Source of the DNA: a virus
DNA length: 64,000 nt
Virus record (IMG/VR): IMGVR_UViG_3300032282_001282
Span: 22,284 to 86,283 of that record
Strand: one strand, 5' to 3'
Shown: one piece after another, positions 1 to 64,000 of the stretch
How positions within the stretch are numbered: position 1 is the stretch's first letter
How the letters are laid out: each line of letters opens with the position of its first letter
Translations under genes and position numbers: made by a program
Notes under the pieces: model-generated
What the model was told of the DNA's origin: nothing
What the model saw: the letters and a program-made list of their open reading frames with translations, nothing else
The model's database searches: none

Positions 1-536
1 TGAAACACCTGTCCTAATTGCCAGTCGGTTAACATAATAGCAAAGCGTCGATAGACTTCGGGGTTTTCGTCAAACTTAGTGACCTTAAAACTATTTTCAC
101 GTATAGGATTACCGGGAAAGTTATCTATGTGTGTAACTAACATCTGTCCTGTACGTTGATTGTGGAAGTTAACGTCAGCTCTAGTAAGACCTAATATGTC
201 TCGGATCATACTAAACACACCAACGTTTGTTACGTTTTTGCGATCGTAAATTTCCATTTTAGGATCAGCACCGGCACGTATTAAATCAGCTTCTTCGGCA
301 CTGGCGGTATACAACTCGCCTTTTACTTTGTGTTTGTTACGGTCAGCCCAACCTGTTGCTTTCGATGTTGGCGTACATTGTTGTATAGCCGCTGTAAAAT
401 CGTAATTAAAACGACAAACGTATGTATAACTGTCCTTACCCGGCTCAGGAGGCCGAGTGGGATCAAAATGCCAACGACTTGTAGCCTTTGTGCCTTCCCA
501 ACGGCTACCGTTCCAATCTAAATATTTTTCTGTCAT
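1..536 (-). CDS. HxD-type Fe(II)/2-oxoglutarate dioxygenase-like protein (3' end outside window)
   Basis: The gene starts with ATG at 536 and is open to the window edge, about 178 codons. The visible part contains RTGQMLVTHIDNF and MLTDWQLGQVF, which align with RxGQMFTAHIDP and MLEDWKPGQFM of the protein at 5634-6368, so the two are paralogues. The H-x-D in THID is the expected metal-binding pair of cupin-fold Fe(II)/2OG oxygenases; the distal His and Arg would lie beyond the window. The start abuts the stop of the Bug-type binding protein upstream on the same strand (base 537), so they are co-transcribed. Substrate unknown. Confidence 0.7.
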   Translation of the reverse strand, partial: MTEKYLDWNGSRWEGTKATSRWHFDPTRPPEPGKDSYTYVCRFNYDFTAAIQQCTPTSKATGWADRNKHKVKGELYTASAEEADLIRAGADPKMEIYDRKNVTNVGVFSMIRDILGLTRADVNFHNQRTGQMLVTHIDNFPGNPIRENSFKVTKFDENPEVYRRFAIMLTDWQLGQVF

Positions 537-1496
537 TTATTTTGTGGAGAGCGATTTAATTAACGGATTAAAAGTTTTTCTTAAATCTTCAACATGACTT
601 TTAATACCTTGTGGGTATAACTCTTCTTCAACGTAGAATACAAAGTTTAAGTCAGCATATTCTTTATACTCTGGACTACGTATTGCATCTGCAAAAACAC
701 GTTGATACCAATCGACTATGTCCTTGGGTGCATTCGGTGGCAACAACAAACTCCATCCGCCATAGATATTAATGTTTCCTACTGAATCTCTTAGTAGTGG
801 GACATTTGGTAACTGTGGCAACTTTTTATTACCAGTTAAGCCGATGAATTTAATTTTGCCTGCTTCAGCCAACGGCCTTGCAACAGCACTAGGTAATACG
901 CCAAACTCAATACCGGCATCACTGGCAACACTGGTTACAACCTGCGCCGGTCCTTGAAATTGAATATACTGTACCTGTTGATTTCCATTGGCTTTAAGCA
1001 TCATGTATTCGTAGACCATACGATGTGCTCCGCTACCAACTCCAACGTTAATAGGATTTTGTGTAGTCTGTAGTCTCTTTACAAATTCAGCCGGAGTGTT
1101 TGTTCGGCTGTCGGCTTTTGCAACCAAGGCCAGTGGACTCTTGCCAATGGTCATTATGTCGGTGAAACTATTGTAATTAAATTTTTTAACATCCGCTTGC
1201 CAAATATCGTTAGTAACATAGATACTCATTTGACTGGGAATTAAAATAGTATAACCGTCAGCTGGCGTAGTTACAAAACTGTTGAGAGCCACTACTCCAT
1301 CTGCGCCAACTTTGTTTTCAAATATAAATTTAACATCAGGGTTGCGTTTAGAAATAATGTTTGCAATAGCTCTGAATGTAAGTTCATTACCTGTGCCTGG
1401 GCCATAACCTATCACTACGTTAATTGGTTTAGTGGGTTCCCAAGCAAATGCGGCCAATGGAAATAGCAATAATGCTAATAGAAGTTTTTTTATCAT
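537..1496 (-). CDS. Bug/TctC-family periplasmic solute-binding protein
   Basis: 319 aa with a clear Sec signal peptide (MIKKLLLALLLF..AFAWEP). The body has the Bug/TctC pattern: PINVVIGYGPGTGN near the N-terminus, ENKVGADGVVA, DGYTILIPS, and VGSGAHRMVYE, with length typical of the family (about 300-325 aa). Family members bind carboxylates or related metabolites for tripartite tricarboxylate transporters and are expanded in Burkholderiales. No membrane subunits TctA/TctB are visible here, so the protein would have to use host permeases or serve another purpose. A TTGACT-N17-TATACT promoter lies just upstream. Confidence 0.88.
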   Translation of the reverse strand: MIKKLLLALLLFPLAAFAWEPTKPINVVIGYGPGTGNELTFRAIANIISKRNPDVKFIFENKVGADGVVALNSFVTTPADGYTILIPSQMSIYVTNDIWQADVKKFNYNSFTDIMTIGKSPLALVAKADSRTNTPAEFVKRLQTTQNPINVGVGSGAHRMVYEYMMLKANGNQQVQYIQFQGPAQVVTSVASDAGIEFGVLPSAVARPLAEAGKIKFIGLTGNKKLPQLPNVPLLRDSVGNINIYGGWSLLLPPNAPKDIVDWYQRVFADAIRSPEYKEYADLNFVFYVEEELYPQGIKSHVEDLRKTFNPLIKSLSTK

Positions 1497-1542
1497 TTTG
1501 ATTGAAATTCTGATGTGCCTAATACTTATACTAGTTTCTACA

Positions 1543-1571
1543 AGTATAAACTGTTATTTTATCAAAGTCAA
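1543..1571 (-). promoter_or_regulatory. Sigma70-like promoter for the Bug-type gene
   Basis: On the minus strand TTGACT (1571-1566), a 17-nt spacer and TATACT (1548-1543), followed about 45 nt later by the start codon at 1496. Confidence 0.75.
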
Positions 1572-1579
1572 GCCATGAC

Positions 1580-1621
1580 CTAAATAATTTAGTAGACACC
1601 ATGTCTACTATTTCAAGGAGG
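1580..1621 (+). promoter_or_regulatory. phoH leader: late-promoter-like box, hairpin and strong SD
   Basis: CTAAATAA at 1580-1587 resembles the late octamer. It is followed by an inverted repeat AGTAGAC (1591-1597) / GTCTACT (1603-1609) around ACCAT, then a full Shine-Dalgarno AAGGAGG (1615-1621). A similar hairpin with the same ACCATG loop sits upstream of the gene at 58942-59112. Confidence 0.45.
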
Positions 1622-1626
1622 CAAAT

Positions 1627-2394
1627 TTGTCCAAACGACAACGAGGTAATAGAGCAGAGGCTCTAATTGTAGATAATCACAGTAGTTTTAGTAGTAATAA
1701 TACAGTAAGGTTGGACTTGTATCAGAAACCTAGTAAGTTTCAACAACGCCCAATTACGCTGATCCCAAAAAGTCTTGCCCAAGAGACCTATATTGACCTA
1801 TTAACCGATCCCGAAAAACTTATAGTGTTTGCCACAGGCCCAGCGGGCACAGGCAAAACAATGCTGGCTGTACTGGCCGCACTCAAAGCATTTAGGGATG
1901 GCAAAATAGAACGTATAGTCGTAACAAGACCTGCTGTGGGAGTCGATGATGAAGAACATGGGTTTTTACCCGGAGACTTAAATGAAAAGATGGCTCCGTG
2001 GACTAGACCTATATTTGACATAATCGGCGAATACTACCGCCAAACAGAAATCGTACGTATGCTAGATGAAAATCAAATTGAGATCAGTCCCCTAGCCTAT
2101 ATGAGAGGTAGAACATTTAAAAAATCGTGGATTATTGCAGACGAAATGCAAAACGCGACACCAAGTCAGATGAAAATGTTACTCACACGATTAGGGGAAG
2201 GCAGTAAAATGATCGTTACAGGTGATACACGCCAAGCAGATAGACAGGAGGACGACAACGGATTGTTGGATTTCCAGCGTTTAGTAGAGGATTATCAACG
2301 CTGTAAATATGTGTCTGGAATCGAGTTCGATCACAGAGATATTCAACGACACCCTGCTGTGCTTGAAATTCTTAAAATTTACAAGGAGGTCTAG
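1627..2394 (+). CDS. phoH: PhoH-like ATPase
   Basis: 255 aa. Walker A GPAGTGKT (residues 71-78), Walker B-like WIIADEMQN and the RGRTF and TGDTRQ motifs are those of the PhoH/RhlB-type P-loop family, one of the commonest host-derived genes of marine and freshwater T4-like phages. The start is TTG at 1627, supported by SD AAGGAGG at 1615-1621. It is one of only a few plus-strand genes and is closed by a strong intrinsic terminator. Family members are ATPases, often linked to phosphate stress and RNA metabolism; the exact role in phage is not settled. Confidence 0.93.
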   Translation: MSKRQRGNRAEALIVDNHSSFSSNNTVRLDLYQKPSKFQQRPITLIPKSLAQETYIDLLTDPEKLIVFATGPAGTGKTMLAVLAALKAFRDGKIERIVVTRPAVGVDDEEHGFLPGDLNEKMAPWTRPIFDIIGEYYRQTEIVRMLDENQIEISPLAYMRGRTFKKSWIIADEMQNATPSQMKMLLTRLGEGSKMIVTGDTRQADRQEDDNGLLDFQRLVEDYQRCKYVSGIEFDHRDIQRHPAVLEILKIYKEV

Positions 2395-2415
2395 TTTATA
2401 CAAATTAGATAGAGT

Positions 2416-2439
2416 AAACCCGGGATCTTCCCGGGTTTT
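2416..2439 (+). terminator. Rho-independent terminator after phoH
   Basis: Ten-base-pair stem AAACCCGGGA / TCCCGGGTTT with a 3-nt loop, followed by TTG and T-rich sequence, 20 nt after the phoH stop. Confidence 0.88.
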
Positions 2440-2460
2440 GTTATACCCCCCACTAAATAC

Positions 2461-2468
2461 TATAAATA
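2461..2468 (+). promoter_or_regulatory. Late promoter octamer TATAAATA
   Basis: Exact T4 late consensus TATAAATA, about 90 nt upstream of the TRAP-type gene at 2558. A second copy follows at 2523. Confidence 0.5.
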
Positions 2469-2522
2469 TTTCAAGTATGCCTTGCTGTGCCCCCCAAATT
2501 CACAAACATTATTTAATTAAGG

Positions 2523-2530
2523 CATAAATA
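2523..2530 (+). promoter_or_regulatory. Late promoter octamer CATAAATA
   Basis: NATAAATA element 27 nt before the start codon of the gene at 2558, followed by an AGGAG Shine-Dalgarno at 2543-2547; the spacing fits a start site near 2537. Confidence 0.6.
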
Positions 2531-2557
2531 TGTTTATATCACTAGGAGATTTACAAT

Positions 2558-3595
2558 ATGTCAGACCGCAGAAAAATTCGTTGGTTAATTGCCCACTTTC
2601 CGGTACACCTATTTCAAAGAACTGCCGAAGCATTTGGCCGCGAACTAGAAACTTTGTGCCCAGGACAATTTGAACTCGAAATCCACACTTTAGATACTTT
2701 TGCAGAAAAGTACAGCGACAAGTATAGCAATATCAATAAGCGTATGCCACGCTTGCCAGGCTTAGAAGATAAGCAAGGAATTGCAAAGAAGCATGCCGCT
2801 ACTGACGTTAAAGAAATGTACGAAAAATGGGATACATTCTTTGATGGTTTGCGTGAAGGCGATTTCGAAATGAGCCAAACACAAGTATTTACAGTTGCTG
2901 AAAAATTACATAATAAAGATTTTGCCGCACTAGATTTACCATTCTTGTTTGACAATCACGACCACGTTAGCCGTGTATTAGATGGCGAAATTGGTGACGA
3001 GCTATGCAAAGGCCTAGAAAATGAAAAGATTCGTGGTTTAGCATTTACTTACTCCGGTGGTTATCGCATTATCGGTAGCACAAATGGTCTAAGCAACCTT
3101 AGTGATTTAGCACACACAGATTTGATCGTTGCTAACCGTCCAAGCGAAGTATTGTTTGGCAATGGTTTTGGAACTCCAATCCTACGTCGCTCTGAAGTTG
3201 CTAACGCTAGTTTAGCTGAAGGTGTAAATGACGGCATGGCTGTTGAAACTACATACATTCGCTTTACTGGTAAGCACGTATTAAAAACAAATCACAGTAT
3301 TTTCATGACAACTATCTTAACTGGTACTAAGTTCTTAGATAGTTTAACAGAAGACCAACGTAATGCATTTATGGTTGCCGCAAAGCGTGTAGCTAAGATC
3401 GAACGTGAGTGGTCTGTTGCAGATGCTGAAAAATACGAACGCGATGCTGTAACCAATGGTGTTACAATCATTGACTTGTCTGAAGAAGACCAGGCGTTGT
3501 TACAGAAGCGAGCAAAACTAAGCTATCGCCATGTTGAAGACATGGGTATCGATGTAAACTTAGTAAAACGTATTATTGAACGTCGTAAAGATTAA
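2558..3595 (+). CDS. TRAP (DctP)-type solute-binding-protein homologue lacking a signal peptide
   Basis: 345 aa. The core IRGLAFTYSGGYRI, LDLPFLF and the C-terminal helix IEREWSVADAEKY correspond to the DctP/TAXI-like binding-protein fold, and it is a clear paralogue of the protein at 6352-7314 (shared LAFTYSGG[YF]RI). Canonical DctP proteins are periplasmic, but this one begins MSDRRKIRWLIAHFP with no hydrophobic leader, so as read it would stay in the cytoplasm. It converges with, and overlaps by 4 nt, the minus-strand PP-loop gene. A late promoter box precedes it. Ligand unknown; it could be a sensor, chaperone or enzyme rather than a transporter component. Confidence 0.75.
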   Translation: MSDRRKIRWLIAHFPVHLFQRTAEAFGRELETLCPGQFELEIHTLDTFAEKYSDKYSNINKRMPRLPGLEDKQGIAKKHAATDVKEMYEKWDTFFDGLREGDFEMSQTQVFTVAEKLHNKDFAALDLPFLFDNHDHVSRVLDGEIGDELCKGLENEKIRGLAFTYSGGYRIIGSTNGLSNLSDLAHTDLIVANRPSEVLFGNGFGTPILRRSEVANASLAEGVNDGMAVETTYIRFTGKHVLKTNHSIFMTTILTGTKFLDSLTEDQRNAFMVAAKRVAKIEREWSVADAEKYERDAVTNGVTIIDLSEEDQALLQKRAKLSYRHVEDMGIDVNLVKRIIERRKD

Positions 3596-4719
3596 ATATC
3601 ACCCACGTAATAACGTGGGCTGTATTTAGGAATAGTGCCCCGGCCGTTGAGAAACTCCGGGGCTATATTTTTGGCTAGATAATCTGCACCTTGTGCCCAA
3701 ACATCACGTGCTCGACTAAACTGTTTTGTATTATAGAACCAAGTATCAAACTCATTGTCCCAATCGCTCTGCGGCTTGTCGACCTGGAACCACGTATTGT
3801 CCCATGTTGTTTGATACACAACTCCACGTAAGATCTTTTCCTTGGCAGTTTTAAATATACTGTTAGTACTAGACCAAATACGCTGATAGGTAGGATTGAC
3901 TTGTAAGAATCGTAAGAAGGTATGACATTGTTTAGCAAGTATATCGCAAGCTTCAGGCGACCAGTAAAAGAATTCTACTGTGCTGTTATCGTATTCACCA
4001 AAGTTTGGATTGATGTTAATGTTATTAGCTGGCTTGTCTATAAACTGTAGATAGAGTTTGCCGTCAACAATAGTACACGGCGGCTTATCAATGCCTAGTA
4101 TAATACCAATGTTTTGTCGGCTGTCAATACGTGAACGTACTTCTTTAACGTGGTAATAATTGTAACGTTGATTACCGCCAGGATTAATAACATCACGACT
4201 GTCTAACACCCAAGACTCGTCACGTGCTTTTAAGTAATAGGTTAAGATGTCTTTGCTAGAATCGTATACTGTAACCTTAGTATTAGGCATATTATCTGCA
4301 ATCCATTGCATCTTATCCTTGACTGTTAGTTCATACTCGGCGTTTTGATTCCACGTTTCTGTAATTGCGGGATCTAGTACTAGGAAGTCAGTTTTACTTG
4401 CTTCAAAGATCCAGTTAGTAATAATTTCATCAATGTGCAGACCTTGACGATAGAATGACATTAGGATATTATGACTGTCTGCACCACCTGAGTAACTTAG
4501 GATAATGTAATCATATTGTTCACGTAGTTCACGTGCCCTACGATCATATAGTGCATCTAATGACAGTTCTGGTTCATGACTAAAATCGTACGCATCAAAT
4601 ACATCATTGTTAAACACCCATTCAACAGGCAGTTTATTTTGTGTAGCGTGTAGCAAACAGCGGGCTTTGCTGGCAAATGCTTGATTGCCAGCAATATAAT
4701 ATCCTAAGGATTTATTCAT
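3592..4719 (-). CDS. PP-loop (asparagine-synthase-like) ATP pyrophosphatase
   Basis: 375 aa. The motif SYSGGADS (residues 75-82) is the SGGxDS pyrophosphate loop of N-type ATP pyrophosphatases (asparagine synthetase C-domain, QueC, TilS and relatives), which activate a carboxylate or carbonyl by adenylation. There is no N-terminal glutaminase Cys, so it is not a complete class-II amidotransferase. A paralogue is at 41990-43105. Both copies sit next to a Bug-type binding protein; here the start codon overlaps the stop of the Bug gene (base 4719). Substrate cannot be read from the sequence. Confidence 0.75.
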   Translation of the reverse strand: MNKSLGYYIAGNQAFASKARCLLHATQNKLPVEWVFNNDVFDAYDFSHEPELSLDALYDRRARELREQYDYIILSYSGGADSHNILMSFYRQGLHIDEIITNWIFEASKTDFLVLDPAITETWNQNAEYELTVKDKMQWIADNMPNTKVTVYDSSKDILTYYLKARDESWVLDSRDVINPGGNQRYNYYHVKEVRSRIDSRQNIGIILGIDKPPCTIVDGKLYLQFIDKPANNININPNFGEYDNSTVEFFYWSPEACDILAKQCHTFLRFLQVNPTYQRIWSSTNSIFKTAKEKILRGVVYQTTWDNTWFQVDKPQSDWDNEFDTWFYNTKQFSRARDVWAQGADYLAKNIAPEFLNGRGTIPKYSPRYYVGDI

Positions 4720-5624
4720 TATTGTAGTGGCTTAACTTTTGCGGCTTGCTCGCGCCAGAACTTAACCTGTTGGTTAAACCAGCTAACTGTTTGTGCCCAG
4801 GTAAAATCTGCTGGTGTTGAAAACTCTCTAGCATAACCAGCTTGTACATCCGGTGCCCGGTTAGCTACACGTAGTAGCTCATATAGCTCTCGAACTTTTT
4901 CTGCAGGCATCTCAGTACTAGCAACAATAACAGTATTGGTACTTACATTTTCAAATCCTTTGATACCTTGGCTTGCTAAAGTTGGGTGGCCTTTGATGCT
5001 ACGTGTTCCTGTTAGGCCTAGCACACTTGTCAAATTTGCGTCAACTGCGCCTTCAATTTCACTTAACCAGTTCCAACCAGTATCAATATGTCGACCTAAT
5101 ACATCTTTATTGGCATCTACTAAACTAGTGTAATTAACAATACGAACACCGCTATAATGTTCGCCTAAAATACTTCCCATTAAATTACTGTGGCTACCAT
5201 AACCGCTGATTGATGTCGTAAACCCATAGTCTTTCTTTATATCTTTGACGCTTTTGTATTGTGTACTAAAGAGTGCAACTGGTGCGCCAAGGGTTTGAAC
5301 TAATACTGGTTGAAAACTTTCTGCGGCATATCCTGTTTCTTTATCAAAGTTTGGCCGAATAAAGAACGTGCTTGTGCCACCGAGTAATGTATTCTTAGGA
5401 TTATCCAATATATACTTTGCGGCTACTGCACCACCTGCACCAGGTTTAGTTTCAAAAACAAACTCGTACTTGGTTTGATTCTTATTAAGATCTGCTACCA
5501 TAGCACGATAAAAGTTTGCTTGGTTAGCGGCAGGACTAAAACCCCAGACTAAGGTAATTCTTTCTGCGGCCATTGCCGTGACTGAAGCGGCCATAAGTGC
5601 GGCCAACACTATTTTTTTAAACAT
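4719..5624 (-). CDS. Bug/TctC-family periplasmic solute-binding protein
   Basis: 301 aa with signal peptide MFKKIVLAALMAASVTAMAAE. Motifs typical of the family: ITLVWGFSPAAN, ETKPGAGGAVAA, TSISGYGSHSN and LGLTGTRS. It is coupled by a one-base overlap to the PP-loop gene downstream and is 9 nt after the dioxygenase gene upstream, suggesting one operon: TRAP-like protein, dioxygenase, Bug protein, PP-loop ATPase. Confidence 0.87.
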   Translation of the reverse strand: MFKKIVLAALMAASVTAMAAERITLVWGFSPAANQANFYRAMVADLNKNQTKYEFVFETKPGAGGAVAAKYILDNPKNTLLGGTSTFFIRPNFDKETGYAAESFQPVLVQTLGAPVALFSTQYKSVKDIKKDYGFTTSISGYGSHSNLMGSILGEHYSGVRIVNYTSLVDANKDVLGRHIDTGWNWLSEIEGAVDANLTSVLGLTGTRSIKGHPTLASQGIKGFENVSTNTVIVASTEMPAEKVRELYELLRVANRAPDVQAGYAREFSTPADFTWAQTVSWFNQQVKFWREQAAKVKPLQ

Positions 5625-5633
5625 TTAATTTTC

Positions 5634-6368
5634 CTATTTGAAATTTCTTACATTGAACTTGGGATCAGTACGATCTGTTCTAAGTCCAGTTACTTGCAAA
5701 GTCATGCGGCTATGCTCACTTGCATTGGCTGTGGCGTGTGGAACATTTGGCCAATCATGCATATGAACTTCTCCGGCTCTCCATTGTTGATATACAGAGT
5801 TACCATATATCATAAACTGTCCGGGCTTCCAATCTTCTAACATAACAGTAGCACGGACAATATCTAAAGGATCGTAACCATAGTCCTGGTTATCAGGATT
5901 ACCATTACCATCCCGGTAAAACAATCTTTGTATTGGGTCTATGTGTGCTGTAAACATTTGCCCAGTTTTTTGTACATGACAACGAGAGTGTGTCACACTA
6001 AAATTAAAACTGTCAATAACTTTTTGTAATTCAGGAAACTCTGTAAAGTCATCAAAGACATCAGTTAATTCGATTTGATCGAGATTGCCACCGCCCCGAG
6101 CAATATCAGACTTGCGTTTGTCGATGCCCAGTACAATTTGCTTGGAACCACCTGTATAGGTAATGTTGTTCCAAGTGGCAGAAAAACTGCGATTGCGTAT
6201 AACAGGAAGGTAGTCGTTCCACGTTACTGGAACACTACCTAATACCATAAATGTTGAGTTGGGTCTGTCTTGTTTAAAATTATCAAAGTGGTAAGAGCTT
6301 TTTGTCTTTGACCACTCCCATACGCTATCGTAATCTGCTAGAGTTTTTGGTTTATTTGAGTTTTCCAT
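5634..6368 (-). CDS. HxD-type Fe(II)/2-oxoglutarate dioxygenase-like protein
   Basis: 244 aa. Metal triad candidates are H142 and D144 (TAHIDP) and H211 (VPHATA), with R221 (SRMTLQ) placed to hold 2-oxoglutarate; this is the classical HxD...H...R layout of the double-stranded beta-helix oxygenases. It is a paralogue of the truncated protein at 1-536. The start overlaps the end of the TRAP-like gene upstream by 17 nt. Probably hydroxylates a small molecule or a protein side chain; substrate unknown. Confidence 0.72.
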   Translation of the reverse strand: MENSNKPKTLADYDSVWEWSKTKSSYHFDNFKQDRPNSTFMVLGSVPVTWNDYLPVIRNRSFSATWNNITYTGGSKQIVLGIDKRKSDIARGGGNLDQIELTDVFDDFTEFPELQKVIDSFNFSVTHSRCHVQKTGQMFTAHIDPIQRLFYRDGNGNPDNQDYGYDPLDIVRATVMLEDWKPGQFMIYGNSVYQQWRAGEVHMHDWPNVPHATANASEHSRMTLQVTGLRTDRTDPKFNVRNFK

Positions 6369-7314
6369 TTGTTAATTGATCAAGCAGTCCTGAGCTAAAA
6401 TAAGTGTTAAACTTATTATACAGTCCTGCTGTTGCAGATACAAATTTTTCTTTTTCATTTGCAGTCATGCGTACAGTAGGAATGCCTTGCTCAGCGGCAC
6501 GTTTTTGAATTACAACATTATCGGCTAGGCTATGATCACGTTCGATTTGAGCGGCTCTCATAGCGGCACGAGCAAAAATGCCCTGTACCTTTTCACCTAA
6601 GGCTAACCAAGTTTGTTGGTTGATAATTAAACTGGTTAGGAACAAGCTGTGTTCGTTATCATTAATATGTGTAGTTTGCTTATCGTGGCCTAGTACAAAG
6701 AAACGAGTGTAAGTAGTTTCACCACCATCAACACGACCAGTTTCTAAACTAGCTTCTAAGTCTTCGATAAACATTGGAACTGGAGTAGAGCCAACGGCCT
6801 TGAAAGTTTCAACTGCTACTGGGTTATTACCACAGCCGATATTCATACTAGCAAAATCGCCAATGGATTCGATTGCACGATTACTTGGAACAATACGGAA
6901 ACCACCTGAGTAAGTAAATGCTAGTCCACGGATATTGCTATTATCAGCAACTTTGGCCAACATGTGTTGCCCAACTGGACCATCAATAACTTGACGTGCT
7001 TGCTCATCGCTGTTGAATAAGAATGGCATTGTTAGTGCATACATATCTTTGTCAACACGACCTAAAGTACTTGCATAAACTGTAGCCATGTCAATAATAC
7101 CATTATCAACTAAACCGATAACACGCTCACGGTCTGTAGTGTGTTCTGTTAAATTATCTTTAGCAATAGCGTTCCATTCTTTAAGATCTAGAACATTAAT
7201 TGTATATTGACCGTTGGTTTCTGTATAAACTTCTTCGGCAAAGCTCTTAGCGGCTTCAATAAAAACATGGTAAGGCTCATGGGCCAATACCCAGTTTAGG
7301 GTGTACTTTTGCAT
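6352..7314 (-). CDS. TRAP (DctP)-type solute-binding-protein homologue lacking a signal peptide
   Basis: 320 aa. IRGLAFTYSGGFRIVPS, MPFLFNSDEQARQ and HSLFLTSLIINQ are DctP-fold hallmarks shared with the protein at 2558-3595. It starts MQKYTLNWVLAHEPYHV, with no signal peptide or hydrophobic segment, so a cytoplasmic location is predicted. It is the first gene of the block, preceded by a GATAAATA late-type box at 7351-7358. Confidence 0.75.
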   Translation of the reverse strand: MQKYTLNWVLAHEPYHVFIEAAKSFAEEVYTETNGQYTINVLDLKEWNAIAKDNLTEHTTDRERVIGLVDNGIIDMATVYASTLGRVDKDMYALTMPFLFNSDEQARQVIDGPVGQHMLAKVADNSNIRGLAFTYSGGFRIVPSNRAIESIGDFASMNIGCGNNPVAVETFKAVGSTPVPMFIEDLEASLETGRVDGGETTYTRFFVLGHDKQTTHINDNEHSLFLTSLIINQQTWLALGEKVQGIFARAAMRAAQIERDHSLADNVVIQKRAAEQGIPTVRMTANEKEKFVSATAGLYNKFNTYFSSGLLDQLTNGKLK

Positions 7315-7349
7315 TTTGGGGTCTCCTGTTGGACTGCTACTTGATATAA

Positions 7350-7946
7350 TTATTTATCTACAGGACCGGCAATAATACTATAAACTTCTTCCCAGTTTTT
7401 AACTGTACGCACACCATCGTGATAGTGATTCATATTATGCCCGTGTTCCATTAACAGAGCATTTAATCCCAAATTTGCACCCAATTCAGCGTTTTGCGGT
7501 TTATCTTCAATCCACCAGCAACCTGTGTCGCGGTATGGGTATAGTGCTTCATCTTTGTCTGCGCCTGTGGCCAAACAAACAACACGTTGGAATACCGTAT
7601 CTCCAAATAGTTTACTTAGATTCATTTCCCTAAGTCGTTGTGCATTTGGGTCTGTGCTTAGGCTAGTAATACAATGGAAAACATACCCATGTTCTTCGTG
7701 TAGCTTTTTAACATAGTGTATGGCATCACGTAACGGAGGCAAGAAACCAATTGCGGCACTTTCGTTAAACATCTTAATTAGACGTTTGCCTTGGTCCTTA
7801 CTAATACCGTACCTTGTGCCAATATCATAGTTAAATTCACCACCGGGTAGTTTTTCAAATCCGTGTGTTTCTAACCAAATATTAAATGCGTACTCCCAAT
7901 TGAGTAACACACCATCTGCATCTACTAATATAACTGATTCTTTCAT
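7350..7946 (-). CDS. HAD-family 5'(3')-nucleotidase-like phosphatase
   Basis: 198 aa. The N-terminal DADGVLLNW carries the two catalytic aspartates D9 and D11 of HAD phosphatases, and CWWIEDKPQN near residue 150 is the Mg-binding motif. A helical cap between residues 20 and 80 and the overall length resemble 5'(3')-deoxyribonucleotidases, which fits nucleotide recycling during infection. The start overlaps the stop of the gene upstream (7943). Confidence 0.75.
   Translation of the reverse strand: MKESVILVDADGVLLNWEYAFNIWLETHGFEKLPGGEFNYDIGTRYGISKDQGKRLIKMFNESAAIGFLPPLRDAIHYVKKLHEEHGYVFHCITSLSTDPNAQRLREMNLSKLFGDTVFQRVVCLATGADKDEALYPYRDTGCWWIEDKPQNAELGANLGLNALLMEHGHNMNHYHDGVRTVKNWEEVYSIIAGPVDK
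7351..7358 (-). promoter_or_regulatory. Late-type promoter box GATAAATA
   Basis: NATAAATA on the minus strand 37 nt upstream of the start codon at 7314, overlapping the end of the HAD gene. Confidence 0.45.
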
Positions 7947-8398
7947 TCTGCTCCTTTTGTTAGTTCACATACTAACATAAAATGATCGTATGCTTGTCTA
8001 ACACTTTCATGTTTCAATAGTTTGTCTGCTTCTGCTTGCATAGCGTGTACACCAGCTTCGGCACAATCACGGATGCTGAGTCCTTGTAGTGTACACAGCT
8101 CGTCACCAAAGGCTTCAGCAAGAGCATGCCAAGCTCGTTTCTGCTCTGGGGTAACAGTCGCCTGTTTTGGGCGTAGTTCACTGGCCTTTTGTATAGCCTT
8201 ACATATAGCATCTTCTGCTATACGGCTAGCGGCTATCATTGGTGCGTAAGCAGGATCGACATTATACCTACGACTAGAACCACCTGGGTATACACTTAGC
8301 AAGTGATGGCCTTTGGGTAATGCGTCCATTAGTTCAGTATCGTACTCATATACTGGAACATATCGACGGCCTTCTTTTTTGTAATACAACTGCTTCAT
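7943..8398 (-). CDS. Conserved phage protein of unknown function
   Basis: 151 aa, soluble and Ala-rich with a helical C-terminal half. No catalytic motif recognised. Overlaps neighbours on both sides by 4 nt, so it belongs to the transcription unit that starts with the gene at 8395-9066. Confidence 0.6.
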   Translation of the reverse strand: MKQLYYKKEGRRYVPVYEYDTELMDALPKGHHLLSVYPGGSSRRYNVDPAYAPMIAASRIAEDAICKAIQKASELRPKQATVTPEQKRAWHALAEAFGDELCTLQGLSIRDCAEAGVHAMQAEADKLLKHESVRQAYDHFMLVCELTKGAE

Positions 8399-9066
8399 AG
8401 TACTTTTACATAATTTAGATTTGTAACACGAGCATTACCGCGGTACTTGTCTTTGTTATGTGCTTTAACTTTACCTTGGATACGGCCTGCTTCAATAATT
8501 TTCTTATTGTCCTTAGCCCAATAAAAAATCAAATCCCCATTGTCGTCATTGCCGTATACTGCATAACAATCCATACTAGGGACATATCGGCTTTCAATAA
8601 TTGAAAAATTTACAACAATTTTTTCGCCAATTTTGCCAACAAAATTACTTTGGTGTTCGTAACGAGCACTTACTTCGCGGATCTGATCTTTTTTCTTTTG
8701 ATCGTGGGCAAGTTTTGGAGCCCATGCAAGTAGCCCAATATCTCGTATGTTGAGATTTTCGTTGCCGAGTATTTCTGCAATTTTATGAAGGAATTGATTT
8801 GAGCTACCCTTGGTCAAGGTTTGCATTATATGTGTCTGTTGCAGGAAAGACACAATGTCTTCGGCTTCAGCACGATGCGAATCTTTAATTTCAAAATTTG
8901 ATGTTTGATTTAGCACACCAAGGATAATTTCTCTGTTGGGTGCTAGTTTTTCTGGGCCGTTGGCATCACGAACAACTTTTTGTTGGTTGTGTTCAAAGGC
9001 GGCAACTGCTACTGCAAGAGCCTGAATAGTAGAAAAATGTTTTTGCTTATTCACAGGCAACTCCAT
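8395..9066 (-). CDS. Phage protein with possible OB-like C-terminal domain
   Basis: 223 aa. The C-terminal third (FVGKIGEKIVV ... GDLIFYWAKDNK ... GRIQGKVKAHNK) follows a beta-rich pattern seen in phage proteins with an OB-type domain; the N-terminal part is helical. First gene after a strong TTGACC-N17-TATAAT promoter. A nucleic-acid-binding role is a guess from the fold-like pattern and the neighbouring replication genes. Confidence 0.5.
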   Translation of the reverse strand: MELPVNKQKHFSTIQALAVAVAAFEHNQQKVVRDANGPEKLAPNREIILGVLNQTSNFEIKDSHRAEAEDIVSFLQQTHIMQTLTKGSSNQFLHKIAEILGNENLNIRDIGLLAWAPKLAHDQKKKDQIREVSARYEHQSNFVGKIGEKIVVNFSIIESRYVPSMDCYAVYGNDDNGDLIFYWAKDNKKIIEAGRIQGKVKAHNKDKYRGNARVTNLNYVKVL

Positions 9067-9082
9067 ATTTAAGATATGCTAT

Positions 9083-9111
9083 ATTATAGCATATTGGGAA
9101 TATTGGGTCAA
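9083..9111 (-). promoter_or_regulatory. Sigma70-like promoter with conserved spacer
   Basis: Minus strand TTGACC (9111-9106), 17-nt spacer containing ATTCCCA, TATAAT (9088-9083). It drives the gene at 8395-9066 and overlaps the 3' end of the upstream gene. Confidence 0.85.
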
Positions 9112-9353
9112 CCTTTTTTGATCTGGGAAATGTAGCGGTGTAGCTCGCTTAAATAGGCACTTTGATTGCTCATTTTGCCTTCTAAATCACGTACCCTGCG
9201 ATTTAAGTTTTGGTTTTCAGACTGCAATTGGTCCATGGTAACTTTGTTATCTTTAAGTACTTTTTCGTGACTTAGTAAGTTAGGGCGTGGTGGCGCATTA
9301 GGGTCCACCGGACGCTTCTTCTTTACCTTGTACATACTTTTGATATCTATCAT
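9108..9353 (-). CDS. Small coiled-coil protein
   Basis: 81 aa; basic, proline-containing N-terminus (KKKRPVDPNAPPRP) then a heptad-like helix from about residue 40 (LQSENQNLNRRVRDLEGK). Unknown function; overlaps the cupin gene by 4 nt. Confidence 0.6.
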   Translation of the reverse strand: MIDIKSMYKVKKKRPVDPNAPPRPNLLSHEKVLKDNKVTMDQLQSENQNLNRRVRDLEGKMSNQSAYLSELHRYISQIKKG

Positions 9354-9673
9354 ACGTAATATTTATCGCCTAGTACACTTGGTACCTTGATACAAACGGT
9401 ATAGGTATCTTCTAAATATACACATTCAAGAGTTTCTCCTGCCCTAACTTCGAATATATCACCTTTGACAAAATGCTCGCCGTTGGCAATAACATGTCCT
9501 TCGGTGATTAAACTTAGTTCTTTGGCAATTTTATGAACGTGCTTGGGGCTAATATCATCCTTAGGGTTAAACTGATAACTTACTTCAAACTTGTCAGTTT
9601 TCCAGATAGCACGATCAAATGCACCAATGAACCAGCCACGGTCACCGCTTTCACTCAGCTTGAACCGTTTCAT
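9350..9673 (-). CDS. Small cupin-domain protein
   Basis: 107 aa. HVHKIAKELSLITEG with GDIFEVRAGE matches the two cupin motifs (HxH...E and G-D-x-F-x-x-x-x-G-E) of small single-domain cupins, which bind metal or sugar derivatives. Overlaps the gene at 9651-10019. Specific substrate unknown. Confidence 0.65.
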   Translation of the reverse strand: MKRFKLSESGDRGWFIGAFDRAIWKTDKFEVSYQFNPKDDISPKHVHKIAKELSLITEGHVIANGEHFVKGDIFEVRAGETLECVYLEDTYTVCIKVPSVLGDKYYV

Positions 9674-10019
9674 CTTTCTTTTCTTCTTCTTTAGGAATAA
9701 ATTGTTCTAGGTAGGCCAAATCTAATTCAGCCATTACTGTGGCTACTTCTTTTGGATAACCCTCTAAGAAGTATTTAAAAAGACTATCAAAGTCTTTTTG
9801 TTCAGTGTCGTAGCGATTTTGTACAACAGTTTTTTTATTAAGATTTAGTACAACTCCAGCGTACTGTTGATCTTTACCGGACAGGCCTTTGGTAAACTCA
9901 ACACGTTCGTCGAATTGAATATTCTTTGGATCTTTATTCCAGCCAGGTTGTTCTGTGCGAACTCCGCGGCGTGGTTTCATTACATAAAATGCTACAAGGT
10001 GTAGGTCTTTGATTTTCAT
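9651..10019 (-). CDS. Unknown protein directly after the clamp loader (gp62 position)
   Basis: 122 aa with an acidic, Lys/Glu-rich C-terminus. It overlaps the clamp-loader gene by 4 nt, which is where T4-like phages place gene 62, the small clamp-loader subunit, but no gp62 motif was recognised. Position alone supports a link to the replisome. Confidence 0.5.
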   Translation of the reverse strand: MKIKDLHLVAFYVMKPRRGVRTEQPGWNKDPKNIQFDERVEFTKGLSGKDQQYAGVVLNLNKKTVVQNRYDTEQKDFDSLFKYFLEGYPKEVATVMAELDLAYLEQFIPKEEEKKDETVQAE

Positions 10020-10933
10020 AGTTGTGTAAGCTCGATTAAAGTTGCTGATAAGTTAATTTCAGGATCAGCACACATTGGGTGATTAACCAATCCTTTGCGG
10101 ATTGCCAAGATAGCTTGGTCTTGTTTTTCTGGATCCTTAGACCACAGTTCCAAATTGTCGTACATCCAACGGAATAACCCGTCCATATCTTCCATACTGG
10201 CTTGTGTACAAATTGCTTGTCGACCTTCTCTAATTTTTCCAGCCTTAAACAATTCTACAGCACCAAGACGCCAGTCTTTAACAGCACGATCATTTTCACC
10301 GGGCTTGTCTAGACGTCCTGTAGTTGAGTTTGCTTGTACAAGATTTAGACATTTACGCAGATCTGGATATGTTGCTTTGACATAGCTGTCAAGCGTATCC
10401 AAATCAAACTCAACATTTTCTGATACCAAGATAGTGGCAATACGAGCAGTAAATTCTGTCAAGTCTGTTTTATCGATATGGAAACCTTGACAACGACTGT
10501 GTAAAGCATCCATAATTTTATGTGGTTTGTTACAAGTTAAAATAAATCGAACTTGTGCCGCATACTGTTCTAATGCACCACGCAACAATGCTTGACTGTT
10601 CGGAGTCAAATAGTCTGCTTCGTCTAGCAAAACAATCTTTAAATGTCCAAACGGCATAGTACTAGCAAAACCCAGTACCTTGTCACGCATGTCATCAACT
10701 TTGGTTTCATTAGATGCATTAATATGCAATACATCATAATCATCAATGCCCAACTCGTTGATAAGAACTTTGGCTAGCGTAGTTTTACCTGTGCCCGGAC
10801 TACCGCTTAGTAGAATATGTGGAATTGATTTTTCTTTTACCCAAGATTCAATTTGCTGTTTTTGTCCAGCGTCAGTGAACACATAATCTTGTATCGTTTT
10901 GGGACGATACTTTTCTGTCCAGAGTTCTTTCAT
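10016..10933 (-). CDS. 44: Sliding-clamp loader ATPase, T4 gp44-like
   Basis: 305 aa AAA+ protein. WTEKYRPKTIQDYVF is the RFC box II start, GSPGTGKTTLAK (residues 44 on) is Walker A, IVLLDEADYL is Walker B, and LHSRCQGF is the SRC motif carrying the arginine finger. Length and motif order match T4 gp44 and RFC small subunits, which open the gp45 ring clamp on DNA. It overlaps genes on both sides by 4 nt. Confidence 0.94.
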   Translation of the reverse strand: MKELWTEKYRPKTIQDYVFTDAGQKQQIESWVKEKSIPHILLSGSPGTGKTTLAKVLINELGIDDYDVLHINASNETKVDDMRDKVLGFASTMPFGHLKIVLLDEADYLTPNSQALLRGALEQYAAQVRFILTCNKPHKIMDALHSRCQGFHIDKTDLTEFTARIATILVSENVEFDLDTLDSYVKATYPDLRKCLNLVQANSTTGRLDKPGENDRAVKDWRLGAVELFKAGKIREGRQAICTQASMEDMDGLFRWMYDNLELWSKDPEKQDQAILAIRKGLVNHPMCADPEINLSATLIELTQL

Positions 10934-11145
10934 TTATTACCTTTAAAAAATTTGATTAAGTTGTAAAAGCGTGCCTTGTAAGGACTATCCATAATTTGTT
11001 GCGCCAGGCTCGGAACGTGAGGGCAACGTCCTTGTTTCCAATCGCAAGTGTCTTCAATGACTCGGCGACAAACGCTACATTTAGGTGGCTTTTTTACTGC
11101 GGCTGTTTGGATTTTAGTATCTGCAATACTCTGTCTTGTTCCCAT
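10930..11145 (-). CDS. Small protein with Cys-rich zinc-ribbon-like motif
   Basis: 71 aa; KCSVCRRVIEDTCDWKQGRC followed by PHVP supplies four Cys and one His in a zinc-ribbon-like arrangement. Its stop overlaps the clamp-loader start. Function unknown. Confidence 0.6.
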   Translation of the reverse strand: MGTRQSIADTKIQTAAVKKPPKCSVCRRVIEDTCDWKQGRCPHVPSLAQQIMDSPYKARFYNLIKFFKGNK

Positions 11146-11327
11146 TTATCTTCCCCGACAAAAGTTGGTAGTTGGTCATATTGATCGTCTAGCCAACATT
11201 TTAGCATATATAATTCATGCTTACAAGACATTTGAGTATATCCGTCGTTGTAGGCGCTATGTATTTCGCCCAAACTTGTGCGAATAGCGGCATAGGCTTG
11301 ATCTAGATTAGGTTTACGAAATCCCAT
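11094..11327 (-). CDS. Small phage protein of unknown function
   Basis: 77 aa, helical (AYAAIRTSLGEIHSAY, MLKCWLDDQYDQLP). Overlaps the following gene by 52 nt in another frame and the preceding gene by one base. No motif recognised. Confidence 0.5.
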   Translation of the reverse strand: MGFRKPNLDQAYAAIRTSLGEIHSAYNDGYTQMSCKHELYMLKCWLDDQYDQLPTFVGEDKWEQDRVLQILKSKQPQ

Positions 11328-11476
11328 TAGCTAGGAATCATGTGTGGGAGATAAGGAACGTTACGAGGACCGTGACGTTGTTCAAATAGCCGTTTTGCTT
11401 CTTGAGCATTAGCCGCATACACTCGATCTTTCTTTTCGCCCTCGGGTGTCTTTACGGTTGTTTCGTACATTGGCAT
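11327..11476 (-). CDS. Very small protein, unknown
   Basis: 49 aa if started at ATG 11476, which avoids overlap with the co-chaperonin gene; ATG 11470 is also possible. The MYETTVKTPEG and VYAANAQEAKRLFEQ pattern resembles short phage proteins with a beta-beta-alpha fold. Function unknown. Confidence 0.5.
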   Translation of the reverse strand: MPMYETTVKTPEGEKKDRVYAANAQEAKRLFEQRHGPRNVPYLPHMIPS

Positions 11477-11480
11477 AGAT

Positions 11481-11855
11481 TTACCAGCGTGACTTGCTGT
11501 CGATCTGAGTTGCGTTGGAAAGTGTATCATCGCCTTCGGGCTCCTCGTCTGATACTAATAGTATATCATTTGGATCAATACGACGTATAGTTACTTCGCC
11601 TGATTGGTCTTCAATAGTAACACCGCGGGTCCAACGACCATGTGCTACTAGGATCCATTGTCCAATTTTAATATCTTCTTGCTCTGGGCCTGTAGCATAC
11701 ACCCTGGCCCAACGTGGACGAATACCGGCGCCACGTCCATCATCATTTAGCAAGTAAATACCACTGCTTAATTTACGTTCTTTGAAATTCATATCTGCTA
11801 CTAACACATGATCATTAAGTGCTCGTAAGCTGTCTATTTTGATTGGTTTAAACAT
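11481..11855 (-). CDS. GroES-like co-chaperonin (T4 gp31 analogue)
   Basis: 124 aa. LRALNDHVLVADM at the N-terminus, SSGIYLL (mobile-loop region), GPEQEDIKIGQWILVAHG and the C-terminal DILLVSDEE follow the GroES fold in order. T4-like phages encode such co-chaperonins to help host GroEL fold the capsid protein. It carries a longer acidic tail than host GroES. Confidence 0.83.
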   Translation of the reverse strand: MFKPIKIDSLRALNDHVLVADMNFKERKLSSGIYLLNDDGRGAGIRPRWARVYATGPEQEDIKIGQWILVAHGRWTRGVTIEDQSGEVTIRRIDPNDILLVSDEEPEGDDTLSNATQIDSKSRW

Positions 11856-11857
11856 AA

Positions 11858-12304
11858 TTATATTCTAGTCGGTCCAGTTTTCTTATTCGGCTTTGGCAAT
11901 GGTTTCTGTACCACAGTAGCAGTTTTGGCTACAGCACTTGCCAGGCTACCACGTACTAAAGGAGCCGCAGGTTCTTCGGTTGCTATTTCTTCTTTGATAG
12001 GTTCGGTTAAATTAGCACCAAGGTTAAACAATTCTTGAGCTTGATTTTTAGCAATAGCCGCTTCACGTGCCGCAAATATAGCAGGATCATTTGGGCTATA
12101 TGTTTGTACAGGTGCATCAACACCAACAGCATAGGCTTTGTCCATGAGCTCATTACGACCAACTGCAACACCAGCACCGGGACCTAATAGATCACCGCGG
12201 GCATTGACTTTCATGTTACCAACTGCAATAGTATTTTCATTGGCTAGTTTGATTTTATCCAAATCAACAGCCCTACCTCGAGCAGTTTTGTATATTTTCG
12301 ACAT
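11858..12304 (-). CDS. Conserved T4-like phage protein, unknown function
   Basis: 148 aa. N-terminal KTARGRAVDLDKIKL and AVGNMKVNARGDLLG recur in aquatic T4-like phages; the C-terminal half is Ala/Pro/Lys-rich and probably disordered. An exact TATAAATA late promoter stands 23 nt upstream, so it is likely a late (virion or assembly) gene. Confidence 0.6.
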   Translation of the reverse strand: MSKIYKTARGRAVDLDKIKLANENTIAVGNMKVNARGDLLGPGAGVAVGRNELMDKAYAVGVDAPVQTYSPNDPAIFAAREAAIAKNQAQELFNLGANLTEPIKEEIATEEPAAPLVRGSLASAVAKTATVVQKPLPKPNKKTGPTRI

Positions 12305-12326
12305 TAGAAATTCTCCTTAACGCACA

Positions 12327-12334
12327 TATTTATA
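12327..12334 (-). promoter_or_regulatory. Late promoter TATAAATA
   Basis: Exact octamer on the minus strand, followed by AAGGAG and the ATG at 12304. Confidence 0.75.
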
Positions 12335-12345
12335 AACGGCGTAGT

Positions 12346-12873
12346 TTACTTTAAAAATTCTTCGATTGGTAAATCATAGTATAAACTATTGACTTTGTGT
12401 ACACCAATTAAGTATAGCACATAACTGGCTACACTACTACCTCTACCTAGTCCCCAAACCACATTGTTTTCACGCATGGTGTCAACAAAGTATTTTAGAA
12501 ACTTTAACAAATTAAACGCATTGCGTTCTTGAAACAACAATAGCTCTTGGCCAACTCTTTGTAGTTCTTCTTCTGTGACACATTTGCTCAGCACATATTG
12601 GGCTATATCTAATTCTTTATAAGAGTCGGGCATGTGCCAATGCTGTTGCTGTGACCAATCAAATAATTCAATTGGTACTTCTTCCCTAGCATTAATAGGA
12701 ACGTAGGATTTTACAGTTGGGAAGTCTGCATAAGTTTTGTGTACAGATTTATTGTACACACCCGGCTGATCCGAAACTTGGAATCTAGTTAAATCTAAAT
12801 TGGGGTTTTGATAAAGCATATCACAGAGTTCATCTTCTGTAGTATATGCTTGACCATACACGTCATATTTCAT
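12346..12873 (-). CDS. Stand-alone fragment resembling DNA polymerase III alpha palm
   Basis: 175 aa. The C-terminal 45 residues, with GLGRGSSVASYVLYLIG and YYDLPIEEFL, closely follow the C-family polymerase segment GxGRGSxxGSLVxYxLGIT ... YxLxFERFL, but the protein stops there and lacks the PHP domain and the catalytic aspartates. The N-terminal half has no recognised domain. It may be an inactive derivative that binds primer-template or the replisome. The start overlaps the coiled-coil gene by 4 nt. Confidence 0.65.
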   Translation of the reverse strand: MKYDVYGQAYTTEDELCDMLYQNPNLDLTRFQVSDQPGVYNKSVHKTYADFPTVKSYVPINAREEVPIELFDWSQQQHWHMPDSYKELDIAQYVLSKCVTEEELQRVGQELLLFQERNAFNLLKFLKYFVDTMRENNVVWGLGRGSSVASYVLYLIGVHKVNSLYYDLPIEEFLK

Positions 12874-13142
12874 TGAATGTCGATGATTTTTTTGAACTGT
12901 TTAGAATTCTTTTCCATCTCTTCTAACTGTCGACGATTTCTTTCGTCAAGTTCTCGTTGATAATCACCCAGTAGTAATTGTAGTTGCTGAACCATATCCG
13001 CACGGCCCATACGGTATGAAGTGTTTAGGCGTTTGACTAACTCACTGTGCTTAGTGGTTAATTCATCCATTGTTAATTTAGAAAGGTCTGGGGTTAACGG
13101 GTGCATTAGTTTGGTATCAAAACAGTTCTGTAGCATTGACAA
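12870..13142 (-). CDS. Small coiled-coil protein
   Basis: 90 aa; strongly helical and charged from residue 20 (LTKHSELVKRLNTSYRMG, QLLLGDYQRELDERN). Overlaps the 3' end of the secreted-protein gene. Unknown. Confidence 0.55.
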   Translation of the reverse strand: MSMLQNCFDTKLMHPLTPDLSKLTMDELTTKHSELVKRLNTSYRMGRADMVQQLQLLLGDYQRELDERNRRQLEEMEKNSKQFKKIIDIQ

Positions 13143-13399
13143 TTACTGTCAAGTATCTGTTCCCAGTGATACCCAACTGGTGGAGTATATACCGTTGGCG
13201 CTGGTTGTTGAACTATAACAGGCTGTTGTTGAACGACTACAGGTGGATAATAATATGGTTGCCGAGCTAGACTATAACCAACTACCCCGCCAATTACAGC
13301 AGGGCCTACCCAATATCCGCCTCTCCAGTAACCGTGTCCGTGTGCATTAGCAGAACCGATTACAGCAAATAAACTGAGTGCAATTAAAATCTTTTTCAT
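13106..13399 (-). CDS. Secreted Gly/Tyr/Pro/Gln-rich protein
   Basis: 97 aa with signal peptide MKKILIALSLFAVIGSANA. The mature part has a Gly-rich stretch (VIGGVVGYSLARQ), then Pro/Gln/Val-rich sequence, and ends with two close cysteines (NCQCYR). It looks like a small envelope protein of host type. Preceded by TTGACC-N17-TATACT and an AGGAGG site. Confidence 0.7.
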   Translation of the reverse strand: MKKILIALSLFAVIGSANAHGHGYWRGGYWVGPAVIGGVVGYSLARQPYYYPPVVVQQQPVIVQQPAPTVYTPPVGYHWEQILDSNCQCYRTVLIPN

Positions 13400-13417
13400 A
13401 GCAACCTCCTATATGGT

Positions 13418-13446
13418 AGTATACTATATTTAACGCACCAGGTCAA
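13418..13446 (-). promoter_or_regulatory. Sigma70-like promoter
   Basis: Minus strand TTGACC (13446-13441), 17-nt spacer, TATACT (13423-13418), 19 nt before the start at 13399. Confidence 0.8.
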
Positions 13447-13462
13447 CCTTTAGTTGACAGGG

Positions 13463-15049
13463 TTAAACTCTATACCAAACGTTCGAAGCAAATCCATTTA
13501 TGGTGCTTGCAAACTGTAAAGTAATTGAAGTGTTACCAGAAATATTTGGGAAGGTACTTGATACATCCGATTTTGGCAAATATTTAATAACTGGACTACC
13601 AAAACTTCCAGGATAAATGTTTGCGCCACCATTTAAACCATTACGTGTAATGTTGGCCAGGAACACCATCTTAACTGTTTGTCCGTGTACTGGGCGACGT
13701 GGTAATTCGATGTTAGCATAAGTTAGGTTAGCATTGATACCATCAGTGTCAATAATAACTGTACTGATGTTGTCTGGAATAACATAAGTGTTGCCAGAGT
13801 TATTATTACTAATAAAACTTTGAACAGTAAAGCCAGTGTCAACTTTACGACCTGTTGTAGCTATGTTACCATTGATAGTGACATTACCGTAGAAGGTTGT
13901 ACTTTGATCGTTTTCAATTCCAACAGCTTGTTTTAAGAAACCAGCACGACCATCTGGTGAGGTCATCATAACAATGTTACCACCTAGGCCGCCCCAGGCA
14001 TTAGCACCCTTGGCAAAAAAGTTGATACTGGCTTCTTGTGCAATGGTTACTGTATTAGTATTTGTAGTTAAGTCGTGATAGTTGCTATAAGCGTATGAAC
14101 CAAAATAACCTAGGTAGTCGCCATTTTGTACAACCTGTACATTGGCGTTGGCTAAGAATCCACGTGCGGCTGTAACGCTGTAGCCAGCTACTTGTCCGCC
14201 GCCACCGGCTAATTCGTTATAGCTTACATTGGCAGTTGATAAGTTGCCAATGGTAACACTATTAATAGAACCGTTGGCACTGATACGATCGCCGCCAGTT
14301 TCGAGAGCCAACACCGGCTCAAAGCCATCACCGTAGCCAACTAGTAGTGTAGGCAATACGGTATTGTTAAAATATAATTCTGGGTCACGGAAACTTACAC
14401 GATTACGTGATACGTCAAAAATTTGATAAGAGTCACCGCCGTCAATTGAGCTAAAGTCAAAAATGTAGTCGCCTTCTACGTCAAATTTAATTGTGTGTGA
14501 AAGATCTAGGTTTTCTGTAGAACCTGCAATGTCTGATACACCAACGTTGATTTTTGGATCTAGGGTAATAGTGTGGTATCTATTATTAATCTTAATCCAA
14601 ACACGCATAACACCATAACCAAGAGCACCATTACCAAAGTTGTTTTGTCCAGGCCAACCAATTAACTGAATATTAATAGTACCTTCATCATCACTGATAG
14701 GTGTAGCAAGTTTCTGGAAGTTAGCACCGTTACTAGATGCACCTGTACTACCAAAATCTAAAATTGTTGTTTGTCCTAAAAGAATAGTTCCTTTGTCAAT
14801 TAAACTTTGTGTCCATGCAGTTAATTGAGGACGCTTAATTTGCGAACCAGCCATATCATTGTTTAGAGTCTGGCCATTTAAAGCACTGGTTAAAATTGCT
14901 TTGTTTTGTAGGTCGCTAATTTCGTTTTCAGCGTAGGTAAAGTTATTCTTAATGTTTGTGAAATTATCACGGAAACCTTGGCTGGAATTGTCTTGCCCTG
15001 CTACTGGGAAAGTACCGTCAATGTTATATGGGTTAATGTTTGATGCCAT
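13463..15049 (-). CDS. Tail fibre / virion adhesin with shared N-terminal attachment module
   Basis: 528 aa. The first 45 residues (ASNINPYNIDGTFPVAGQDN, QGFRDNFTNIKNN) match those of the next gene upstream, 15096-15692, implying a common virion-anchoring module. The rest is beta-rich, Asn/Gly/Thr-rich sequence typical of phage fibres and ends in a compact domain with W near the terminus (NVWYRV). A GATAAATA late box lies 24 nt upstream. Exposed adhesin role is inferred. Confidence 0.75.
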   Translation of the reverse strand: MASNINPYNIDGTFPVAGQDNSSQGFRDNFTNIKNNFTYAENEISDLQNKAILTSALNGQTLNNDMAGSQIKRPQLTAWTQSLIDKGTILLGQTTILDFGSTGASSNGANFQKLATPISDDEGTINIQLIGWPGQNNFGNGALGYGVMRVWIKINNRYHTITLDPKINVGVSDIAGSTENLDLSHTIKFDVEGDYIFDFSSIDGGDSYQIFDVSRNRVSFRDPELYFNNTVLPTLLVGYGDGFEPVLALETGGDRISANGSINSVTIGNLSTANVSYNELAGGGGQVAGYSVTAARGFLANANVQVVQNGDYLGYFGSYAYSNYHDLTTNTNTVTIAQEASINFFAKGANAWGGLGGNIVMMTSPDGRAGFLKQAVGIENDQSTTFYGNVTINGNIATTGRKVDTGFTVQSFISNNNSGNTYVIPDNISTVIIDTDGINANLTYANIELPRRPVHGQTVKMVFLANITRNGLNGGANIYPGSFGSPVIKYLPKSDVSSTFPNISGNTSITLQFASTINGFASNVWYRV

Positions 15050-15072
15050 TTAGCTGTATCCTGTTTATTAAG

Positions 15073-15080
15073 TATTTATC
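15073..15080 (-). promoter_or_regulatory. Late promoter GATAAATA
   Basis: NATAAATA on the minus strand upstream of the fibre gene starting at 15049. Confidence 0.65.
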
Positions 15081-15095
15081 ACGTATTTTGGCACA

Positions 15096-15692
15096 TTAAC
15101 TTAATGTAACGTTGGCCCATTTGGTACCATTGTACACCTGTATATTGCCAGTGGTATAATTGTATACAGTCATTCCGCGGGATGGATTGATTGCATTAAC
15201 CTGTGCTGTTGTTAGATTTGCAAACTGAATAGCACTAGATAGAGTAATTGTATTGGCTCCAATATTGCCAGTATATGTAGGCAAATAAGATCCAGTAGCT
15301 ATTGCCGCATTAGCCGCTGTTACGTTAGCTTGTACCCCTGTAATCAAATTAGTCAGGGTAGAACTCAAGCTGACGTTGTTTGCCAAACTTTGATCAATTT
15401 CTAATAAAGTATCTAATGCTAATGGAGCACCTGCAATAAGGTCAGTTACAATAGTCTGCATTGATGTAACACTGGATTGTAAAGATCCAACGTTTGCAAT
15501 AATATTGCCCATGCCGCTGATAGTACTGTTTATAGTAATAACATTACTTTGTATGTCTGTAATTTCTTTTGCCGCAGTTGCAAAATTGTTTTTAATGTTA
15601 ATATAGTTGGTTCTAAATCCCTGCGTGTCGTTGTCTTGACCTGCAATCGGGTAAGTTGCGTCTATATTAGAAGGATTGATCTGTGATGCCAT
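15096..15692 (-). CDS. Short tail-fibre-like protein
   Basis: 198 aa. Shares the N-terminal module (SQINPSNIDATYPIAGQDN) with the 528-aa protein, followed by a coiled-coil-like stretch and a C-terminal beta motif (NPSRGMTVYNYTTGNIQVYN) common at the ends of phage fibre proteins. Late box GATAAATA upstream inside the end of the 1294-aa gene. Confidence 0.7.
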   Translation of the reverse strand: MASQINPSNIDATYPIAGQDNDTQGFRTNYINIKNNFATAAKEITDIQSNVITINSTISGMGNIIANVGSLQSSVTSMQTIVTDLIAGAPLALDTLLEIDQSLANNVSLSSTLTNLITGVQANVTAANAAIATGSYLPTYTGNIGANTITLSSAIQFANLTTAQVNAINPSRGMTVYNYTTGNIQVYNGTKWANVTLS

Positions 15693-18600
15693 TAGTTAAA
15701 CACTCCATATTGTGGGAATTTAACATATTTATCCTGAGTATTAGGCTCGTAATATTTGTCCCTAAAGTTAAAGAATCGTGTACCACCTTTATTAAAGGTT
15801 GTTCGAGTAGCAATAGTATTTGCCGCTTGGTAACGATATACTTCGTAAAACGGTACGTTTTGTCCCGGTTTTAAATTCAAGCTGTAGAATACAATAGCAC
15901 TAGTATATGTCTTACCACTTAAGATTCTAATGTGACGATTTAATTCAACAGTTTGTACAAAGAATAAGTTTACAACATCATTAACAATTTGTATTTCCCA
16001 GATACCTCCACGTTGGTTCTCAACTTTATAGTAACTAACAATTCCGTTACCTGAGTCAGCATTACCAGCAGATGTAGCAACAAATCTATCGCCAGCATTA
16101 ATAACACCATTGATGTTGGGTTTAGCACCAAGTGTTGCAAAATTGGTTGTACCTATACCTTCGATAGTGTATGTAATACCAGGGACAACGTCGCTGGCGC
16201 TGATAACAGTTTTAGATTGTGCGTGTTCTAAGAAACCCGGAACAATCTTGTATTGGTCAAATGGAACGGCACCGTAGCCTTCAACAGTTGAGGTAGTAAT
16301 ATCATCACCGCCATATAATTCTGTATAATCGACCCAGCCATCATATGTGCCGGCATTGTTAAATTTTTCTTGCTGTATGAATACTAGTCGTTGGCCACTA
16401 AAGAAGTTATCAAGTCCGTCGATACCACCATTGGCCTGGATGTATTCTAAAGGACGACCGTTGATTTCACTGAAAGGTACAGTAACGCCGTAGTCAACTG
16501 TGTAGTCAATGGATCCAATGTTTTTATTTGGTAAAGAATCAAACGTAGTCTCAGTACTTGTTTTGTATGTGTCTGTTGCTGGATCAAAGTTTGTACTATA
16601 GAAGTCATCAACAATATATCGGTCAGACTTAAATTCGATTCGATTAAAGTTAATGCCCGAGTTTCTTAGACGATATGCAATTAGATTACTCTTTCCAGGC
16701 TTGGTGTGAGCTATTACAATACCTTTAGTAAATCCCAACGGAGTTTTAAATTTGTTTGGGCTTGTTGGATCTGGTTGGTTGCTGGTCATCCACTCAGGTA
16801 AACTGTTTTGGTCTTCGTAGTTAACACCTGCAATTAATCTTGCTATCATATCTTTTGTAGTGTTTGGATATACTACCGTATGAGTTACGCCATTGCTGTC
16901 CACATAAGGATTTTTTACAAACAAATCAATTTCTAGCCCAGGGCCTTGTCCTTGTAAATTTTCTTCAGGATCTAACACTTCGAGATACACAACTTCGTAC
17001 TTAGGAACATATTTGTCATCGAGTACTACGGCTGTTTTAATATCGCCGAATGTATATGTTTTAGTATAATGGTTCTTTTGCATCGCGGCTGTAAATTCAG
17101 CCATCACCTTAGACTTTAATCCAGGAAGAAATAACATTTCTAAATTTTTATTAATACCAAACCAAGGATCATCTGGTCTATAAATTAAATCGTAATCTGT
17201 TTCGTTAGTAAAATAATTTTTGTTTGTAACTACAGATGTATAAATCTGTCGTTGATCAAATGTTGGCATGGCACGTAGATACAAATTCTTATATGGATTT
17301 GGATCTATTACATTCAATGTTAGTGTAAATTCTTTAAGAGCATATACCGTTGCTAGTGTGTCATCTAAACTGTCAGCAACCTTAACAGTAAAGTTAAATG
17401 TGCGATCAACAGTTAATTTATTACCATCAAATGTAGTAGCATAGTCATCTAAGGTAAATGCTTCAAAACTTACACGGCCACTAATTTCGCCACTTGGTAA
17501 TAACTGTAACCCCTGTGGTAATTCCACCAAGGTACCCGATCGGTCAAATAGTTTGTAATATAATTTTTTACCAATGGTGCTAGTTGCAGAAATTGCTAGT
17601 TCACTAATAGATCCATTGTTAATAGTTCCGAGATTAGTAGGACTATTCCAAACAATATTATTGTTAATGTCGCCGTAGACTGGTAGTGTAAAGAATACTG
17701 TTTTACTACTGTATGTTTGTCCGTTCTGTACCTTGCTTACAAAAACACCAAAGGTATATTCTTGATATGGGGTTGTCTGGGCACTTAGTTTTCCATAAAC
17801 CCAACCAGAGCCAGCGTCAAGTTGTACACCGGGCAAGTTACTAATACCAGTACTACCATCCACATAACTACTAAAACCAACACCACTACGTAAACCTGTG
17901 TCAGTTGAAAATCCAGCGCCGCCTTCATCACCACCACCGACACCTGCACCACCGTAGTCAAAACCTGCATCAATGCCGGCTACATAAGCATCAAAGGTTC
18001 CAATGGTATTGGATATGTTGTAGGCCAATTCTCTACCTTGGAAATCGTACCCATCAATTTTAAAAGCATAGTTACTGTTTTGTCGCCCAGCTGGTAATAC
18101 AGTACTGGTATTTCTAATAACAGGTACATATACATCACCGATGTCGGCTGTTAGTTGTGTATTGTTTAATGGCAAGTCACTATCAGCAGTCCAACTGTTT
18201 CTTCCTACAATTTGTAGTATGTATTTTTGTTTAACGTAGTCAGCGCCATCATAAGCACGTATTGTAAAACTGTAACTCTCTGATTGATTTATATTGTTAA
18301 AGTCGTATGGGCCAAAGTCGTAATCTTGTTCTGCGGTAATAATGCCAGTGTCAAACCCGCTAGGAGTTTTATAAGTAACATCTCCGTCGTATCCATCAGG
18401 TCCCCACGGACCAACGTTTTGAACAGGATTAATGTATCCGCTTATTATACCATCCGCTGACAAAGTAACACCCGGTGGGAGTTCTCCATCATCTAATGTC
18501 CACTCAATTCGAGCGTTAGGATTTAATTCAATTAATTTTAATTGTTGATAATAAAACGCACCATCAACTGCACTACCTAAGTCATATGGTTCAACTCGTA

Positions 18601-19576
18601 TAGCATCTTTTGCCGGTGGACGTCTTGGTAAAATAATTGGTTCTGTTTTATTTGTAATTGTAAATGCAAATGATCTATCAGTAACAAGGTTAGCAGTATT
18701 AGTTGCACGAATTGTGAATCTAAATTCTTCTTCTTTGATGTTTTGTGTTTCAGTAATAGTTGGAGTACCTTGTAAGTATCCATTGGTATAAACAACACCT
18801 CCGCTGACATAATCACCAAAGTCAGTGCGTCCGTTAACAGGATTTAGTAAGAGACTATCGTAATATAATTCAAAATAAGGACTTGCACCTGGTGCCACAT
18901 CCGCCAATGGTTGCACTGGTAATCCGTTGTCTTTGTTAATGCCCAACATCTTAACATAGTACTTGTTACCATTTAACTCTGTTGTTCCAGTAAGACCTTT
19001 GAAGTGTACAATTTGTCCATAGAAAAAATTAACATCAACTGCGGCACGAACAATCATTGGATTTGTTTTTAGTACAGCTCTAATGTTATGTGATTTAGCA
19101 GTGACTAATTGTAAGCCCGACGGCAATTGCCCAGATATAAAACTATATTGTATAGCTGAATTGTTGCTGTCTACTGCTTCAAGTTCTTGACTAAAGAAGC
19201 CCGAATCGGATGTATATTTGCCAACAGATCCGCCTGCGGTTACCCAAGTTATTTTGTTAGCATTAGTATAATTTGTAACTTCTATGTTAAATGCACAGTC
19301 AGCATATTTTCCTGATATTGGATCTAATGCTCTGATAGTAAAGTTATAAGTTTGTGTAGAATAGTATGTGCCGCTTGGTGCCGCAAAACTTGGGATACCC
19401 GATATAACACCAGTGCGACCTAATGTTAGTCCAACTGGAAGTTTACCACCAATTAGTACGTAGGTTAAATCTCTATTACTAACTGTGTCTACAGCTGATA
19501 CAGTAATAGTCGTAGTTTGACCTATGACAGCCCTTGCAAGCGGTCCAGGGGCAGTATTCCAAATTAAGTTTACCAT
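15692..19576 (-). CDS. Giant virion adhesin with repeated Ig-like (putative He_PIG) domains
   Basis: 1294 aa. At least four repeats of the motif L-P-x-G-[LV]-x-L ... G-x-I-S-G (for example LPVGLTLGRTGVISGIP, LPPGVTLSADGIISG, LPQGLQLLPSGEISG) mark putative Ig/cadherin-like domains roughly 90-150 residues apart in the first 750 residues. The C-terminal half is different and contains extended beta-rich sequence. Likely a cell-surface-binding tail or baseplate protein. Starts 3 nt after the stop of the 955-aa fibre gene. Confidence 0.75.
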   Translation of the reverse strand: MVNLIWNTAPGPLARAVIGQTTTITVSAVDTVSNRDLTYVLIGGKLPVGLTLGRTGVISGIPSFAAPSGTYYSTQTYNFTIRALDPISGKYADCAFNIEVTNYTNANKITWVTAGGSVGKYTSDSGFFSQELEAVDSNNSAIQYSFISGQLPSGLQLVTAKSHNIRAVLKTNPMIVRAAVDVNFFYGQIVHFKGLTGTTELNGNKYYVKMLGINKDNGLPVQPLADVAPGASPYFELYYDSLLLNPVNGRTDFGDYVSGGVVYTNGYLQGTPTITETQNIKEEEFRFTIRATNTANLVTDRSFAFTITNKTEPIILPRRPPAKDAIRVEPYDLGSAVDGAFYYQQLKLIELNPNARIEWTLDDGELPPGVTLSADGIISGYINPVQNVGPWGPDGYDGDVTYKTPSGFDTGIITAEQDYDFGPYDFNNINQSESYSFTIRAYDGADYVKQKYILQIVGRNSWTADSDLPLNNTQLTADIGDVYVPVIRNTSTVLPAGRQNSNYAFKIDGYDFQGRELAYNISNTIGTFDAYVAGIDAGFDYGGAGVGGGDEGGAGFSTDTGLRSGVGFSSYVDGSTGISNLPGVQLDAGSGWVYGKLSAQTTPYQEYTFGVFVSKVQNGQTYSSKTVFFTLPVYGDINNNIVWNSPTNLGTINNGSISELAISATSTIGKKLYYKLFDRSGTLVELPQGLQLLPSGEISGRVSFEAFTLDDYATTFDGNKLTVDRTFNFTVKVADSLDDTLATVYALKEFTLTLNVIDPNPYKNLYLRAMPTFDQRQIYTSVVTNKNYFTNETDYDLIYRPDDPWFGINKNLEMLFLPGLKSKVMAEFTAAMQKNHYTKTYTFGDIKTAVVLDDKYVPKYEVVYLEVLDPEENLQGQGPGLEIDLFVKNPYVDSNGVTHTVVYPNTTKDMIARLIAGVNYEDQNSLPEWMTSNQPDPTSPNKFKTPLGFTKGIVIAHTKPGKSNLIAYRLRNSGINFNRIEFKSDRYIVDDFYSTNFDPATDTYKTSTETTFDSLPNKNIGSIDYTVDYGVTVPFSEINGRPLEYIQANGGIDGLDNFFSGQRLVFIQQEKFNNAGTYDGWVDYTELYGGDDITTSTVEGYGAVPFDQYKIVPGFLEHAQSKTVISASDVVPGITYTIEGIGTTNFATLGAKPNINGVINAGDRFVATSAGNADSGNGIVSYYKVENQRGGIWEIQIVNDVVNLFFVQTVELNRHIRILSGKTYTSAIVFYSLNLKPGQNVPFYEVYRYQAANTIATRTTFNKGGTRFFNFRDKYYEPNTQDKYVKFPQYGVFN
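15726..15733 (-). promoter_or_regulatory. Late promoter GATAAATA
   Basis: NATAAATA on the minus strand 34 nt before the start at 15692; it lies inside the 3' end of the upstream gene. Confidence 0.6.
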
Positions 19577-19579
19577 GTG

Positions 19580-22447
19580 TTACTCTAAACCTAAATGACG
19601 TTTAATGTCTTTCAATTCGCGTCTTAATTCTTTGATACCTTCAATTAGTAATGGAGCAAACTTTTCGTAACGTACAGTCAAGTACTGTTCATCAATTGGG
19701 GCAGGTGCTACAATCTCTGGCATCTGACGTAGTGTATCTTGAGCCGACACACCAACTTCGCGTTTAACTTCATAACCTAATGCTTGTGCTGTTTCGTTGG
19801 CTTCATAGTAGAAACCAGTTAACTGATCAATCTTGTCTAGGGCATTATCAATAACACCTAAACGTGTTTTTAATCTGTCGTCTGAGTAGTAAGCAGTAAT
19901 GTTGTTAGTAGCACGTATCTCACCAGTTGTTCCACTGGCCGCTGTACCAACACCTAAACTAGCATGTTGTACACTTGCTGTAGTAGAGATATTTTGTATA
20001 GCAACAGAAGTCAATCCAGTAACTCGACCAAAGGTATCAGTGCTAACAACAGGCACAGCAGTTGTACTACCAGCAGTTGTGACTCCGGGGCCTATAGTAG
20101 TTAATGTAATGTTGCTACCGCTGAGTGTTAGGTTACCTGTGCCAGTTGTAGTACTAATTACACGATTACCATTGTCAAATAATCTTGTAGCACGTAGACC
20201 AATGTTACTGTTCCAGTCGCTATTAGAAGAATTTAATGTTATAGAACCAAATGGTGTTATAAAACCTGCGCCATTGGCAGCATTAAGAGAAACTGCATTG
20301 GCCGCCGCTACATAATATAAATCATTTGTAGTTACAGCAGTTGCATCAACGGTAGTAGTTACACCATTGACCCACAGGCTACCGCCAATATAAACATTGT
20401 TGGTAAAGTATGAACCTGGTGTTGTTACTGTTAAGTTACCAGCAACAACATTATTACCAGTTAAAATACTTGTTCCAGTTAAGGTTGTTGTACCGCTGAC
20501 ACCTAGACCAGTTAGTGTACCGAGGCTAGTAATGAAAGGTTGTGCATTGCTTAGAGTGCCAATAGTACCAGTTAATACTGTTCCGGTATTACCGATAGTC
20601 GGAGCTGTAACACTACTACCGACTAAGAATGGAGCCTGTACGTTTTGTAAAGCAATTAAACTGGTCGTACCAATTTGGTTAGTAATTGTTAAACTACCAA
20701 ATGTTGGTGTTCCAGTATTTCTTAAATCCTGGCCCATGGTAAGGTTGAAAGTACCATTACCAACAGTAGTAACAATACCGTTAGTAGATGTAATTGCCAA
20801 GTTACCACCAACGAATACGTTACCTGTACCGTTAGAACCAACTAAGGTAATTGGACTAACTTGTAGTAACTGAGCTTGTGTAGCACGACCCTTAGAGTCA
20901 AATGTAACTTGTGGTATGTAGGTAGTAGTACCATAGCTTCCGGCAATAATACCAGTAGGAGTAAGATTGAAACCTGTGTTCCAACCACTGACTAAATTAG
21001 ATGTAATCTCAGAAGTGTTAGCGTATGTGACTGTAATGTATGGAACACCGTTGGCAAATCTATGACCGTCGGAATATAAATTAGTAATTACAGCACTAGT
21101 AGCATTAAGGTTACCATTTAATGTTGGTGCACCAATGTTACCGGCTACACTCAATGATGACAATGTACCAAGACTTGTAATCAGTGGTTGTGCTGGTAAT
21201 GCTACTAAACCTTGTAGCGTTCCGTTGAATTGTGTTGCGGCAATGTTGGCAACAGCAACGTTACCTGACGCTGTAAATGTTTGGAATGATACAGTACCAC
21301 CAGTGGCAGTTAAACTATTAACACCGACACTGGTAGCTTGAATACTGTTTGCTGTCAGTGTAGGTAGTACACCGAGGCTGGTAATGTTTGGTTGATCTGG
21401 AGTTTGAATTTGACCCCATAGTGGTCCAACTAAAATACCTGCAGAAATATTTCCAAGTACACTTAGGCCGCCGTCGATACGAACAGCACCAGACCCTAGT
21501 CCAGTACTTTGTGTAACAGATAAGAAACGTGTATCACCAGTGATTAGGCCGCCTTGATAGAAAGTACCAAAGCCAACCATGTCAGTAGTAACAACTACAC
21601 CTGATCCAGAGCCAACAGTAATAAAACCATCAACGTGTACGTTACCGTTGATACTGCCTGATACGTTTAAGTTTTGAATATTAGCACGTTGGCTATTAAT
21701 ATTACCAAAGGCAGTTCCGTAGATAATTGAGTTGCCGGACATGATCAACGCATTGGCTGTTCCGACGTTACTTAAGAATAAACTACCAACGTGTATGTTA
21801 CCATAGACACCACCAGACACAACACTATTAGCTGATATACTTACATCGTAATCGACTACTTTATAAATGAAGTCATTGGTTTGATATTGCAAACCAAAAT
21901 AAGCATAGGCATTTGAACTGTTTTTATTGTACTTGCCCAATACACCAATATCTTTAATATCGCCCGGGGACAAGTTAGCGTGTAGTAATAAAATACCAGC
22001 ATCACTAGAAGCCGCAACCTGTGTGGATGAAATAACTTTACCAGCGTAAATGTTACCAAAGAAGTGTGTTGGGCTACCTAAGTTTTGTACTGAGTTACCC
22101 GATGGAACAATATCAGTATGCGGTACAATATAGTTGTAAAAGTCAGCTTGTCCTGTTGCTACTAGGTTAGCAGTAACATTAACCGTTGGAGCATTTAGAG
22201 TATTGACAAATAAGTTTGATGTAAAAGCACCATTGTTACCAATAGTATTACCAACAACTAGGTTACTTAGTGTACCGTTGTTGGCCTTTATAGAAGGAAA
22301 CTCAACAAGATCGCTACTTAAATATGTGTTAAGTTCTTGAAAGTTTTCGTCAGTGTAAATAAACGCTGTTCTAATTTCATCACCGGTACCATCATTGGGC
22401 GATACGCCAACGTTAATACTTGTAATAGAAGAGTTCCATTTTGCCAT
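19580..22447 (-). CDS. Long tail fibre with C-terminal S74 intramolecular chaperone
   Basis: 955 aa. The N-terminus (INVGVSPNDGTGDEIRTAF) is a phage virion-attachment module; the middle consists of many short beta repeats with recurring ITSLGTL and GNIxxxTLNG strings; the last 100 residues (SDDRLKTRLGVIDNALDKI ... EKFAPLLIEGIKEL) form a peptidase-S74 / intramolecular chaperone domain that trimerises and then cleaves itself off. The catalytic Ser (YYSDDRLK) and the following Lys are present. Late box GATAAATA upstream. Confidence 0.88.
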   Translation of the reverse strand: MAKWNSSITSINVGVSPNDGTGDEIRTAFIYTDENFQELNTYLSSDLVEFPSIKANNGTLSNLVVGNTIGNNGAFTSNLFVNTLNAPTVNVTANLVATGQADFYNYIVPHTDIVPSGNSVQNLGSPTHFFGNIYAGKVISSTQVAASSDAGILLLHANLSPGDIKDIGVLGKYNKNSSNAYAYFGLQYQTNDFIYKVVDYDVSISANSVVSGGVYGNIHVGSLFLSNVGTANALIMSGNSIIYGTAFGNINSQRANIQNLNVSGSINGNVHVDGFITVGSGSGVVVTTDMVGFGTFYQGGLITGDTRFLSVTQSTGLGSGAVRIDGGLSVLGNISAGILVGPLWGQIQTPDQPNITSLGVLPTLTANSIQATSVGVNSLTATGGTVSFQTFTASGNVAVANIAATQFNGTLQGLVALPAQPLITSLGTLSSLSVAGNIGAPTLNGNLNATSAVITNLYSDGHRFANGVPYITVTYANTSEITSNLVSGWNTGFNLTPTGIIAGSYGTTTYIPQVTFDSKGRATQAQLLQVSPITLVGSNGTGNVFVGGNLAITSTNGIVTTVGNGTFNLTMGQDLRNTGTPTFGSLTITNQIGTTSLIALQNVQAPFLVGSSVTAPTIGNTGTVLTGTIGTLSNAQPFITSLGTLTGLGVSGTTTLTGTSILTGNNVVAGNLTVTTPGSYFTNNVYIGGSLWVNGVTTTVDATAVTTNDLYYVAAANAVSLNAANGAGFITPFGSITLNSSNSDWNSNIGLRATRLFDNGNRVISTTTGTGNLTLSGSNITLTTIGPGVTTAGSTTAVPVVSTDTFGRVTGLTSVAIQNISTTASVQHASLGVGTAASGTTGEIRATNNITAYYSDDRLKTRLGVIDNALDKIDQLTGFYYEANETAQALGYEVKREVGVSAQDTLRQMPEIVAPAPIDEQYLTVRYEKFAPLLIEGIKELRRELKDIKRHLGLE

Positions 22448-22471
22448 AAGCTCAAAATCCTATATATAGCT

Positions 22472-22479
22472 TATTTATC
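22472..22479 (-). promoter_or_regulatory. Late promoter GATAAATA
   Basis: NATAAATA on the minus strand 25 nt upstream of the fibre start. Confidence 0.65.
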
Positions 22480-22505
22480 GGATCGAGCTAAAGGTCTGTT
22501 TTCGG

Positions 22506-22832
22506 CTATGCTGGGCTAAAACTTGATCCGCATCCGCAGGTTGTTTGTGCGTTGGGGTTTTTGATAGTAAAACTAGCACCATAAAGATCATCTTTATAGT
22601 CTATTTCTGCACCAGTTAAGTACTGGCTACTCATTGAATCTACCAGGATATGTACGCCGTTTATGTCCAGGTCAAAGTCGTCTTCGTTGGCCATTTCGTC
22701 TAAGGTAAATCCGTACTGCATACCCGAGCATCCGCCACCTTGGACAAATACACGTAATTTAATTGCTGGGTTATTTTCTTCAGCAATTATGTCTTGAATT
22801 TTTTCTTTTGCGGTTTCTGTAATTGTAATCAT
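22506..22832 (-). CDS. erpA: A-type iron-sulphur carrier (ErpA/IscA-like)
   Basis: 108 aa. The three ligand cysteines are in the canonical spots: [11 protein letters not shown] and the C-terminal TTCGCGSSF. Such proteins insert Fe-S clusters into apoproteins in the cytoplasm. The phage carries at least two radical-SAM enzymes, which need 4Fe-4S clusters, so a supply role is plausible. The neighbours include the dismutase, another redox-related gene. Confidence 0.9.
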
Positions 22833-22833
22833 A

Positions 22834-23238
22834 TTAATTTTCGGGTCCTAGGCTTGCTCTATAAGCTGATGCAATATCCCACCATTCTCCGGGGAAAAAT
22901 TCTACTTCTAATATTGCAGACGGTACTGCTTTTGGTACTATAATTTCGTTGTCATCGCGTTCAATACCGTTGGGATTTTCAGGGTATGCACCAAACAGTT
23001 GAACTAAATCTGCCCAACGAGCACGAAACATAGTAGCTTCTGATTTGTCTACGTGATAGTAACAGTCTGCTGGATCGTAGGCAAAGTAAACTCCAGGTCC
23101 AGCATAACCTGTTTTGCTTGGTCTTAGGCCGTGTTGTGCTACGCTGTTTAACCCTTGACTTTGGTCAGGCAAGTAGCTGGCATGATAAACATATTCGCCA
23201 GGTTGTCGACTTTCTCTAAAAATATCTCGTATTCTCAT
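22834..23238 (-). CDS. ADP-ribosyltransferase-like (H-Y-E type) phage protein
   Basis: 134 aa. [28 protein letters not shown] and [12 protein letters not shown] fit the PARP/KptA-like ART pattern, where H (YHAS), Y (GVYFA) and E (NEIIV) are the NAD-binding/catalytic positions. T4-like phages use unrelated ARTs (Alt, ModA) to modify host RNA polymerase. It overlaps the dismutase gene by 4 nt. Assignment rests on motif pattern only. Confidence 0.5.
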
Positions 23239-23777
23239 AGTCTTCTATTAACGGCGTCCCAATCAATAATGCGCCAAATGTTATCTAGGTACTTGGCTTT
23301 GTTAGAACCATACTGTTCTTGCCAAGCGTGTTCCCACATATCTACTAGTAGAGCTATGTCGGTACGTTTTTGATGATTGCGTATGGTTTTAATAACCCCA
23401 CTTTTACTAAGATAAATCCAGCCCGATCCTTGGACTTTCATTGCTTCTTCTTTGAAGTGCTTTTTGAAATCAACAAAATTAGTGTGATGTCTATTAATAA
23501 TATCCAAAATAGTGCCATGTGGTCTACTTACTCCTGGTCGTTTAAATTGACTAAAGAATATAGCGTGTAGATAAGCACCAGCTTCGTTAAAGCGGTCATC
23601 ACCTTCACCTTTGTTGTAACGGTCAACATAGCCTTTGTAGAGTTTGCCGTAATGTAAATCAATCAAGGCACTACTCATAACAGGGCTAAGGCCCGACTTA
23701 CTGTAAGGCAATTTTATTTGCTTTAACTCAGTTTTGTTTTTAGATTCTAATAGATCAATGGTATCGCGTATATCCAT
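23235..23777 (-). CDS. Fe/Mn-type superoxide dismutase
   Basis: 180 aa. The family order is intact: IDLHYGKLYKGYV (first His ligand), AGAYLHAIFF (second His), GSGWIYL, and DMWEHAWQEQY (Asp and His ligands), then IWRIIDWDAV at the end. Gly rather than Gln four residues before the second His favours the Mn type. It is shorter and more diverged than bacterial enzymes (about 195-205 aa) and has no signal peptide, so it is cytoplasmic. It would remove superoxide in the infected cell. Confidence 0.82.
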   Translation of the reverse strand: MDIRDTIDLLESKNKTELKQIKLPYSKSGLSPVMSSALIDLHYGKLYKGYVDRYNKGEGDDRFNEAGAYLHAIFFSQFKRPGVSRPHGTILDIINRHHTNFVDFKKHFKEEAMKVQGSGWIYLSKSGVIKTIRNHQKRTDIALLVDMWEHAWQEQYGSNKAKYLDNIWRIIDWDAVNRRL

Positions 23778-23781
23778 ACTA

Positions 23782-24006
23782 CTATTTAGTGCGATATACC
23801 ACCCGTCCTCTAGTAAGGTCGTATGGACTCATTTCTACTTCTACTGAGTCACCCATTAATATGCGTATATTATGCTGTCTTAGTTTGCCACCGATTGTGG
23901 CTGTGATTTTTGATTTTTGTTCATTGTCTAGAATAACTCTGAACATTGCGTTTGGTAGTACTTCATCAACGGTTCCGCTGAATCGTAGCAGGTCTTCTTT
24001 GCTCAC
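23782..24006 (-). CDS. infA: Translation initiation factor IF-1
   Basis: 74 aa, the normal length. [41 protein letters not shown] and GRVVYRTK align across the full bacterial IF-1 (E. coli GTVLETLPNTMFRVEL, GKMRKNYIRIL, PYDLSKGRIVFR). IF-1 binds the 30S A site during initiation. Start 5 nt after no gap to the dismutase start region; the two genes are probably co-transcribed with ErpA. An IF-1 gene in a phage genome is uncommon. Confidence 0.93.
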
Positions 24007-24040
24007 TTGTAAAATTATCTCCTTAAAAAGTGCTTAGTAT

Positions 24041-24445
24041 TTAGCGGCGCATCCTGCTGATATCAACCGCTTCTTCATCAGAGAAAATTGGCACAGCATT
24101 AGATTTGTGCATAGTACCAATACCTTTGATTTTAGTGCCAGTATAGACTTTGTCGGCGGGCTTGGGACAAGGGCCACCTGTAAAAGGCAAACTGTTGATC
24201 TTTTGTGTCACTCGCCCTGGGGGAATAGTAAGCGAGTAGACGTCTTGGAGCTCAGTGGGTTTTTTGGTAACTGTAACAGTTTTGCCACTGAATCGCGGAG
24301 CCTCTTTATCAAACTTACGCAACCGTTCTTCCCAGTCACGTTTTAGATTCTCCGCTTGGCGTTTAGCTTCTGCACTGGCCCACTTGCGTTTGCCTTTCTT
24401 TTTGCCGGTAGTACTAAGCCACGGGCCTTCGAGATGCATAGTCAT
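24041..24445 (-). CDS. Conserved phage protein of unknown function
   Basis: 134 aa. Basic N-terminal half (TGKKKGKRKWASAEAKRQ) and a conserved C-terminal block (VYTGTKIKGIGTMHKSN, FSDEEAVDISRMRR) that recurs in large aquatic phages. No enzymatic motif. Probably nucleic-acid or nucleoprotein binding, judged only by charge. Confidence 0.6.
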   Translation of the reverse strand: MTMHLEGPWLSTTGKKKGKRKWASAEAKRQAENLKRDWEERLRKFDKEAPRFSGKTVTVTKKPTELQDVYSLTIPPGRVTQKINSLPFTGGPCPKPADKVYTGTKIKGIGTMHKSNAVPIFSDEEAVDISRMRR

Positions 24446-24460
24446 ATATGTATAGTGTAG

Positions 24461-24817
24461 TTAAGAAGAAATACGGTCAGTACCTTTGCGTGGCTCCCAG
24501 CCAGTGCCTTCGGCAATAAAATGCTCTGAAGGCAAATAAAAGATATGTTTAGGAAATCGTTGTTTTAGTCGCTCGATAATTTCTTCGTGGTTGCGACCCT
24601 GCGCCAAAAATTCATTGTCGTCATCATCGTACCAAAGTATATGATCATCGGTGATTTTTTCTTCGCGGACACGGTGTACAATATTGTCAAGATGCTTACG
24701 AATTTTGTCTTCAAATTCTTTAGTATCGCCCTTAACAGCATCTAGCATACCAATAATGATATTGGCTAAAAACCAAGTCGAAACCGCCCAAATTAGATAA
24801 AATGTAAAATCATCCAT
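24461..24817 (-). CDS. Small membrane-anchored phage protein
   Basis: 118 aa; one N-terminal membrane segment (FYLIWAVSTWFLANIIIGML) then a soluble, charged domain. Preceded by its own promoter at 24846-24874. Function unknown. Confidence 0.6.
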   Translation of the reverse strand: MDDFTFYLIWAVSTWFLANIIIGMLDAVKGDTKEFEDKIRKHLDNIVHRVREEKITDDHILWYDDDDNEFLAQGRNHEEIIERLKQRFPKHIFYLPSEHFIAEGTGWEPRKGTDRISS

Positions 24818-24845
24818 GTTTGTATTTACTAGTTATTGAGCATTT

Positions 24846-24874
24846 ATTATAACATATTGGGAATTAATGATCAA
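24846..24874 (-). promoter_or_regulatory. Sigma70-like promoter with conserved spacer
   Basis: Minus strand TTGATC (24874-24869), 17-nt spacer with AATTCCCAATATG, TATAAT (24851-24846). Overlaps the end of the upstream gene. Confidence 0.8.
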
Positions 24875-25076
24875 CTTCATCTACACGATCTAGCACTTGT
24901 TTGGCGTACCAGCCCATACGCCCTTCTGGGTCCATACGCTGTATATCTTCCAGGCCAATCCGCATCAACTCCATTTGTTGCTCAGCACGATATACACGAT
25001 TACGTAGGTTGCTGGCTTGCATCCACGACATGAGCATAGATATAAACTTGGCAATAAGAATATTCCAATTGATCAT
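24864..25076 (-). CDS. Small protein with N-terminal hydrophobic helix
   Basis: 70 aa from ATG 25076 (ATGA overlap with the gene upstream). Hydrophobic start (NILIAKFISMLMSW) followed by an amphipathic helix (RVYRAEQQMELMRIGLEDI). Unknown; last gene of the small-gene array transcription unit. Confidence 0.55.
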   Translation of the reverse strand: MINWNILIAKFISMLMSWMQASNLRNRVYRAEQQMELMRIGLEDIQRMDPEGRMGWYAKQVLDRVDEVDH

Positions 25077-25309
25077 AGCCAACGCAACCTAAAATGTACA
25101 AGATCACGGGCATCTTCAAATCTAAAACTAAAGCCTACTGTGCTTTCGTATCCGTGTATGTGGTAACGTCCACCCGGTGCTGTTTCTAACCATTTAAGTA
25201 TTTCTCTAATAGGGTAGTGTGGCCCTTCTAGTACATCACGCCAGAGTACGATAGCCTCAAACCAATGTTTGGGTGGCGGCCATAGTTGGTCTGATGGAAC
25301 GTGTATCAT
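25073..25309 (-). CDS. Small array protein, F-x-L-R-W family
   Basis: 78 aa. Ends FEDARDLVHFRLRWL, the shared C-terminal signature of the 25.1-27.5 kb array. The middle (KWLETAPGGRYHIHGYES, SFRFEDARD) resembles its neighbours. Overlaps both adjacent genes by 4 nt. Function unknown. Confidence 0.6.
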   Translation of the reverse strand: MIHVPSDQLWPPPKHWFEAIVLWRDVLEGPHYPIREILKWLETAPGGRYHIHGYESTVGFSFRFEDARDLVHFRLRWL

Positions 25310-25554
25310 TTAAATTTTAGACTAAAGATAGTAGCATCTTTTCCATCGATAAAGTAAAACGCGGCAACTTCATCAAACATAGCACTGACATCAGCTGTTT
25401 CTACTATCTCTGAATATATTAAACTTAGATTTTGTTCACGGCACCAACGTTTCATTTGCCAAAGGCGAAACGCAGGATCGCCAACTAGGACCTGATGGCA
25501 TCGGTCTAAAACTTCTTTAGGCGGAACTGGAATACTATGATTGTTTACGTACAT
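25306..25554 (-). CDS. Small array protein, F-x-L-K-F variant
   Basis: 82 aa from ATG 25554. Ends FIDGKDATIFSLKFK. LWQMKRWCREQNLSLIY in the middle is the equivalent of the helical segment in the sister proteins. Translationally coupled to both neighbours. Confidence 0.6.
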   Translation of the reverse strand: MYVNNHSIPVPPKEVLDRCHQVLVGDPAFRLWQMKRWCREQNLSLIYSEIVETADVSAMFDEVAAFYFIDGKDATIFSLKFK

Positions 25555-25820
25555 TATGACCACCTCAATGACATTAGAGTATAAAGTCTTTCGTGTACAT
25601 CAAATGTATCTAGCACACGATAACGGTACTGTGAAGTAGTATGCTCATACCACAGGTTGTTTTCTTGCTCACGTATCCAAGGAGTAACCCTGGGTTCAAC
25701 ATGAACTACAAACCATTTTTCTCCATCAACTACCGCAGAGTCAACAACTTCAAAACGATTCCGTTGCACGGCACGTGGCACAACGGTTGCTCGATTGGTT
25801 AATGCACGTTTCTTTTTCAT
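25554..25820 (-). CDS. Small array protein, L-x-L-R-W variant
   Basis: 88 aa from ATG 25820, overlapping the stop of the upstream gene. Very basic start (MKKKRALTNRATVVPRAVQR), then WFVVHVEPRVTPWI, ending LYTLMSLRWS, a diverged form of the array signature. Confidence 0.6.
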   Translation of the reverse strand: MKKKRALTNRATVVPRAVQRNRFEVVDSAVVDGEKWFVVHVEPRVTPWIREQENNLWYEHTTSQYRYRVLDTFDVHERLYTLMSLRWS

Positions 25821-26119
25821 CCCCACCTCAGCAAAAACATAGTGCGGTCGGCATCATGGTTAAAATGTAAAACCATGCCTTCTTGTCTAATACCTGGATA
25901 CTGACCCATCCACTTTTCTATAGCCTGTTGATTATTAACCCAATGTACATAGTCCTCAATAATCAACAATAGCTCGCCATCTGTTGGACTTTTAGCCGGA
26001 ATAAACTTTCCGCCAGTGGTCATTTGTATTACCCCGTTAAGAAACGTAAGTTCCTGCCCGTTGTGTTCTACAGTAACCTGTGTCAGCGTGGGAGTAATTT
26101 CTTTGTAGGTCTTTTTCAT
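25817..26119 (-). CDS. Small array protein, F-x-L-R-W family
   Basis: 100 aa. VEHNGQELTFLNGV, DYVHWVNNQQAIEKW and the C-terminal HDADRTMFLLRWG. The D-A-D-x-x-M-F-x-L-R-W end is one of the clearest examples of the motif. Overlaps both neighbours by 4 nt. Confidence 0.62.
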   Translation of the reverse strand: MKKTYKEITPTLTQVTVEHNGQELTFLNGVIQMTTGGKFIPAKSPTDGELLLIIEDYVHWVNNQQAIEKWMGQYPGIRQEGMVLHFNHDADRTMFLLRWG

Positions 26120-26388
26120 ACCAAAGATTCGATATCTTTACAAATAAGTTTGAGCCACACTAGTTCTTGTTCGTCAACTCGATCCCAGCCCAGCTCGGAT
26201 ATCGGCCCTTTGATCAAGCTGGTACCATTGGCATTTTCTAGCCACACACGTCGACTATGTGTTTGTGCTTCTTCGTGCAAATGGCGCCAACCTATAGTAT
26301 CAGGTTTAAGATCTGTAATGCTCAGATATCTAATGTCTTGTCCAAAGACTGTAGTATCTTCGTAAATTTCGTAATAGTAGTTGATCAT
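26116..26388 (-). CDS. Small array protein, diverged C-terminus
   Basis: 90 aa from ATG 26388, which overlaps the upstream stop as ATGA. INYYYEIYEDTTVFG and RVDEQELVWLKLIC; the W-L-K-L segment near the end may be the equivalent of F-x-L-K-W, followed by an extra nine residues. Function unknown. Confidence 0.55.
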   Translation of the reverse strand: MINYYYEIYEDTTVFGQDIRYLSITDLKPDTIGWRHLHEEAQTHSRRVWLENANGTSLIKGPISELGWDRVDEQELVWLKLICKDIESLV

Positions 26389-26642
26389 TTTTCTACCCAC
26401 TGCTCGCATTTCATACGTGCTGTTGGTTCCCATTCTTCATTGTATAGAAAATATTCAGCCTGGCTACCATTGTCGCCATCTTCCTGCATCATTTTGCTAA
26501 TTTCAGGAAAGTAGTTTAGGAATGCTTGGCCAAACCTATAGTCTGGTGCTTGCAGACGTGTCCATACCAAGTGTTTAAGAAACTCTTCGTATCGTTCTCG
26601 TGTTATTTTATACTGATAAGGGTTTGCTTTATACTCTGGCAT
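26385..26642 (-). CDS. Small phage protein inside the array, not of the F-x-L-K-W type
   Basis: 85 aa. RFGQAFLNYFPEISKMM, DGDNGSQAEYFLYNEEW and a helical end are typical of a separate family of small phage proteins. It lacks the array's C-terminal signature, so it may be an insertion in the array. Overlaps the gene upstream by 14 nt. Confidence 0.6.
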   Translation of the reverse strand: MPEYKANPYQYKITRERYEEFLKHLVWTRLQAPDYRFGQAFLNYFPEISKMMQEDGDNGSQAEYFLYNEEWEPTARMKCEQWVEK

Positions 26643-26886
26643 TCATGCCCCATTTTAACTTAAAAAATGTGCAGTCTTTTTCTTCTAGATGACCTACTAT
26701 GTCGACTCGGTATCCATAGCTTTCAGGATCGGGTATACAATGAAATACTATTTCTCCTACAGCGTGGTCCATTACCCACTGACCATGTTCTGTCTGTTGC
26801 CACTCGTGTATAGGGAAGCCTGCATACAAATATGGGTCTTCAACATCGCCCATTTTAAAAGAATAAAGGCGTAACTTAACTGTCAT
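26629..26886 (-). CDS. Small array protein, F-x-L-K-W family
   Basis: 85 aa. VMDHAVGEIVFHCIPD and CTFFKLKWGMNARV; the signature is followed by five extra residues that overlap the next gene. Starts one base before the stop of the upstream gene. Confidence 0.6.
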   Translation of the reverse strand: MTVKLRLYSFKMGDVEDPYLYAGFPIHEWQQTEHGQWVMDHAVGEIVFHCIPDPESYGYRVDIVGHLEEKDCTFFKLKWGMNARV

Positions 26887-27137
26887 TACACCAATCTTCT
26901 ACCGACAAATTCCACAGCAATTTCATCTTCACTACGTCGCCGTCCTGCAGTCTTAAGTTGAAACATAAGTGCATCCTGCTCATCGTCAAAGGTAAAATCC
27001 ATAAAATTTTCTGTGGGATGAAACTGCATACGCTCGCCGGGTAAGCCAAAGGTCTCCACAGTCCATGCCAGTAGTTCGTTCCACATATGATCTTTATCAT
27101 ATGGATTTTCCCAAGGTACTCTAATTGTTATCGACAT
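26886..27137 (-). CDS. Small array protein, F-x-L-K variant with extended tail
   Basis: 83 aa. HMWNELLAWTVETFG and FDDEQDALMFQLKTAG: the motif D-x-x-D-A-x-x-F-x-L-K is present but Trp is replaced and a charged 18-residue tail follows. Overlaps the next gene by one base. Confidence 0.6.
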   Translation of the reverse strand: MSITIRVPWENPYDKDHMWNELLAWTVETFGLPGERMQFHPTENFMDFTFDDEQDALMFQLKTAGRRRSEDEIAVEFVGRRLV

Positions 27138-27348
27138 GCTGTTCCTTTAGTATTTCCCAGGCACTATTGTGCCAATCTCTAAGCCACGGAGTACCATCAC
27201 ATTCTTCAACGTGCCGCATCACTGCAACACGACCAGCTGTTTCCATGGCCTCACCCAAAAAGAAACTGAACAATCGTTCGCCGTTCTTGTTAATTACTAT
27301 TGACATAGAGCCCGGTTCTATGTTCCAGGAATAATTATCTATTGCCAT
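27121..27348 (-). CDS. Small array-region protein
   Basis: 75 aa from ATG 27348 (MAIDNYSW). INKNGERLFSFFLGEAM and a helical end (LRDWHNSAWEILKEQH); the array signature is not visible. Unknown function; overlaps neighbours. Confidence 0.52.
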   Translation of the reverse strand: MAIDNYSWNIEPGSMSIVINKNGERLFSFFLGEAMETAGRVAVMRHVEECDGTPWLRDWHNSAWEILKEQHVDNN

Positions 27349-27527
27349 TTTAATCGAAACCAATTGGCTTTTTTTGTGTCGTTAAATGAAAAGGTATACA
27401 CTGGGCGTAAATCAGCCATGTGTAAATTCCAATCGTCTCTGTTGATATGTGATTGACACCACTCAGATGCCGCATTACATTTATCAACGCCGTTAATTAC
27501 AACTGTATAAGGTAAGTTTGTGTTCAT
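27339..27527 (-). CDS. First gene of the small-protein array, F-x-L-K-W family
   Basis: 62 aa. Ends FNDTKKANWFRLKWQ with the array signature. The start codon lies only about 6 nt downstream of a TATAAT box, so the message may be leaderless or nearly so. Confidence 0.6.
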   Translation of the reverse strand: MNTNLPYTVVINGVDKCNAASEWCQSHINRDDWNLHMADLRPVYTFSFNDTKKANWFRLKWQ

Positions 27528-27532
27528 ACCTT

Positions 27533-27561
27533 ATTATACATTATTTGCTATTTCTTGTCAG
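27533..27561 (-). promoter_or_regulatory. Sigma70-like promoter of the small-gene array
   Basis: Minus strand CTGACA (27561-27556), 17-nt spacer, TATAAT (27538-27533); the following ATG is at 27527. Confidence 0.75.
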
Positions 27562-27940
27562 CGTTTTCGGCAGAACAACATAGTGCTTCAAGAGTTTTAT
27601 AGTGTTCGTATGCTTGTTTGAGAGCTTCAAATTCTTTGAGCTTTTTTGGGTCCGGTACAAGTATGGCAAGTCGATCTTGCAAGGTCTTTAAGGTCTCTCG
27701 GAGGCTCATACCATCTAGTTCAATATCTGATTCGGTTATTTTAACTTTACCTACAGTCATATTTGGGCTTGTTTGTGTAGTCCAACTTGGAGCATATCCG
27801 CTGGTACCAGAGCCCGAAATAATATATGGACTAGTTAATACTGTTCCGCTACCCCCACCAGCTATTGTTATATTACCTGTGTATGGGCCGGCGTTGACTG
27901 TATATGTAGGTGGTATTGTTATATTTGAGTAATTTGCCAT
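27548..27940 (-). CDS. Probable small virion protein with Gly/Ser/Thr-rich head and coiled C-terminus
   Basis: 130 aa from ATG 27940; a TTG 18 nt upstream is possible. The first 60 residues are Gly/Ser/Thr/Tyr-rich beta-like sequence, then ESDIELDGMSLRETLKTLQDRLAIL starts a helical region; this ELDGxSLxxTL segment is common in small structural proteins of T4-like phages. Role inferred. Confidence 0.55.
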   Translation of the reverse strand: MANYSNITIPPTYTVNAGPYTGNITIAGGGSGTVLTSPYIISGSGTSGYAPSWTTQTSPNMTVGKVKITESDIELDGMSLRETLKTLQDRLAILVPDPKKLKEFEALKQAYEHYKTLEALCCSAENADKK

Positions 27941-27960
27941 TGTGTTCTTTCTGGCCAAGA

Positions 27961-27987
27961 AAAAGCCTATACGGTTAAGTATAGGCT
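27961..27987 (-). terminator. Intrinsic terminator after the porin gene
   Basis: Minus strand AGCCTATAC / GTATAGGCT 9-bp stem with a 6-nt loop, then TTTTTCTT; 24 nt after the porin stop. Confidence 0.85.
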
Positions 27988-28010
27988 CTTTGCGTTACGT
28001 TGTCAACTGA

Positions 28011-29168
28011 TTAGAAGCGATGTGTCATACCAACCACATAAGCGTTTTGAGTAGTTCCTGTAGAAGCTACCACGCTTGGGTATGTTGCTGTTCCGTATAG
28101 TGAACCATAGTTTGCACCACCAGCACCATATGGAGCAAATCCACTAGTACCTTTGTTGGCAGTAGAAGCTACACCAATGTAAGCAGTGGTACGCTTGCTA
28201 AAGTTGTAGTCACCCACTAGACTCCAGGTTTGCGAACCATTAGCAGAACTGATATTGTCTTTGAGATTGTAATAACCAGCAGTCACATCAACCTTGGAAG
28301 TTGCATTATACTTGACACTTACTTGACGTAGATCAAAGTCTGTGTTAGCGGCATTGGCACCATTTGGGTTTTGGAAGTTTGCCCAACCAGCGGCTACCTT
28401 GAACTTGTCAATGGTGTAGTTACCACCGATAGTTGTTGTTTCAGCAGTTGCTAACCCAGCGGCACTATTAGATGTCTGATAACTGGCAGAACCATTAAAC
28501 GCACCACGAGTATAAGCCAATGCATACAAACGACGGCTACTTGCATCCAACGCACCAAAAGTTGTGTTATCGGCTACACCGCCAGTTGTGTATTGTACAG
28601 AACCTTTGAAGCCTGCAATCACTGGAGTGTCTAAACGAACAGCGTTACTCAGGAATGTTGTACCAGTCATGGTAGCAAGACCAGTCTTGGCTGTGCTTGT
28701 GCCACCAAAGGTAGAACCATCATTCCAGTAGTTCAAAGAACCACCAAAGTTACGGCCTGCGTTAACGTCACCAACTGCAAATGATTCAAATGCCAAGTTG
28801 TCTTGACGACCTAGAGTCATACGACCCAAGCCGGTGTTGTCTAGATAAACGTTTGCGCCACGGCTGAACACGTTGTTTGCTGTGCCCGAACTTGAACTTG
28901 CACCTTGGCTACCATCGGCTGGATTGATCTGTGATTCAATTTTGAATCCAGCTTTTGTACCGCCACCTAAATCTTCTGTACCAGTAAAACCAATACGGCT
29001 GGTCCACATTGGTGAACTGAGGACTTGGGTCGCGTTTTGACCTGCTGTTCCAACGTTGGTTGCGTTAACAACACCAATGTCCATGATACCATAGACACTA
29101 ACGTTTGATTGAGCGTGGGCGATGCCAAAACTTAAGGCAAGGCTTACCGCTAATAGTAGTTTCTTCAT
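28011..29168 (-). CDS. Outer-membrane general porin (Gram-negative porin family, betaproteobacterial type)
   Basis: 385 aa with signal peptide MKKLLLAVSLALSFGIAHAQ. SNVSVYGIMDIGVV, SRIGFTGTEDLGGGTKAGF, GRMTLGRQDNLAFE and the terminal YVVGMTHRF (aromatic last residue recognised by the BAM machinery) follow the Burkholderiales porin pattern over the full length. It forms a 16-stranded trimeric channel in the outer membrane. It has its own TTGACA promoter and terminator, so it is a separate expression unit. Possible roles: nutrient uptake, replacing or masking the host receptor. Confidence 0.93.
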   Translation of the reverse strand: MKKLLLAVSLALSFGIAHAQSNVSVYGIMDIGVVNATNVGTAGQNATQVLSSPMWTSRIGFTGTEDLGGGTKAGFKIESQINPADGSQGASSSSGTANNVFSRGANVYLDNTGLGRMTLGRQDNLAFESFAVGDVNAGRNFGGSLNYWNDGSTFGGTSTAKTGLATMTGTTFLSNAVRLDTPVIAGFKGSVQYTTGGVADNTTFGALDASSRRLYALAYTRGAFNGSASYQTSNSAAGLATAETTTIGGNYTIDKFKVAAGWANFQNPNGANAANTDFDLRQVSVKYNATSKVDVTAGYYNLKDNISSANGSQTWSLVGDYNFSKRTTAYIGVASTANKGTSGFAPYGAGGANYGSLYGTATYPSVVASTGTTQNAYVVGMTHRF

Positions 29169-29220
29169 TGTAAAATTTTCCTTTTTTTATTAAGATCGAT
29201 AGTTAAACTATCTTGGTTGA

Positions 29221-29249
29221 TATTAACATAACTGTAGTCGTTATGTCAA
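29221..29249 (-). promoter_or_regulatory. Sigma70-like promoter of the porin gene
   Basis: Minus strand TTGACA (29249-29244), 17-nt spacer, TTAATA (29226-29221), about 50 nt before the porin start; the leader contains the inverted repeat GATAGTTTAACTATC. Confidence 0.7.
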
Positions 29250-29323
29250 TAGACTGCTTTTTTATTTAGTGGTAGTTGGCTATACCAGTTTAAAAAAGAT
29301 TCTTTTTTGGCGTAATTTGGCCA

Positions 29324-30103
29324 TTAACTACTACTATAACTAGCTTTTAATGTATTTTCTAGTTTAGTTGTATCAGCACAAGTATAGGCTTGGTAACTGT
29401 TTTTTAGTTCGGCGGGCATTGGAACAACATCAATGGGTACATCAAATAATTGAGCTACACTATAAAAACTTCTTGGTTGACCAGTACCTACGTTCCATAC
29501 TCCGGACTCTTTAACGTTTAAAAACTTCATGTGCGTATCTACAACACGACCAACGTGAATAAAATCTCTACAGTATTTTTCACTGTTTTCAAAAACTTCA
29601 ATTCGACCTAGAGTCTTGGCCTGCTGTTGGAATTGCATAAAAGGACTTGCTTGGTTGCCTTTGTGTTCTTCGCCGTTGGGACCATAGACATTAAAGTATC
29701 GAAACCCTTGTGCTGTAAAACTACTAGGATTGTTTTGCACATAGCGTTCAAACAAATACTTTGACCAAGCATAAGGTGTGCGTGGATCAACAGGAGCATC
29801 TTCTTTAAAAGTACTTACTAGACCGTAGACGCTTGCAGAGCTTGCATATTGAAATTTTACTCTAACACTTTTACAATCTTCGTAAAGCTGAATACTAAAA
29901 TCTAAATTTTGTCTAAGTACTTTTTCAATGTCACGCTCAGTAGTGCTACTAATAGCACCAAGGTGTATACACCAGTTGTGTCCTGATATTTGTGGATAAG
30001 GATCTCCCCACTCGTATGTAGTAACTTCGTGACCTTCGGCTTGCAGTCTAAGTAACATATGGCCACCAATGAAACCACGGTGGCCTGTTAATAAAATTTT
30101 CAT
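29324..30103 (-). CDS. hldD: NAD-dependent sugar epimerase, ADP-glycero-manno-heptose 6-epimerase-like
   Basis: 259 aa SDR. TGHRGFIGGHML is the Rossmann TGxxGFIG motif, HLGAISSTTERD resembles HldD, YAWSKYLFERY is the catalytic YxxxK, and RYFNVYGPNGEEHKG is an HldD-like stretch. Shorter than host HldD (about 310-330 aa). With the kinase and nucleotidyltransferase genes upstream it would complete ADP-L-glycero-D-manno-heptose formation. Confidence 0.8.
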   Translation of the reverse strand: MKILLTGHRGFIGGHMLLRLQAEGHEVTTYEWGDPYPQISGHNWCIHLGAISSTTERDIEKVLRQNLDFSIQLYEDCKSVRVKFQYASSASVYGLVSTFKEDAPVDPRTPYAWSKYLFERYVQNNPSSFTAQGFRYFNVYGPNGEEHKGNQASPFMQFQQQAKTLGRIEVFENSEKYCRDFIHVGRVVDTHMKFLNVKESGVWNVGTGQPRSFYSVAQLFDVPIDVVPMPAELKNSYQAYTCADTTKLENTLKASYSSS

Positions 30104-30459
30104 CGCTGACTATCGCCCTTGCCTACTCGGTAATTGTCCTCTACAGAGTCTGGCGTAGAAACTTCAATAACTGTACCTGCTTTAATACATTCTAATTGAT
30201 GCGGCATACAAGGAGTATTATGCCAAGTATCGCCTTCATTTAATTCTACTTCATAAACCGAAGCATCCTTGGTATCAATATGTCGGACAATAAATTTACC
30301 CGATTGTATATACCAAGTTTCTTCTTTGTCTTTATGGAAGTGCATACTAAATTTACAACCTGTTTCAAAGTTCATAAACTTGCCGCAATATTTGTCGTTA
30401 GTGGCCCAGATAAATTCTGAACCCCACCCCTTTGGTACTAAACCTTTTAATTTTGTCAT
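30100..30459 (-). CDS. Cupin-type sugar-phosphate protein
   Basis: 119 aa. FSMHFHKDKEETWYIQSGKF and GDTWHNTPCMPHQLECI give the two cupin motifs with three His and one Glu metal ligands, as in mannose-6-phosphate isomerase C-domains. Overlaps genes on both sides by 4 nt within the heptose cluster. Possibly isomerises or shields a sugar phosphate. Confidence 0.7.
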   Translation of the reverse strand: MTKLKGLVPKGWGSEFIWATNDKYCGKFMNFETGCKFSMHFHKDKEETWYIQSGKFIVRHIDTKDASVYEVELNEGDTWHNTPCMPHQLECIKAGTVIEVSTPDSVEDNYRVGKGDSQR

Positions 30460-31208
30460 TTGATTTCCTCTAAAGTAGGCGCATAGTTTCCTAGGTGCTG
30501 TACTGTAACTGCACTGGCACGTATAGCAAACTCAATTGCCTGTTCCATATTTTTTGTATTTAGATATTCATATGTAAGGGCAGACAAGAATGTATCTCCT
30601 GCGCCACATACATCGGCAACTTCAACGGGTTCAGCGTCAAAGTCAAAGCCATTCCAAAAAGCACCTTCAGCACCCATTGTAATAATTAGGTACCCGGGGT
30701 CTGGAACGCTTGTAACAAGACCTGCTTCTAGTTGGTTGATTTTAATATAGCAACCATTGATAGATTTTAAGTCTGTTTTCTTAGTGTCAACAAATATAGG
30801 GCCAACAAATTCCTTACGCAATTCTTCTATTAATTCGTAACTAACTGTGCCCTTATTATAATCGCTAATAACTATAGCATCGTAGATGTCGGGGATTTCG
30901 CTGGCAAAACTAAGCGGACTAGATACTTGATCATCGTCAATGCGAACTATATGTTGTTTGCTACGACTATCAATCAGTCTAGTCTTAGTAGATGTTTTAC
31001 CATGTAGGAAGTTTACATTACATCCAAGTGCTACTAGGTTAGCATATACATTACCAGCCATACCAGGCTTAGAGTCTGTGCCGCGTGGTACAAACACCGG
31101 TACAGGTGCTTCGGGACTAACACGATCTACAGTACCGTACTGATATACGTCTGTGCAGTTATCCCCGATTAATAATATGTTGAATTTTTTTTGTGCTTGA
31201 GTACTCAT
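30456..31208 (-). CDS. PfkB-family sugar kinase, HldE kinase-domain-like
   Basis: 250 aa from ATG 31208. LIGDNCTDVYQYGTVDR at the N-terminus and EVADVCGAGDTFLSALTYEYL (PfkB signature 2, anion hole and catalytic Asp) with KPGMAGNVYANLVALG (substrate loop) match the kinase domain of HldE/RfaE, which phosphorylates heptose-7-phosphate at C1. Host HldE is a fused kinase-transferase; here the halves are separate overlapping genes. Confidence 0.8.
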   Translation of the reverse strand: MSTQAQKKFNILLIGDNCTDVYQYGTVDRVSPEAPVPVFVPRGTDSKPGMAGNVYANLVALGCNVNFLHGKTSTKTRLIDSRSKQHIVRIDDDQVSSPLSFASEIPDIYDAIVISDYNKGTVSYELIEELRKEFVGPIFVDTKKTDLKSINGCYIKINQLEAGLVTSVPDPGYLIITMGAEGAFWNGFDFDAEPVEVADVCGAGDTFLSALTYEYLNTKNMEQAIEFAIRASAVTVQHLGNYAPTLEEIK

Positions 31209-31581
31209 CGATTCTTTCAAAAAATACAATTTGTGGGCATACCTCTTCCCCCACTATAGGCTTTCCTCGATAGTCACTACCTTTAACCATTATACTACAG
31301 TTCTTGATAATGTCAACTAGCTCTGCGTCGGTGCCAAAAATTTTAACTTCGTCAACAGAACGCAAATTTTCTAATAGAGTTTTTCTTTCTACTTCATTGT
31401 TAACTGGCCGTGAGGGACCTTTTAGACTGCGTACACGGCTATCGGAATCAATGGCTACAACTAGATAATCACCAAGGGATTTAGCATAATTTAATAATGC
31501 TAAGTGCCCGAGGTGCAATACATCAAAGGTACCATTTACTACTATTTTGACTGCTCTGCTAATTCTTTGTACCCTGCCCAA
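31159..31581 (-). CDS. Cytidylyltransferase-fold nucleotidyltransferase, HldE C-domain-like
   Basis: 140 aa. NGTFDVLHLGHLALLNYAKSLGD carries the HxGH motif, DSDSRVRSLKGPSRPVN and VKGSDYRGKPIVGEE match the adenylyltransferase half of HldE. It would form ADP-heptose from heptose-1-phosphate. No ATG fits; the likely start is TTG at 31581, overlapping the SGNH gene by 40 nt. Confidence 0.8.
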   Translation of the reverse strand: MGRVQRISRAVKIVVNGTFDVLHLGHLALLNYAKSLGDYLVVAIDSDSRVRSLKGPSRPVNNEVERKTLLENLRSVDEVKIFGTDAELVDIIKNCSIMVKGSDYRGKPIVGEEVCPQIVFFERIDEYSSTKKIQHIINRG

Positions 31582-31940
31582 CTTGGGTGAATGCCATCTG
31601 GCTGTAGTTGCTTAATTGGCAATACTACATCGCCATAATATGCGGCTACCTTTTTAACTGTTTCTTGGATGTCGGGTTTAATAGCCGGCAAAATCCAATA
31701 GACCCTTTCAGCTTTAGTCAGCTGACGAATAGTGCGTAATTCTGTTTCAGTCTTAACATACTTGTGATCATTTGATCCTAGACTAATAATAACAGTCTTA
31801 GCTTCGTACGGTGCTTTGTCAACGTTCTTATTAACCCATTGATAACTATTGATTCCGCCCTTGGCAATTACACTACATTCTTTTTTAAACTGATGGGTAC
31901 CAACAGCAATACTGTCGCCCATTATTAAACACTCTAACAT
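31542..31940 (-). CDS. Small SGNH/GDSL-like hydrolase
   Basis: 132 aa. IMGDSIAVGTHQF (block I, catalytic Ser), IISLGSNDHKY (block III, G-x-N-D) and LQPDGIHPSWAGYKEL (block V, D-x-x-H) are all present, so the triad is complete. Likely an esterase or lipase acting on sugar or peptidoglycan acyl groups. No signal peptide. First gene of the heptose operon. Confidence 0.78.
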   Translation of the reverse strand: MLECLIMGDSIAVGTHQFKKECSVIAKGGINSYQWVNKNVDKAPYEAKTVIISLGSNDHKYVKTETELRTIRQLTKAERVYWILPAIKPDIQETVKKVAAYYGDVVLPIKQLQPDGIHPSWAGYKELAEQSK

Positions 31941-31973
31941 TATACGTAACTTTCTTCAATTTGATGTAATAAT

Positions 31974-32002
31974 AGTATATAGTAACTTGACAAAATAGTC
32001 AA
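31974..32002 (-). promoter_or_regulatory. Sigma70-like promoter of the heptose cluster
   Basis: Minus strand TTGACT (32002-31997), 17-nt spacer, TATACT (31979-31974), 34 nt before the SGNH start. Confidence 0.78.
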
Positions 32003-32003
32003 G

Positions 32004-32032
32004 AAAAAACCTGAGGTTTTATCCCCAGGTTT
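32004..32032 (-). terminator. Intrinsic terminator upstream of the heptose promoter
   Basis: Minus strand AAACCTG / CAGGTTT stem followed by TTTTCTT, partly inside the last codons of the gene at 32019. Confidence 0.7.
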
Positions 32033-32264
32033 CTTCATACTTCATAAGTGCTAACTGTCTAGCTAACCATAATCTAAATTTTACACGATCCGATAATTCA
32101 ATGTCCTCTTGGACTAGCTTACCAAAATCTTTACTTCTTAGATTACGACCAAAGGTGACATCATCATCGACAATAATGTCATCATTGTCTTCTAGATTAC
32201 TTAGCGGCCGGCTTAGCTTCAGCCTTAGGTGCGTCTTTCTTAACAGAGTTGCTTTTTGTGGCAT
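32019..32264 (-). CDS. Small phage protein overlapping the secreted-protein gene
   Basis: 81 aa if started at ATG 32264; the start is uncertain. The C-terminal part (DFGKLVQEDIELSDRVKFRL, WLARQLALMKYEETWG) looks conserved and protein-like, while the N-terminal 25 residues are in another frame of the Ala/Lys-rich gene. Unknown function. Confidence 0.5.
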   Translation of the reverse strand: MPQKATLLRKTHLRLKLSRPLSNLEDNDDIIVDDDVTFGRNLRSKDFGKLVQEDIELSDRVKFRLWLARQLALMKYEETWG

Positions 32265-32421
32265 CTTCTGCTTTTTTGTGCTCCTTCTTGGCTTCTGGTT
32301 TAACTTCTGCCTTAGCTGGTGCTGAAGCGGCAGGCGCAGGATTTGCAGGAGCCTTGGCAGGTTCTGCGGCAAATGCTGTTAGTGCCAATGCTGAAACGAT
32401 GGTTGCGATAAGTGCTTTCAT
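32197..32421 (-). CDS. Secreted Ala/Lys/Pro-rich protein
   Basis: 74 aa. Signal peptide MKALIATIVSALALTAFAAEP followed by a low-complexity mature part of Ala, Lys, Glu and Pro (KAEVKPEAKKEHKKAED). Similar small secreted basic proteins occur in betaproteobacterial hosts. Its stop lies inside the next gene, which is read in another frame. Confidence 0.65.
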   Translation of the reverse strand: MKALIATIVSALALTAFAAEPAKAPANPAPAASAPAKAEVKPEAKKEHKKAEDATKSNSVKKDAPKAEAKPAAK

Positions 32422-32510
32422 TTTGAATTTCCTTTTAGGTTATACACAATTCTCACTGTGTACATATATAACGCATGGACCAACTGGTTAGTTGACAGCG
32501 TTATATAAAA

Positions 32511-33341
32511 TTATACATCAAAACTAAAACTTGGATCAAATTGTTCAGCACGATCTTCGTAGTACTTGTAACCACGTGGGTTGCAAAGAACACGAGTTGA
32601 ACCAAGCATATAATCAAACGTATCGTGAGTATGTCCGTGAGTCCACACTTTAATCTGTGGGTTATCCAGGATAAACTCGCTTAGGTCCGAACTGTAGCCA
32701 CCATTGGTTAAATGGTCACCTTGGTAACGTGGTTTGATACTGACCTTGCTAGGTGCATGGTGTGTTACTACCACAAACTTACGATCTACTTTACCTTCAA
32801 CAGTTTCGCGAATAAAGTTACGGGTTTTCCAATGATCTTCCTCAGTGCGTTCTGGAGTAAGACGGTGGTACACCGACTTAGCTTCGTTAAACATAGTTAC
32901 TTGACGATAGTCGTTCATGTAGTTTTGCAAATGAAAGCGAGTATGCGGATCACCCTTGTTCATATCAGTCCACAATGTTCCGCCAACAAAAGTAACATCT
33001 TCTAGATCGTAAGTTTCGTTTTCTAGTAGATGTATGTTGCTAGGCAACTGCTCTTTGATATGATTGTAGGTCTTTTGGTATTGGAAACCATAGTGTTCGT
33101 GGTTACCCATAACATAAATGACTTCTTTATACTTGCTACATTCTTCCTCAAGGAAGCGAAAGAAACGATCAGGTCGTTGATCGGTACGCTCGTGCTCAAG
33201 CAAGACCATGTCCCGATTGTACATTTCTTTTTTGATACGTTTTGCTTCGCACACATCACCAGACAAGATTAAGACATCGCCACCGGGCAATGTAAGGTCC
33301 GCAAATTCGAGATGCAAGTCCGACATTAAATTGATACGCAT
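32511..33341 (-). CDS. Calcineurin-like metallophosphoesterase
   Basis: 276 aa from ATG 33341. LMSDLHLEF (D-x-H), LILSGDVCEA (G-D), VMGNHEHYGF (G-N-H-E), VVTHHAPS and WTHGHTHDTF (G-H-x-H) form the complete five-motif dimetal site. Phage relatives act on nucleotides, cyclic nucleotides or phosphoproteins; the substrate is not predictable here. Confidence 0.9.
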   Translation of the reverse strand: MRINLMSDLHLEFADLTLPGGDVLILSGDVCEAKRIKKEMYNRDMVLLEHERTDQRPDRFFRFLEEECSKYKEVIYVMGNHEHYGFQYQKTYNHIKEQLPSNIHLLENETYDLEDVTFVGGTLWTDMNKGDPHTRFHLQNYMNDYRQVTMFNEAKSVYHRLTPERTEEDHWKTRNFIRETVEGKVDRKFVVVTHHAPSKVSIKPRYQGDHLTNGGYSSDLSEFILDNPQIKVWTHGHTHDTFDYMLGSTRVLCNPRGYKYYEDRAEQFDPSFSFDV

Positions 33342-33342
33342 T

Positions 33343-34020
33343 TTAGTCCCATAGATTTTGATAATATTTTCCAAACAACACGAAGCCGTTTTGGATACGC
33401 TTTTGTACTTTTTCGATGCCTTTCCAATCGTACTTTAAAGTATGATTAGGTCCGTCTTGCATCTGGAACATAGTGGCCTTACCGTTCTCATCCCACTCGC
33501 AGGCTACAGTTTTATAGTCTGCTACACCAGAACGATATGCTTCTTGCCAGTCATCGTTGAGCTTGTGTTCAAACGCAAAGATCATTTCGTCTAGTACCCA
33601 ATCCCAACGCTTAAAGTGATTAGCATCGGTGTCCCACTCGTTTTCCTTAGGAGGTGCTTCTGTGCTACGCAGGCCTAGCCCTTTAGGAACATCCTTGTCA
33701 TCAACGTGAGGTGCACCATGTTTGGTTTCCTTTAGCTGTTTTAGCATAGGTAGTGCAATTTGTCCTAGAGTATGATCCATTGACCAAGTATCGTAACGAT
33801 CAATTTTAACATAGTCAATCTTTGGGTGTACAAAGTCTAAAAACTTTTGCAACGCAGAGCAAATAGGATTTAAGCGATCAACCCACTTGGTATACGTGTG
33901 GTTAGGTTTGTCTTCGTGGTTATAAAAGACGTCATCATCTTTTTCCCAGAAGCAAACTTTCTTTAGAATAGTATATGGTGACAGCCAATGATCACGATAA
34001 TTCGAGAAATAGACTTTCAT
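33343..34020 (-). CDS. Conserved phage protein of unknown function
   Basis: 225 aa. Tryptophan- and aspartate-rich (VKIDRYDTWSMDHTLGQIAL, NHFKRWDWVLDEMIFAFEH); sequences like these are common in large aquatic phages, with no known function. One nt from the phosphoesterase start, and preceded by a TATAAT promoter. Confidence 0.65.
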   Translation of the reverse strand: MKVYFSNYRDHWLSPYTILKKVCFWEKDDDVFYNHEDKPNHTYTKWVDRLNPICSALQKFLDFVHPKIDYVKIDRYDTWSMDHTLGQIALPMLKQLKETKHGAPHVDDKDVPKGLGLRSTEAPPKENEWDTDANHFKRWDWVLDEMIFAFEHKLNDDWQEAYRSGVADYKTVACEWDENGKATMFQMQDGPNHTLKYDWKGIEKVQKRIQNGFVLFGKYYQNLWD

Positions 34021-34046
34021 TGAAATTCCTTAGTTGACAATATGTT

Positions 34047-34075
34047 ATTATATGATATTTTGAATTACTTGTCTA
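34047..34075 (-). promoter_or_regulatory. Sigma70-like promoter
   Basis: Minus strand TAGACA (34075-34070), 17-nt spacer, TATAAT (34052-34047), 27 nt before the start at 34020; overlaps the end of the upstream gene. Confidence 0.72.
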
Positions 34076-34444
34076 CGGTAATTCAACAAATCTTCTAGTT
34101 GTTAGCAACCATCCAATTTGTCCAAAATCAGTTTCGATTTCTTCGGTAACGTAACTTTCTTCAACAAAACCTGCAAAGTCTATGCCTTTGAATCCGGTAC
34201 CTGAGCAGTACCAATCTATGTAACTTTCGTCTTCTCGAATTTCAGAAACTAGATCTGCCGCATAACGCCAATTACAGTCCCACGTAATGTTTTTGAGTAT
34301 TCCCCAGACATCTTTGGGTACGTAAGAGTTGTTACACAATGCCGCATACAAATTTTGAGCGTAAATTTCACGCTTACGAACTTTTGTTGTTATCCAGTCC
34401 GTACCCCGTATATCTCGCTCTAAGTTAAAAACTTTGCGTGGCAT
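34073..34444 (-). CDS. Conserved phage protein, paralogue of 35739-36122
   Basis: 123 aa from ATG 34444. YAQNLYAALCNN, WGILKNITWDCNWRYAADLV and YIDWYCSGTG match YAQNVYASMCNI, WPVLKDDYWSCSWRSAGGIV and YMDWYCSGMG of the second copy. Two conserved Cys and many Trp; function unknown. Confidence 0.65.
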   Translation of the reverse strand: MPRKVFNLERDIRGTDWITTKVRKREIYAQNLYAALCNNSYVPKDVWGILKNITWDCNWRYAADLVSEIREDESYIDWYCSGTGFKGIDFAGFVEESYVTEEIETDFGQIGWLLTTRRFVELP

Positions 34445-34470
34445 AATACTATTTAAGCCATGCAAAACAA

Positions 34471-34493
34471 AAAAGGCGCACTAGGCGCCTTTT
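34471..34493. terminator. Strong symmetrical terminator hairpin
   Basis: AAAAGGCGC / GCGCCTTTT, 9-bp stem with a 5-nt loop, A-run before and T-run after, so it can work in both directions; it follows the winged-helix gene on the minus strand. Confidence 0.85.
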
Positions 34494-34511
34494 TGACAGT
34501 ATTTAAACTGA

Positions 34512-34805
34512 TTAGGCTACTAGGCCAGCTGCCATTGCTTTGTAAGCGATAGCAACCATTTTACGGCTAGCTTCACCATGGCGATACTCAGTTACTTTAA
34601 CGCCATTGCCAGCAGTACGTTGGTTGCCATAGATAGCATAACCACGGGCACGGATGTCGCTAATAGTAGCGGTTGGGTTCTTGATACCAAAACGCTTAGA
34701 AATTTGAGCTGGGCTCAAAGTTTCGCGATTGATTACCAATGCCTGGAACAATTTACCTTGCTTAGTTTTAAGATCAAACTTCTTTAGTTTTACAGAAATA
34801 GACAT
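34512..34805 (-). CDS. Winged-helix DNA-binding protein
   Basis: 97 aa. TKQGKLFQALVINRETLSPA, QISKRFGIKNPTATISDIRARGYAI form a compact helix-turn-helix with a beta wing, a domain common in marine and freshwater phages. Basic N-terminus. Likely a transcription regulator. Confidence 0.72.
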   Translation of the reverse strand: MSISVKLKKFDLKTKQGKLFQALVINRETLSPAQISKRFGIKNPTATISDIRARGYAIYGNQRTAGNGVKVTEYRHGEASRKMVAIAYKAMAAGLVA

Positions 34806-34889
34806 GATGTCTCCTTTTAAGTTAATACGCTGTCATCAACAGCATTTACGTATTATGCACGAATTTTTTGCATTGTGCAACAACTATTT

Positions 34890-35501
34890 TTACCGAACCT
34901 TAATACCTTTACCCAGAATTGTACCATAAATGGGTGCTTCGTGTGTAAACAATACTTCAAACCCGTGATTCAGTAAAAACGGAACTGCCGCACCCGACTT
35001 TCCTGTGTAGTGCCCAAAATAAGGATTGTACCAAGTATCATCGCATATGACAATACTTACAGGAGCCAAGGCCTTCAAGGCCAACTCGGCCTGCCGCAAA
35101 TGGGCACGTTGGCTATTAACATTATTCATTTCTAAACCCAGTTCAGAATAACGTTGTTTTTGTTCTTCAATGAAATCAATTTTTTTGTCTGGGTGCCAAT
35201 CCCAATCAAAATTGTCTAAGTACAATAGACTAATAAAACCAATGTGTGCAGGAAACTGCTGTAAGAAGTCTTCGCCTGTGCTGTTTACAACATCAACTGT
35301 GGGCAAGTCTAACAAGCGAATGATATCACAGTGATGTGGGTCAACATCGACTGTAGTCAAAAACCTTCCACGCATTTCGCCCCATTTGGCCAGCACTTGT
35401 GTACTGCCGTCATCACCTGACCGTCCTGTGCCAATCTCTACCCAGACGCCTTTGGTTAATTGATCTAGGTATTGTTCTGCGTGTTTAAATACCTGGCCCA
35501 T
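34890..35501 (-). CDS. Class I SAM-dependent methyltransferase-like protein
   Basis: 203 aa. WVEIGTGRSGDDGS (motif I), FLTTVDVDP (motif II), ISLLYLDNFDWD (motif IV region) and SIVICDDTW fit a Rossmann methyltransferase of the type that acts on small molecules or sugars. Overlaps the next gene by one base. Confidence 0.65.
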   Translation of the reverse strand: MGQVFKHAEQYLDQLTKGVWVEIGTGRSGDDGSTQVLAKWGEMRGRFLTTVDVDPHHCDIIRLLDLPTVDVVNSTGEDFLQQFPAHIGFISLLYLDNFDWDWHPDKKIDFIEEQKQRYSELGLEMNNVNSQRAHLRQAELALKALAPVSIVICDDTWYNPYFGHYTGKSGAAVPFLLNHGFEVLFTHEAPIYGTILGKGIKVR

Positions 35502-35734
35502 TACTTTTTAAGTTCTTCTAGTACCAGTCGTTTGCTACGTTCAACATCTTCGTCGGCCATTGCTTTAATAAAGCGGCCGCCAAAAATATTAACTAGATCT
35601 AATACAGCTTCTTTGCCTTGATCAGTTAAATGACAATAATCATGACCCACATTTGAATGATAAAAATACTTTGAATCTTGTAGTAACTCTTTGATACTGC
35701 CAACCATCATTTTTTCAACATCGTTTGATCGCAT
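35501..35734 (-). CDS. Small phage protein, possible winged helix
   Basis: 77 aa from ATG 35734 (MRSNDVEKMM), starting 2 nt after the upstream stop. YFYHSNVGHDYCHLTDQGKEA resembles a short winged-helix recognition region. Unknown. Confidence 0.5.
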   Translation of the reverse strand: MRSNDVEKMMVGSIKELLQDSKYFYHSNVGHDYCHLTDQGKEAVLDLVNIFGGRFIKAMADEDVERSKRLVLEELKK

Positions 35735-35738
35735 ACGT

Positions 35739-36122
35739 TTAATCCTCATCCTTAGGCCACTCACTTGGATGCCAACCCAGAGTTGCAAAATCTTTAAGTA
35801 TTTCATCTGTTACAGTTCCTTCGCCCACATAGCCCTTGGTGCCACTTTCATCACCATTGCCTAATCCACTGCCCATTCCCGAGCAGTACCAATCCATGTA
35901 GTCTCCTCCACGGCCCTGAAATTGTGCCACAATACCACCAGCACTACGCCAACTACATGACCAGTAGTCATCTTTAAGTACTGGCCACACTTCAGCTTTT
36001 TGCCAGCGTATGTTGCACATGGACGCATATACGTTCTGTGCGTAGGTTTCGCTGGATCTTATTTTATCTAAAAACCATTGACAGTTACTTAGATCTTTAA
36101 ATAAATCTTGTTGCTCTTGCAT
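35739..36122 (-). CDS. Conserved phage protein, paralogue of 34073-34444
   Basis: 127 aa. Shares YAQN[LV]YA and W-C-x-W-R and DWYCSG blocks with the paralogue but has an extra Gly-rich insert (GSGLGNGDESGTKG). Function unknown. One base overlaps the AbrB-like gene. Confidence 0.65.
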   Translation of the reverse strand: MQEQQDLFKDLSNCQWFLDKIRSSETYAQNVYASMCNIRWQKAEVWPVLKDDYWSCSWRSAGGIVAQFQGRGGDYMDWYCSGMGSGLGNGDESGTKGYVGEGTVTDEILKDFATLGWHPSEWPKDED

Positions 36123-36295
36123 TAATCAATTACTTTACTAACTACAATACGACCTTGTTCTACTTGCCAAAGCAGAGTATCGCCTTCACGCCAACCAGCA
36201 TGAATTAAAACATCGTCCGGCAATGGCAAAATTAGATCTCCAGTTTCGGGATCTTCTTCGACTGTAACAGTCCATGCTCGTTCATTATTTTCCAT
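36122..36295 (-). CDS. AbrB/MazE-like swapped-hairpin protein
   Basis: 57 aa from ATG 36295. WTVTVEEDPETGDLILPLPD then VLIHAGWREGDTLLWQVEQG and IVVSK follow the AbrB/SpoVT DNA-binding hairpin: a beta-strand, LPDDVL, G-W-x-x-G-D-x-L. Likely a small DNA-binding regulator; no toxin partner is next to it. Overlaps genes at both ends. Confidence 0.68.
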   Translation of the reverse strand: MENNERAWTVTVEEDPETGDLILPLPDDVLIHAGWREGDTLLWQVEQGRIVVSKVID

Positions 36296-36590
36296 CAATA
36301 ACCTTTATCTCTAGTACATTGGCGACTCGAAAGCTACGCCATTCGTTTTTATCCAGGCAAAACACACTTAAAGTTTCGGGCTTGTATAAACGAGTTTGGT
36401 GAAACTCGTTGGCATCACGCTGTGGCATTGCCGCTTCACGTAGAGTGCAGGGCATAGTGCGTACAGTACCATCTACTTTAGTAAATGTTACTTCGCAGTC
36501 GTGTTCGTGTAGCAAATGACGCAGTTCTCTATTTCTAGAATCTAGATCTAAAAAATCAGCAGGCTCGTTGTATCTGATACCGTATGTCAT
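36285..36590 (-). CDS. Small phage protein (SH3-like beta pattern)
   Basis: 101 aa. HDCEVTFTKVDGTVRTMPCTLREAAMP is typical of short phage proteins with a 'KxDGTxRxMxCTL' beta-hairpin, often found near replication genes. Function unknown; overlaps neighbours. Confidence 0.62.
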   Translation of the reverse strand: MTYGIRYNEPADFLDLDSRNRELRHLLHEHDCEVTFTKVDGTVRTMPCTLREAAMPQRDANEFHQTRLYKPETLSVFCLDKNEWRSFRVANVLEIKVIDGK

Positions 36591-36754
36591 TATTCTTCCT
36601 TGCCGCGACTACGACTTCCTTTAACACGGGCCGCAAGTTCTTCAACTCTAACATGGTCCTTGATAAACTGACGTCGATGTTGCGGGTTCATAATTGTTGC
36701 CGCAATACGTTTAACTGATTTTGAAATTTTTACAGCACGTGGATCATACGACAT
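36590..36754 (-). CDS. Small basic protein
   Basis: 54 aa from ATG 36754. SYDPRAVKISKSVKRIAATI then a helical, basic end (RRQFIKDHVRVEELAARVKG). No function known; overlaps the next gene by 11 nt. Confidence 0.5.
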   Translation of the reverse strand: MSYDPRAVKISKSVKRIAATIMNPQHRRQFIKDHVRVEELAARVKGSRSRGKEE

Positions 36755-36992
36755 TGCGAATCCTTTCTTCATCTTTTGAGTGCATTCTACCCGGCTCTCT
36801 ATTAGTATAAAACTTTTCATCAGGAATTGCAACCACCATAATTTGATCCATTGTATTGCAATATGGGTCAAGTGGATTAGCATACTTAATAATAGCACAC
36901 TTAGTTTCTTCACCTTCTTCAAATCGTTCTAGCTTAGCCAATAGGGTAAGTAGGTTACGCTTTGACAGATAAATTCTTTCTTCAGGGTACAT
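36744..36992 (-). CDS. Small phage protein, unknown
   Basis: 82 aa. YLSKRNLLTLLAKLERFEEG and CAIIKYANPLD are typical of a widespread small phage protein; function unknown. Confidence 0.6.
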   Translation of the reverse strand: MYPEERIYLSKRNLLTLLAKLERFEEGEETKCAIIKYANPLDPYCNTMDQIMVVAIPDEKFYTNREPGRMHSKDEERIRNVV

Positions 36993-37000
36993 AATAGTCC

Positions 37001-37081
37001 TTAAATTACTGGTACATTACTGCTGGTTAAATGTATAAACAACAATACCGTTATTGCAACACAAAAAACACAGTCAATCAT
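37001..37081 (-). CDS. Tiny single-pass membrane protein
   Basis: 26 aa (MIDCVFCVAITVLLFIHL...), ATGA overlap with the tiny gene upstream. Hydrophobic from residues 4 to 18. Very short, so the call rests on the tight coupling of three consecutive starts and stops. Confidence 0.4.
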   Translation of the reverse strand: MIDCVFCVAITVLLFIHLTSSNVPVI

Positions 37082-37182
37082 ACAACGAGTCCAATCAATA
37101 GGCCGAGGCCAAATGACATAATACATACCCACATTAGTGCAAGTGGGTACCAAATATGATGCTCTAAGATTTTTTTAATCAA
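37078..37182 (-). CDS. Tiny single-pass membrane protein
   Basis: 34 aa from TTG 37182 overlapping the ligase stop; the membrane segment is YPLALMWVCIMSFGLGLLIG. Coupled on both sides. Function unknown. Confidence 0.42.
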   Translation of the reverse strand: MIKKILEHHIWYPLALMWVCIMSFGLGLLIGLVV

Positions 37183-38489
37183 ATCTTTTCGCCTGCTTCA
37201 AATCCACGGAAGCCTTTAAAGCGGGGGAACCTTAGACTGTACGATCCGTCTTGGTTTTGTGTAACAGCGTCTGCACGTACTTCGACAATATTACCAACAA
37301 GGTTATCCCGACTGGCCCAATAAGTAATGCGATTATCATCTGTAAGTCCGCTTCCGACATTGGTGCGAATAAGTTTACCATCATCCATTCCTTCGACAAT
37401 TAATGCACCCAGTCGGCCTACGTTCTTACCTGTACCTTCTTCAGTGCCTACTACAGTTAGTGAAACTTCAATAAAGGGTTTAAGTTTAAGCCATGCCACG
37501 CTACGCTTACATTCGTAAATAGCATCAGGATCTTTGATCATAATACCTTCGTAGCCACCGGCAACTGCCTGTGCGTTAATCATTTTAAATCGTTCTTGGC
37601 CTTTAATAGTGTCAAGGTCAACAAGTTCTTGTCCCAGCACACTGACGTTGGGCATAAACTCTTTAAGGGGGTCATACCAAATCTTTAGTGCATTACTACG
37701 TTCACGCTGGCTAACATGACCAATGCCTTCTTTAAACTCACGCAAAGTAATGATATCAAACAAATTAAGTACAGCATCATTGGCATTGACATCACTCTTA
37801 CGATGCACCTGACGCATAAGGTCTTGGAAACTGCTAGACATTACTTCGCCGTCAAATACCATTGGCTCTTGCAAGTATTTGGCATGACGTGCAAACTGAT
37901 CTTTGATGTGCGGAAAGTTTACCAGTTCCTTACCATTTCGACTATACTGATCAACATGGCCACTAGGAAAAACGATAGTGATAACCCGTACCCCATCAAG
38001 TTTAACTTCCACCAATCTGGATCCTTGTACTTTACTTTCATGATTTGCACTATCATGTGCAAGCTGGCAACTAAAGACAGGAATAACAAAATTTGCATTG
38101 ATTTTCTCCACCATCTTGTTAATGGTTTTTTCACTTACACCACAACGTAGGTCTTTAATAAGAATAAGTCTGTACCACTTATTCCATTCGTCCTCACGAG
38201 CATTTAGACGCAAAAAGTTTACAGCAGTACGAGCCGCATCGCCGGTAAGTTCACGCTTGCTCAATTGTTCAGCAATACGCCAAAAGTTATCGGGACTAAT
38301 ACCTTTACCGTTGCCGGACTTTTCTTCTACTTGTTTAATACCAAAAGTAATCATAGAGTCCAATGCGGCACGGGCACCGCGGAAGAACTCAACATTGTTG
38401 GCTTGAGCTTCACGCTCAACAACAGATTCTTTGAACAAGCGACTGTTATCGCTTTCAAGTTCTTGTACAACTTCCCAGGGTTTCAGCAT
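37179..38489 (-). CDS. ATP-dependent DNA ligase, T4 gp30-like
   Basis: 436 aa. VEVKLDGVRV contains the adenylated lysine (K163, motif I KxDG), MVFDGEVMS is motif III, YEGIMIKDPDAIYE is motif IV and WLKLKPF is motif V. The N-terminal 130 residues match the helical domain of T4-type ligases and the C-terminal 100 residues the OB domain. Slightly shorter than T4 gp30. It seals nicks during replication. A conserved-spacer promoter lies 26 nt upstream. Confidence 0.93.
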   Translation of the reverse strand: MLKPWEVVQELESDNSRLFKESVVEREAQANNVEFFRGARAALDSMITFGIKQVEEKSGNGKGISPDNFWRIAEQLSKRELTGDAARTAVNFLRLNAREDEWNKWYRLILIKDLRCGVSEKTINKMVEKINANFVIPVFSCQLAHDSANHESKVQGSRLVEVKLDGVRVITIVFPSGHVDQYSRNGKELVNFPHIKDQFARHAKYLQEPMVFDGEVMSSSFQDLMRQVHRKSDVNANDAVLNLFDIITLREFKEGIGHVSQRERSNALKIWYDPLKEFMPNVSVLGQELVDLDTIKGQERFKMINAQAVAGGYEGIMIKDPDAIYECKRSVAWLKLKPFIEVSLTVVGTEEGTGKNVGRLGALIVEGMDDGKLIRTNVGSGLTDDNRITYWASRDNLVGNIVEVRADAVTQNQDGSYSLRFPRFKGFRGFEAGEKI

Positions 38490-38514
38490 TGGAGCTCCTA
38501 ATTAATATACAGTT

Positions 38515-38543
38515 ATTATAGCATTATGAACAATACGGGTCAA
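38515..38543 (-). promoter_or_regulatory. Sigma70-like promoter of the ligase gene
   Basis: Minus strand TTGACC (38543-38538), 17-nt spacer, TATAAT (38520-38515). Confidence 0.83.
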
Positions 38544-38821
38544 GCAGATAGCATGGCCCACATTGTGGTTTGTTCCAAATCTTTTTCAAACTCTGGATAG
38601 ACTTGGTCCAAATTATTTTTGTCTACTTTACGATATCCTTTATCGGATTTTTTATAAATCAACTTATCAAGGTCTCGTGAAGTTCCGGTGAATGCTTTGG
38701 TTTGCAATTTCTTACCACGTCTACCCCAAACGGTAGTGTAGTTATTCTTACCTAGTTCAAGTACAATCCACACTTTGTCGTGGTTGTCTTCTTTGCACCA
38801 ACCAATCCAACGATAGTCCAT
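38540..38821 (-). CDS. WGR-domain-like protein
   Basis: 93 aa. YTTVWGRRGKKLQTKAF is the WGR signature and the domain continues to KSDKGYRKV. WGR domains bind nucleic acid ends or act in PARP-type proteins. Overlaps the gene at 38821 by one base. Confidence 0.72.
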   Translation of the reverse strand: MDYRWIGWCKEDNHDKVWIVLELGKNNYTTVWGRRGKKLQTKAFTGTSRDLDKLIYKKSDKGYRKVDKNNLDQVYPEFEKDLEQTTMWAMLSA

Positions 38822-39366
38822 TATTTCTCCTCAGGGGGATTGTGCGGTGTAAGTCCAGTTTCTTCTACACCTTCTTTGTACCATGTAGTAACTTCGTCTT
38901 CGTTTTCAGCTTCCCATTCAGCCATTGACTCACTGATGCAGTATGCGTCATCTAATTCTTGCGGTAATTGTTGTACTACATCACTAGAGCTCATGCTGGA
39001 TAAGTCGTAATAGTCGTCGCTTCCGTTTTCCCACACGCCAGCAAATGCCGAACCAGACTCATAATATGTTGCATAAACTGTAAAGCCTAAGTCAATAAAT
39101 TTCTCATAGGCCGCAATGGGCGGCGACCATGCAGAGTCAAAGTAAAAAACAATTTCGTTATCGTCCCAAGTTTGGATACCGTTACCATCGCCCACGTCCC
39201 ACTTAGTGCCCCAATTGGCCACAGACCAGTCATAGTCCCATTCACCAGTTGGGTTGGGGATAAACTCGTTTAAGAACTTACCTTCGGCAAATGCCGCTTT
39301 AGCACGAACAATCATTGCAGGATCGTCGTGTGTAAGAGTTAGCGTATTACCGCACCAATTAGGCAT
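38821..39366 (-). CDS. Api92-like / DUF1281-type phage protein
   Basis: 181 aa. MPNWCGNTLTL start and WGTKWDVGD, YFDSAWSPP strings match the Api92-like ferredoxin-fold family common in phages. The C-terminal 50 residues are very acidic. Function unknown. Confidence 0.72.
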   Translation of the reverse strand: MPNWCGNTLTLTHDDPAMIVRAKAAFAEGKFLNEFIPNPTGEWDYDWSVANWGTKWDVGDGNGIQTWDDNEIVFYFDSAWSPPIAAYEKFIDLGFTVYATYYESGSAFAGVWENGSDDYYDLSSMSSSDVVQQLPQELDDAYCISESMAEWEAENEDEVTTWYKEGVEETGLTPHNPPEEK

Positions 39367-39803
39367 TATGCAGTCTCCTGTGTTGACTTAATTACAGCTT
39401 CGTGCAAAGGCGTAAACTCTTTACGATATGCACTCACATACCAAACACCTGAATCCATAATGTAGTAGAATTCGGCGCCCGAGCCATCGTAATAGTCCAT
39501 CCATTCCGCTTCGCTACCAAAGCTCTTAAACTCAGTACCTTCTTCGCCGCGGTCACGGCCGTAAAATGTAGTCCAGGTGGCTTCTTCACTGCCCTCTACA
39601 GCACGTAGATCGAATGAATGTTGCAGACCAATTTCTTCACGAAGGCTACTGATGTCACCTAGTGCTACCAGGTTGTTGGCCTTGGCGCTGTTATAGTGCT
39701 CAAGCAAGATAGCACCGTTATGTTCAATATAACCATCCCAATGGCAATAAACTGCCTTAATGCGATCACCGTGTTTTACAGCAATAGTTGAACGAGTACC
39801 CAT
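39366..39803 (-). CDS. Conserved phage protein of unknown function
   Basis: 145 aa. GTRSTIAVKHGDRIKAVYCHWDGYIEHNG is a block seen in many phages (MGTRSxIA ... HWDGY). No catalytic assignment. Overlaps neighbours by one base. Confidence 0.68.
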   Translation of the reverse strand: MGTRSTIAVKHGDRIKAVYCHWDGYIEHNGAILLEHYNSAKANNLVALGDISSLREEIGLQHSFDLRAVEGSEEATWTTFYGRDRGEEGTEFKSFGSEAEWMDYYDGSGAEFYYIMDSGVWYVSAYRKEFTPLHEAVIKSTQETA

Positions 39804-40147
39804 TATGCAATCTCCTTAACATGTTTACAATCGCCACGGAATGTATATCCGGGACAGCTACATTTTAGCATATTGTCGATTTTTTCAACAACATACACAT
39901 CACCTTTAGAACCAGTAAATTCCCACTTTTCAGTTTTTACATCGTCTAAACTTACTTCACCTAACTCACGCACTTCACGAAATGTTCTACGACGTGCATC
40001 AAACGTGTACGGCTTCTTGAATACTGTTACTTCTTCTGTACCTGCCTTAAGGTAACCGTACATCTTACTTTTATCTGTGGTTAGTAGATAAATGTGATTG
40101 GGCGTAGGGCTTGCCCAATCTGCGGTTGTTTCTTTGTAGAACTTCAT
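39803..40147 (-). CDS. Protein with C-terminal SWIM-type zinc finger
   Basis: 114 aa. LKCSCPGYTFRGDCKHVKEI is C-x-C-x(n)-C-x-H, the SWIM motif, at the very C-terminus. SWIM modules bind DNA or protein. The N-terminal part (FYKETTADWASPTPNHIYLL) is a phage-typical domain of unknown role. Confidence 0.7.
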   Translation of the reverse strand: MKFYKETTADWASPTPNHIYLLTTDKSKMYGYLKAGTEEVTVFKKPYTFDARRRTFREVRELGEVSLDDVKTEKWEFTGSKGDVYVVEKIDNMLKCSCPGYTFRGDCKHVKEIA

Positions 40148-40491
40148 TAGTCTAAACGGCTACCAGCGTATGCACGGAAACCATATTTCTCAAAAACCTT
40201 TGCCGCGGCACGAGCACCTTCTTCTTTGGTGTCAATGTTTTGGCAATGCAAATCGCTAGGGTTCCAAATACTGAAGGCCTTGTTATAGTTCTGCTCCAAA
40301 CCTGCGGCCTTGAGCGTCTTGCCCAATTTGGTATTACCTTTGACGCCAAAAATTTCAACCCAGGCAAAGCCACAAGCAAACTGATCTTGACCGCCCAAAC
40401 GTTCTTGGAAAAACTTTTCAGCGGCTTCGCGAGCGGCTTGTTTAGCTTCGGCTACAATAGCAACAACTTGATCTTTAGTGTAATCCATCAC
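40147..40491 (-). CDS. Conserved phage protein of unknown function
   Basis: 114 aa. FACGFAWVEIFGVKGNTKLG and NPSDLHCQNIDTKEEGARAA are well-conserved-looking blocks. First gene after the promoter at 40518. Confidence 0.65.
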   Translation of the reverse strand: MMDYTKDQVVAIVAEAKQAAREAAEKFFQERLGGQDQFACGFAWVEIFGVKGNTKLGKTLKAAGLEQNYNKAFSIWNPSDLHCQNIDTKEEGARAAAKVFEKYGFRAYAGSRLD

Positions 40492-40517
40492 AGGCTCCTT
40501 TTAATTACGATACACAT

Positions 40518-40546
40518 AGTATAACATTTTGGGAATTTCGGGTCTA
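40518..40546 (-). promoter_or_regulatory. Sigma70-like promoter with conserved spacer
   Basis: Minus strand TAGACC (40546-40541), 17-nt spacer with ATTCCCAAAATG, TATACT (40523-40518), then SD AAAGGAG. Confidence 0.8.
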
Positions 40547-40554
40547 CCGAAATC

Positions 40555-40833
40555 TTACATGGACCAATATGTTTCACTTGCAGGACTGCAACAATTTGGG
40601 GTATTAACATCTTCCTCAAATGTCTTGCCCGTCATTAGGTTAGTACGGGTAACCATACGGGGTTTATAACTGTCACGAGTAATAATTTGAAGTTGGTTAG
40701 CACTCCAACCTGCTTTATTAATCAAACGGGTTACTGTAGCCTTTGCGGCACCCCAAGTCTTGTATGCACGAGTCTTGTTTGGGCCGTCTGTAACAATAAG
40801 ACCAGTACCCTTAGAAACAATGTAAAAACTCAT
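40555..40833 (-). CDS. Small phage protein, unknown
   Basis: 92 aa from ATG 40833, chosen for the AAAAAGGAG just upstream rather than the far start at 40956. FYIVSKGTGLIVTDGPNKTR and YKTWGAAKATVTRL; three close Cys near the end (NCCSP). Function unknown. Confidence 0.6.
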   Translation of the reverse strand: MSFYIVSKGTGLIVTDGPNKTRAYKTWGAAKATVTRLINKAGWSANQLQIITRDSYKPRMVTRTNLMTGKTFEEDVNTPNCCSPASETYWSM

Positions 40834-40863
40834 TTTCAGCTCCTTTTTACTTACTATACCCAT

Positions 40864-40892
40864 ATTATAGCATTTTGGGAATTTAGGGTAAA
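40864..40892 (-). promoter_or_regulatory. Sigma70-like promoter with conserved spacer
   Basis: Minus strand TTTACC (40892-40887), 17-nt spacer, TATAAT (40869-40864). Confidence 0.78.
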
Positions 40893-40908
40893 CCAAAATT
40901 TTAGGTAT

Positions 40909-40933
40909 AAAAAAGCCCCTTTTACGGGGCTTT
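40909..40933 (-). terminator. Intrinsic terminator after the Bug gene
   Basis: Minus strand AAAGCCCC / GGGGCTTT 8-bp stem with a TTTTTT tail; 26 nt after the stop of the Bug-type gene. Confidence 0.87.
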
Positions 40934-40958
40934 AAAGTGTGGGTTTTTCGCAACAATA

Positions 40959-41927
40959 TTATTGTACGTTTTTCTTGGTTTTTTCTAATATTTTAAATGT
41001 CTTATTCTGTATTGTACGCAAATCCTCAAACGAGCCACCGGCGTTTATAACGCCCGATGTTTTGAGTCTTTCTGCGTATACAGGATTTTTCAACCCTTCC
41101 TCAACCACGAGATGTATTCTAGCCACAGTTGCTAAATCAGTACCAGCCGGCGCAAATAGTCCATACCAAATGTTCATGTCTAATTCGGGGTGCTTCTTGG
41201 ATAACGCTGGTAATTTAACAGAAGGATTTAATTCGTTGACCGTATGGCTTCCTTCGGGAGTCAGTGCGGCAATAAATTTAATTTTTCCAGCCTGCCATTG
41301 TGGCTTTAGTGTACCCAGTGAATCAATTGAAAAATCCACATTGCCGGCCATCAAATCAATCAGTGCTGGGCCGCCACCTTTGTAGTTGATAATCTGTGGT
41401 GCTGGTAATTTTTCCAATTTGGCCCAGTATGTAAACAAGTTGGCATTGTGATTGGACCAGTGTGCTATGTTGAATTTGTTGGGATTTTTGCGTACATAGT
41501 CCTTGAGTTCTTCATAGTTGTTAACAGGACTGTTTGCAGGAACAGCAAGAATAAATGTGGCAATACCCATTGGGATAATTGGAGAGAAACTGGCCGGTGT
41601 ATATTCTATATTTTCTTGTGCAGTCTTGAAAACAATATTACTGTCCAAGGTACCTTGACTGACCATGAATACTGTGTGTCCGTCTGGATTGGCCTTGGCC
41701 ACATAGTTGGCGGCAATCACAGTATCAGCACCGGGCTTGTTTACAACTGTAGCTCGCCAGCCGTGATTGTTAATAATTTCTTCAACAATACGAGCAAGTC
41801 GGTCTGTGTTTCCGCCTGGTGCAAACCCTACCACAATTTCAATTGGTTTTTTTGTTGGATCAAAATCAGCTAGAGCTGAAAAAGATAACATTGATAGTAC
41901 GGCTGTGATAAAAAGTCGTTTAAACAT
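40959..41927 (-). CDS. Bug/TctC-family periplasmic solute-binding protein
   Basis: 322 aa from ATG 41927; the signal peptide MFKRLFITAVLSMLSFSALA then begins correctly. PIEIVVGFAPGGNTDRLAR is the classical family motif, and VVNKPGADTVIAANYVAKANPDGHT and YKGGGPALIDLMAGNVDFS follow the canonical order, so this is the most typical Bug protein of the three. It lies directly downstream of the second PP-loop gene. Confidence 0.92.
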   Translation of the reverse strand: MFKRLFITAVLSMLSFSALADFDPTKKPIEIVVGFAPGGNTDRLARIVEEIINNHGWRATVVNKPGADTVIAANYVAKANPDGHTVFMVSQGTLDSNIVFKTAQENIEYTPASFSPIIPMGIATFILAVPANSPVNNYEELKDYVRKNPNKFNIAHWSNHNANLFTYWAKLEKLPAPQIINYKGGGPALIDLMAGNVDFSIDSLGTLKPQWQAGKIKFIAALTPEGSHTVNELNPSVKLPALSKKHPELDMNIWYGLFAPAGTDLATVARIHLVVEEGLKNPVYAERLKTSGVINAGGSFEDLRTIQNKTFKILEKTKKNVQ

Positions 41928-41989
41928 GATTTGAATGGTCCTTATTTTTAAAAATTTCAATGATTGCGTTGTATAGTTTTTCTAGCACG

Positions 41990-43105
41990 TTATTCTCCTA
42001 GACTGTATTTCTTAGAGTATATGTCCTTGATGTTTAGTAGTGCGTGTGTACGGCCTAATGCGTTTTCGTTAAGCCAATTGAAGAATGGTTTGTCTCCGCG
42101 TAGGTTATAAAACCCTTTAACATAATTTATTGCTGTCGGGTCACCGAGTTTTAATTTTGCGGCCAACATAGGTTCACCAGTTAGGTTAGCAAAATCTTCA
42201 AAGTTGGCATCAGGATCAAATTGAGTACGGTATATACGTCCGTTGGCTGTTTTTTGATTAAAGCTGGCACCTTTGGTCAATTCAGGATGCCGACCTACTA
42301 GTCGAGACCAGGCTGTATAACTAAACGGGCTGGCATCTCTGGCAACCCAAGTTTGACTAAAATTGTCATAAACTCCTGATTTGTGTAATCGCTTCAAGGC
42401 ATTTTTAGCCATATGACTTTGTTTTAAGTTAACTAATGGATCAAGAAAAAAACATTCTACATTAGGATGTCCCATTGTTGTACGTATATTTCTGTCAGTT
42501 TGGCATGTAACCCATTGTCCATTCTCATGGAAAATTGTCGGCTTTTCTAATCCCAATGTAATACCCCAACGGTAACCGTTATGATTGCGTTCACAATGTT
42601 CTATGGTGGCATCGCTCATTGCCGACTGTCCGTATTTTAATAAATCGCCGCTGGTTTCAAAGATCCAGTTTTCGTCACGGACTACCAACTTGCGAATATT
42701 TGAATCGTATTCGTTCCACGGAGTGATTACTGTAGACTTATCGTAGCAGTTGTCTATCATCCATTGTACATGCCACTCGGGGTACGGGTCTCCAGCAATG
42801 TCTTGGCTATACTTGATAATAATTTCATCAATGTGAATGTTATTGGCTTTGAAGATGTTATACATAGTGTGGCTGTCTGTGCCACCGGACCACATAAAGA
42901 TCAGCCGCTCGTACTTGTTTCGTAAATTGCGGGCATGGATTCCCATGAGTTCATCAAAACTAGCTGTGGGTTCTTGAGTCCAATCTAGTCGGTCATTTTC
43001 TGCGTCTAAGCAGTAAAGCTCAACAGGTCGGTTTGAGGTAAAAGATTCGTATAACGCAACATACACGTTGTAAAAAATCTTACCATTGCATAGGTAATGG
43101 GTCAT
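41990..43105 (-). CDS. PP-loop (asparagine-synthase-like) ATP pyrophosphatase
   Basis: 371 aa. FMWSGGTDSHTMYNIF carries the SGGxDS loop (residues 73-78); HIDEIIIKYSQD and WHVQWMIDNCYDKS align with HIDEIITNW and MQWIADNMPNTK of the paralogue at 3592-4719. No glutaminase domain. Located between the tmRNA coding piece and a Bug gene, repeating the Bug + PP-loop pairing. Confidence 0.75.
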   Translation of the reverse strand: MTHYLCNGKIFYNVYVALYESFTSNRPVELYCLDAENDRLDWTQEPTASFDELMGIHARNLRNKYERLIFMWSGGTDSHTMYNIFKANNIHIDEIIIKYSQDIAGDPYPEWHVQWMIDNCYDKSTVITPWNEYDSNIRKLVVRDENWIFETSGDLLKYGQSAMSDATIEHCERNHNGYRWGITLGLEKPTIFHENGQWVTCQTDRNIRTTMGHPNVECFFLDPLVNLKQSHMAKNALKRLHKSGVYDNFSQTWVARDASPFSYTAWSRLVGRHPELTKGASFNQKTANGRIYRTQFDPDANFEDFANLTGEPMLAAKLKLGDPTAINYVKGFYNLRGDKPFFNWLNENALGRTHALLNIKDIYSKKYSLGE

Positions 43106-43130
43106 TGAATATTCATTCTAATAGATTAAC

Positions 43131-43362
43131 ATAATGATAGGTTTATTCTGTTACGAGGAAAACCTATCAAAACCCTAAGTGGCTGTTAGGCCGCTAATGC
43201 GAACTGTTCGTCGTTTGCGTTTACGTTTTTTGCTTCTGCGACCGAGCTACGTCTTTCTATGCTATGGGCATAGCGACTACAGTTACCTCAATCCTAACGG
43301 GTTTCACATTCCCGTGTTGTCTGCTTGTCTACTTATCACCCTGTCGAAACCATAGCAGGCCC
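43131..43362 (-). ncRNA. ssrA: tmRNA, coding piece (permuted, split ssrA)
   Basis: The 5' end GGGCCTG (43362-43356) pairs in all seven positions (one G-U) with CAGGTCC of the acceptor piece at 43749-43755, forming the tmRNA acceptor stem. CTATGGTTTCGACAGGG corresponds to the conserved 5' tRNA-like region (TGGATTCGACGGG in E. coli). The tag reading frame is at 43218-43186: GCA AAC GAC GAA CAG TTC GCA TTA GCG GCC TAA, i.e. ANDEQFALAA, preceded by AAAAAACGTAAAC. Downstream, GATAGGTTT/AAACCTATC (43168-43136) forms a 9-bp hairpin near the likely 3' end, which is approximate. Function: rescues stalled ribosomes and tags peptides for ClpXP. Confidence 0.92.
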
Positions 43363-43363
43363 A

Positions 43364-43732
43364 TCATAAAGAAACTTGTTTGAGATACTGCTCACCTTCG
43401 CCGGTTACATACCAATACTCATCATCGTTGACTATGTATCCAGCATCAGCCAAACTGTCCATAGCATTGTCAAATGCTTGGGTGCGTGACTCATCTTCTA
43501 CATAGTCTAATCCTGACATGATGGCAGTATAGATTCCTTTTAGTATTAGAATTTTACCTAATCCCTTGCCTTGAAAGGTTGGCTCTAATTCTACTAAACT
43601 TCTTCCACTAACTGCATCATATTGAAATGTTCCTGCATATTGCCCATCTACACTTATTTCAACGCCAATAGTATTACTACCTTTTGTTGTTTTGAAACTT
43701 AGTTTCGGATTAGCAATTTCAGTGATACGCAT
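43364..43732 (-). CDS. GNAT-like acetyltransferase encoded inside the tmRNA intervening segment
   Basis: 122 aa from ATG 43732, with AAGGAAG four to five nt upstream overlapping the acceptor piece's 3' trailer; TTG 43735 is possible. ELEPTFQGKGLGKILILKGIY resembles GNAT motif A (Q-x-x-G-x-G-K). The TGA stop (43366-43364) ends one base before the mature 5' end of the tmRNA coding piece. It lies exactly where permuted tmRNA genes have their short removed spacer. Confidence 0.7.
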   Translation of the reverse strand: MRITEIANPKLSFKTTKGSNTIGVEISVDGQYAGTFQYDAVSGRSLVELEPTFQGKGLGKILILKGIYTAIMSGLDYVEDESRTQAFDNAMDSLADAGYIVNDDEYWYVTGEGEQYLKQVSL

Positions 43733-43744
43733 CAAACTTCCTTA

Positions 43745-43809
43745 TGGTGGACCTGGCGGGAGTCGAACCCGCGTCCAGAATGCCTTTCGGCTCACTTCAT
43801 ACAACAATA
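43745..43809 (-). ncRNA. ssrA: tmRNA, acceptor piece (permuted, split ssrA)
   Basis: Minus strand: a GCCGAAAGGC hairpin, then TTCTGGAC, the T arm GCGGG-TTCGACT-CCCGC (5-bp stem, 7-nt loop), CAGGTCC, A and encoded CCA (43747-43745). No anticodon or D arm follows, so it is not an ordinary tRNA. It precedes the coding piece in transcription order, the reverse of a one-piece tmRNA. The 5' boundary is estimated from the promoter. Confidence 0.92.
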
Positions 43810-43815
43810 ACTTAC

Positions 43816-43844
43816 ATTATATACTTATTTGACTAGCGTGTCAA
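43816..43844 (-). promoter_or_regulatory. Sigma70-like promoter of the split tmRNA
   Basis: Minus strand TTGACA (43844-43839), exactly 17 nt, TATAAT (43821-43816); start site expected near 43809. The -35 box lies in the last codons of the radical-SAM gene. Confidence 0.85.
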
Positions 43845-45330
43845 ACGGGGTTAATTTGGATTTTTTGTAAGTTTCTATGGCCGCATACACTTCTTTGATT
43901 TTGTTACCAAATAATGTTTTATCAAAAGTTCCATTTATAACATCTTTGATATCGATTCCTAATCCAACTATTTCCGACACTTCCCACATAGCAGTTACAC
44001 CATCATTCCAGTTGTGTATAACTTTGCCAAACTTCTTTCTGTACTGATCTGTTTCTTTGTTTAACTGTTTTGCGATGGCCAATGCTGTATCTACATCCAT
44101 AAATTTGTTTTTCCAGTTTACAATGTCGATGTCTTTTTTAAATGTGCCTTTGTCTACAGTTTCTGCATCTTTTGTAGTGTAGTCCCATTTTTCATAGTTC
44201 TTCTCAAACTCACTTAATCTAGTCATTGCATTTTTACGCAACACCAATCCAAACCATTCCCATTTATCAAATACTTCAAAGTTCTGGTCGATAAACCATT
44301 GCTGGCTATCAAGTATGCTTTTTAATGATTCGCCGGGCAGTCCTACAATCATTCCTGTGTATGTATAGATGTCGCGATTCTTTTTTAGTTGTCTAACAGC
44401 GTCAAGTTGACGTTCAGTATCCATGCCCTTGCCAATGGCTTTTTTAGCCTCAGGATGGAATGATTCTATCCCAAAGGTACCGGCAATAAGTCCTGTGTCG
44501 GCCAACATTGATATTGTTTCAGGATATCTGGCCATTAAGTCTGCACGTAAGAATGCCGAGTAAGTTAGTTGAACTCCGCTTTGTGCAATAGCTTCGGCAA
44601 CGTATTCTAGTTTAACTATGTTGTCGTTAAATGTATCGTCTTGGAATGTGTAGTTAGTGATACCCCACATTTCGTAATTGCGTTTGAATTCATCGGCTAA
44701 ATTTCCTTTGTGTCGTATGTAGTCATTTTTCTTTTTACCAAGCAAAGGAAATTGGCAAAAGGTACATCTAAATATACAGCCACGACTAATTTCAACAGGC
44801 AAGAAGTTAAATTTAATTTGATCTTCGGGCAACCATTTGATTGTTAAATCAGTGTCATCATTCTTGTAAAATTCTTCAGCATTAACTGCCAGGGTTTCTC
44901 TATATGGTACCCATTGTAGGTTGTCTAATCGTTTACCCGTAATGTATTTTAAGTAATGTAATACTGCTTCTTCGGCGTAGCCCCAGATAATTCTATCTAC
45001 TAGAGCTGTATCTAATCCAGCCAGTGCAGATTCGTTACCGCCAATGAGTGTTTGTACTCCGGGATAGGTTTCTTTGACATGTTTGAATAAGGTATTAATT
45101 TTTTCAAAGTCGTACAAGAATGTAATGCTAATGCCAACAAACAAAGTATCTTTTGTGATATACTTTGCACATACTTGTTTTAATTCGTCTATAGAAAAAT
45201 GACTAAAGTAATCAACTACTTCAATGTTGAACCCATGTGGTTCCAAGAATGTCCTAATTCTAGTTGCACCGGCAGGCCTAGTTAAGGTCTTGGTTTTATC
45301 CATGCCAGTGAAGATTATTCCGTGTGTCAT
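43825..45330 (-). CDS. Radical SAM enzyme with N-terminal cobalamin-binding-like domain
   Basis: 501 aa. The cluster motif CIFRCTFC (C185, C189, C192) is CxxxCxxC; FQDDTFNDN, LGIESFHPEAKKAIGKG-like FGIESF and GMIVGLPGE are radical-SAM core motifs. Residues 1-130 form a Rossmann-like region (TLIGGNESALAG) as in B12-binding radical-SAM proteins, but the DxHxxG cobalamin motif is absent. Class B methylases and peptide-modifying enzymes have this layout. It overlaps the gene upstream by 4 nt. Confidence 0.85.
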   Translation of the reverse strand: MTHGIIFTGMDKTKTLTRPAGATRIRTFLEPHGFNIEVVDYFSHFSIDELKQVCAKYITKDTLFVGISITFLYDFEKINTLFKHVKETYPGVQTLIGGNESALAGLDTALVDRIIWGYAEEAVLHYLKYITGKRLDNLQWVPYRETLAVNAEEFYKNDDTDLTIKWLPEDQIKFNFLPVEISRGCIFRCTFCQFPLLGKKKNDYIRHKGNLADEFKRNYEMWGITNYTFQDDTFNDNIVKLEYVAEAIAQSGVQLTYSAFLRADLMARYPETISMLADTGLIAGTFGIESFHPEAKKAIGKGMDTERQLDAVRQLKKNRDIYTYTGMIVGLPGESLKSILDSQQWFIDQNFEVFDKWEWFGLVLRKNAMTRLSEFEKNYEKWDYTTKDAETVDKGTFKKDIDIVNWKNKFMDVDTALAIAKQLNKETDQYRKKFGKVIHNWNDGVTAMWEVSEIVGLGIDIKDVINGTFDKTLFGNKIKEVYAAIETYKKSKLTPFDTLVK

Positions 45331-46103
45331 TTGTTCTTATTAATGTAACGCTGTTTTAGTGCTTCAAAAAACTCACGATCATCATCAGTTAATTCAACTG
45401 CATCAATTTGTTCACGTTGATATCTAACAAAATTTTGTAGTGCTTCAAAGTCGCCTTCATACTTAAAGTTGTTGGTAATCTTTTTAGTATCGTAAACGTC
45501 CATGATAATATGATAACGATCTTCATCTGAGTCATTGCGAATTTGGTGCCATAGGTTAGTCCAAATAATGTATGGACGACCATCGGCTTCCATGTACAGA
45601 CGATCCCCATCACAGATGTGTACGCATTGGTCGTTAGTCCACAATGGAATATGTAGTCTAGCCATATACTCAGTTGTGTCTGCGTCTTTGTGTACTAGGC
45701 TTTTACAATGTGCTTGTAAGCAGGTAATCCTGGCACGTCTAGGATAAAAACCCAACTCCATTAAATGATCAATTATTTTTTTAATTTCGCCTACATAGGC
45801 CTGTGTGGGCTTGTCGTGTTCTAAACTGTGGGAAATATTAAAATGTTTAAAGGACTTGTATATTAGTTCTGTTGTAGGTAAAAATGATTCAAGTGACGTA
45901 CCGGCTTCTGTTTGTATTGCTTCCCAACCATCTTGCCAGTCTGCACTACGGCTTAACAAACTCCACCCGCCAAATCCGTGATACTGTGGTGTTTCAAATT
46001 CTTCGCCTTGGATTACTTGGTTGCCCAATGTAAATACACTTTCGCGAACTTCTTTGCGAAGTTTATCAATATCAAATTGAACGTCTAATTTTTCGTACCA
46101 CAT
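45327..46103 (-). CDS. Aspartyl/asparaginyl-hydroxylase-like HxD dioxygenase
   Basis: 258 aa. H138-K-D140 (LVHKDAD), H186 (LWHQIRND) and R196/R-Y after it give the Fe(II)/2OG triad and arginine. The AHIPLW-like ARLHIPLWT and DGDRLYMEADGRPYIIW strings resemble aspartyl beta-hydroxylase-type enzymes, which often modify proteins. Between two radical-SAM or oxygenase genes in one operon. Confidence 0.7.
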   Translation of the reverse strand: MWYEKLDVQFDIDKLRKEVRESVFTLGNQVIQGEEFETPQYHGFGGWSLLSRSADWQDGWEAIQTEAGTSLESFLPTTELIYKSFKHFNISHSLEHDKPTQAYVGEIKKIIDHLMELGFYPRRARITCLQAHCKSLVHKDADTTEYMARLHIPLWTNDQCVHICDGDRLYMEADGRPYIIWTNLWHQIRNDSDEDRYHIIMDVYDTKKITNNFKYEGDFEALQNFVRYQREQIDAVELTDDDREFFEALKQRYINKNK

Positions 46104-46111
46104 ATTATTCC

Positions 46112-46687
46112 TTAAATGTTATTTGTTTCTTTGAGCATTTGGTATACATCATTATATGTATACTTTTTTGTTCTGAGAGCTATAGCTTTTCTAACAGCAA
46201 ATTCTTCTACCGGGATCACGTTGTGTATTTGCGATACATCTAGTAACCAAGCCTCGCCTTCTTCGGCAATAAAACTATCTATTTCTTCTACATCATCTAA
46301 ATCGTATACGGCTTTTACATAAGCAACTTCTTGGTCTTCTTCAAGACGACTTTTAGGACGGGTAATTACATTTTCTAATTGATGATAAGTTGAATTGTCT
46401 TTGGCACGATAAAATACCGTGCGACACTTTGTAGTCTTAATGTAAAAATTAATTGTAGTTACTAAATCATTATCAACGTGCGGTAACAGTACAGAATTAA
46501 TAGTCATCAGCGTTAGATAAAAATCATCTTTATACTGTTTAGGTACCACAGAATAAATTGCGTCTATGTCCGGGCTCCAAATTTTATTATGATATACACC
46601 CTTACCGTCTAGGCCAGCAAAAGACTCTAGTCCACTGATGTTAGTGTACAAAGGTGTTTCAAATCGATTTGTTAAGCGAGCAAACAT
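46112..46687 (-). CDS. HxD dioxygenase-like protein, paralogue of 47330-47860
   Basis: 191 aa. H70-V-D72 (LLPHVDND), a distal H in SQIHNV and an R in VRKAIAL follow the Fe(II)/2OG pattern. FARLTNRFETPLYT, NKIWSPD and TTINFYI are shared with the paralogue. The two genes flank the methylase-like gene. Confidence 0.68.
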   Translation of the reverse strand: MFARLTNRFETPLYTNISGLESFAGLDGKGVYHNKIWSPDIDAIYSVVPKQYKDDFYLTLMTINSVLLPHVDNDLVTTINFYIKTTKCRTVFYRAKDNSTYHQLENVITRPKSRLEEDQEVAYVKAVYDLDDVEEIDSFIAEEGEAWLLDVSQIHNVIPVEEFAVRKAIALRTKKYTYNDVYQMLKETNNI

Positions 46688-47340
46688 AGCGTCTTATAAT
46701 TAAAATAGTCAGACCCAGATTCAATTATTTGTCTTAGTCTCGGAATGTCTATTTGTTCAATCTTATTAGTATAACCTATTTCGACAGAATATGCAATCAT
46801 ATCTTCGGATAGTTTTTCCAATAGCTGTGTTTGGTTATAGAACTGTGAGTATCCACGCCCTACACAAGCAAGTACATTAACTGCATCCGATTTTAATTCA
46901 AAATTGTTAACGTCTACAATCTCTACAATGTTCATTGGCTTTGCAATACCCAACGCTTCATAACATAATTCTCCCGAAGACTTAGTGTCAATTACTGGAT
47001 ATCGTTTTGTTAATTTTTTACAAACGCTGTCAAAATAATAAGGACTGCCTGGTGCTAGATACGCATACTTAGAATCTCGGGGTAGTGATTTAATAACATC
47101 AATGACCTTCTTGGCAACACTAAATCCATCGATCCTTTTGTTATTTTCTACCCAGGCATTTAATGTAATTATCTTGTGTCCACGTTCTTTAATATACCGA
47201 TAACCGTAATAGTCGGGATAAGATGCCGATGCTACAACACAAGTAATCTTTTGATCAAAGAATGTATAAAACTCTTTGGTAGCAGATTCTTGAGTAATCG
47301 GCACACCCACGACAGTAATGTCGCGAGACTTAAACCACAT
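46672..47340 (-). CDS. Tetrapyrrole-methylase-fold-like protein (possible peptide methyltransferase)
   Basis: 222 aa from ATG 47340. DITVVGVPITQ at the N-terminus, YLAPGSPYYFDSV and the following TKSSGELCYEALGI occupy the places of the glycine-rich loop (GxP/GDP) and the S-x-E...LGI segment of the tetrapyrrole-methylase family, a family that also contains the borosin backbone N-methyltransferases. There is no cobalamin or haem gene nearby. The assignment is a by-eye motif match and could be wrong. Confidence 0.45.
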   Translation of the reverse strand: MWFKSRDITVVGVPITQESATKEFYTFFDQKITCVVASASYPDYYGYRYIKERGHKIITLNAWVENNKRIDGFSVAKKVIDVIKSLPRDSKYAYLAPGSPYYFDSVCKKLTKRYPVIDTKSSGELCYEALGIAKPMNIVEIVDVNNFELKSDAVNVLACVGRGYSQFYNQTQLLEKLSEDMIAYSVEIGYTNKIEQIDIPRLRQIIESGSDYFNYKTLCLLA

Positions 47341-47860
47341 TGCCGGTCTCTTTAAGCATTTCAACAACATTGTCATAAGGATGTATAAATGTACCTAAGG
47401 TTACTGCCTTACGCAGACCGATGGTACCTTGTACGCTGTGTATTTTCTTAACGTTCAAGCACCATATTTCAAAGTCCTGTGCTACAAAACTATCTACTTC
47501 TTCAAGCTCATCTTCAAAATAAATGTGACCATCAATTTGATTTTCTATTTGCAAGGTCCTTGGATTATCTACTGTAGGTCGATAAAATACAGTTTTAGCT
47601 CCGCTGGTTTCAATATAAAAATTGATAGTAGTAATAATTTCTGTATCTGTATGTGGAGGTATTGGGCGATTGATAGTCATAACAGTTAAATGAAAATCAG
47701 ACCAATAACGTTTAGGCAATACGCTGTAGAGTTTTTCGGCGTCGGGCGACCATATCTTTTTATAGTCAATGCCTTGGTTGTCAACGCCTGTGAATGTCTT
47801 TAGCCCCTGTGTTACTGTGTACAGTGGTTTTTCAAAGGTGCTGTTAAGACGTACAAACAT
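47330..47860 (-). CDS. HxD dioxygenase-like protein, paralogue of 46112-46687
   Basis: 176 aa from ATG 47860 (TAATG overlap with the upstream stop), matching the paralogue's start. H70-T-D72 (PPHTDTE), distal H in KKIHSVQ and R in LRKAVTL. Shares FVRLNSTFEKPLYT, KIWSPD and TTINFYIETSG. The duplication around the methylase-like gene suggests related substrates. Confidence 0.68.
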   Translation of the reverse strand: MFVRLNSTFEKPLYTVTQGLKTFTGVDNQGIDYKKIWSPDAEKLYSVLPKRYWSDFHLTVMTINRPIPPHTDTEIITTINFYIETSGAKTVFYRPTVDNPRTLQIENQIDGHIYFEDELEEVDSFVAQDFEIWCLNVKKIHSVQGTIGLRKAVTLGTFIHPYDNVVEMLKETGNVV

Positions 47861-48546
47861 TATTTCCACTCTTTAATTTTGCTCATGCGTCCAGCCCAGG
47901 ACTTTAGAATTACAGTATTTTCATAGTTAGGATCAACTACCTTACGTAAATCTGTGCTTAGGCTAATGCGTAGGTCCGAGGATTTGTTTTGGTCTACGCC
48001 GTGTAGTACATAGCTAGGGAAAAATATTAGTCTACCTTCTACTGGTTTAAATCTACGCTCACGCACATAGGGACTGCCACTAACAGTATTGCGATCCCAA
48101 TTGATTGCTCCTGCTGTGTCATAGCATACTAAATCGCCACAGCCTTCTTTTGCTTGGATATAGTATGTAGCCGCAATGGCAGATTCTGTGTGTCCGTGTA
48201 CTTCCAATGATTCACCGGGCTCACGCACATTAACCCAGCCCATAAAATGCTCGCACCCTTTGAGGTTAAGCAACCTAATCTCGGGTACTTCTCTAGTGAT
48301 TGTTTTAGTAACAATATCAACGATTTCTTGTTTAAGTATGTCTAAGTTAGGACGACTATAATCCCAAATACTATCACCGGGCTTACGGTCAAGGCCCAAT
48401 ACAATGTCTTTGCCTATACTGTATATTTCGTCAAGCAAGGCAGTATTGAACTCTTCATCAAATCGTGTTTGTACTTCCCATATTGGGCTTTTCCAAAATA
48501 AGTTTTGTGCGTTTTGATACCAGTGGTATCTTTCTTTATCGTCCAT
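47860..48546 (-). CDS. Putative 2OG-Fe(II) oxygenase (phage type)
   Basis: 228 aa. LEVHGHTESAIAATYYIQ with H117/H119 and E121, GCGDLVCYD, GRLIFFPSYVLHGVD with H182, and DLRISLS with R193 follow the large family of phage and bacterial putative 2OG-Fe(II) oxygenases. These are common in cyanophages. Substrate unknown; in the oxygenase operon. Confidence 0.78.
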   Translation of the reverse strand: MDDKERYHWYQNAQNLFWKSPIWEVQTRFDEEFNTALLDEIYSIGKDIVLGLDRKPGDSIWDYSRPNLDILKQEIVDIVTKTITREVPEIRLLNLKGCEHFMGWVNVREPGESLEVHGHTESAIAATYYIQAKEGCGDLVCYDTAGAINWDRNTVSGSPYVRERRFKPVEGRLIFFPSYVLHGVDQNKSSDLRISLSTDLRKVVDPNYENTVILKSWAGRMSKIKEWK

Positions 48547-48547
48547 A

Positions 48548-49150
48548 CTATCTGTCCACTATTAAATTTAATTGTTTAAATTTGTCTACTACTGTTTCCC
48601 ATTTAGGCATATCAGGCAAGCGTGGGCCTAACCATGCTCGTACACTAATTGCCCAACGACCTTCACTACCACATTCAATGGCGTGTGGTTTGTCTGTACG
48701 ACACAATACCATTCCCGAGTTTATTTGTTTTCTATCTATTTCAACTAGCTGTCTAGTATCCCACTCGCGATAGCCGTAGTCGTTAAGGTCGGGATGATAT
48801 TCATCAACATCTTTGCCGGGATCATCATACCATGTCATGTAGGATGTTGTATTATTAAATGTCCAGTTCATTGCCCACGTTGTAGTACCAATGGAATCTA
48901 TATCCCAATGGGCTCTGTTGGATTTTAAATACGGTGCTTTGTAAAACAACATGATCAACCCTTTGAGATAAATTCCTTTATCTTCAAATTGGTCAATCCA
49001 CTCTTGTTTGAAAATTTGGTCGGCTGAATAACGCCAACTCTTTTGAACTAACGGTTCTGGGGGAAATTTAAAATCGTCAAGTAATGCGTGTTCTGAGTTA
49101 GCATTAATATCGTACCAGGAGTAATTTAATTCCCTTGTTGACTTTTCCAT
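48548..49150 (-). CDS. HxD Fe(II)/2OG dioxygenase-like protein
   Basis: 200 aa. H81-W-D83 (RAHWDID), H156 (DKPHAIEC) and R171 (AISVRAW) give a complete triad plus arginine. Tryptophan-rich. It overlaps the small unknown gene upstream by 25 nt and lies 2 nt before the next oxygenase. Confidence 0.72.
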   Translation of the reverse strand: MEKSTRELNYSWYDINANSEHALLDDFKFPPEPLVQKSWRYSADQIFKQEWIDQFEDKGIYLKGLIMLFYKAPYLKSNRAHWDIDSIGTTTWAMNWTFNNTTSYMTWYDDPGKDVDEYHPDLNDYGYREWDTRQLVEIDRKQINSGMVLCRTDKPHAIECGSEGRWAISVRAWLGPRLPDMPKWETVVDKFKQLNLIVDR

Positions 49151-49461
49151 TCATTGTATTGTTGTAATAGAGCATTTGACTCTGTATCTTTTTCAACCCA
49201 AGGTAAACCATCATCTTGTCCCTCGGATGCAGATTTAAGCAATGCAGTCTGCCCAAGCAACATACGTGCTTCAGGCGGAATAATTGCTTCAACAATATCA
49301 TGATATTCAGTCATCATTTGAAAGTATCTGGCTTTGTCTGTTTCGCTCAAGGCCATAATACGTTGATACATTTGATTGTTGAAAAAGTCGTGCAGGTGAT
49401 CTTTGTTGTAAACTACAACTTCACCGTTTTCGTTTGTAATTGTAATATTCTCTTCGCTCAT
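49126..49461 (-). CDS. Small acidic protein next to the Cys-rich gene
   Basis: 111 aa. Acidic, with an ITITNENGEVVVYN beta start and helical remainder (YFQMMTEYHDIVEAIIPPEA). Overlaps the Cys-rich gene's stop by 4 nt (ATGA), so it is translationally coupled to it. It could be a partner of the modification system, but no motif supports that. Confidence 0.6.
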   Translation of the reverse strand: MSEENITITNENGEVVVYNKDHLHDFFNNQMYQRIMALSETDKARYFQMMTEYHDIVEAIIPPEARMLLGQTALLKSASEGQDDGLPWVEKDTESNALLQQYNEWKSQQGN

Positions 49462-50333
49462 GCTGTTACACCTTTAAATTTTAATGTTTCAAATAGTTGA
49501 CCAACAGCAACGATACCTCTGAATGCAACAAATACAGCTACCAATGAAATGCCTTTGATAAACCCGGCTGGCTTAGTACTAGGACCAACTAAACGTTGCC
49601 ATAGTCCAACTGCTTTACAAATAGGTATGCCAGCGGCAGTTAACATTTTACCTGTAATAGATCCTTGGTCAGTTTTGCCCATACTATAGGCCATTTCTTC
49701 TGCCCACGGTGTAGCAATATCCTTGGCCCAAGCAATAGCCCAATCTTTAAGAATTTGTTGACTACGAGATTCTGGCAACCACGGTAAGATATTAGGACCA
49801 CTGCCATCCATCCAGTCAACTACAATTTCAGCCCAAGCACGATATCCGTTGTAGATATCCGGGCGTTCTTTAATTAGTTTAGCACCAAACTCTTGATCAG
49901 CTAAGAAGATTTCAGTTGGTAGTAGTCCAAGACTGTGTAGTTTTGTACAGATAATCTTAGAGCAGTTACAATCGTGTGTAAAGCAATTTACTGTATCGCA
50001 GTTGTAAGTACAAGCACAATTACAGTTTGCCTGTAGCCAGTTTTGAGCATCGCAGTTGGCGCAATTAATCGCTGTACAATTTGCTGTGTTACAGTTACAT
50101 TGGCCGCAGTTACAATTACCGTATGCGCCGTTATTGCCGTTATTGCAATTGCCTTGGTTGTTATTTTTAAAGTATGTTAGGCCGTAGAACGAACCCATGT
50201 TTGGACTTGTAGGTCTGATATTTGACTTAATCAGTCCGTTGAGAAAGTTTAAATCTGCAGAATAGTTTGCGGCCTGTCCAATTTCTTGGTTAACGTCGCT
50301 GACTGCAATTTGTCCAGATGTTTGTAGCGTCAC
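49458..50333 (-). CDS. Late virion-type protein with a 16-cysteine Asn-Cys repeat domain
   Basis: 291 aa in three parts. Residues 1-55 (QIAVSDVNQEIGQAANYSAD, MGSFYGLTYF) match the beginning of many phage tail proteins (I-x-x-S-D-V-N-x-E-[LI]-G ... S-F-Y-G). Residues 60-130 hold 16 Cys, most preceded by Asn (GNCNCGQCNCN, NCNCACTYNC, HDCNCSK), an unusual density for a cytoplasmic phage product. Residues 135-291 are a helical globular domain with a hydrophobic end (GISLVAVFVAFRGIVAVGQL). A CATAAATA late promoter precedes it and a SPASM radical-SAM gene is directly upstream. Likely a modified or metal-binding virion protein. Confidence 0.8.
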   Translation of the reverse strand: MTLQTSGQIAVSDVNQEIGQAANYSADLNFLNGLIKSNIRPTSPNMGSFYGLTYFKNNNQGNCNNGNNGAYGNCNCGQCNCNTANCTAINCANCDAQNWLQANCNCACTYNCDTVNCFTHDCNCSKIICTKLHSLGLLPTEIFLADQEFGAKLIKERPDIYNGYRAWAEIVVDWMDGSGPNILPWLPESRSQQILKDWAIAWAKDIATPWAEEMAYSMGKTDQGSITGKMLTAAGIPICKAVGLWQRLVGPSTKPAGFIKGISLVAVFVAFRGIVAVGQLFETLKFKGVTA

Positions 50334-50350
50334 ACTTGCCCCTTTTCTTA

Positions 50351-50358
50351 TATTTATG
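50351..50358 (-). promoter_or_regulatory. Late promoter CATAAATA
   Basis: NATAAATA on the minus strand 18 nt before the start of the Cys-rich gene; it overlaps the 3' end of the SPASM gene. Confidence 0.7.
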
Positions 50359-51808
50359 CATCAGCAAGCTGTGATTTACCGTAGACTGTAACCCCGTCAA
50401 TTTCGCCTATTGTTTCGTGTACTACTTTAATTGGAATAATGCGTTTTGTTGGTTCTTCTTTGTGTTCAAAAATAGTACCAAATATGTCTTGACGATCTAT
50501 GGGCAATGTATCGCTCTTAATTAATGTAGGGATATAACCCCCAGTAACTTCAGCAATAGCTAAAGCAAACATGGCCACGTTGTCGGAGTAGGCATTGGCA
50601 CAACTGATATCCCAGAACTTTTTGTCCAGGAACATACAAGCACCTTTACATAAATGTAGCACAGGACACTCAGGGCATTCTTTACGCTTAGACCAATGTG
50701 TTACTGATGTAAGTTTAACTTCATCAAATTTATCTAGTGTACCGCCTAGGTGTGGCTCACCATTCTTAGACATTTCTAACGCACTTACGTTTTGGCAAGT
50801 TAATACATTGCCTCGCAAGTCTACAGCAATGGTATTCTCATCATCCATACCGCATTTTTGTCCTACAAATTTAGCATCAACACGGTTCAGTAAGTTCTGT
50901 GCAAAGCCACCAATCTTTTGAATTTGGCCTAGGAAACCAATCTTACCATCTGTAGTCCAGATGTCGGCAAATGCTTGACGTCTAAATTCAAAGTGATCTT
51001 GTTTAGTTATTAAGCTGTTAACAATACCTTCTTCGTCATAGGCATCGACAATACCGCCTTCGCCTAACTGTACATTTTCATCACCAGTTAGATCAACAAA
51101 CCAATCGTAAATTTCTTTGCGTGATCTGTTCTTGCTGTTAAGCATAGCATTGAAACTAAATCCTTGTTTCAATCGGGTCATCATACGATAAAACCCAAGT
51201 ATACGTTCTTTTTGTTCTGGATCATCAAAAGGATCTGGTCCTCGCACACTTTGTCCCGGACCGTCATGACTAATAGCAACAGTGAAGTTATACTGCATTA
51301 ACCAATCAATCATTTCGTCTGTTAGAATTGATCCGTTGGTAATAACACTAAACCTAGGTTTTGTTTTCCAGTGGCTAAATTTTTTATAAATTGTTTCAGC
51401 CAGTGGCTTCATTGTTTTCCAATAAACAAATGGCTCGCCGCCACAGAACTCTACCTTGAGTCCTCGCTGTTCATCGAAGTTTAAATTTTCTAGTTTTTGC
51501 ATGAAAGCATCAATGTCTTTCATGTTAGTTTCTGGTGCCCGCTCAACAAACTTTTGTGAGCAATAGTCACAAGAATAGTTACAGCTCAAACCCATTTGGA
51601 TTTTAAGATGTGTAATGTCTCGAGATTTTAACATCGGTGTGTCGATGTCAAATGATGTATATGGTGTGAATGAGTCGGTTAAATTTTTATCGGCGTTGCC
51701 AAATTCAAATACAGTACCATCGCTTGTGGTTAATGTATTAGACATATTGTCGTAGTAAAAGACAGCTTTATCCGTGGAGCTTTTTTCTCCGTGTATTTCA
51801 AAAATCAT
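50354..51808 (-). CDS. Radical SAM/SPASM protein-modifying enzyme
   Basis: 484 aa. LSCNYSCDYC (C76, C80, C83) is the 4Fe-4S cluster motif; VEFCGGEPF is the GGE motif. The C-terminal SPASM domain is complete: C-GMDDENTIAVDLRG-x(4)-C followed by CPECPVLHLCKGAC and a last Cys (ISCANAYSD), i.e. the two auxiliary clusters of anSME, sactionine and ranthipeptide maturases. No leader-binding RRE domain was recognised at the N-terminus. Its neighbour downstream is the 16-Cys protein, the obvious candidate substrate. Confidence 0.9.
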   Translation of the reverse strand: MIFEIHGEKSSTDKAVFYYDNMSNTLTTSDGTVFEFGNADKNLTDSFTPYTSFDIDTPMLKSRDITHLKIQMGLSCNYSCDYCSQKFVERAPETNMKDIDAFMQKLENLNFDEQRGLKVEFCGGEPFVYWKTMKPLAETIYKKFSHWKTKPRFSVITNGSILTDEMIDWLMQYNFTVAISHDGPGQSVRGPDPFDDPEQKERILGFYRMMTRLKQGFSFNAMLNSKNRSRKEIYDWFVDLTGDENVQLGEGGIVDAYDEEGIVNSLITKQDHFEFRRQAFADIWTTDGKIGFLGQIQKIGGFAQNLLNRVDAKFVGQKCGMDDENTIAVDLRGNVLTCQNVSALEMSKNGEPHLGGTLDKFDEVKLTSVTHWSKRKECPECPVLHLCKGACMFLDKKFWDISCANAYSDNVAMFALAIAEVTGGYIPTLIKSDTLPIDRQDIFGTIFEHKEEPTKRIIPIKVVHETIGEIDGVTVYGKSQLADA

Positions 51809-51826
51809 TATGTTTCCTAATGTGGT

Positions 51827-51916
51827 TTACTTGTCAAACCAGTCTTTGGCTTCTATCATCAGATAGACTACCACGGAACCTATAACGAGAATACTTAACC
51901 ATCCGAAGAAAGACAT
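51827..51916 (-). CDS. Tiny single-pass membrane protein
   Basis: 29 aa (MSFFGWLSILVIGSVVVYLM...), start overlapping the upstream stop as TAATG. One membrane helix with a charged C-terminus (EAKDWFDK). Function unknown. Confidence 0.5.
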   Translation of the reverse strand: MSFFGWLSILVIGSVVVYLMIEAKDWFDK

Positions 51917-52107
51917 TAATTATAACCTTTTACTACATTGTTATCTATTTTTGGATTACCGCGACCGGCGGCACGTTGATGTGCTTGTCGCTTTTCTTGA
52001 TCTTGTATCTCTCTATTACGTTCTGGTGGTAATGGACCACAGCCTAGTCTATCCCACTCTTGTTCGGAGTAGTAATATCCTTCTACGGGCTTCTTCTTGT
52101 GTTCCAT
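51916..52107 (-). CDS. Small hydrophilic protein
   Basis: 63 aa from ATG 52107 (MEHKKKPVEGYYYSEQEWDR); the in-frame upstream ATG at 52158 would run into the structured RNA. Gln/Arg-rich end (REIQDQEKRQAHQRAAGRG). Unknown. Confidence 0.5.
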   Translation of the reverse strand: MEHKKKPVEGYYYSEQEWDRLGCGPLPPERNREIQDQEKRQAHQRAAGRGNPKIDNNVVKGYN

Positions 52108-52126
52108 AGTAATAGTATTTAGTATG

Positions 52127-52637
52127 CTCTGCGAACCCCGGTGGTAATTATACCGCATCAGAAATTTGGTCAGGTTACCCCAATTAGTCTTTCATCACAC
52201 ACGGCTTCCACCCACTTCCCGACGGGTTCCGTTCTCGCATTGCCAGCGGCCTTTCGGTTTAAAGACTACCACCCACGGGGCACGACCACCGTTTCTCCTT
52301 CATGCGGGTCACACTAGCCCAGCGTTACCCGGGCGGGTCCTTTACAACGTATTCGTCGTGGGTGGTTTTGGGAAGTGACACCACGATTCACTTGCGGGTT
52401 TTGTAGAGAGTTTTTCAAGTGAGCGTTACCGCCTCTACAGGAACGCACTTGTCCCTTCTCACTTAATATTTACAGCAATATTGGAAAATGTTTGAGTGCC
52501 AATTTATGCGTCGGGTGCTTCCCGGCAACAGCGTATGGCTAGTTATATCAGGACCTGTTCCACGCCAGTTAGGCCCGTATAGTCAGTACGTCTACTAACG
52601 ATACCTATGTTTCCATCTCAAACACTTACCAATATTG
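52127..52637 (-). ncRNA. Large structured non-coding RNA, family not identified
   Basis: About 510 nt with no coding sense and higher GC than its surroundings. Reading the minus strand: a 21-nt long-range helix 52637-52617 with 52496-52476 (19 Watson-Crick pairs, one G-U, one mismatch); an H-type pseudoknot made of TGTAGAG/CTCTACA (52439-52433 with 52408-52402) interleaved with TCACTTG/CAAGTGA (52422-52416 with 52394-52388); a 9-bp helix CCACCCACG/CGTGGGTGG (52365-52357 with 52277-52269); and an 8-bp helix TAGTCTTT/AAAGACTA (52268-52261 with 52192-52185). Strand is inferred from neighbours. Not RNase P, tmRNA or rRNA by motif. Ends are approximate. Confidence 0.7.
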
Positions 52638-52658
52638 CCGGGGGTTTTACCCCCCAGC
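52637..52658 (-). other. Stable GC hairpin between gene and structured RNA
   Basis: Minus strand GCTGGGGG / CCCCCGGC, 8-bp stem with a short A-rich loop, 8 nt after the stop of the gene at 52666. No U-run follows, so it is more likely the 5' boundary of the RNA or a stabilising structure than a terminator. Confidence 0.6.
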
Positions 52659-52665
52659 AACATTA

Positions 52666-53004
52666 TTACTCAGCAACTTCTTCTTTAGAAGACTTAGTAG
52701 CACGAGCTTTAATAGCCTCAAGCGAAGGCTTAACCTTAGCACCTTTAGCTTTAACAACTCCCACGCCGTTGTACTTGGCGTCAGCCGCATCAATTGCGGC
52801 ACGGAAATTGGCATTAGCATACAAGTCAGTGGACTTCAAGAAAGTCACCAACTCAGGCTTAGTCATTGCACTAGGCAATTCCACAAGATTGATATCGCTA
52901 TCAGTCTTAGCCAAGATTTTGACACGAGTCATGTCAGATGCAAAACGCACCTTGTATTGACCTTTAGTCTTAGAAACACCACCAACTTTAAATTGCTTAT
53001 CCAT
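52666..53004 (-). CDS. Conserved phage protein of unknown function
   Basis: 112 aa, Lys/Ala-rich. FKVGGVSKTKGQYKVRFASD, AMTKPELVTFLKSTDLYANA and AAIDAADAKYNG are a block common in T4-like aquatic phages. Function unknown; own strong promoter. Confidence 0.65.
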   Translation of the reverse strand: MDKQFKVGGVSKTKGQYKVRFASDMTRVKILAKTDSDINLVELPSAMTKPELVTFLKSTDLYANANFRAAIDAADAKYNGVGVVKAKGAKVKPSLEAIKARATKSSKEEVAE

Positions 53005-53066
53005 TTTAAAACACTCCGTTTAGTTAAGTTACAAATTTATGCTGGACACACTCCAACATATTTCAT

Positions 53067-53095
53067 ATTATAGATTAATTCAAATTAACGGTCAA
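53067..53095 (-). promoter_or_regulatory. Sigma70-like promoter
   Basis: Minus strand TTGACC (53095-53090), 17-nt spacer, TATAAT (53072-53067). Probably also transcribes the structured RNA. Confidence 0.82.
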
Positions 53096-53128
53096 CCTAA
53101 ATATGAAACTCTTTTGCCAAAAATTGGC

Positions 53129-53290
53129 TTAATCCTTTTTACCACTCATCTTGTCTTTGGTCCATTCGGCCGCACCTGTGATGTCCTTACCGGCACCGGC
53201 TACAGTACTGCAACCAGACAGCAACACACACGAAACGGCTAGACCGATAACAGCAACTTTGATCCCAACCATAATGAGTATATCTTTCAT
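53129..53290 (-). CDS. Entericidin-like small lipoprotein
   Basis: 53 aa. Hydrophobic leader ending in the lipobox LLSGC (Cys27), then STVAGAGKDITGAAEWTKDK, which is the entericidin (EcnA/EcnB) pattern C-[NS]-T-[VI]-x-G-[AM]-G-K-D. Host entericidins are membrane lipoproteins of a toxin/antidote pair linked to cell lysis; no partner is visible. ATGA overlap with the gene upstream. Confidence 0.75.
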   Translation of the reverse strand: MKDILIMVGIKVAVIGLAVSCVLLSGCSTVAGAGKDITGAAEWTKDKMSGKKD

Positions 53291-53415
53291 TTTGCGGCTT
53301 CCTTAGCAACTTCTTGAACCTTAGTGACACCGTGATCCAACATCCGAGCAATGCCCGTTAGACCAACAGTACACAATGCAATACCAAAAACAGTTCCAAT
53401 GATAAAGCCTCTCAT
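53287..53415 (-). CDS. Tiny membrane protein upstream of the entericidin-like gene
   Basis: 42 aa (MRGFIIGTVFGIALCTVGLTG...), one membrane helix and an amphipathic tail (TKVQEVAKEAAK). Coupled to the lipoprotein gene. Confidence 0.55.
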   Translation of the reverse strand: MRGFIIGTVFGIALCTVGLTGIARMLDHGVTKVQEVAKEAAK

Positions 53416-53417
53416 GA

Positions 53418-53612
53418 TTAACCCTTCCGTGTCACGGTAGTTTTAAACAAGCCGCCAATGCAAAGAGCGGCAACCCAAGTTTCAATCGTATACGGTATTA
53501 CCAAGACAGGGAATAGCGTATTCAGTGACCAAATAGTAATAAACGGTCCTGCAATAATCAGAAACACTACAAAAATTGCTACCAAAATGGTAGTAGAAAA
53601 ACCATTAAACAT
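53418..53612 (-). CDS. Small two-helix membrane protein
   Basis: 64 aa, hydrophobic segments FSTTILVAIFVVFLIIAGPF and TIETWVAALCIGGLF. Stop and start overlap the neighbours. Function unknown. Confidence 0.62.
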   Translation of the reverse strand: MFNGFSTTILVAIFVVFLIIAGPFITIWSLNTLFPVLVIPYTIETWVAALCIGGLFKTTVTRKG

Positions 53613-53896
53613 TATACAGCCTCCAACATGTTAGCGGGCACTCGGTAAATACCGACGTGGGTGCGGACATTGACGTATTTGATAGCAATCTTTTCGACTG
53701 TACCAGTATACACCATTCCGTTACGGTTGCTGGTAAACTTAACAGTATCACCTTTAGCAAACGAACGAATCTTTTGTTTAGTCATCTGAGTACGAGCAAA
53801 TTGCACGGCACTGATGATGCTAGACAACTCTGTGTTAGTAAACTCACCAAACATGATAGATTGGTTGATTTGTTGAATAGTACTGAGACGTTCCAT
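53612..53896 (-). CDS. Small phage protein with SH3/KOW-like C-terminus
   Basis: 94 aa. N-terminal helical (STIQQINQSIMFGEFTN), C-terminal FAKGDTVKFTSNRNGMVYTG and VPANMLEAV look like a KOW/SH3 beta-barrel that may bind RNA. Common in T4-like phages; function unknown. Confidence 0.62.
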   Translation of the reverse strand: MERLSTIQQINQSIMFGEFTNTELSSIISAVQFARTQMTKQKIRSFAKGDTVKFTSNRNGMVYTGTVEKIAIKYVNVRTHVGIYRVPANMLEAV

Positions 53897-53905
53897 AATA
53901 TCCCC

Positions 53906-54130
53906 TTAAACGTAAAAATCTGACTTAAAACTGCAGGCGTCGTAAACAATTTCACGAACCATAGTATCCATCACTTCGCCATACTGGTCCGGATCGGAGT
54001 CAGCTAGTACCTGCATCATTTTATATGTGTCAGGCCAATTTAACTTTGCAGTCTTGGCAAGTGCTACCAATTGGCCAACTGCCTCGTTGCCACGATCTGT
54101 AAACATACCAAAACTTTTAACTGCATTCAT
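53906..54130 (-). CDS. Small phage protein, unknown
   Basis: 74 aa (DRGNEAVGQLVALAKTAKLN, DPDQYGEVMDTMVREIVYD). Helical. Own conserved-spacer promoter. Confidence 0.6.
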   Translation of the reverse strand: MNAVKSFGMFTDRGNEAVGQLVALAKTAKLNWPDTYKMMQVLADSDPDQYGEVMDTMVREIVYDACSFKSDFYV

Positions 54131-54160
54131 CGCAAACTCCTTTTTACTTACTATGCCACA

Positions 54161-54189
54161 ATTATAGCATTATGGGAATTATGGGTCAA
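54161..54189 (-). promoter_or_regulatory. Sigma70-like promoter with conserved spacer
   Basis: Minus strand TTGACC, 17-nt spacer CATAATTCCCATAATGC, TATAAT; identical over the whole element to the copy at 54515-54543. Confidence 0.88.
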
Positions 54190-54193
54190 CCAC

Positions 54194-54508
54194 TTAATGT
54201 GTATTAAGGGCTGGTTGATACTGACGAATCAGCTCACGCTCGCGGGCATGGGCCGGCTTGCGTCCACGTACAATTTCGAGCAAGCCATAAACATGGTTTT
54301 CGGGACCATATTCACGAATACTGTGGCATAAATCCCACACTTTGTTTTCAGTTAATGCACGGCGAACGTGCTTCTGAATACGCACTTTTAGGGCTTTACG
54401 AATTTGGTTGCCGCAAACGGTAATACCAATGTATTGCTCGCCGGTTACTGTATTTGTAATACAGTAGACAGCGTGTTTTGTATCTTGTCTGCGTTTTCTT
54501 TTTACCAT
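54194..54508 (-). CDS. GIY-YIG nuclease-domain protein
   Basis: 104 aa. AVYCITNTVTGEQYIGIT is the GIY-YIG motif with the usual spacing, and ARERELIRQYQPALN near the end holds the catalytic Glu and the PxLN motif. The domain stands alone, as in some phage homing or repair nucleases. The ATG is only about 7 nt from a TATAAT box. Confidence 0.82.
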   Translation of the reverse strand: MVKRKRRQDTKHAVYCITNTVTGEQYIGITVCGNQIRKALKVRIQKHVRRALTENKVWDLCHSIREYGPENHVYGLLEIVRGRKPAHARERELIRQYQPALNTH

Positions 54509-54514
54509 ACCATA

Positions 54515-54543
54515 ATTATAGCATTATGGGAATTATGGGTCAA
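54515..54543 (-). promoter_or_regulatory. Sigma70-like promoter with conserved spacer
   Basis: Minus strand TTGACC (54543-54538), 17-nt spacer CATAATTCCCATAATGC, TATAAT (54520-54515). Expected start site coincides with the GIY-YIG start codon. Confidence 0.85.
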
Positions 54544-54551
54544 TCCGCTAA

Positions 54552-54567
54552 GTTAGTGCCCACTAAC
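54552..54567. repeat. Inverted repeat GTTAGTG/CACTAAC
   Basis: Near-perfect palindrome lying between two promoters; a related element (GTTAGT...ACTAAC followed by GGGAATT) is at 62942-62957, also next to a promoter. Possible operator. Confidence 0.4.
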
Positions 54568-54578
54568 CAAGGGAATTT

Positions 54579-54608
54579 ACTATAAATATTATGGGAATTA
54601 TAAGTCAA
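54579..54608 (-). promoter_or_regulatory. Second promoter upstream of the GIY-YIG gene, overlapping a + strand TATAAATA
   Basis: Minus strand TTGACT (54608-54603), 18-nt spacer with AATTCCCATAAT, TATAGT (54584-54579). The plus strand reads TATAAATA at 54581-54588, a late box facing the gene at 54676. Confidence 0.6.
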
Positions 54609-54645
54609 CCGTAATTTTGGTTTTTTTGCAACATTTAGCCCCGAG

Positions 54646-54653
54646 CATAAATA
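54646..54653 (+). promoter_or_regulatory. Late promoter CATAAATA
   Basis: NATAAATA 22 nt before the plus-strand gene at 54676, followed by an AAGGAA site. Confidence 0.65.
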
Positions 54654-54675
54654 CATTATCACAAGGAATTTTCAA

Positions 54676-55290
54676 ATGGCAATAGTAGAAACAAAAACTA
54701 AAACAAGACCCAACGCAAGTGTTGAGTTTTTTAGAAATGCTAGTCCAGCGGTAGCGGCTACACAAGCGGTCACGGCTCCACTAAAGTCTGCAGGGAAAAT
54801 TGTAGTAGAGTACACATACCCTGACACTTTTGCAAACCTACACCAAACTGAAACTATAACTATCGACAGTCTAGAAACATTTGGACTAATGGATACTGCA
54901 AAAACTATTGAGTTTGATAAAGCATTTATTGACTACTACGACACACACGAATTTGAACATTACTTTGTAAACGCAGTCGGTACAGGCGATAGATATACCT
55001 TAACCGGTATCCCAGATCCATTTTATTGTACAACCGTATATAATTTCCCGACAGAAAATGATGCTTACATTGCTATTATGGCACGTAGTTTAGAAATTGC
55101 GTATGATCACAAAGGCAAGTTAGTTGATACGATTGTTACAACAAACAGCATTACCGTGGTACATCAATACAACGATGATACAGATTTTAAAATCAACCAT
55201 TACAATGATTTGTTGGCCTATGTGCCACAATTGGCCACAAAAAATGCTACACGAACAATTACATATACTTCCGGAACTTATACAAAATAA
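54676..55290 (+). CDS. Probable late virion protein, unknown
   Basis: 204 aa, Thr/Tyr/Asp-rich beta-like sequence (KIVVEYTYPDTFANLHQ, TATRTITYTSGTY-like end). No signal peptide. Read by a late promoter against the main direction of transcription and closed by a bidirectional terminator. Structural role is a guess. Confidence 0.6.
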   Translation: MAIVETKTKTRPNASVEFFRNASPAVAATQAVTAPLKSAGKIVVEYTYPDTFANLHQTETITIDSLETFGLMDTAKTIEFDKAFIDYYDTHEFEHYFVNAVGTGDRYTLTGIPDPFYCTTVYNFPTENDAYIAIMARSLEIAYDHKGKLVDTIVTTNSITVVHQYNDDTDFKINHYNDLLAYVPQLATKNATRTITYTSGTYTK

Positions 55291-55337
55291 TCACTCAGTG
55301 AGCTGGATAGAGTAAAACAACAATAACATATCAATAA

Positions 55338-55360
55338 AAAACCCGCCTAGTGCGGGTTTT
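55338..55360. terminator. Bidirectional intrinsic terminator
   Basis: AAAACCCGC / GCGGGTTTT, 9-bp stem and 5-nt loop with A- and T-runs on both sides, placed between converging genes. Confidence 0.88.
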
Positions 55361-55363
55361 GTT

Positions 55364-55561
55364 TTATTTCTTTTTGCCGGCTTTCATATTAGCACACCAG
55401 TGATACATCTTACCTCGTTCTCCGCCCTGTTTGGCTTTCTTACGTAATGATGTAACACTACCACTACAACTCGCACCAGCACGTTTTACACGACCCGGGC
55501 GGCTTTTGCCTTTTACCTTACCGTCGTGGAAGTTTTCTGTAACAAACTCTTTAGCTCGCAT
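55364..55561 (-). CDS. Small basic conserved phage protein
   Basis: 65 aa. KVKGKSRPGRVKRAGASCSG and GGERGKMYHWCANMKAGKKK are strongly conserved-looking blocks in T4-like phages. Two Cys and one His could bind a metal; very basic. Function unknown. Confidence 0.68.
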   Translation of the reverse strand: MRAKEFVTENFHDGKVKGKSRPGRVKRAGASCSGSVTSLRKKAKQGGERGKMYHWCANMKAGKKK

Positions 55562-55562
55562 A

Positions 55563-56969
55563 TTAGTGGAACATCAAGAAACTGTTTTCAACGTCTAGTC
55601 TATTAGCGGCACGATCCCCATGACCGGCCGGAAATATAACTACGTTCCATTTAGGTTTAGGTCCTTCGGGAATAGTCAACATCTGATCGTATGTAATAAT
55701 GGTGTCGGGATCAATCTTGTACTTAGCGGCAAGATTCTGTTTGAACTGATTCCACTCTGCTTCGCCTTTGATTTGTGTGCGACCTTTTTCATCTTTAACG
55801 TATTTGCCTTTGGCATCAGTTACAAACAAACCACGGAACATATCTTTAGGCAATGTTAGGCCTTGCTTAACAGTATTGCCAGCAGACTTGTGTATTTCAA
55901 TCTTTTTGTCTTGGCCACGTTTTGCACCAGAGCTAAAATTGATAATAAAGTTAGCAGGCTTTGAGCCAGTAGCAACATCAGCCATCTTTGTATAGGCATA
56001 AAACTTAACATCAGGGTTGGCATTGGCAACCCCGTATGCTAGATCTAAATATTCTTTAGAGAAGAAGTCACCGGCATCGTGCCAACGAACAACTAACTGG
56101 ATACCAGCTTTGTCTGTTTTACCTTTAACTTGTTTAATCTCTTGATTAACACGAGCTGTATATCCTTCTGGATCATTGACTAAGAAGTTTAATGCTTGTG
56201 CGGCACTCATTGAACTAGCAGGGAACATAACGTATCCGCCTTTACGTGCATAGCAAAACAATTGGCACTCACCTGCACCAGGACAAGTAGTAATTTCTAC
56301 AAAGTCGCCAGTTTCTTCATCGACAACAATACCGCTTAATGCTGGTAAAGTTAAATCGTATACAATTTCACCTTCTGTTTTACTTTTTTCCATCTTGGCA
56401 TTAGTACCAAGGATAGCACGTGGGCGAGTTGTAATTTGACGAGCTAGGTCATCTAAGTCCCATGCTTCGCCCGAGTCAGTAACGATAGCTTTAATGTTGC
56501 TACCGTGTATAATAGGATTGAATCTATCTTTTTTAGTTTTGGTTCCTGACTTGATACGGTCAGCATAACCTTGTAATTCATCGCGGCTCCAGTTACGTTG
56601 CGGAGCATTTAGTTTAATTGCTTCTGATAAACCTTCTAGATCTTCTGCTGGCCAGCTTTGATATGTTTTACCGTTAATATCACCAGCACGTACAACAAAC
56701 ACACCACCATTGTCATAGCCTTCGTCTTGACCAACTTCCCAACCCATTGCGGCTAGCGTTTGTTCGGCACGTGGATCTTCATCACCGTTCCACCATTGTG
56801 CGGCTAATTGATGTAGTAGTTCGTCTTCGTTGGGTTCGCGATCATCACCACCGGGTGGCGCAAATTCTTGAACATCTTCTGCGTCTTGATCTTGGATATG
56901 CACAGGCTTGACTGCAAAGCCGCCTAGTGTACGTTCTGTAATTTGTTGTTTAAATTCAAAGAATCTCAT
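55563..56969 (-). CDS. Large protein with GP88-like Cys domain
   Basis: 468 aa. The C-terminal 300 residues carry ITTCPGAGECQLFCYARKGGY (three Cys), VRWHDAGDFFSKEYLDLAY and VKFYAYTKMADV, the pattern of the GP88-type phage protein family. The N-terminal 150 residues are a separate acidic region (PPGGDDREPNEDELLHQLAA). The Cys motif could hold a metal cluster. Late box GATAAATA upstream. Confidence 0.7.
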   Translation of the reverse strand: MRFFEFKQQITERTLGGFAVKPVHIQDQDAEDVQEFAPPGGDDREPNEDELLHQLAAQWWNGDEDPRAEQTLAAMGWEVGQDEGYDNGGVFVVRAGDINGKTYQSWPAEDLEGLSEAIKLNAPQRNWSRDELQGYADRIKSGTKTKKDRFNPIIHGSNIKAIVTDSGEAWDLDDLARQITTRPRAILGTNAKMEKSKTEGEIVYDLTLPALSGIVVDEETGDFVEITTCPGAGECQLFCYARKGGYVMFPASSMSAAQALNFLVNDPEGYTARVNQEIKQVKGKTDKAGIQLVVRWHDAGDFFSKEYLDLAYGVANANPDVKFYAYTKMADVATGSKPANFIINFSSGAKRGQDKKIEIHKSAGNTVKQGLTLPKDMFRGLFVTDAKGKYVKDEKGRTQIKGEAEWNQFKQNLAAKYKIDPDTIITYDQMLTIPEGPKPKWNVVIFPAGHGDRAANRLDVENSFLMFH

Positions 56970-56984
56970 AGTTAGTCATAAAAA

Positions 56985-57007
56985 TAGGGTAACGATTGGT
57001 TACCCTA
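56985..57007 (-). terminator. Intrinsic terminator after the secreted nuclease
   Basis: Minus strand TAGGGTAAC / GTTACCCTA 9-bp stem followed by TTTTTAT, between the nuclease stop and the next start. Confidence 0.75.
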
Positions 57008-57008
57008 A

Positions 57009-57016
57009 TATTTATC
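57009..57016 (-). promoter_or_regulatory. Late promoter GATAAATA
   Basis: NATAAATA on the minus strand 40 nt before the GP88-like gene; the terminator hairpin lies in between, so it would be in the leader. Confidence 0.55.
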
Positions 57017-57029
57017 GCAAGATAGTTAA

Positions 57030-57851
57030 TTAGTCTGCCGAAGCTGACGAACCGCATTTAGCACGTTTGGCATTGGTCAATGCACCAAAGTCTACTCGCC
57101 ATTCTTGTCCAGGTGCTAGTTCTCGAGCATTAGCCGGGAATTTAAAATCAACGCCGGCTGTTTTTTCAATTTGTGCGATTGGTAAGCGGAATTTAGTTAG
57201 GTCATTGCCTAGGTTAGGATACGGTGCTGTATGTGGAAATGCCCAACCAGCAATTTCACCGGTAGCTTGGTTAATAACAATCTTATAAAAACCGTGCGGA
57301 ACAACTACACCCTTGCCAATTTTCTTATCATTAGCATCATATATACCACCAGCAATGATTGTGTATACCTGATTACGCTGTACTGCCCAACCACGTACAC
57401 TAGTTTCTAGTAATTTCCAGATACCACGATTTAAGCTACCAGCTTGTGGGCTCATGTTAGTCATTAAGAATGACTCAAATTCTACTTGTACGTCCCAACT
57501 TAGGTCACCATCGGGTGCCATATGTCCTTTATCGTAGCCTGTGCCAGCATAATCATCGGGAACTGGACCATTGGCAATACTTTGGTCTGCGGCAAACGCA
57601 TTAGTACGTGCTACGCAACCTAATGCGTTAGGTGGTGTTAATGTATAGGCTACATAGTTTGGTAACTTTGCGGCCGCATCATAGGCAACCAAGTATGCTT
57701 GTCGGCAAATAGGCTGTAGTTGACGTGCTGTTTGTGCAAAGCCATATGGCTGATGTACTCGACAAGCATCAACTGGATTAGGGGCTCGTTGTGTCCACGC
57801 AAATGTGGAGGTGGATAGTGTAAGTGCTAGAATAGCAATAATATGTTTCAT
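57030..57851 (-). CDS. Secreted DNA/RNA non-specific endonuclease (NUC family)
   Basis: 273 aa with signal peptide MKHIIAILALTLSTSTFA. YDKGHMAPDGDL is the catalytic D-[RK]-G-H block (His general base) and FLMTNMSPQAGSLNRGIW supplies the metal-binding Asn region. Relatives are periplasmic or secreted nucleases. It could degrade DNA of competing phages or salvage nucleotides in the periplasm. GATAAATA late box 20 nt upstream, inside the next gene's end. Confidence 0.9.
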   Translation of the reverse strand: MKHIIAILALTLSTSTFAWTQRAPNPVDACRVHQPYGFAQTARQLQPICRQAYLVAYDAAAKLPNYVAYTLTPPNALGCVARTNAFAADQSIANGPVPDDYAGTGYDKGHMAPDGDLSWDVQVEFESFLMTNMSPQAGSLNRGIWKLLETSVRGWAVQRNQVYTIIAGGIYDANDKKIGKGVVVPHGFYKIVINQATGEIAGWAFPHTAPYPNLGNDLTKFRLPIAQIEKTAGVDFKFPANARELAPGQEWRVDFGALTNAKRAKCGSSASAD

Positions 57852-57869
57852 TGAAAATCTCCGTTTGTT

Positions 57870-58811
57870 TTATTTATCGTAAGGGACTAATGCAGGTATG
57901 GTCTCTAATCCCCTGGCCCTAGCGGCTGTGGCACGGTGATTCCCATCTAAGACCCATCCTTCAGCGTCAGTAACAATGGGCTTATTTTTAATATCTTGTA
58001 AATGTATGTCTTCAACGTGATCCCAATTGATGTCAATGACTCGACGATAAGGATCATCCTGGTGTACATACTCGGGTGTCTTTAAACTACTAACAGGCAC
58101 GTTACGCAATACCCAAGTTTTGTGTTTTAGTATAGGCTTGGGCATATGATATTCATTATGTATGCCCTGTACATATTTTAAAACCTGGCGGCTTGTGTAA
58201 AGATTGCCTTCTTTACTGCTAACAGCATCTGCATCTTCTTCGAATACTGCCATTTCCATTTTAGTTGGCTCAACTTTGCCAAGCAATGCGGCATTTAGTT
58301 TATGTAATACCTGTTTATACTTTTCAGGTTTGTAAAGAATACCAATACCCCCATTGGCTTCCCACAGTTTGATGTTTGTGTCCCAATCATCAATTAGTAT
58401 GTTAGGTGTTCCATCAGCTTGTTTAGCAAATTTATACTTTTCGTGGTCAAATATAACTGCCTGGGGTTGGTGATTTTTTAAGTGTCGTTGAAGCCATTGC
58501 ATTTTTTCTTTGCTAGACTCCTCAACATTACTCATTAAGGGACTGCTAAGAATACTATACTTGCCGGCCAGTTGCACTATGCCCTTCATTAAGTTCATAG
58601 CATTTGGTAGCACAGGCAGGCCAGCAAAAAATTCAGGCTGTCTTGCTATCTGATCAATGCCTAGATCTTTACGATGTATTTCGCGCCAGTACGCAACATC
58701 GTGTTCACGTGCTACTTCACCAAAGAAATCAGCAAGAACACCATCCATGTCAACATACACTATTGGACGGGATCTTTCTTCTGTACCGGATTCAAATTGA
58801 AAAGACCTCAT
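57870..58811 (-). CDS. HAD phosphatase fused to a ParB-like domain
   Basis: 313 aa. N-terminal HAD: IVYVDMDGVLADFFGEV with the two catalytic Asp, ILSSPL, and NILIDDWDTNI. C-terminal residues 210-313: VPVSSLKTPEYVH, NKPIVTDAEGWVLDGNHRATAARARG, which is the ParB/Srx nuclease-like core (DGNHRxxAAxxxG). The fusion could couple nucleotide hydrolysis with NTP or DNA sensing. An exact TATAAATA lies five bases before the ATG. Confidence 0.78.
   Translation of the reverse strand: MRSFQFESGTEERSRPIVYVDMDGVLADFFGEVAREHDVAYWREIHRKDLGIDQIARQPEFFAGLPVLPNAMNLMKGIVQLAGKYSILSSPLMSNVEESSKEKMQWLQRHLKNHQPQAVIFDHEKYKFAKQADGTPNILIDDWDTNIKLWEANGGIGILYKPEKYKQVLHKLNAALLGKVEPTKMEMAVFEEDADAVSSKEGNLYTSRQVLKYVQGIHNEYHMPKPILKHKTWVLRNVPVSSLKTPEYVHQDDPYRRVIDINWDHVEDIHLQDIKNKPIVTDAEGWVLDGNHRATAARARGLETIPALVPYDK
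57871..57878 (-). promoter_or_regulatory. Late promoter GATAAATA
   Basis: NATAAATA on the minus strand followed by CGGAGA and the nuclease ATG at 57851. Confidence 0.62.
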
Positions 58812-58815
58812 TAAG

Positions 58816-58823
58816 TATTTATA
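58816..58823 (-). promoter_or_regulatory. TATAAATA box immediately before a start codon
   Basis: Exact late octamer; the ATG begins five nt further, so transcription from it would give a leaderless message. Confidence 0.5.
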
Positions 58824-58837
58824 AGGTCTTTAACGTG

Positions 58838-58945
58838 TTACTTGTAAAGTTTTTGTGCGTCTTTCCAGCGACCTTGACGGGTGTGGTAGCAAGCGGCACG
58901 AGCTTGGCCTATTGCTTCAAAAAATTTCCAGATTGCCTTGATCAT
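58838..58945 (-). CDS. Tiny conserved phage protein
   Basis: 35 aa (IKAIWKFFEAIGQARAACYH...), ATGA overlap with the gene upstream. A helical, T4-like-phage-typical peptide (ARAAxxxxRxGRxxxAxxLY). Function unknown. Confidence 0.55.
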   Translation of the reverse strand: MIKAIWKFFEAIGQARAACYHTRQGRWKDAQKLYK

Positions 58946-59112
58946 AGTCCACGACCCCAGTATTGTGCTTCGCTGTCGTATTGACGTTGCCAGTAGTCTA
59001 CTTCTGCGGCATTGGTTGGATTTTTGCTGTTGATATACTGTTCCAAACGAGTTTGATAAGCCTGTTTTGGAAACATCTCTGCCAGACGTTCTAATATTCG
59101 TTCTAATAACAT
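58942..59112 (-). CDS. Small conserved phage protein
   Basis: 56 aa. FPKQAYQTRLEQYINSKNP and AAEVDYWQRQYD form a block common in T4-like phages. It replaces a longer out-of-frame open frame of the same region. Late box and hairpin leader upstream. Confidence 0.62.
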   Translation of the reverse strand: MLLERILERLAEMFPKQAYQTRLEQYINSKNPTNAAEVDYWQRQYDSEAQYWGRGL

Positions 59113-59134
59113 TTTGTGTTTTTCCTATATTTTT

Positions 59135-59168
59135 GTAGAGACTCATGGTTTCTACTTAGATATTTATG
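59135..59168 (-). promoter_or_regulatory. Late box CATAAATA with leader hairpin
   Basis: CATAAATA (59168-59161) followed by GTAGA-aaccatgagtc-TCTAC (59155-59135); the same arrangement, box then AGTAGAxACCATG hairpin, precedes phoH at 1580-1609. Confidence 0.5.
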
Positions 59169-59205
59169 CTGTAGAGCAACACAAAATGTTAAAGTTTTAT
59201 GACAC

Positions 59206-59796
59206 CTATCTGCGAGTGATAATTTCATCTACTAGTCCATAAGCCAGTGCTTCTTCGGCACTCATAAAGAAGTCGCGTTCCATGTCCATGGCAAATTCTT
59301 CGTATGTTTTACCTGCAGAGTTATGGTCAACATAAATCTGTGTCAGGTAATGCTTCATCTTCAAGATTTCCTGGGCCTGGATCTGTATATCAGTTGCTTG
59401 ACCACGTGCTCCACCGCTAGGTTGATGAATCATATGACGTGCATGGGGCAACATTAGTCTTTTGCCTGCGGCTCCTGCGGTGCTAAGAAGACTTCCCATA
59501 GAGCAGGCCTGACCCATAACAATGGTGCTAACATCGGGTTTGATAAACTGCATTGTATCGTAGATAGCCATGCCTGCTGTAACTGAACCGCCTGGGCTAT
59601 TAATGTAGAATAGTATGTCGGCATTTGGATCTTCACTTTCTAAAAAGAGTAATTGAGCTACTAGTAAACTAGCAGAGTGTTCGTTAACATCCGTATCTAG
59701 CATTACAATACGGTCTTTGAGTAATCGACTATAAATGTCGTAGGCACGTTCGCCATTGCTTGTCTTTTCCAAGACTGTAGGTACAAAATTAGGCAT
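59206..59796 (-). CDS. clpP: ClpP-like serine protease
   Basis: 196 aa. Catalytic S99 ([10 protein letters not shown]), H124 (HMIHQPSGG) and D175 (MERDFFMS) are all present, along with [15 protein letters not shown]. The N-terminal propeptide is short. Full-length ClpP of host type, forming a tetradecamer with ClpX/ClpA. In T4-like phages ClpP is sometimes a prohead protease substitute; here it also fits tmRNA-tagged protein turnover. Own TTGACA-N17-TATAAT promoter. Confidence 0.94.
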
Positions 59797-59823
59797 AATT
59801 TCCTTTATAGTGAATTATAGCTA

Positions 59824-59852
59824 ATTATACGGGATTATAGTTGGGGTGTCAA
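59824..59852 (-). promoter_or_regulatory. Consensus sigma70 promoter of clpP
   Basis: Minus strand TTGACA (59852-59847), 17-nt spacer, TATAAT (59829-59824); both hexamers are perfect. Overlaps the SprT gene's end. Confidence 0.88.
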
Positions 59853-60334
59853 CACCTGCGGAAATCTTGGTGCGTAAACCAACGCTTACGTCCATAACTG
59901 GTTTTTAAACGCAGGCCATAGTAATCAAAGCGATCACGCCACATAAAAAAACTAGGACCGTGGGCGCCAGATTCTGGCATAACGCCATCGTACTCTTCAA
60001 AACGTGTAAAGTCCCACTGATACTGATGTACCATTTCGTGGGCCAGGGTTTGTACAAACCACTGTGGGCAAAACCATTTATCACTTAGTTTAATAATACA
60101 GTGGCTACCAGTCTCTTGCTTTTCTTTTTCCCAAGAGCAAAAGCCCCAAGTTTGGCGCCGACTGCCCTGTTCAATATATGGTTGTTTTAAGCGGTTGTCA
60201 AATAGGTAACGATTACATATATTATATACGTAGTTTATTTCGTCATAGCTAGGGCGAAACTGCAAACGTCGCTGGTACGTTATACTTGGAAGCGGTGCTT
60301 CCATATATGCCCTAATGGGATTTGGTCTAGCCAT
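59849..60334 (-). CDS. SprT-like zinc metalloprotease
   Basis: 161 aa. LAHEMVHQYQWDF is the HExxH zinc motif and FDNRLKQPYIEQG, WGFCSWEK resemble the SprT/Spartan core. Host and eukaryotic relatives degrade DNA-protein crosslinks. It lacks the C-terminal zinc ribbon. A long hairpin covers its leader. Confidence 0.82.
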   Translation of the reverse strand: MARPNPIRAYMEAPLPSITYQRRLQFRPSYDEINYVYNICNRYLFDNRLKQPYIEQGSRRQTWGFCSWEKEKQETGSHCIIKLSDKWFCPQWFVQTLAHEMVHQYQWDFTRFEEYDGVMPESGAHGPSFFMWRDRFDYYGLRLKTSYGRKRWFTHQDFRRC

Positions 60335-60337
60335 GTA

Positions 60338-60380
60338 AATGCCCTCGCTAAGGTATTTACATACTCCTTAGGAGGGCATT
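60338..60380 (-). other. Long hairpin upstream of the SprT-like gene
   Basis: AATGCCCTC..TAAGG (60338-60353) pairs with CCTTA..GAGGGCATT (60366-60380), about 14 bp with a 12-nt loop, ending 3 nt before the ATG. It hides an AGGAG (minus strand, in the CTAAGGAGTATG segment), so it could control translation, or terminate the upstream transcript. Confidence 0.6.
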
Positions 60381-60411
60381 AAACTACTAGATTATATAAT
60401 AATGTGCGTAC

Positions 60412-61095
60412 TTATTGAACCGTAACTTGGCCGATTACAGCACCAGGTTTTTGTAGTGCTTCATCACGCTTACGCTTGTATTCCTCATTATCCACGGGCA
60501 TTAGCGTAATACCACGACCCTGTGTAGGAGTAGCATCAGATACAGGGCGACCAGTAGTAACTTCGTCTAGTTCGCGGAAGGCTTCTGGGGCACGGCGTTC
60601 AGCATCTTTAGTGGACTTCATGATATTGGCTTGACCAATTGGCAATGCTACCAATACATAAGTGCGGATACGATTGCCATCGGCCACGTGTTTCATCTCT
60701 ACAGTTTCGACACCAGTAATATCCACGTCCGGACATAGACTGCGTACAGTCAACTCAGATTGTTCAATACTAGCATCGCCATTGTCGTTACGATACATCT
60801 TCATTTGGCTACGAACCTTACCGCCTGCGGCAGTACAGATCTTTGCGTATGCAATAGTCTTGGCTTTCAGGTCTGCCATTGACATATCAATACTGGTAGC
60901 GGTGCCGTTTTCATAAACAGCATTGACGCTCTTAGGCAACTTGCTCATCCATTCAGGTGCTTCAGCGATAGCAGACTTTGCTTGTTTTTCCTGACGCTCG
61001 TACTGCTCTTTATATTGTTGAGCGTGATTAGAACCAGTGGTTCCACAGGCACTCAACAAACCTGCGACAGCTACAGCAAGGGCTAACTTCTTCAT
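60412..61095 (-). CDS. Lipoprotein (LPP20-like)
   Basis: 227 aa with lipobox LLSACGTTG (Cys17) and signal peptide. QYKEQYERQEKQAKSAIA and PEWMSKLPKS then a globular domain; looks like host lipoproteins of the LPP20 type. Probably in the outer membrane of the infected cell. No phage homologue recalled. Confidence 0.72.
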   Translation of the reverse strand: MKKLALAVAVAGLLSACGTTGSNHAQQYKEQYERQEKQAKSAIAEAPEWMSKLPKSVNAVYENGTATSIDMSMADLKAKTIAYAKICTAAGGKVRSQMKMYRNDNGDASIEQSELTVRSLCPDVDITGVETVEMKHVADGNRIRTYVLVALPIGQANIMKSTKDAERRAPEAFRELDEVTTGRPVSDATPTQGRGITLMPVDNEEYKRKRDEALQKPGAVIGQVTVQ

Positions 61096-61142
61096 TTCAT
61101 TACCTTTCGGTTGGTTACAATAACTACAGTTTACATTAATGG

Positions 61143-61706
61143 CTAATATTTGTCAATTACTTGCCATCTCGAATCTGGACGTTGGTCCAGTTTGCACATC
61201 ACACCTTGATACAAATAAAGGTTTTGGTCCTTGCCTTGTCTTTCAACAAACAAGCGACATTGAGCACCTTTATAGTTAAAGTATGGACGTTCCGCCGGGT
61301 TAGTATGGATCTCAGTTTCGGATTCCCAAACCATTTCTCCAACTCGAACACGACGAACTCGAATTTCTGGCACATCACTACATACCATTTGTGTGTCAGC
61401 TCGTACCTGGCTTGGTTCAACTTCGAGCAAGACTGTGCCTAGTCCAACATCACTGGCACGTACACAGGCTTCGCTTTCGGTTTTGGCCACTGCTGATCCT
61501 TCGGCGGTATGCCATTCTTCGCCAATGTGTATACGATATTGTACACTACATTTGAATCCTTTAGGGTCTGGTGCAACTATTTTTTGATAGTCAGTAGGAC
61601 CAGCATTAATGCCTTGTCTAGATAACTTAATGTCAGACCTTACATAGCACTCGGCTGTGGCCACACTACTTGCTAGTGCCAAACACAAAATAGTTAGACG
61701 TTTCAT
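61143..61706 (-). CDS. Secreted protein, unknown
   Basis: 187 aa with signal peptide MKRLTILCLALASSVATA. Six Cys suggest disulphides in the periplasm. Overlaps the next secreted gene by 4 nt. No known family recognised. Confidence 0.65.
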   Translation of the reverse strand: MKRLTILCLALASSVATAECYVRSDIKLSRQGINAGPTDYQKIVAPDPKGFKCSVQYRIHIGEEWHTAEGSAVAKTESEACVRASDVGLGTVLLEVEPSQVRADTQMVCSDVPEIRVRRVRVGEMVWESETEIHTNPAERPYFNYKGAQCRLFVERQGKDQNLYLYQGVMCKLDQRPDSRWQVIDKY

Positions 61707-61987
61707 TTGTATCTGTTTGGATTACTACAGCCAACACGCAAAGCCCAAATTATAGACCTTGCCCGTAAATTAAATAGCCTGTCATCGTTGTTTAGTGTTT
61801 CGGGCTCGACATTTAGTATGCCACGCATACGCAACTGATTCTCTGCCCAATCAACTACTTGGTCAATACGGTTACAGTCTGCGCCTGTTACCCGAACACC
61901 ATTCATTTGTTCAAGGCTGTAAGGAGCATACTGTGCCGTGGCCACAGTTGATGTAACTGCAACGACAAAGGCTACTGCCCATTTCAT
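61703..61987 (-). CDS. Small secreted protein
   Basis: 94 aa, signal peptide MKWAVAFVVAVTSTVATAQ; the mature part (LEQMNGVRVTGADCNRIDQV) has two Cys. Similar short secreted proteins occur in T4-like phages. Unknown. Confidence 0.65.
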   Translation of the reverse strand: MKWAVAFVVAVTSTVATAQYAPYSLEQMNGVRVTGADCNRIDQVVDWAENQLRMRGILNVEPETLNNDDRLFNLRARSIIWALRVGCSNPNRYK

Positions 61988-62223
61988 ACAGTTTTAACTT
62001 TATTCTTAAGTAGACCTTCGATATGATGTCTAACAATCTTGCTTTCAATCATACTGATCATGTTGTTGAATGGCCAGTCCAAATAAAACGGACAGCCATC
62101 ACGCCAACTTTGCTTTTGCAAAAAATATTTGTATTCAGCAAGATCTTCCTTTTTACCGGCATCAAACTCACGCTTGGGCCAGTGGACTGTACTTACTCTA
62201 AATCGGTTACTTGTAAATTTCAT
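61984..62223 (-). CDS. Small phage protein, unknown
   Basis: 79 aa. FRVSTVHWPKREFDAGKKED and SKIVRHHIEGLLK are typical of a small T4-like phage family. First gene of a secreted-protein operon. Confidence 0.6.
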   Translation of the reverse strand: MKFTSNRFRVSTVHWPKREFDAGKKEDLAEYKYFLQKQSWRDGCPFYLDWPFNNMISMIESKIVRHHIEGLLKNKVKTV

Positions 62224-62252
62224 AGTCTTTCCTTTTACTAAAAAGATACATC

Positions 62253-62281
62253 ATTGTAACAATACTGCATTTTTTTGTCAA
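62253..62281 (-). promoter_or_regulatory. Sigma70-like promoter
   Basis: Minus strand TTGACA (62281-62276), 17-nt spacer, TACAAT (62258-62253). Confidence 0.75.
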
Positions 62282-62617
62282 TTAGACAATTTTGGCTCGG
62301 CCATGATTATACCGGTCACTGAAAATTTTGTTGCCACGGTCACGAATCAAATCTACAGCCGTTTGGGGCGAGTCATCAAACATTTGACGCAGGTCCCGTT
62401 CGGAAATGGTTTCATCGACATGGATAGTATAAATTTCATAATGTCGTTGTGGGTTGGCACGAGCACGAAGCATCATCATTGATACCATGGTTCCAATTTT
62501 ATAATCGGGTTGTTCCCCTTTGAGCGTAGACCACATGATCTCCTTTTCGGCATTGGATACATTAATGCAAGCTTCGAGACCTTCACAGTCCCAGCTCAAA
62601 AGGAATACATTACTCAT
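62282..62617 (-). CDS. Conserved phage protein of unknown function
   Basis: 111 aa. NVFLLSWDCEGLEACINVSN and MMMLRARANPQRHYEIYTIH are conserved-looking; common in phages. Unknown. Confidence 0.63.
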   Translation of the reverse strand: MSNVFLLSWDCEGLEACINVSNAEKEIMWSTLKGEQPDYKIGTMVSMMMLRARANPQRHYEIYTIHVDETISERDLRQMFDDSPQTAVDLIRDRGNKIFSDRYNHGRAKIV

Positions 62618-62618
62618 T

Positions 62619-62843
62619 TTATTTTTTCTCGTTTAGTTTATCACGTGTTTCAAGAATGCTGGCTTGTATTTGAATTAATTTATAAAAACAAATTGCCATA
62701 AGCAATGATCCAACGGTTCCAAAAAGTTGAATAGGGGTTGGGTCAATGTAATCTAGCACGAGTCTGATGGTAACAGATAATGCTATCATCGCTAGTGTAA
62801 ACCCTGCGACTTGTAGGGTTGCTTTTACTGTATACTTGTTCAT
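62619..62843 (-). CDS. Small two-helix membrane protein
   Basis: 74 aa, hydrophobic segments VAGFTLAMIALSVTIRLVLD and LFGTVGSLLMAICFYKLI. Function unknown; preceded by a conserved-spacer promoter. Confidence 0.62.
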   Translation of the reverse strand: MNKYTVKATLQVAGFTLAMIALSVTIRLVLDYIDPTPIQLFGTVGSLLMAICFYKLIQIQASILETRDKLNEKK

Positions 62844-62884
62844 AAATTCCTTTTCCGAAGATTGTTTTACATTACTACAGTTAG

Positions 62885-62913
62885 ATTATAGCATTATGGG
62901 AATTATTGGACAA
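62885..62913 (-). promoter_or_regulatory. Sigma70-like promoter with conserved spacer
   Basis: Minus strand TTGTCC (62913-62908), 17-nt spacer with AATTCCCATAATGC, TATAAT (62890-62885). Confidence 0.83.
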
Positions 62914-62922
62914 CCATAAAAA

Positions 62923-62940
62923 AAGCCCCTTGCGGGGCTT
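62923..62940 (-). terminator. Intrinsic terminator after the phasin-like gene
   Basis: Minus strand AAGCCCC / GGGGCTT stem with GCAA loop and TTTTTT tail. It lies just before the next promoter, separating the two units. Confidence 0.9.
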
Positions 62941-62941
62941 G

Positions 62942-62957
62942 GTTAGTGGGTACTAAC
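62942..62957. repeat. Inverted repeat GTTAGT/ACTAAC
   Basis: Related to the palindrome at 54552-54567, also followed by GGGAATT. Possible operator or recombination residue. Confidence 0.35.
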
Positions 62958-62964
62958 TTGGGAA

Positions 62965-63192
62965 TTACTTAGCCTTGGCTACTGCAAAAAACTTAGTAAA
63001 ATCTACAGATTTTGAGTTCTCTACTACTTGCTTGGCCAACTCTAAATTTGTATCATAGATGGTTTTTACGAAGTCAGCTTGTGCTTCTACTAGAGTTTCT
63101 AGGTTAGCACGGATTGCCTTGTCTTCAACGTATGTCAAAGGTTGTTTTGTTGCTTTTGCTACTGCGTCTACTGTTGATTTGAAATTGAACAT
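62965..63192 (-). CDS. Phasin-like small helical protein
   Basis: 75 aa. AIRANLETLVEAQADFVKTIYDTNLELAKQ resembles the phasin helix (xNLExLxxAQxxFxKxxxDxNxxLAKQ), here only half the usual length. Phasins coat polyhydroxybutyrate granules, a common store of Burkholderiales. Could also be a general amphipathic helix protein. Confidence 0.5.
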   Translation of the reverse strand: MFNFKSTVDAVAKATKQPLTYVEDKAIRANLETLVEAQADFVKTIYDTNLELAKQVVENSKSVDFTKFFAVAKAK

Positions 63193-63273
63193 TTTATTTT
63201 TCCTTTATTAAGCGAAATGTTATTACAAGACCTGAACCATTCGGCATCTTGTTTACTGCTATACTAAGTATCT

Positions 63274-63305
63274 AGTATAACATTATTTATGTTGCAACGC
63301 AACAT
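63274..63305 (-). promoter_or_regulatory. Promoter with overlapping palindrome between divergent genes
   Basis: Minus strand TTGCGT (63302-63297), 17 nt, TATACT (63279-63274), with the perfect inverted repeat ATGTTGC-AAC-GCAACAT at 63289-63305 covering the -35 region. Confidence 0.55.
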
Positions 63306-63397
63306 ATTATAACAGAATATTACTCGTTTTGGGCAAAATAGTTTACATTAATAACTGTGTCGCTAAATATTATATCTATTCGAATAGGAGATTTAAA

Positions 63398-63655
63398 ATG
63401 GATTTTTCTACAATCGTTATTATTGCAATCGTAGCCGTAGTTGCTTATACTTTTTATAAAGCATTTGCTAAAAAAGCCGACACCAACCATGATGGTGTTG
63501 TAACTGCTGAAGAAGCTAAAGCCGAAGTTAAAGCTGAAGTTGCTAAAGTAGAAGCCGAAGTTAAAGTTGTTGCTACCAAAGCTAAGGCGGCCGCTACCAA
63601 AGCCAAAACAACAGTTAAAAAAGCTACCACACGTAAGCCACGAGCTGTTAAGTAA
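63398..63655 (+). CDS. Membrane-anchored EF-hand protein with Ala/Lys-rich tail
   Basis: 85 aa from ATG 63398, chosen for the SD AGGAG ten nt upstream. TIVIIAIVAVVAYTFYKAFA is one membrane helix; DTNHDGVVTAEE is a complete 12-residue EF-hand loop (D1, N3, D5, G6, E12); the rest is Ala/Lys/Val-rich like histone H1 tails. Preceded by a CTAAATAT late-type box. Function unknown; calcium binding is predicted from the loop alone. Confidence 0.7.
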   Translation: MDFSTIVIIAIVAVVAYTFYKAFAKKADTNHDGVVTAEEAKAEVKAEVAKVEAEVKVVATKAKAAATKAKTTVKKATTRKPRAVK

Positions 63656-63660
63656 TACTA

Positions 63661-64000
63661 ATGACAGAACGAGATCTTGGCGTTTACGTCCTGGATATTT
63701 CGGAACCTGTTTTTAGATATCACTTTAATGAACTAGTAGGTCCTGCTAGAAATAGTTGGACCTATTATTCTGAACGTGAGCAGTTTATCAACAGCGAGCA
63801 TGAACGCAAGGTTGCTTGTTTTCAAATTCCATATCCATACAACAATAGCGTCGAGAAAGAAATTGATGCTATATACGATCACTGCGACTGTATTATTATA
63901 CTAGGCAGTGAACTACACGCTCGTACTGTAGATTTTATGCGTAGGTTTGATAGACCTAAGATACGCTGGTTTGTCTGCGGTATGCTAAATCAAAGACTGC
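63661..64000 (+). CDS. Unknown protein, 3' end outside window
   Basis: At least 113 aa from ATG 63661, open to the window edge, starting 5 nt after the EF-hand gene stop. It begins TERDLGVYVLDISEPVFRYH and has IYDHCDCIIILGSELHART. No family recognised; probably co-transcribed with the EF-hand gene. Confidence 0.55.
   Translation, partial: MTERDLGVYVLDISEPVFRYHFNELVGPARNSWTYYSEREQFINSEHERKVACFQIPYPYNNSVEKEIDAIYDHCDCIIILGSELHARTVDFMRRFDRPKIRWFVCGMLNQRL

Follow-up and report, generated by a model that had tools for sequence, protein, structure and literature searches.

Permuted tmRNA genes place the acceptor piece ahead of the coding piece, and the locus described here raises the question of what a protein gene is doing between the two. 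It lies in a window of 64,000 nucleotides that spans positions 22284-86283 of a virus record 86,283 bases long (IMG/VR IMGVR_UViG_3300032282_001282). The first-pass annotation of this DNA recognized a circularly permuted two-piece tmRNA and overlooked that its 382-nt spacer is the gene of a 122-amino-acid protein. The reading proposed here, which we consider probable, is that the spacer of a permuted tmRNA gene is a slot holding a protein gene that is translated, can be exchanged and is controlled by a helical switch. On the minus strand the order is promoter, acceptor piece, spacer with the protein gene (termed cargo), coding piece with tag, and beta-like sequence to 43139:

43816..43844, minus strand: predicted sigma-70-type promoter, TTGACA-N17-TATAAT, 12 of 12 consensus bases
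43745..43806 (5' end approximate), minus strand: acceptor piece, from the RF04321 alignment and sequence; part of it is the 5' strand of the tRNA-like domain (RF04321 alignment)
43756-43772, minus strand: T arm (RF04321 alignment and sequence)
43749-43755, minus strand: acceptor 3' strand CAGGTCC (RF04321 alignment and sequence)
43748, minus strand: discriminator A (sequence)
43745-43747, minus strand: CCA (sequence)
43363..43744, minus strand: spacer (intervening sequence) of 382 nt, between CCA and G1
43737..43743, minus strand: Shine-Dalgarno-like (SD) element AAGGAAG (sequence, helix covariation, pair probabilities)
43364..43732, minus strand: cargo gene, 122 aa plus stop, weakly GNAT-like, C-terminus KQVSL (relatives, pN/pS, fold)
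43363..43377, minus strand: 3' boundary strand AAGTTTCTTTATGAT, the last cargo codons and stop, predicted to pair with the CCA/SD strand
43356..43362, minus strand: acceptor 5' strand, GGGCCTG, with which the coding piece opens (G1 at 43362); 7 of 7 pairs with 43749-43755
43139..43362 (3' end approximate), minus strand: coding piece (RF04321 to 43186; RF01850 partial match 43231-43139)
43186..43218, minus strand: tag frame ANDEQFALAA plus TAA (sequence, RF04321 alignment)

The covariance search that the first-pass annotation had proposed bore out its identification of the RNA. The Rfam model RF04321 (tmRNA_permuted) matched 43806-43186 (-) over its full length, positions 1-213 of 213, at 101.2 bits (gathering cut-off 47, E 1.5e-18), and this was the sole over-cut-off Rfam match in the window. 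The features that had been read by eye were also found in place: the acceptor piece precedes the coding piece in transcription order, GGGCCTG and CAGGTCC pair in all seven positions, one of them a G3-U70 wobble, the tag frame ANDEQFALAA lies at 43218-43186 (-), and all 12 consensus bases of the promoter are present at 43844-43816 (-). The G3-U70 wobble is the element recognised by alanyl-tRNA synthetase. The tag codons, GCA AAC GAC GAA CAG TTC GCA TTA GCG GCC TAA, end in small nonpolar residues, as expected of a permuted tmRNA. Score, piece order, 7-bp acceptor stem with G3-U70, CCA and tag frame are all those of the permuted two-piece family (RF04321; RF01849 for the alphaproteobacterial, RF01850 the betaproteobacterial and RF01851 the cyanobacterial forms). 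The presence of such an RNA on a phage stands, but it is not new in kind, since the tmRNA survey in PMC9004378 includes 53 two-piece forms among 133 distinct tmRNAs, drawn from 402 of 18,146 phage genomes.

Three negative results weigh against the identification. ARAGORN made no tmRNA call in the window and also missed L067 and L081, two loci of the survey described below, while calling L038 and L057; tmRNA finders can therefore overlook cargo-bearing genes. A search of the whole record with RF04321 gave partial matches only, at 34.8 and 22.1 bits and below the cut-off, which we attribute to the long spacer. No intrinsic terminator was found on the minus strand between 43000 and 44000. Exact TTGACA/TATAAT pairs occur on the minus strand of the window at 31289-31316, 43816-43844 and 59824-59852, three motifs with spacers of 15-19 compared with a shuffle mean of 0.21, and are perhaps early promoters. 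At 43825-46103 (minus strand), immediately upstream of the tmRNA, a radical SAM protein whose B12-binding match is weak adjoins an aspartyl/asparaginyl beta-hydroxylase-like protein.

Relatives of the 122-aa protein were found at 15 loci by a protein search of viral contigs, 12 of them full-length at 89-93% identity, one at 66% and two cut by contig ends, and RF04321 exceeded its cut-off at nine of the 15. In a 12-sequence alignment (the window and 11 loci), acceptor and coding pieces flank the ORF in all except L017, and the spacer-borne family has a pN/pS of 0.16 over 35 pairs. The best AlphaFold2 model of the protein reached a pLDDT of 80 (the remaining four, 62-67), and nearly all of the 50 best PDB matches to it in a fold search are named acetyltransferases, with a best E of 2.2e-3 and none at or below 0.001. 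Up to E 1 the sole Pfam match was HTH_45 (E 0.0083, below cut-off), and a PHROGs search returned no match. The modeled fold thus weakly resembles acetyltransferases of the GNAT kind. A homing endonuclease was considered and rejected, as neither Pfam nor PHROGs gives the protein an endonuclease match, and the intron that would house one was rejected as well, as the window has no group I intron match in Rfam.

At L017:1036-3921, the GNAT-like cargo domain occurs within a 961-aa phage protein, between two short GVAEGS repeats and without a tmRNA. L014 and L038 share one contig (IMGVR_UViG_3300044630_002352), in which the strands CTGGTCC and GGGCCTG of the acceptor stem pair apart from one T-T mismatch. 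This looks like the product of recombination between two alleles within the stem, and ARAGORN nevertheless reports a tmRNA there, with the tag ANDSQFALAA. The L505 spacer (9945-10328 of the reverse strand) holds a second, different cargo (VDPKFRRQGIASMM) that looks like an acetyltransferase by eye.

The extent of this arrangement was surveyed in viral contigs, first with the pattern GGTCCACCATAAGGAAG, which represents the acceptor end, CCA and SD. It matched 92 stretches, 75 of which parse as permuted tmRNAs with 7/7 acceptor pairs; among the 17 without a coding piece by rule, 11 end 25-252 bases on, four look like chance matches (L024, L030, L062, L103), L038 has one acceptor mismatch and L083 was left unparsed. 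Because GGTCCACCATAAGGAAG itself contains the SD, scans with the D-loop ATGGTTTCGACAGGG and the boundary TTTATGATGGGCCTG were added, and since their counts are among the matches listed, the totals are not prevalences. The parser took in D-loops of the form GGATCGAT. In all, 317 viral loci and the window yielded at least 231 permuted tmRNAs in 229 of the loci, at least 198 of them distinct. A spacer of at least 75 nt was scored as cargo-bearing if an SD-like AGG, GGA or GAG was followed by an ORF of at least 18 aa starting 6-16 bases past CCA. Two parser artefacts, L061, a tRNA cluster (215 nt), and L108 (1090 nt), stand within the 94 cargo-free rows and were removed from the spacer-length table.

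By this rule, 104 of the 198 distinct phage permuted tmRNAs among the matches listed carry a cargo ORF with an SD. In the D-loop set, which is not keyed to the spacer and comprises only the new loci of the ATGGTTTCGACAGGG scan and L020-L022, cargo was found in 27 of 86 among the matches listed, so that cargo-bearing tmRNAs appear not to be rare in uncultivated phages. By spacer length, the counts are none of 35 spacers below 80 nt, 20 of 41 between 80 and 130 nt (mean of 6.3 and maximum of 13 with shuffled interiors) and seven of ten at 130 nt or above (expected 0.45 with ends kept and interior shuffled, maximum 4). All scans together gave 80 distinct spacers of 130-600 nt among the matches listed, of which 70 follow the cargo rule and eight more have a spacer-filling ORF of at least 40 aa under a looser rule; L081 has two tandem cargos, leaving only L126 without cargo. 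In L081 (6941-7316) both genes share one tmRNA spacer, and where they adjoin, the first gene's 3' boundary abuts the second's SD boundary and the first ORF reads through for six more residues. The 78-nt spacer of the permuted tmRNA in L173 (6919-6996) is occupied by a tRNA-Asn gene (6920-6992), and thus RNA genes can also be cargo.

The ORFs behind the SD are mostly unrelated to each other and fall into at least 45 families, 26 of which have more than one member, among the matches listed. Convincing matches were obtained for three of 21 cargo proteins scanned against Pfam, namely thioredoxin (F14, PF00085, E 4.1e-21), DUF2061 (F43, E 3.7e-21) and CxxCxxCC (F23, E 1e-5), each over the Pfam cut-off, and for one of eleven scanned against PHROGs. 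A membrane-like segment is present in 14 of the 45 family representatives; small membrane proteins, thioredoxin and GNAT-like cargos look like host-acting accessory genes. Among the matches listed, the stop lies exactly one base ahead of G1 in 69 of 104 genes, as in the window, where one base separates TGA from G1; it lies 12 or 13 bases ahead in 18 and elsewhere before G1 in six, and 11 ORFs cross G1 into the coding piece. Of the 20 families that could be tested, 14 have a pN/pS no higher than 0.30, which shows purifying selection; several values come from one pair, within-family pairs are non-independent, and helix-borne end codons were left out. The others gave 0.54 (F0), 0.74 (F19), 0.94 (F8), 1.06 (F24) and 1.09 (F2), and F20 has nonsynonymous changes only. 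The survey thereby yields candidates among small phage proteins for functional testing.

Comparisons among loci indicate that cargo passes from the tmRNA gene of one phage to that of another. The spacers of L015 and L016 are 99.7% identical and their acceptor pieces 74.6%, while coding pieces and flanks do not align; conversely, L037 and L153 carry different cargos, one of them thioredoxin, behind an acceptor piece and 1120 upstream bases that do not differ between the two. Among same-family pairs with long flanks, 68 of 87 have no homology in either flank. The tmRNA itself looks intact in cargo-bearing genes, to judge from its conserved parts. Among the matches listed, all 104 cargo-bearing genes and 92 of the 94 cargo-free ones have G3-U70, and a tag was found in 84 of the former (17 lack one by the rule used despite enough sequence and three are cut) and 79 of the latter (ten lack one, five are cut). 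The tags end in AA in 77 of the 84 cargo-bearing genes in which one was found, and RF04321 scores 76-129 bits in L005, L012, L015, L016, L434, L465, L505 and the window.

Bacterial and named-phage genes provided controls. RF04321 exceeded its cut-off in 174 of the 190 alphaproteobacterial genomes and in 16 of the 300 from Burkholderiales; it was used for bacteria because ATGGTTTCGACAGGG calls are misleading there (53 one-piece, 60 undetermined and three spurious permuted calls). The best 30 alphaproteobacterial and best 13 Burkholderiales loci, a selection biased toward typical genes, gave 34 of 43 that parse when the alphaproteobacterial T loop GGCGGT is taken in (nine unparsed), all with cargo-free spacers of 5-48 nt, in contrast to the 382-nt spacer and protein gene of the window. 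Among the six longest alphaproteobacterial spans listed, five parse, with spacers of 44-232 nt; the 232-nt spacer of L512 contains an SD with a frame of 55 aa but none near CCA, and the 165-nt spacer of L513 has no SD with an ORF. Eight of 11 named-phage loci parse as permuted, with spacers of 26-126 nt, and none of these eight from cultured phages has cargo by the same rule.

The boundaries of the cargo gene are also parts of an RNA helix. Pairing with the bases before G1 can continue past the acceptor stem through the discriminator, CCA and some ten further bases; the first C of CCA stands opposite A and is never paired in the cargo set. In the window, AAGGAAG lies one base past CCA and four bases ahead of ATG and doubles as the 5' strand of this extended acceptor helix, in which the AAGTTTCTTTATGAT strand is predicted to pair to 43746-43738 with a probability of 0.95-1.00, the C-A mismatch excepted; the acceptor stem pairs at 0.92-1.00. 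Both stem and extended helix form in the minimum-energy fold of the 674-nt RNA, with helix pair probabilities of 0.95-1.00 up to the SD, mismatch excepted, while the T arm is mispaired (T-stem pair probability 0.35). Across 68 distinct boundaries of cargo-bearing RNAs, 95.1% of cells at nine helix positions are paired, against 84.3% with partners shuffled (maximum 86.9% in 500 shuffles) and at most 68.0% in slid registers. In 75 cargo-free RNAs the corresponding values are 93.9%, 61.9% (maximum 68.7%) and 62.8%. The helix covaries: the number of pair types at a position ranges from one to five with cargo and from two to six without. Among the matches listed, the 3' strand is retained in the 18 of 104 genes whose ORF stops 12 or 13 bases early, which argues that it is kept as RNA and not merely as a protein tail.

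Folding predictions assign the SD an unpaired probability of 0.59 before the 3' strand is made and 0.06 after, lower in 104 of 104 genes, and 0.50 with the 3' strand reversed; the predicted openness of the start codon barely changes (0.35 before, 0.39 after). Burkholderiales spacers, e.g., L356 and L359, have the same hairpin, ending TTATGAT; the window shares this beta-type spacer hairpin with known permuted tmRNAs. Bacteria and named phages also have the hairpin without a cargo, so translation control is not what it evolved for. Its presence without cargo in Burkholderiales suggests that the hairpin probably came first and that its loop took up genes, the 3' strand supplying the stop codon.

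In the proposed mechanism, a single transcript would run from the promoter through the acceptor piece and cargo gene to the coding piece. During synthesis the SD just past CCA would be open, and ribosomes could translate the cargo. Once made and free of ribosomes, the 3' boundary strand would pair with the SD, extending the acceptor stem, and formation of this helix would both shut translation and join the two tmRNA halves. RNase P is the enzyme that cuts before G1. Its cut, together with 3'-end nucleases, would release both tmRNA pieces. Translation and maturation should be mutually exclusive on one molecule, since the helix takes in the cargo gene at both ends, and the model makes a sharp prediction of how one transcript divides between mRNA and tmRNA. 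Exchange of cargo would probably proceed by recombination in the shared boundary sequences. Several observations count against the model: a start codon whose predicted openness barely changes, the 11 ORFs that cross G1, the six families lacking a low pN/pS, the high shuffled ORF counts of 80-130-nt spacers (up to 13 of 41), a hairpin that also occurs cargo-free, the mispaired T arm, the 17 cargo-bearing genes lacking a tag, and the eight cultured phages, all cargo-free. A broader statement, on which we see the balance as even, is that the permuted tmRNA precursor is a two-state carrier RNA, serving first as mRNA for one of dozens of swappable small proteins and then as rescue RNA, with one helix that holds the SD and the tmRNA ends as the switch, and with the slot as a cassette-exchange site common to phages with alpha-like and beta-like tmRNAs.

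The observations might instead reflect a merely tolerant insertion site, whose passengers are translated without regulation and whose helix is an inherited processing hairpin that hides the SD as a side effect. The hairpin without cargo in Burkholderiales and in cargo-free phage tmRNAs fits this account, as do the lack of relationship of the cargos to one another and to ribosome rescue and the start codon that is not predicted to close. We nevertheless judge it rather unlikely, in that the SD lies inside the helix in 45 unrelated cargo families, with starts 8-15 bases past CCA among the matches listed, and the helix pairs change together on both sides. A passenger could, moreover, bring its own SD within the loop, as in a later-starting class (e.g., L423, L489, L505 at base 23).

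Two other explanations concern the tmRNA and the ORF separately. That the unit is chiefly an mRNA, its tRNA-like halves acting as processing or stabilising caps and its rescue role lost or changed, would suit an excised spacer that is nearly a minimal mRNA, with the SD at its 5' end and the stop at its 3' end; a mycobacteriophage tmRNA fragment that inhibits rescue, described in PMC4131195 and PMC11915505, also lends it some plausibility. It is nonetheless very unlikely given G3-U70 in all 104 cargo-bearing genes, AA at the end of 77 of 84 tags (both among the matches listed) and the RF04321 scores of 76-129 bits in the window and the seven loci named above. Hardly credible is a chance open frame in the unusually long spacer of an ordinary permuted tmRNA. 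The alphaproteobacterial L512 and L513 do attest long spacers (232 and 165 nt) without a start-proximal ORF, but 12 further viral contigs encode the protein at 89-93% identity and another at 66%, its pN/pS is 0.16, and known Pfam families occupy the same slot, all of which speaks against accident. Chance was rejected on selection (pN/pS) and on the interior-shuffle counts.

The slot model, if true, describes a gene for a functional RNA with an exchangeable protein gene built into it, an architecture not found in the literature searched; in the passages covered from open-access papers, no protein gene in a tmRNA spacer was found. PMC4131195 lists phages with ssrA, PMC11915505 lists 79 unique phage tmRNAs, the longest gene having a repeat in its spacer, and PMC10117765 describes a predicted small ORF of the Sinorhizobium meliloti tmRNA that contains the tag. 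The two-piece tmRNA of Melnitz-type marine phages is also permuted and on a phage, and its description in PMC9004378 reports a glutamine riboswitch, the part concerned making no mention of a spacer gene. According to PMC11915505, some of the group I introns that interrupt tmRNA genes hold a homing endonuclease gene, and there a protein gene likewise lies between tmRNA parts. The window differs in having no intron match, in cargos of known family that are not endonucleases, and in an insertion at the acceptor end instead of the T loop. A permuted tmRNA whose spacer houses tRNA-Ala, termed unique in the relevant passage of PMC11915505, similarly accommodates another gene, in that case a tRNA and here a protein gene.

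Two systems beyond tmRNA offer analogies. SgrS/SgrT is a dual-function RNA that also encodes a small protein. RNAs of this type likewise combine an RNA role with a protein product in one transcript, whereas here the frame sits in a segment expected to be excised and its content is exchangeable. Integron gene cassettes are unrelated small genes exchanged between constant borders, and the phage cargos are swapped in a comparable manner. Their borders, unlike those of integrons, are the tmRNA acceptor strands and hairpin, usually around one cargo (two in L081).

The first-pass annotation had also expected the tmRNA to help place the host, an expectation that is weakly supported. In its favour, the 3' part of the coding piece is beta-like, with an RF01850 partial match at 43231-43139 (-) of 45.2 bits; at a cut-off of 84 this amounts to resemblance to the betaproteobacterial form in that part, and not to membership. 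Nearby, a TctC-family receptor gene occupies 40959-41960 (-) of the window (Pfam 6.4e-34). Receptors of this family are abundant in betaproteobacteria. Against it, each of seven cargo families is found with alpha-like as well as beta-like tmRNAs; the spacer content, at least, is therefore a poor guide to the host, and cargo was rejected as a host marker. Among the matches listed, T loops GGCAGT go with ATCGA D-loops, and TTCG/TGCG mostly with TTTCGAC (191 of 198 rows). The GGCAGT/ATCGA type resembles alphaproteobacterial tmRNAs, the other is labelled beta-like here, and the paired change of T-loop and D-loop types points to co-evolution of the tmRNA elbow.

Follow-up and report, generated by a model that had tools for sequence, protein, structure and literature searches.

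A SPASM radical-SAM enzyme, often accompanied by a 2OG oxygenase, probably modifies an (Asn/Ala/Asp)-Cys repeat of tail-fibre-type proteins in a phage system. In viruses and in bacterial genomes alike, the occurrence of the enzyme depends on the repeat itself and not on the protein that bears it. The repeat either forms the very C-terminus of the fibre protein or immediately precedes an autoprocessing domain (Hint, Peptidase_S74). The gene pair studied here lies in a 64,000-nucleotide stretch of viral DNA (hereafter the window) and is one member of this widespread modular system, which often includes the 2OG oxygenase.

Gene layout of the locus

The 86,283-base virus record that contains the window has T4-like traits such as a clamp loader, a DNA ligase and a head maturation protease, and its tail-fibre and baseplate-type proteins are further T4-like features. 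The earlier note, made from the letters of this DNA, had placed a 291-aa protein directly 3' of a complete SPASM radical-SAM gene. Both ORFs are present on the minus strand as it described and are separated by 20 bp (Table 1). The late promoter that it had named is also there, as a T4-like element before the substrate gene. On the minus strand of the window ATAAATA occurs 12 times against 14 expected, which is no excess over chance; it lies just upstream of 8 of the 54 minus-strand ORF starts checked, tail-fibre genes among them. An Rfam search gave no match for the GC-rich stretch 52170-52380.

Table 1. Features of the proposed modification locus in the window
Feature	Position	Strand	Basis or remark
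SPASM radical-SAM enzyme (phrog_1802), proposed modifying enzyme, 484 aa	50354-51808	-	PF04055, phrog_1802
T4-like late promoter element CATAAATA, -24 from GTG start	50351-50358	-	overlaps 3' end of enzyme gene
Proposed substrate, a Cys-rich protein of virion type (291 aa, 17 Cys, GTG start)	49458-50333	-	IMG/VR relatives
N-terminal region of the 291-aa protein, residues 1-58, common to close relatives	50160-50333	-	alignment
Segment of Asn-Cys repeats (residues 62-128), proposed as the site of modification	49950-50150	-	16 Cys, 12 NC
C-terminal helical KIICTKL module, residues 125-291	49461-49961	-	relatives on Gly-rich proteins
111-aa ORF directly 3' of substrate gene, possible accessory	49126-49461	-	often conserved
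PF13759 2OG-Fe(II) oxygenase, likely the cassette's other modifying enzyme	47860-48546	-	Pfam 3.1e-17
2OG-oxygenase-like ORF, paralogous to 46112-46687	47330-47869	-	assigned by motif only
Paralogue of the 47330-47869 ORF	46112-46687	-	hmmsearch 6e-72
Aspartyl/asparaginyl beta-hydroxylase family protein (PF05118)	45327-46103	-	Pfam 7e-10

Several other minus-strand genes of the window were noticed. These encode a Gram-negative porin (28011-29168; PF13609, 4.5e-43; no PHROG match), which is unusual phage cargo, a TctC-type solute-binding receptor (40959-41960; PF03401, 6e-34), a GP88 family protein (55563-56969; PF17338) and, with an N-terminus that resembles a signal sequence, a DNA/RNA non-specific endonuclease (57030-57851; PF01223). 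A DctP-type solute-binding protein was recognised by eye in locus L026 (7866-8807).

The 291-aa substrate candidate

Residues 62-128 of the candidate substrate (67 residues) hold 16 Cys, 12 of them as Asn-Cys, in agreement with the stretch of about 70 residues and 16 mostly Asn-paired Cys that had been described. A 72-residue segment contains 12 Asn-Cys dipeptides against 4.0 expected, a number reached in none of 10,000 shuffles. Mean conservation of Cys in the repeat segment is 0.80, compared with 0.33-0.54 for Ala, Thr and Gly there. Chance low complexity was considered as the origin of the repeat and rejected because the enzyme never accompanies out-of-frame repeats and because the Cys columns show conservation.

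The earlier note had also read the N-terminus as tail-like. Pfam, PHROGs and NCBIfam recognised no tail or fibre domain in the window protein itself, N-terminus included, and the tail assignment is supported instead by the relatives. The similar N-terminus of a relative (L029) matches phrog_30374, a family of unknown function, and the repeat proteins of L139, L169, L179, L190, L218 and L291 match tail-fibre PHROGs. The further claim that this is a particle protein appears well supported by such comparisons, since the substrate relatives with recognisable domains are tail fibres, and we infer that the repeat protein is present in virions. A PDB fold search with the model of the substrate (pLDDT 69, below 50 in the repeat region) gave no match. 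The KIICTKL module, which starts with these residues, likewise has no PDB fold match, and its BFVD matches lie in phage DUF4815 and other proteins; the domain also follows a Gly-rich linker on other, tail-type phage proteins, including a DUF4815-type protein of 1,829 aa.

The radical-SAM enzyme

The enzyme matches PF04055 (1.2e-10) and phrog_1802 (1e-61). In an alignment of 27 relatives with identities as low as 34%, no Cys is invariant except C75, C79 and C82 of the CxxxCxxC SAM-cluster motif and seven SPASM Cys (C318, G332-x4-C337, C377xxC380x5C386x3C390 and C402). The seven-Cys SPASM motif is CX9-15GX4C-gap-CX2CX5CX3C-gap-C (PMC6231123), and the first spacing in the enzyme is 13 residues to Gly. 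The enzyme is thus complete, as had been claimed, with all ligands for the SAM cluster and two auxiliary clusters, and it has seven, not eight, SPASM Cys. Its AlphaFold2 model has a pLDDT of 88.5; anSMEcpe, CteB and SuiB were matched, with E-values down to 1e-12, anSMEcpe and CteB being the best PDB folds. Campylobacter phage enzymes align with it over the radical-SAM core only.

At the Aux I position equivalent to C261 of anSMEcpe the enzyme, like CteB, has no Cys, and the sequence predicts that its Aux I site is probably open in the lack of an eighth Cys. Directly behind the next SPASM Cys the enzyme has Gln, whereas anSMEcpe has Asp277, its proposed base. Together, the open Aux I site and the Gln in place of Asp would favour thioether chemistry over formylglycine. 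It is quite improbable that the enzyme turns repeat Cys into formylglycine or another oxidised residue in the way of anaerobic sulfatase maturases, so that aldehydes at the tip couple to the host surface. Although anSMEcpe is the closest PDB fold and the enzyme of Achromobacter phage JWF is annotated as an anaerobic sulfatase maturase, the window enzyme scores 59 against the cut-off of 349 of the corresponding family (TIGR03942), has Gln aligned with Asp277, and is paired with a protein without a CxPxR motif. Membership in a known NCBIfam peptide-maturase family was also rejected because all scores were far below the cut-offs, as for NF047865 (PapB-type ranthipeptide maturases; 78.9 against 340) and the QhpD family (61.7 bits against 453). 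No RRE leader-binding domain was recognised in the enzyme.

Association of the enzyme with the repeat

Scans of IMG/VR gave 64 loci with the substrate as query and 74 with the enzyme, and nearly all full-length Cys-rich relatives directly adjoin the enzyme gene. Among distinct KIICTKL proteins, the enzyme accompanied 59 of 59 with a Cys-rich linker and 0 of 20 in which the linker was Gly-rich or of another kind (Fisher 4e-19, without phylogenetic correction). The enzyme therefore follows the Cys repeat. A pairing of the enzyme with the KIICTKL domain was considered and rejected on the same 0/20 count of the Gly-rich versions.

IMG/VR was also scanned for DNA encoding NCNCNCNC, with neither protein used as reference. 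This yielded 120 stretches, 105 of which have the repeat within an ORF. Sixty-six loci with at least 3.5 kb downstream were usable; the enzyme lay on the same strand in 59 of these and in 0/15 of the out-of-frame controls. The 7 exceptions were five ORFs that we read as simple repeats, together with L338, where a weak match to the enzyme lies a short way upstream, and L362. When three bacterial genomes were searched whole, the NCNCNC-coding pattern was found solely at this locus.

The GTDB genome collection contains the enzyme family in 80 loci, mostly in Burkholderiales and Alphaproteobacteria, and going by their fibre genes these loci are probably prophages. Enough upstream sequence was available in 62 of the 80. 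Within 6 kb on the same strand, an ORF with (XC)3+ was found near the enzyme in 45/62 loci, against 1/62 in the antisense control. The two cultured Achromobacter phages JWF and 2-1 carry the enzyme two genes on from a tail fibre that bears the repeat before a Hint domain. One Alphaproteobacteria MAG (JASGCM) has five enzyme loci (L185, L199, L206, L209, L253), each with an NC-repeat fibre.

The repeat was present in 29/31 GTDB loci whose enzymes score at least 380 bits and in only 16/31 below this value. Some members of the family may therefore have another target, and the edge of the family is blurred. In Bacteriovorax-type bacteria (L243-L247), distant enzyme relatives occur without a Cys repeat, and some of them adjoin another Cys-rich SPASM-like ORF. 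That half of the distant enzymes have no nearby repeat would fit a system in which the enzyme modifies another target, for example the host surface or a phage component, and the repeat protein is a co-regulated neighbour whose Cys form ordinary disulphides after release. We regard this as very improbable, because the enzyme goes with the repeat and not with the remainder of the protein, whether the search starts from the enzyme or from the repeat and even where the fibres are unrelated. The earlier note had named a pair not conserved elsewhere as grounds for refutation; searched in both directions, the pair proved to be conserved, with near-perfect specificity for the Cys repeat. These comparative tests support its proposal that the phage may modify its own particle protein.

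The repeat as a module of fibre-type proteins

Among 171 distinct contexts of the repeat, 105 end the protein, 39 precede KIICTKL, fewer precede Hint and one precedes Peptidase_S74. The residue X in the (XC)n runs is N in 595 cases, A in 117 and D in 58. Asn directly precedes 78% of the repeat Cys (position -1) and is found three residues before 46% of them (position -3), a pattern that does not single out the acceptor residue. NxxC was tried as an acceptor rule and rejected, the data favouring 'NC'.

The fibre of phage JWF reads ...NCNCDCNCNCSCFPAGT, in which CFPAGT starts the Hint domain (PF05203, 3e-12). Hint and S74 are autoprocessing modules, and S74 is named Chaperone of endosialidase in Pfam. 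Cleavage at either would leave the repeat as the mature C-terminus, as in the proteins that end in the repeat. Mapped onto a 162-row enzyme tree, a quick tree with some long branches, these settings switch at least 6 times.

Several variants of the arrangement were observed. Three NC-repeat proteins lie in a row with one enzyme in L026 (5707-7360), and tandem sets of such proteins also occur in L219, L222, L274 and L319. Short proteins ending ...HTHIFYDDYSTACNCNCNCNC... were found in L261, L302, L310, L326 and L267; several of these adjoin more than one, more distant radical-SAM gene, and they are possibly a separate branch of the system. In cyanophage SynMITS9220M01 (L141, 4669-6519), a long poly-Pro and then poly-Arg linker precedes a KIICxxL-type domain, and no enzyme match was recorded.

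Some repeat proteins are short (72-104 aa), with several to one enzyme (L026, L219, L222, L274), as might be expected if the repeat protein were no particle component but a peptide-like product, intracellular or secreted (a phage RiPP). However, by their PHROG matches many other repeat proteins are long tail fibres that carry S74 or Hint domains, and no transporter was seen beside the window genes. A product of this kind is hardly likely at all.

Oxygenases and accessory genes

The PF13759 protein of the window scores 63.3 bits against a Pfam gathering score of 27. This oxygenase family is present in 82-90 of 106 viral enzyme loci and in 1/36 and 0/15 of controls. A related 2OG oxygenase family was found in 48/80 genome loci, and a 2OG oxygenase in 26/59 NCNC loci. 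In many bacterial loci the ORFs between fibre and enzyme are 2OG-oxygenase-like: in L180, PF13640 is above its cut-off and PF13759 just below, and the profile of one bacterial group of such ORFs matches the window oxygenase (2.5e-11). The family of the 47330-47869 ORF, which has no Pfam match, occurs in 84/106 viral enzyme loci, and the PF05118 gene in 81/106 compared with 1/36 controls. Homologues of the 111-aa ORF were present in 61/106 enzyme-centred viral loci and in 4/36 loci without the enzyme. Some T4-like phages have many 2OG oxygenases of unknown function (PMC9602691), and lineage may therefore explain part of the link between oxygenase and enzyme.

A second radical-SAM protein of the window (43825-45330, minus strand) is of the B12-binding type and closest to the P-methyltransferase PhpK, with 104 bits against the PhpK cut-off of 600. 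It is present in 16/106 enzyme loci.

Proposed mechanism

We propose that the late-made fibre protein would be modified in the cytoplasm, before or during assembly. The open Aux I site might bind a substrate Cys, as the one in CteB does (PMC6231123). The enzyme would then most likely form thioether bonds from repeat Cys to backbone or side-chain carbons of neighbouring residues, and the oxygenase would probably hydroxylate residues of the same fibre protein. The outcome may be a compact, covalently locked fibre tip, resistant to reduction and in contact with the host. The position that Hint or S74 has elsewhere would be occupied by the KIICTKL domain in the window protein.

Thioether cross-links are, as judged from sequence, the most likely reaction on the Cys repeat, and the Cys-based cross-links that the earlier note suggested are to be understood in this conditional sense. 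SPASM enzymes are known to make Asn-Cys and Asp-Cys thioethers, such as the Cys23-Asn20 bond of NxxcA and, six times over, the Cys-Asp bonds of freyrasin; the substrate of QhpD is a protein (PMC8326336).

The repeats might instead bind metal or an Fe-S cluster along the axis of the fibre trimer, the modification by the enzyme being different or minor. The strict alternation places all Cys on one strand face, and the repeat is located at the fibre end; the tip of T4 gp37 has HxH iron sites. A dedicated radical enzyme is superfluous for simple metal binding but is almost always present, and we consider this explanation unlikely. Beyond the modification of the repeat by the enzyme, a broader scheme is a realistic possibility that we advance tentatively: a new class of viral modification in which the radical-SAM enzyme and the 2OG oxygenase jointly cross-link the Asn/Cys tip of trimeric fibres, autoprocessing domains expose this tip as the host-touching C-terminus, and the tip moves between unrelated fibres and replaces a Gly-rich tip.

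Phage radical-SAM enzymes are usually listed as auxiliary metabolic genes without function, and the fibre end usually decides host recognition. Our results give one such family a specific, testable job, the modification of the phage's own fibre end. If the proposal is true, radical chemistry becomes a further means by which virus particles are built, many phage 2OG oxygenases so far unexplained gain a role, and NC repeats become an easily recognised sequence tag. It would also provide a natural, modular route to cross-linked protein tips.

Relation to known systems

The SCIFF/ranthipeptide maturases (CteB, PapB) and NxxcA likewise combine a SPASM radical-SAM enzyme with an adjacent Cys-rich substrate, and a probable open Aux I site is common to CteB and the window enzyme (PMC6231123). 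The substrates of the window type differ in being tail-fibre-type phage proteins. PapB-type systems (NF047865) have a short precursor with CX3D repeats, whereas the protein here has 291 aa and alternating XC repeats. QhpD resembles the present enzyme as a SPASM enzyme that makes Cys-Asp/Glu thioethers in a protein, not in a peptide natural product; however, it cross-links a subunit of quinohemoprotein amine dehydrogenase and is not a phage system. In the best fold match, anSMEcpe, the SPASM domain has eight cluster Cys and the base is Asp, whereas the window enzyme has seven Cys and Gln, and no CxPxR target. Sactipeptide synthases (AlbA, SkfB) share radical thioether chemistry on Cys, and AlbA also has seven C-terminal cluster Cys (PMC6231123), but these enzymes act on small bacteriocin precursors and have no phage structural role. 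Tail fibres with Peptidase_S74 or Hint are related in that the repeat directly precedes such domains in relatives; usual fibre tips are not partners of radical enzymes, and the KIICTKL domain of the window is neither S74 nor Hint. No report of the enzyme/repeat pair or of NC-repeat fibres was found in the open-access literature. The enzyme class and thioether chemistry are known, and their viral use on the ends of tail fibres appears to be new.

Follow-up and report, generated by a model that had tools for sequence, protein, structure and literature searches.

What is encoded in the approximately 550 noncoding bases between the stop codon of a 112-amino-acid (aa) gene and the ATG at 52107 of a 63-aa gene, in a stretch of virus DNA where the surrounding genes are on the minus strand? 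The window, meaning the whole 64,000-nucleotide stretch analyzed here, is part of the 86,283-base virus record IMGVR_UViG_3300032282_001282, and coordinates are those of the window. A sequence-only reading had nominated positions 52127-52637 as a single structured RNA of about 510 nt, outside any recognized family and possibly akin to the large phage RNAs GOLLD and ROOL. We find instead three tandem noncoding RNAs on the minus strand, named A, E, and B.

The noncoding segment

A protein-coding reading of 52127-52637 was dropped, as the longest minus-strand open reading frame (ORF) there has 44 aa; an 80-aa ORF that reaches into the segment represents the downstream gene read from a start farther upstream. 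GC content is 0.46 in A, 0.47 in E, and 0.56 in B versus about 0.40 per kb of the surroundings, so the initial description of the segment as noncoding and GC-richer holds. Folding of 52118-52660, a stretch that takes in a neighboring hairpin besides A, E, and B, gives a z-score of −3.42 on the minus strand, with 0/100 dinucleotide shuffles as good, and −2.63 on the plus strand, with 1/100 as good. Of the structure cells, 8.0% in A, 9.4% in E, and 14.0% in B are G-U pairs, which would be A-C if the opposite strand were read. Because of the better z-score and these G-U cells, the RNA strand is the minus strand.

Borders of the three RNAs were set by covariance models R1 (A), R3 (E), and R2 (B), and the scores given below are for window copies that are themselves among the sequences used to build the models (24 behind R1, 8 behind R3, 31 behind R2). 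The features of the region, from upstream to downstream, are as follows.

53067..53095, minus strand: sigma-70-like promoter before the 112-aa gene, a consensus match only, with 11/12 consensus bases
52666..53004, minus strand: upstream gene, 112 aa, 3′ of which modules come and go in relatives
52637..52658, minus strand: short G/C hairpin after the 112-aa gene stop codon, read by eye, with no U run following
52471..52641, minus strand: RNA A, about 165 nt (R1 193.4 bits, E = 1.1 × 10−45; covariation)
52344..52469, minus strand: RNA E, about 125 nt (R3 130.7 bits, E = 1.2 × 10−28; covariation)
52123..52341, minus strand: RNA B, about 210 nt (R2 206.4 bits, E = 1.2 × 10−69; covariation)
52116..52123, minus strand: ACTAAATA, after B and ahead of the start codon that follows
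51916..52107, minus strand: small 63-aa gene further downstream, with its ATG at 52107
43186..43806, minus strand: permuted tmRNA of the same phage (Rfam RF04321, 101.2 bits)

Folds and covariation

RNA A consists of a closing helix, a hairpin, a GGGCC/GGUCC helix, a pseudoknot GCGU/ACGC, and stacked hairpins on the 3′ side. The closing helix pairs 52617-52638 with 52475-52496; it is the 21-nt long-range helix already noticed from the sequence, and in relatives 18 of 20 pairs change on both sides. The A pseudoknot is paired in 24/24 sequences, with the variants GCGU/ACGC, GCCA/UGGC, GCCG/CGGC, and GCGA/UCGC. RNA B has ten helices, with nested GGAACC/GGGUUC and GNGG/CCN′C stems and a loop pseudoknot ACC/GGU. 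H-type pseudoknots are indeed present: RNA E has two, P1/P3 and P5/P6, and A and B have a single pseudoknot contact each.

The alignments contain 24 distinct sequences and 50 pairs for A, 31 sequences and 43 pairs for B, and 8 sequences and 28 pairs for E, with pseudoknots included in the pair counts. Standard pairs fill 95.7% (A), 98.4% (B), and 98.7% (E) of cells, and changes on both sides are seen in 35/50, 26/43, and 11/28 pairs, respectively. The B alignment (A1) omits L002 and L129, which are cut off, L171, which is too short, and identical copies; the A alignment (A2) omits identical copies and has the ends of L173, L180, and L193 trimmed. Eight near-duplicate loci were taken out by hand in one comparison. 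The covariation scores, obtained on the same alignments on which the structures were picked, are 0.508 for A against a shuffled mean of 0.170 and a slid maximum of 0.104, 0.470 for B against 0.178 and 0.072, and 0.341 for E against 0.153 and 0.121, with 0/500 shuffles as high in each case. The count of further pair types in E is reached by 66/500 shuffles and so is not clearly above them. Since shuffles ignore relatedness, double changes were also counted by parsimony on FastTree trees, giving 118 standard-to-standard double changes in A (35 pairs), 97 in B (25 pairs), and 17 in E (11 pairs); slid partners give no more than 15, 8, and 2. Homologues of all three RNAs thus carry compensatory changes, and the long-range helices read from the window are real.

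Copies outside model building score 0.586 versus 0.180 for A (16 distinct) and 0.577 versus 0.209 for B (26 distinct), in alignments fitted to the models and for copies that were fetched by patterns from A and B and may resemble the training copies. The B set (A5, 35 rows) includes as one row a weak second R2 match in L213 (E = 2 × 10−5), which is not counted as support. Among the later A copies, one helix (columns 96-99/137-141) is paired in just 69.8% of cells, and pair 30/56 is formed in 4/16.

Occurrence in relatives

Loci were fetched via the 112-aa gene (52) and a nearby radical-SAM gene (74, with one common to both), and pattern scans of IMG/VR supplied further copies of A, B, and E. 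All relatives are IMG/VR contigs, some of them long (L010 with 356,865 bases, L011 with 354,429 bases); our guess is that the source phages are freshwater ones. Blastn with the segment finds relatives in 14/52 loci of the 112-aa gene, and the matches form two blocks, which are in reverse order in L012-L016, with several relatives having one block only. E is a third unit, between the blocks, and is alone in L196-L202.

With the window included, A is in 50 searched records (27/88 plus 23/39 sources), B is in 69 (35/88 plus 34/39 sources), and E is in 10/59 sources. The A and B models have no match in 27 further sources, namely 20 radical-SAM-gene loci and seven E contigs. Not counted as support are 15/40 stretches from the A pattern scan that lack A by R1 and so were chance hits, a weak R2 match in L145 (E = 0.03), and an antisense R1 match in L152 (E = 8 × 10−4). 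Each of A, E, and B is found in further IMG/VR contigs without the other two. Of 31 records besides the window that have both A and B, B comes first in 18 and A in 13, with gaps of about 0 to 1397 nt; these are counts of records, not of independent events, and several IMG/VR contigs are nearly identical. Taking one record per near-identity cluster leaves B first in 13 and A first in 11. Hence the modules separate and swap between relatives, and we reject the reading as a single RNA of about 510 nt, whose proposed coordinates span three separable RNAs.

Two further modules were seen in the same surroundings. Candidate family C, known from nhmmer only (L012:4371-4600, L015:2472-2694, L020:4391-4639, L153:8520-8649), has conserved motifs GGTTACCTA..CCGTTAGGG and GGCGGCGGA..GGCAGTAATGA; it occupies the place of A, E, and B in relatives of the window and in L153 is part of a tRNA array. 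Module D, of about 75-90 nt with CCCGAACCGA..GGTAGCAAGGCGAAAGC, separates the 112-aa gene from B or E (L009:4360-4434, L016:4374-4463). At L018:2984-3080, a short near-perfect hairpin AATAAGTGTT..AGCACTTATT stands alone at the place of RNA A, like an empty site.

Setting among tRNA genes

Three or more tRNA genes, and up to 29, are present in the fetched stretch of 36/49 A loci and 59/68 B loci. Among these, A shares its strand with the nearest tRNA in 36/36 and B in 59/59, a count that is weaker than it appears because array genes mostly share a strand. A tRNA lies within 10 nt of A in 25/36 and of B in 43/59, compared with 3.0% (A) and 4.4% (B) for stretches drawn at random from the tRNA-free parts of these arrays. 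When each near-identity cluster contributes a single record, the figures become 18/27 and 29/43. A tRNA ends at most 15 nt before B in 40/59 loci, with 9 isotypes represented, and a tRNA starts at most 15 nt after A in 24/36 loci, with 8 isotypes. L208 and L216 both run tRNA-Glu, tRNA-Tyr, B, A, tRNA-Asp, and in L198 the gap between tRNA-Asp and tRNA-Met is filled by E alone.

Within arrays, A leans to the front, with a median share of 0.25 of the tRNAs upstream, and B is spread along them, with upstream-share quartiles of 0.24, 0.44, and 0.75, where the loci are cut stretches. In the cut stretch of L175, 23/29 tRNAs are upstream of B, a count from a hand-chosen subset of 25/36 A and 42/59 B loci; the isotype and position statistics use all loci. 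A tRNA array is dispensable for A and B, since no tRNA is found in the window's own 86-kb record, which may be a fragment, or in the fetched stretch of 10/49 A loci and 6/68 B loci.

Other structured RNAs share these places. Of 21 fetched loci scanned with Rfam, 6 contain GOLLD together with A or B (L134, L160, L167, L174, L175, L191), and within each of those six GOLLD spans a tRNA is called by Rfam or ARAGORN. A Group I intron (RF00028, 59.2 bits) lies at L173:11324-11520 in a tRNA array with A and B.

Neighboring genes and elements

The 112-aa gene matches nothing in Pfam or PHROG at E = 0.01. At the place of the hairpin that follows it in the window, several relatives have a hairpin of different sequence. 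Four sigma-70-like sites are found in the stretch where 2.2 are expected, and the one before the 112-aa gene could also serve A-E-B. The string ACTAAATA after B resembles a T4-type late promoter, and similar strings lie 3′ of A or B in L004, L006, and L009. A gene resembling GIY-YIG homing endonucleases is near the RNA cluster at 54194-54508 on the minus strand.

The permuted (two-piece) tmRNA sits 8 kb from A, E, and B in the window. It follows A by 93 nt in L004 and by 237 nt in L005. L017 and L022 have none of A, E, and B, and there the tmRNA follows the 112-aa gene by about 300-360 nt. The window's tmRNA has a long intervening segment with a 123-aa open frame on the same strand (43364-43735, TTG start), possibly a protein gene nested inside the tmRNA gene.

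Comparison with known families

The sequence-only reading had seen no RNase P, tmRNA, or intron core in the segment and had left its kinship with GOLLD and ROOL to be checked. Rfam 15 at gathering level has no match in the A/E/B region of the window, and at E up to 10 the region matches only FinP, far below threshold and over the neighboring hairpin. In this region GOLLD (RF02032) stays unmatched even when E is relaxed to 10, ROOL matches neither at the gathering threshold nor in the relaxed search, and the models for Group I and group II introns, RNase P RNA, tmRNA, HEARO, and OLE give no match either. On these searches, A, E, and B belong to no Rfam family. The A and B copies of L193 and L156 match no intron, ribozyme, or other Rfam family, and no tRNA model matches A, B, or E in the window or these copies of A and B. 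Blastn against 50,697 phage records finds no homologue of the window region or of B, A, or E, and 72,556 plasmids have no match to the window region. Exact patterns, one each taken from A and B, give 0 matches in a genome-contig collection, a test that is weak because of the exact matching. A literature search, which covered mostly papers outside subscription and sources wholly other than bioRxiv preprints, found nothing describing A, B, or E; PMC2864571 and PMC9004378 describe other phage RNAs.

The nearest kinds are T4 RNA C and RNA D and GOLLD/ROOL. T4 RNA C and RNA D (species 1 and 2), annotated as 139 nt and 119 nt, are small stable RNAs directly beside phage tRNA genes, as A, B, and E would be in tRNA arrays, and a 2022 paper terms them "RNAs of yet unknown functions" (PMC9697503). 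The T4 rnaC/rnaD stretch (L195:1409-1672) matches no Rfam family at E up to 1. R2, R3, and R1 with default filters have no match in the T4 tRNA region, and unfiltered R1 on T4 gives noise, with its best 13.5 bits elsewhere and at most 3.4 bits (E = 2.9 or worse) over rnaC/rnaD; membership of A, B, or E in the T4 RNAs was rejected on these scores.

GOLLD, according to PMC12286853, is a phage and prophage RNA near tRNA islands whose function is unexplained, which binds ribosomes in pull-downs, and many members of which exceed 800 nt. It resembles A and B in lying near phage tRNA genes and sharing their loci; it differs from A, B, and E in the size of those members and in its lack of a model match to the window region. 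ROOL, according to the same source, occurs in phages, commonly close to tRNA islands, and contains several pseudoknots (PMC12286853); in these respects it is like A, B, and E. Of the suggested kinship with these two families, then, the tRNA-island setting stands for relatives of A, B, and E, but not for the window's record, and the sequence models give no match. ROOL is far larger than A, B, or E. The permuted tmRNA, although a structured RNA gene of the same phages, has a known function, and no model position of A, E, or B overlaps it. Because there is no match in Rfam 15, the phage records, or the literature searched, we rate A, B, and E as new families of a known and functionally unexplained kind, that of T4 RNA C/D, GOLLD, and ROOL.

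Discussion

We consider it probable that A, E, and B are independent noncoding RNA genes that are made together with tRNAs where arrays exist, are stable, and act in trans. They look like RNA genes cotranscribed with tRNAs because they are packed between tRNAs on the same strand, with varying partners and with no reading frame. In many other uncultured phages they are members of tRNA arrays and would be transcribed with the tRNAs, and the same steps that process tRNAs would cut them free, with cleavage at a tRNA 3′ end making the 5′ end of B, and RNase P cleavage at the next tRNA making the 3′ end of A. Such release is suggested by how sharply B is bounded behind a tRNA end and A ahead of a tRNA start. 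The freed stable RNAs would then act in trans during infection, as we infer from the changing neighbors of the modules. In the window, A-E-B may be driven by the sigma-70-like promoter, and since tRNAs are absent there, the cutting would fall to other nucleases. From the company kept, which is tRNA, tmRNA, and the ribosome-binding GOLLD, we guess, a little short of an even bet, that the target may be the translation machinery or tRNA metabolism.

It is unlikely that A, B, and E are instead cis-acting elements of the arrays, such as antiterminators, leader or riboswitch domains, or processing spacers. Long untranslated operons need antitermination in other systems, as with put RNA and rRNA antitermination, and the modules are inside such operons, with A toward the array front as an early cis element would be. 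However, they have no fixed downstream partner, since eight tRNA isotypes follow A, or small ORFs in relatives of the window, and no one class of downstream gene is there for a cis-regulatory riboswitch to control, which tells against that candidate. The spread of B over whole arrays also speaks against cis action, as does the late-promoter-like string that in the window separates B from the next gene.

Quite unlikely, too, is a role as decoys or inhibitors of host defenses that cut tRNA or sense phage RNA; the setting among phage tRNAs, the compact folds, and a set of modules that varies from phage to phage would suit it, yet tRNA models match none of the three. Improbable in our judgment is the explanation that they are ribozymes or mobile RNA elements, intron-like or self-cleaving, that have spread into tRNA arrays. 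Gain, loss, and reshuffling of modules between relatives, the lone hairpin of L018, and the complex pseudoknotted folds are what such elements might leave, but no intron or ribozyme model matches, and the modules adjoin tRNAs that ARAGORN reads as whole rather than lying inside them. That the three form one large ornate RNA acting as a unit in the manner of GOLLD or ROOL, and perhaps making a cage, is highly improbable: contiguity in the window and a minus-strand fold of the entire segment that is better than shuffles favor it, but each module is found without the others, A and B come in either order at widely varying gaps, E stands alone between tRNAs, and neither GOLLD nor ROOL has a model match in the region.

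Why phages carry stable RNAs other than tRNAs within their tRNA gene clusters has long been asked, and T4 RNA C and D were still without an assigned function in a 2022 paper (PMC9697503). With their structures secured, their borders clear, and natural variants in the dozens, the three families make that question testable. Beyond the independent trans-acting genes that we favor, we tentatively entertain a broader possibility, that tRNA islands of large uncultured phages may carry a repertoire of complex RNAs, interchangeable, evolving independently, and mostly uncatalogued. It would comprise A, B, and E, probably also C and D and further ones, alongside GOLLD and tmRNA, and could be a tool kit for seizing or shielding host translation, or could include new ribozymes. 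The search suggests that the tRNA arrays of uncultured phages hold many RNAs absent from Rfam.
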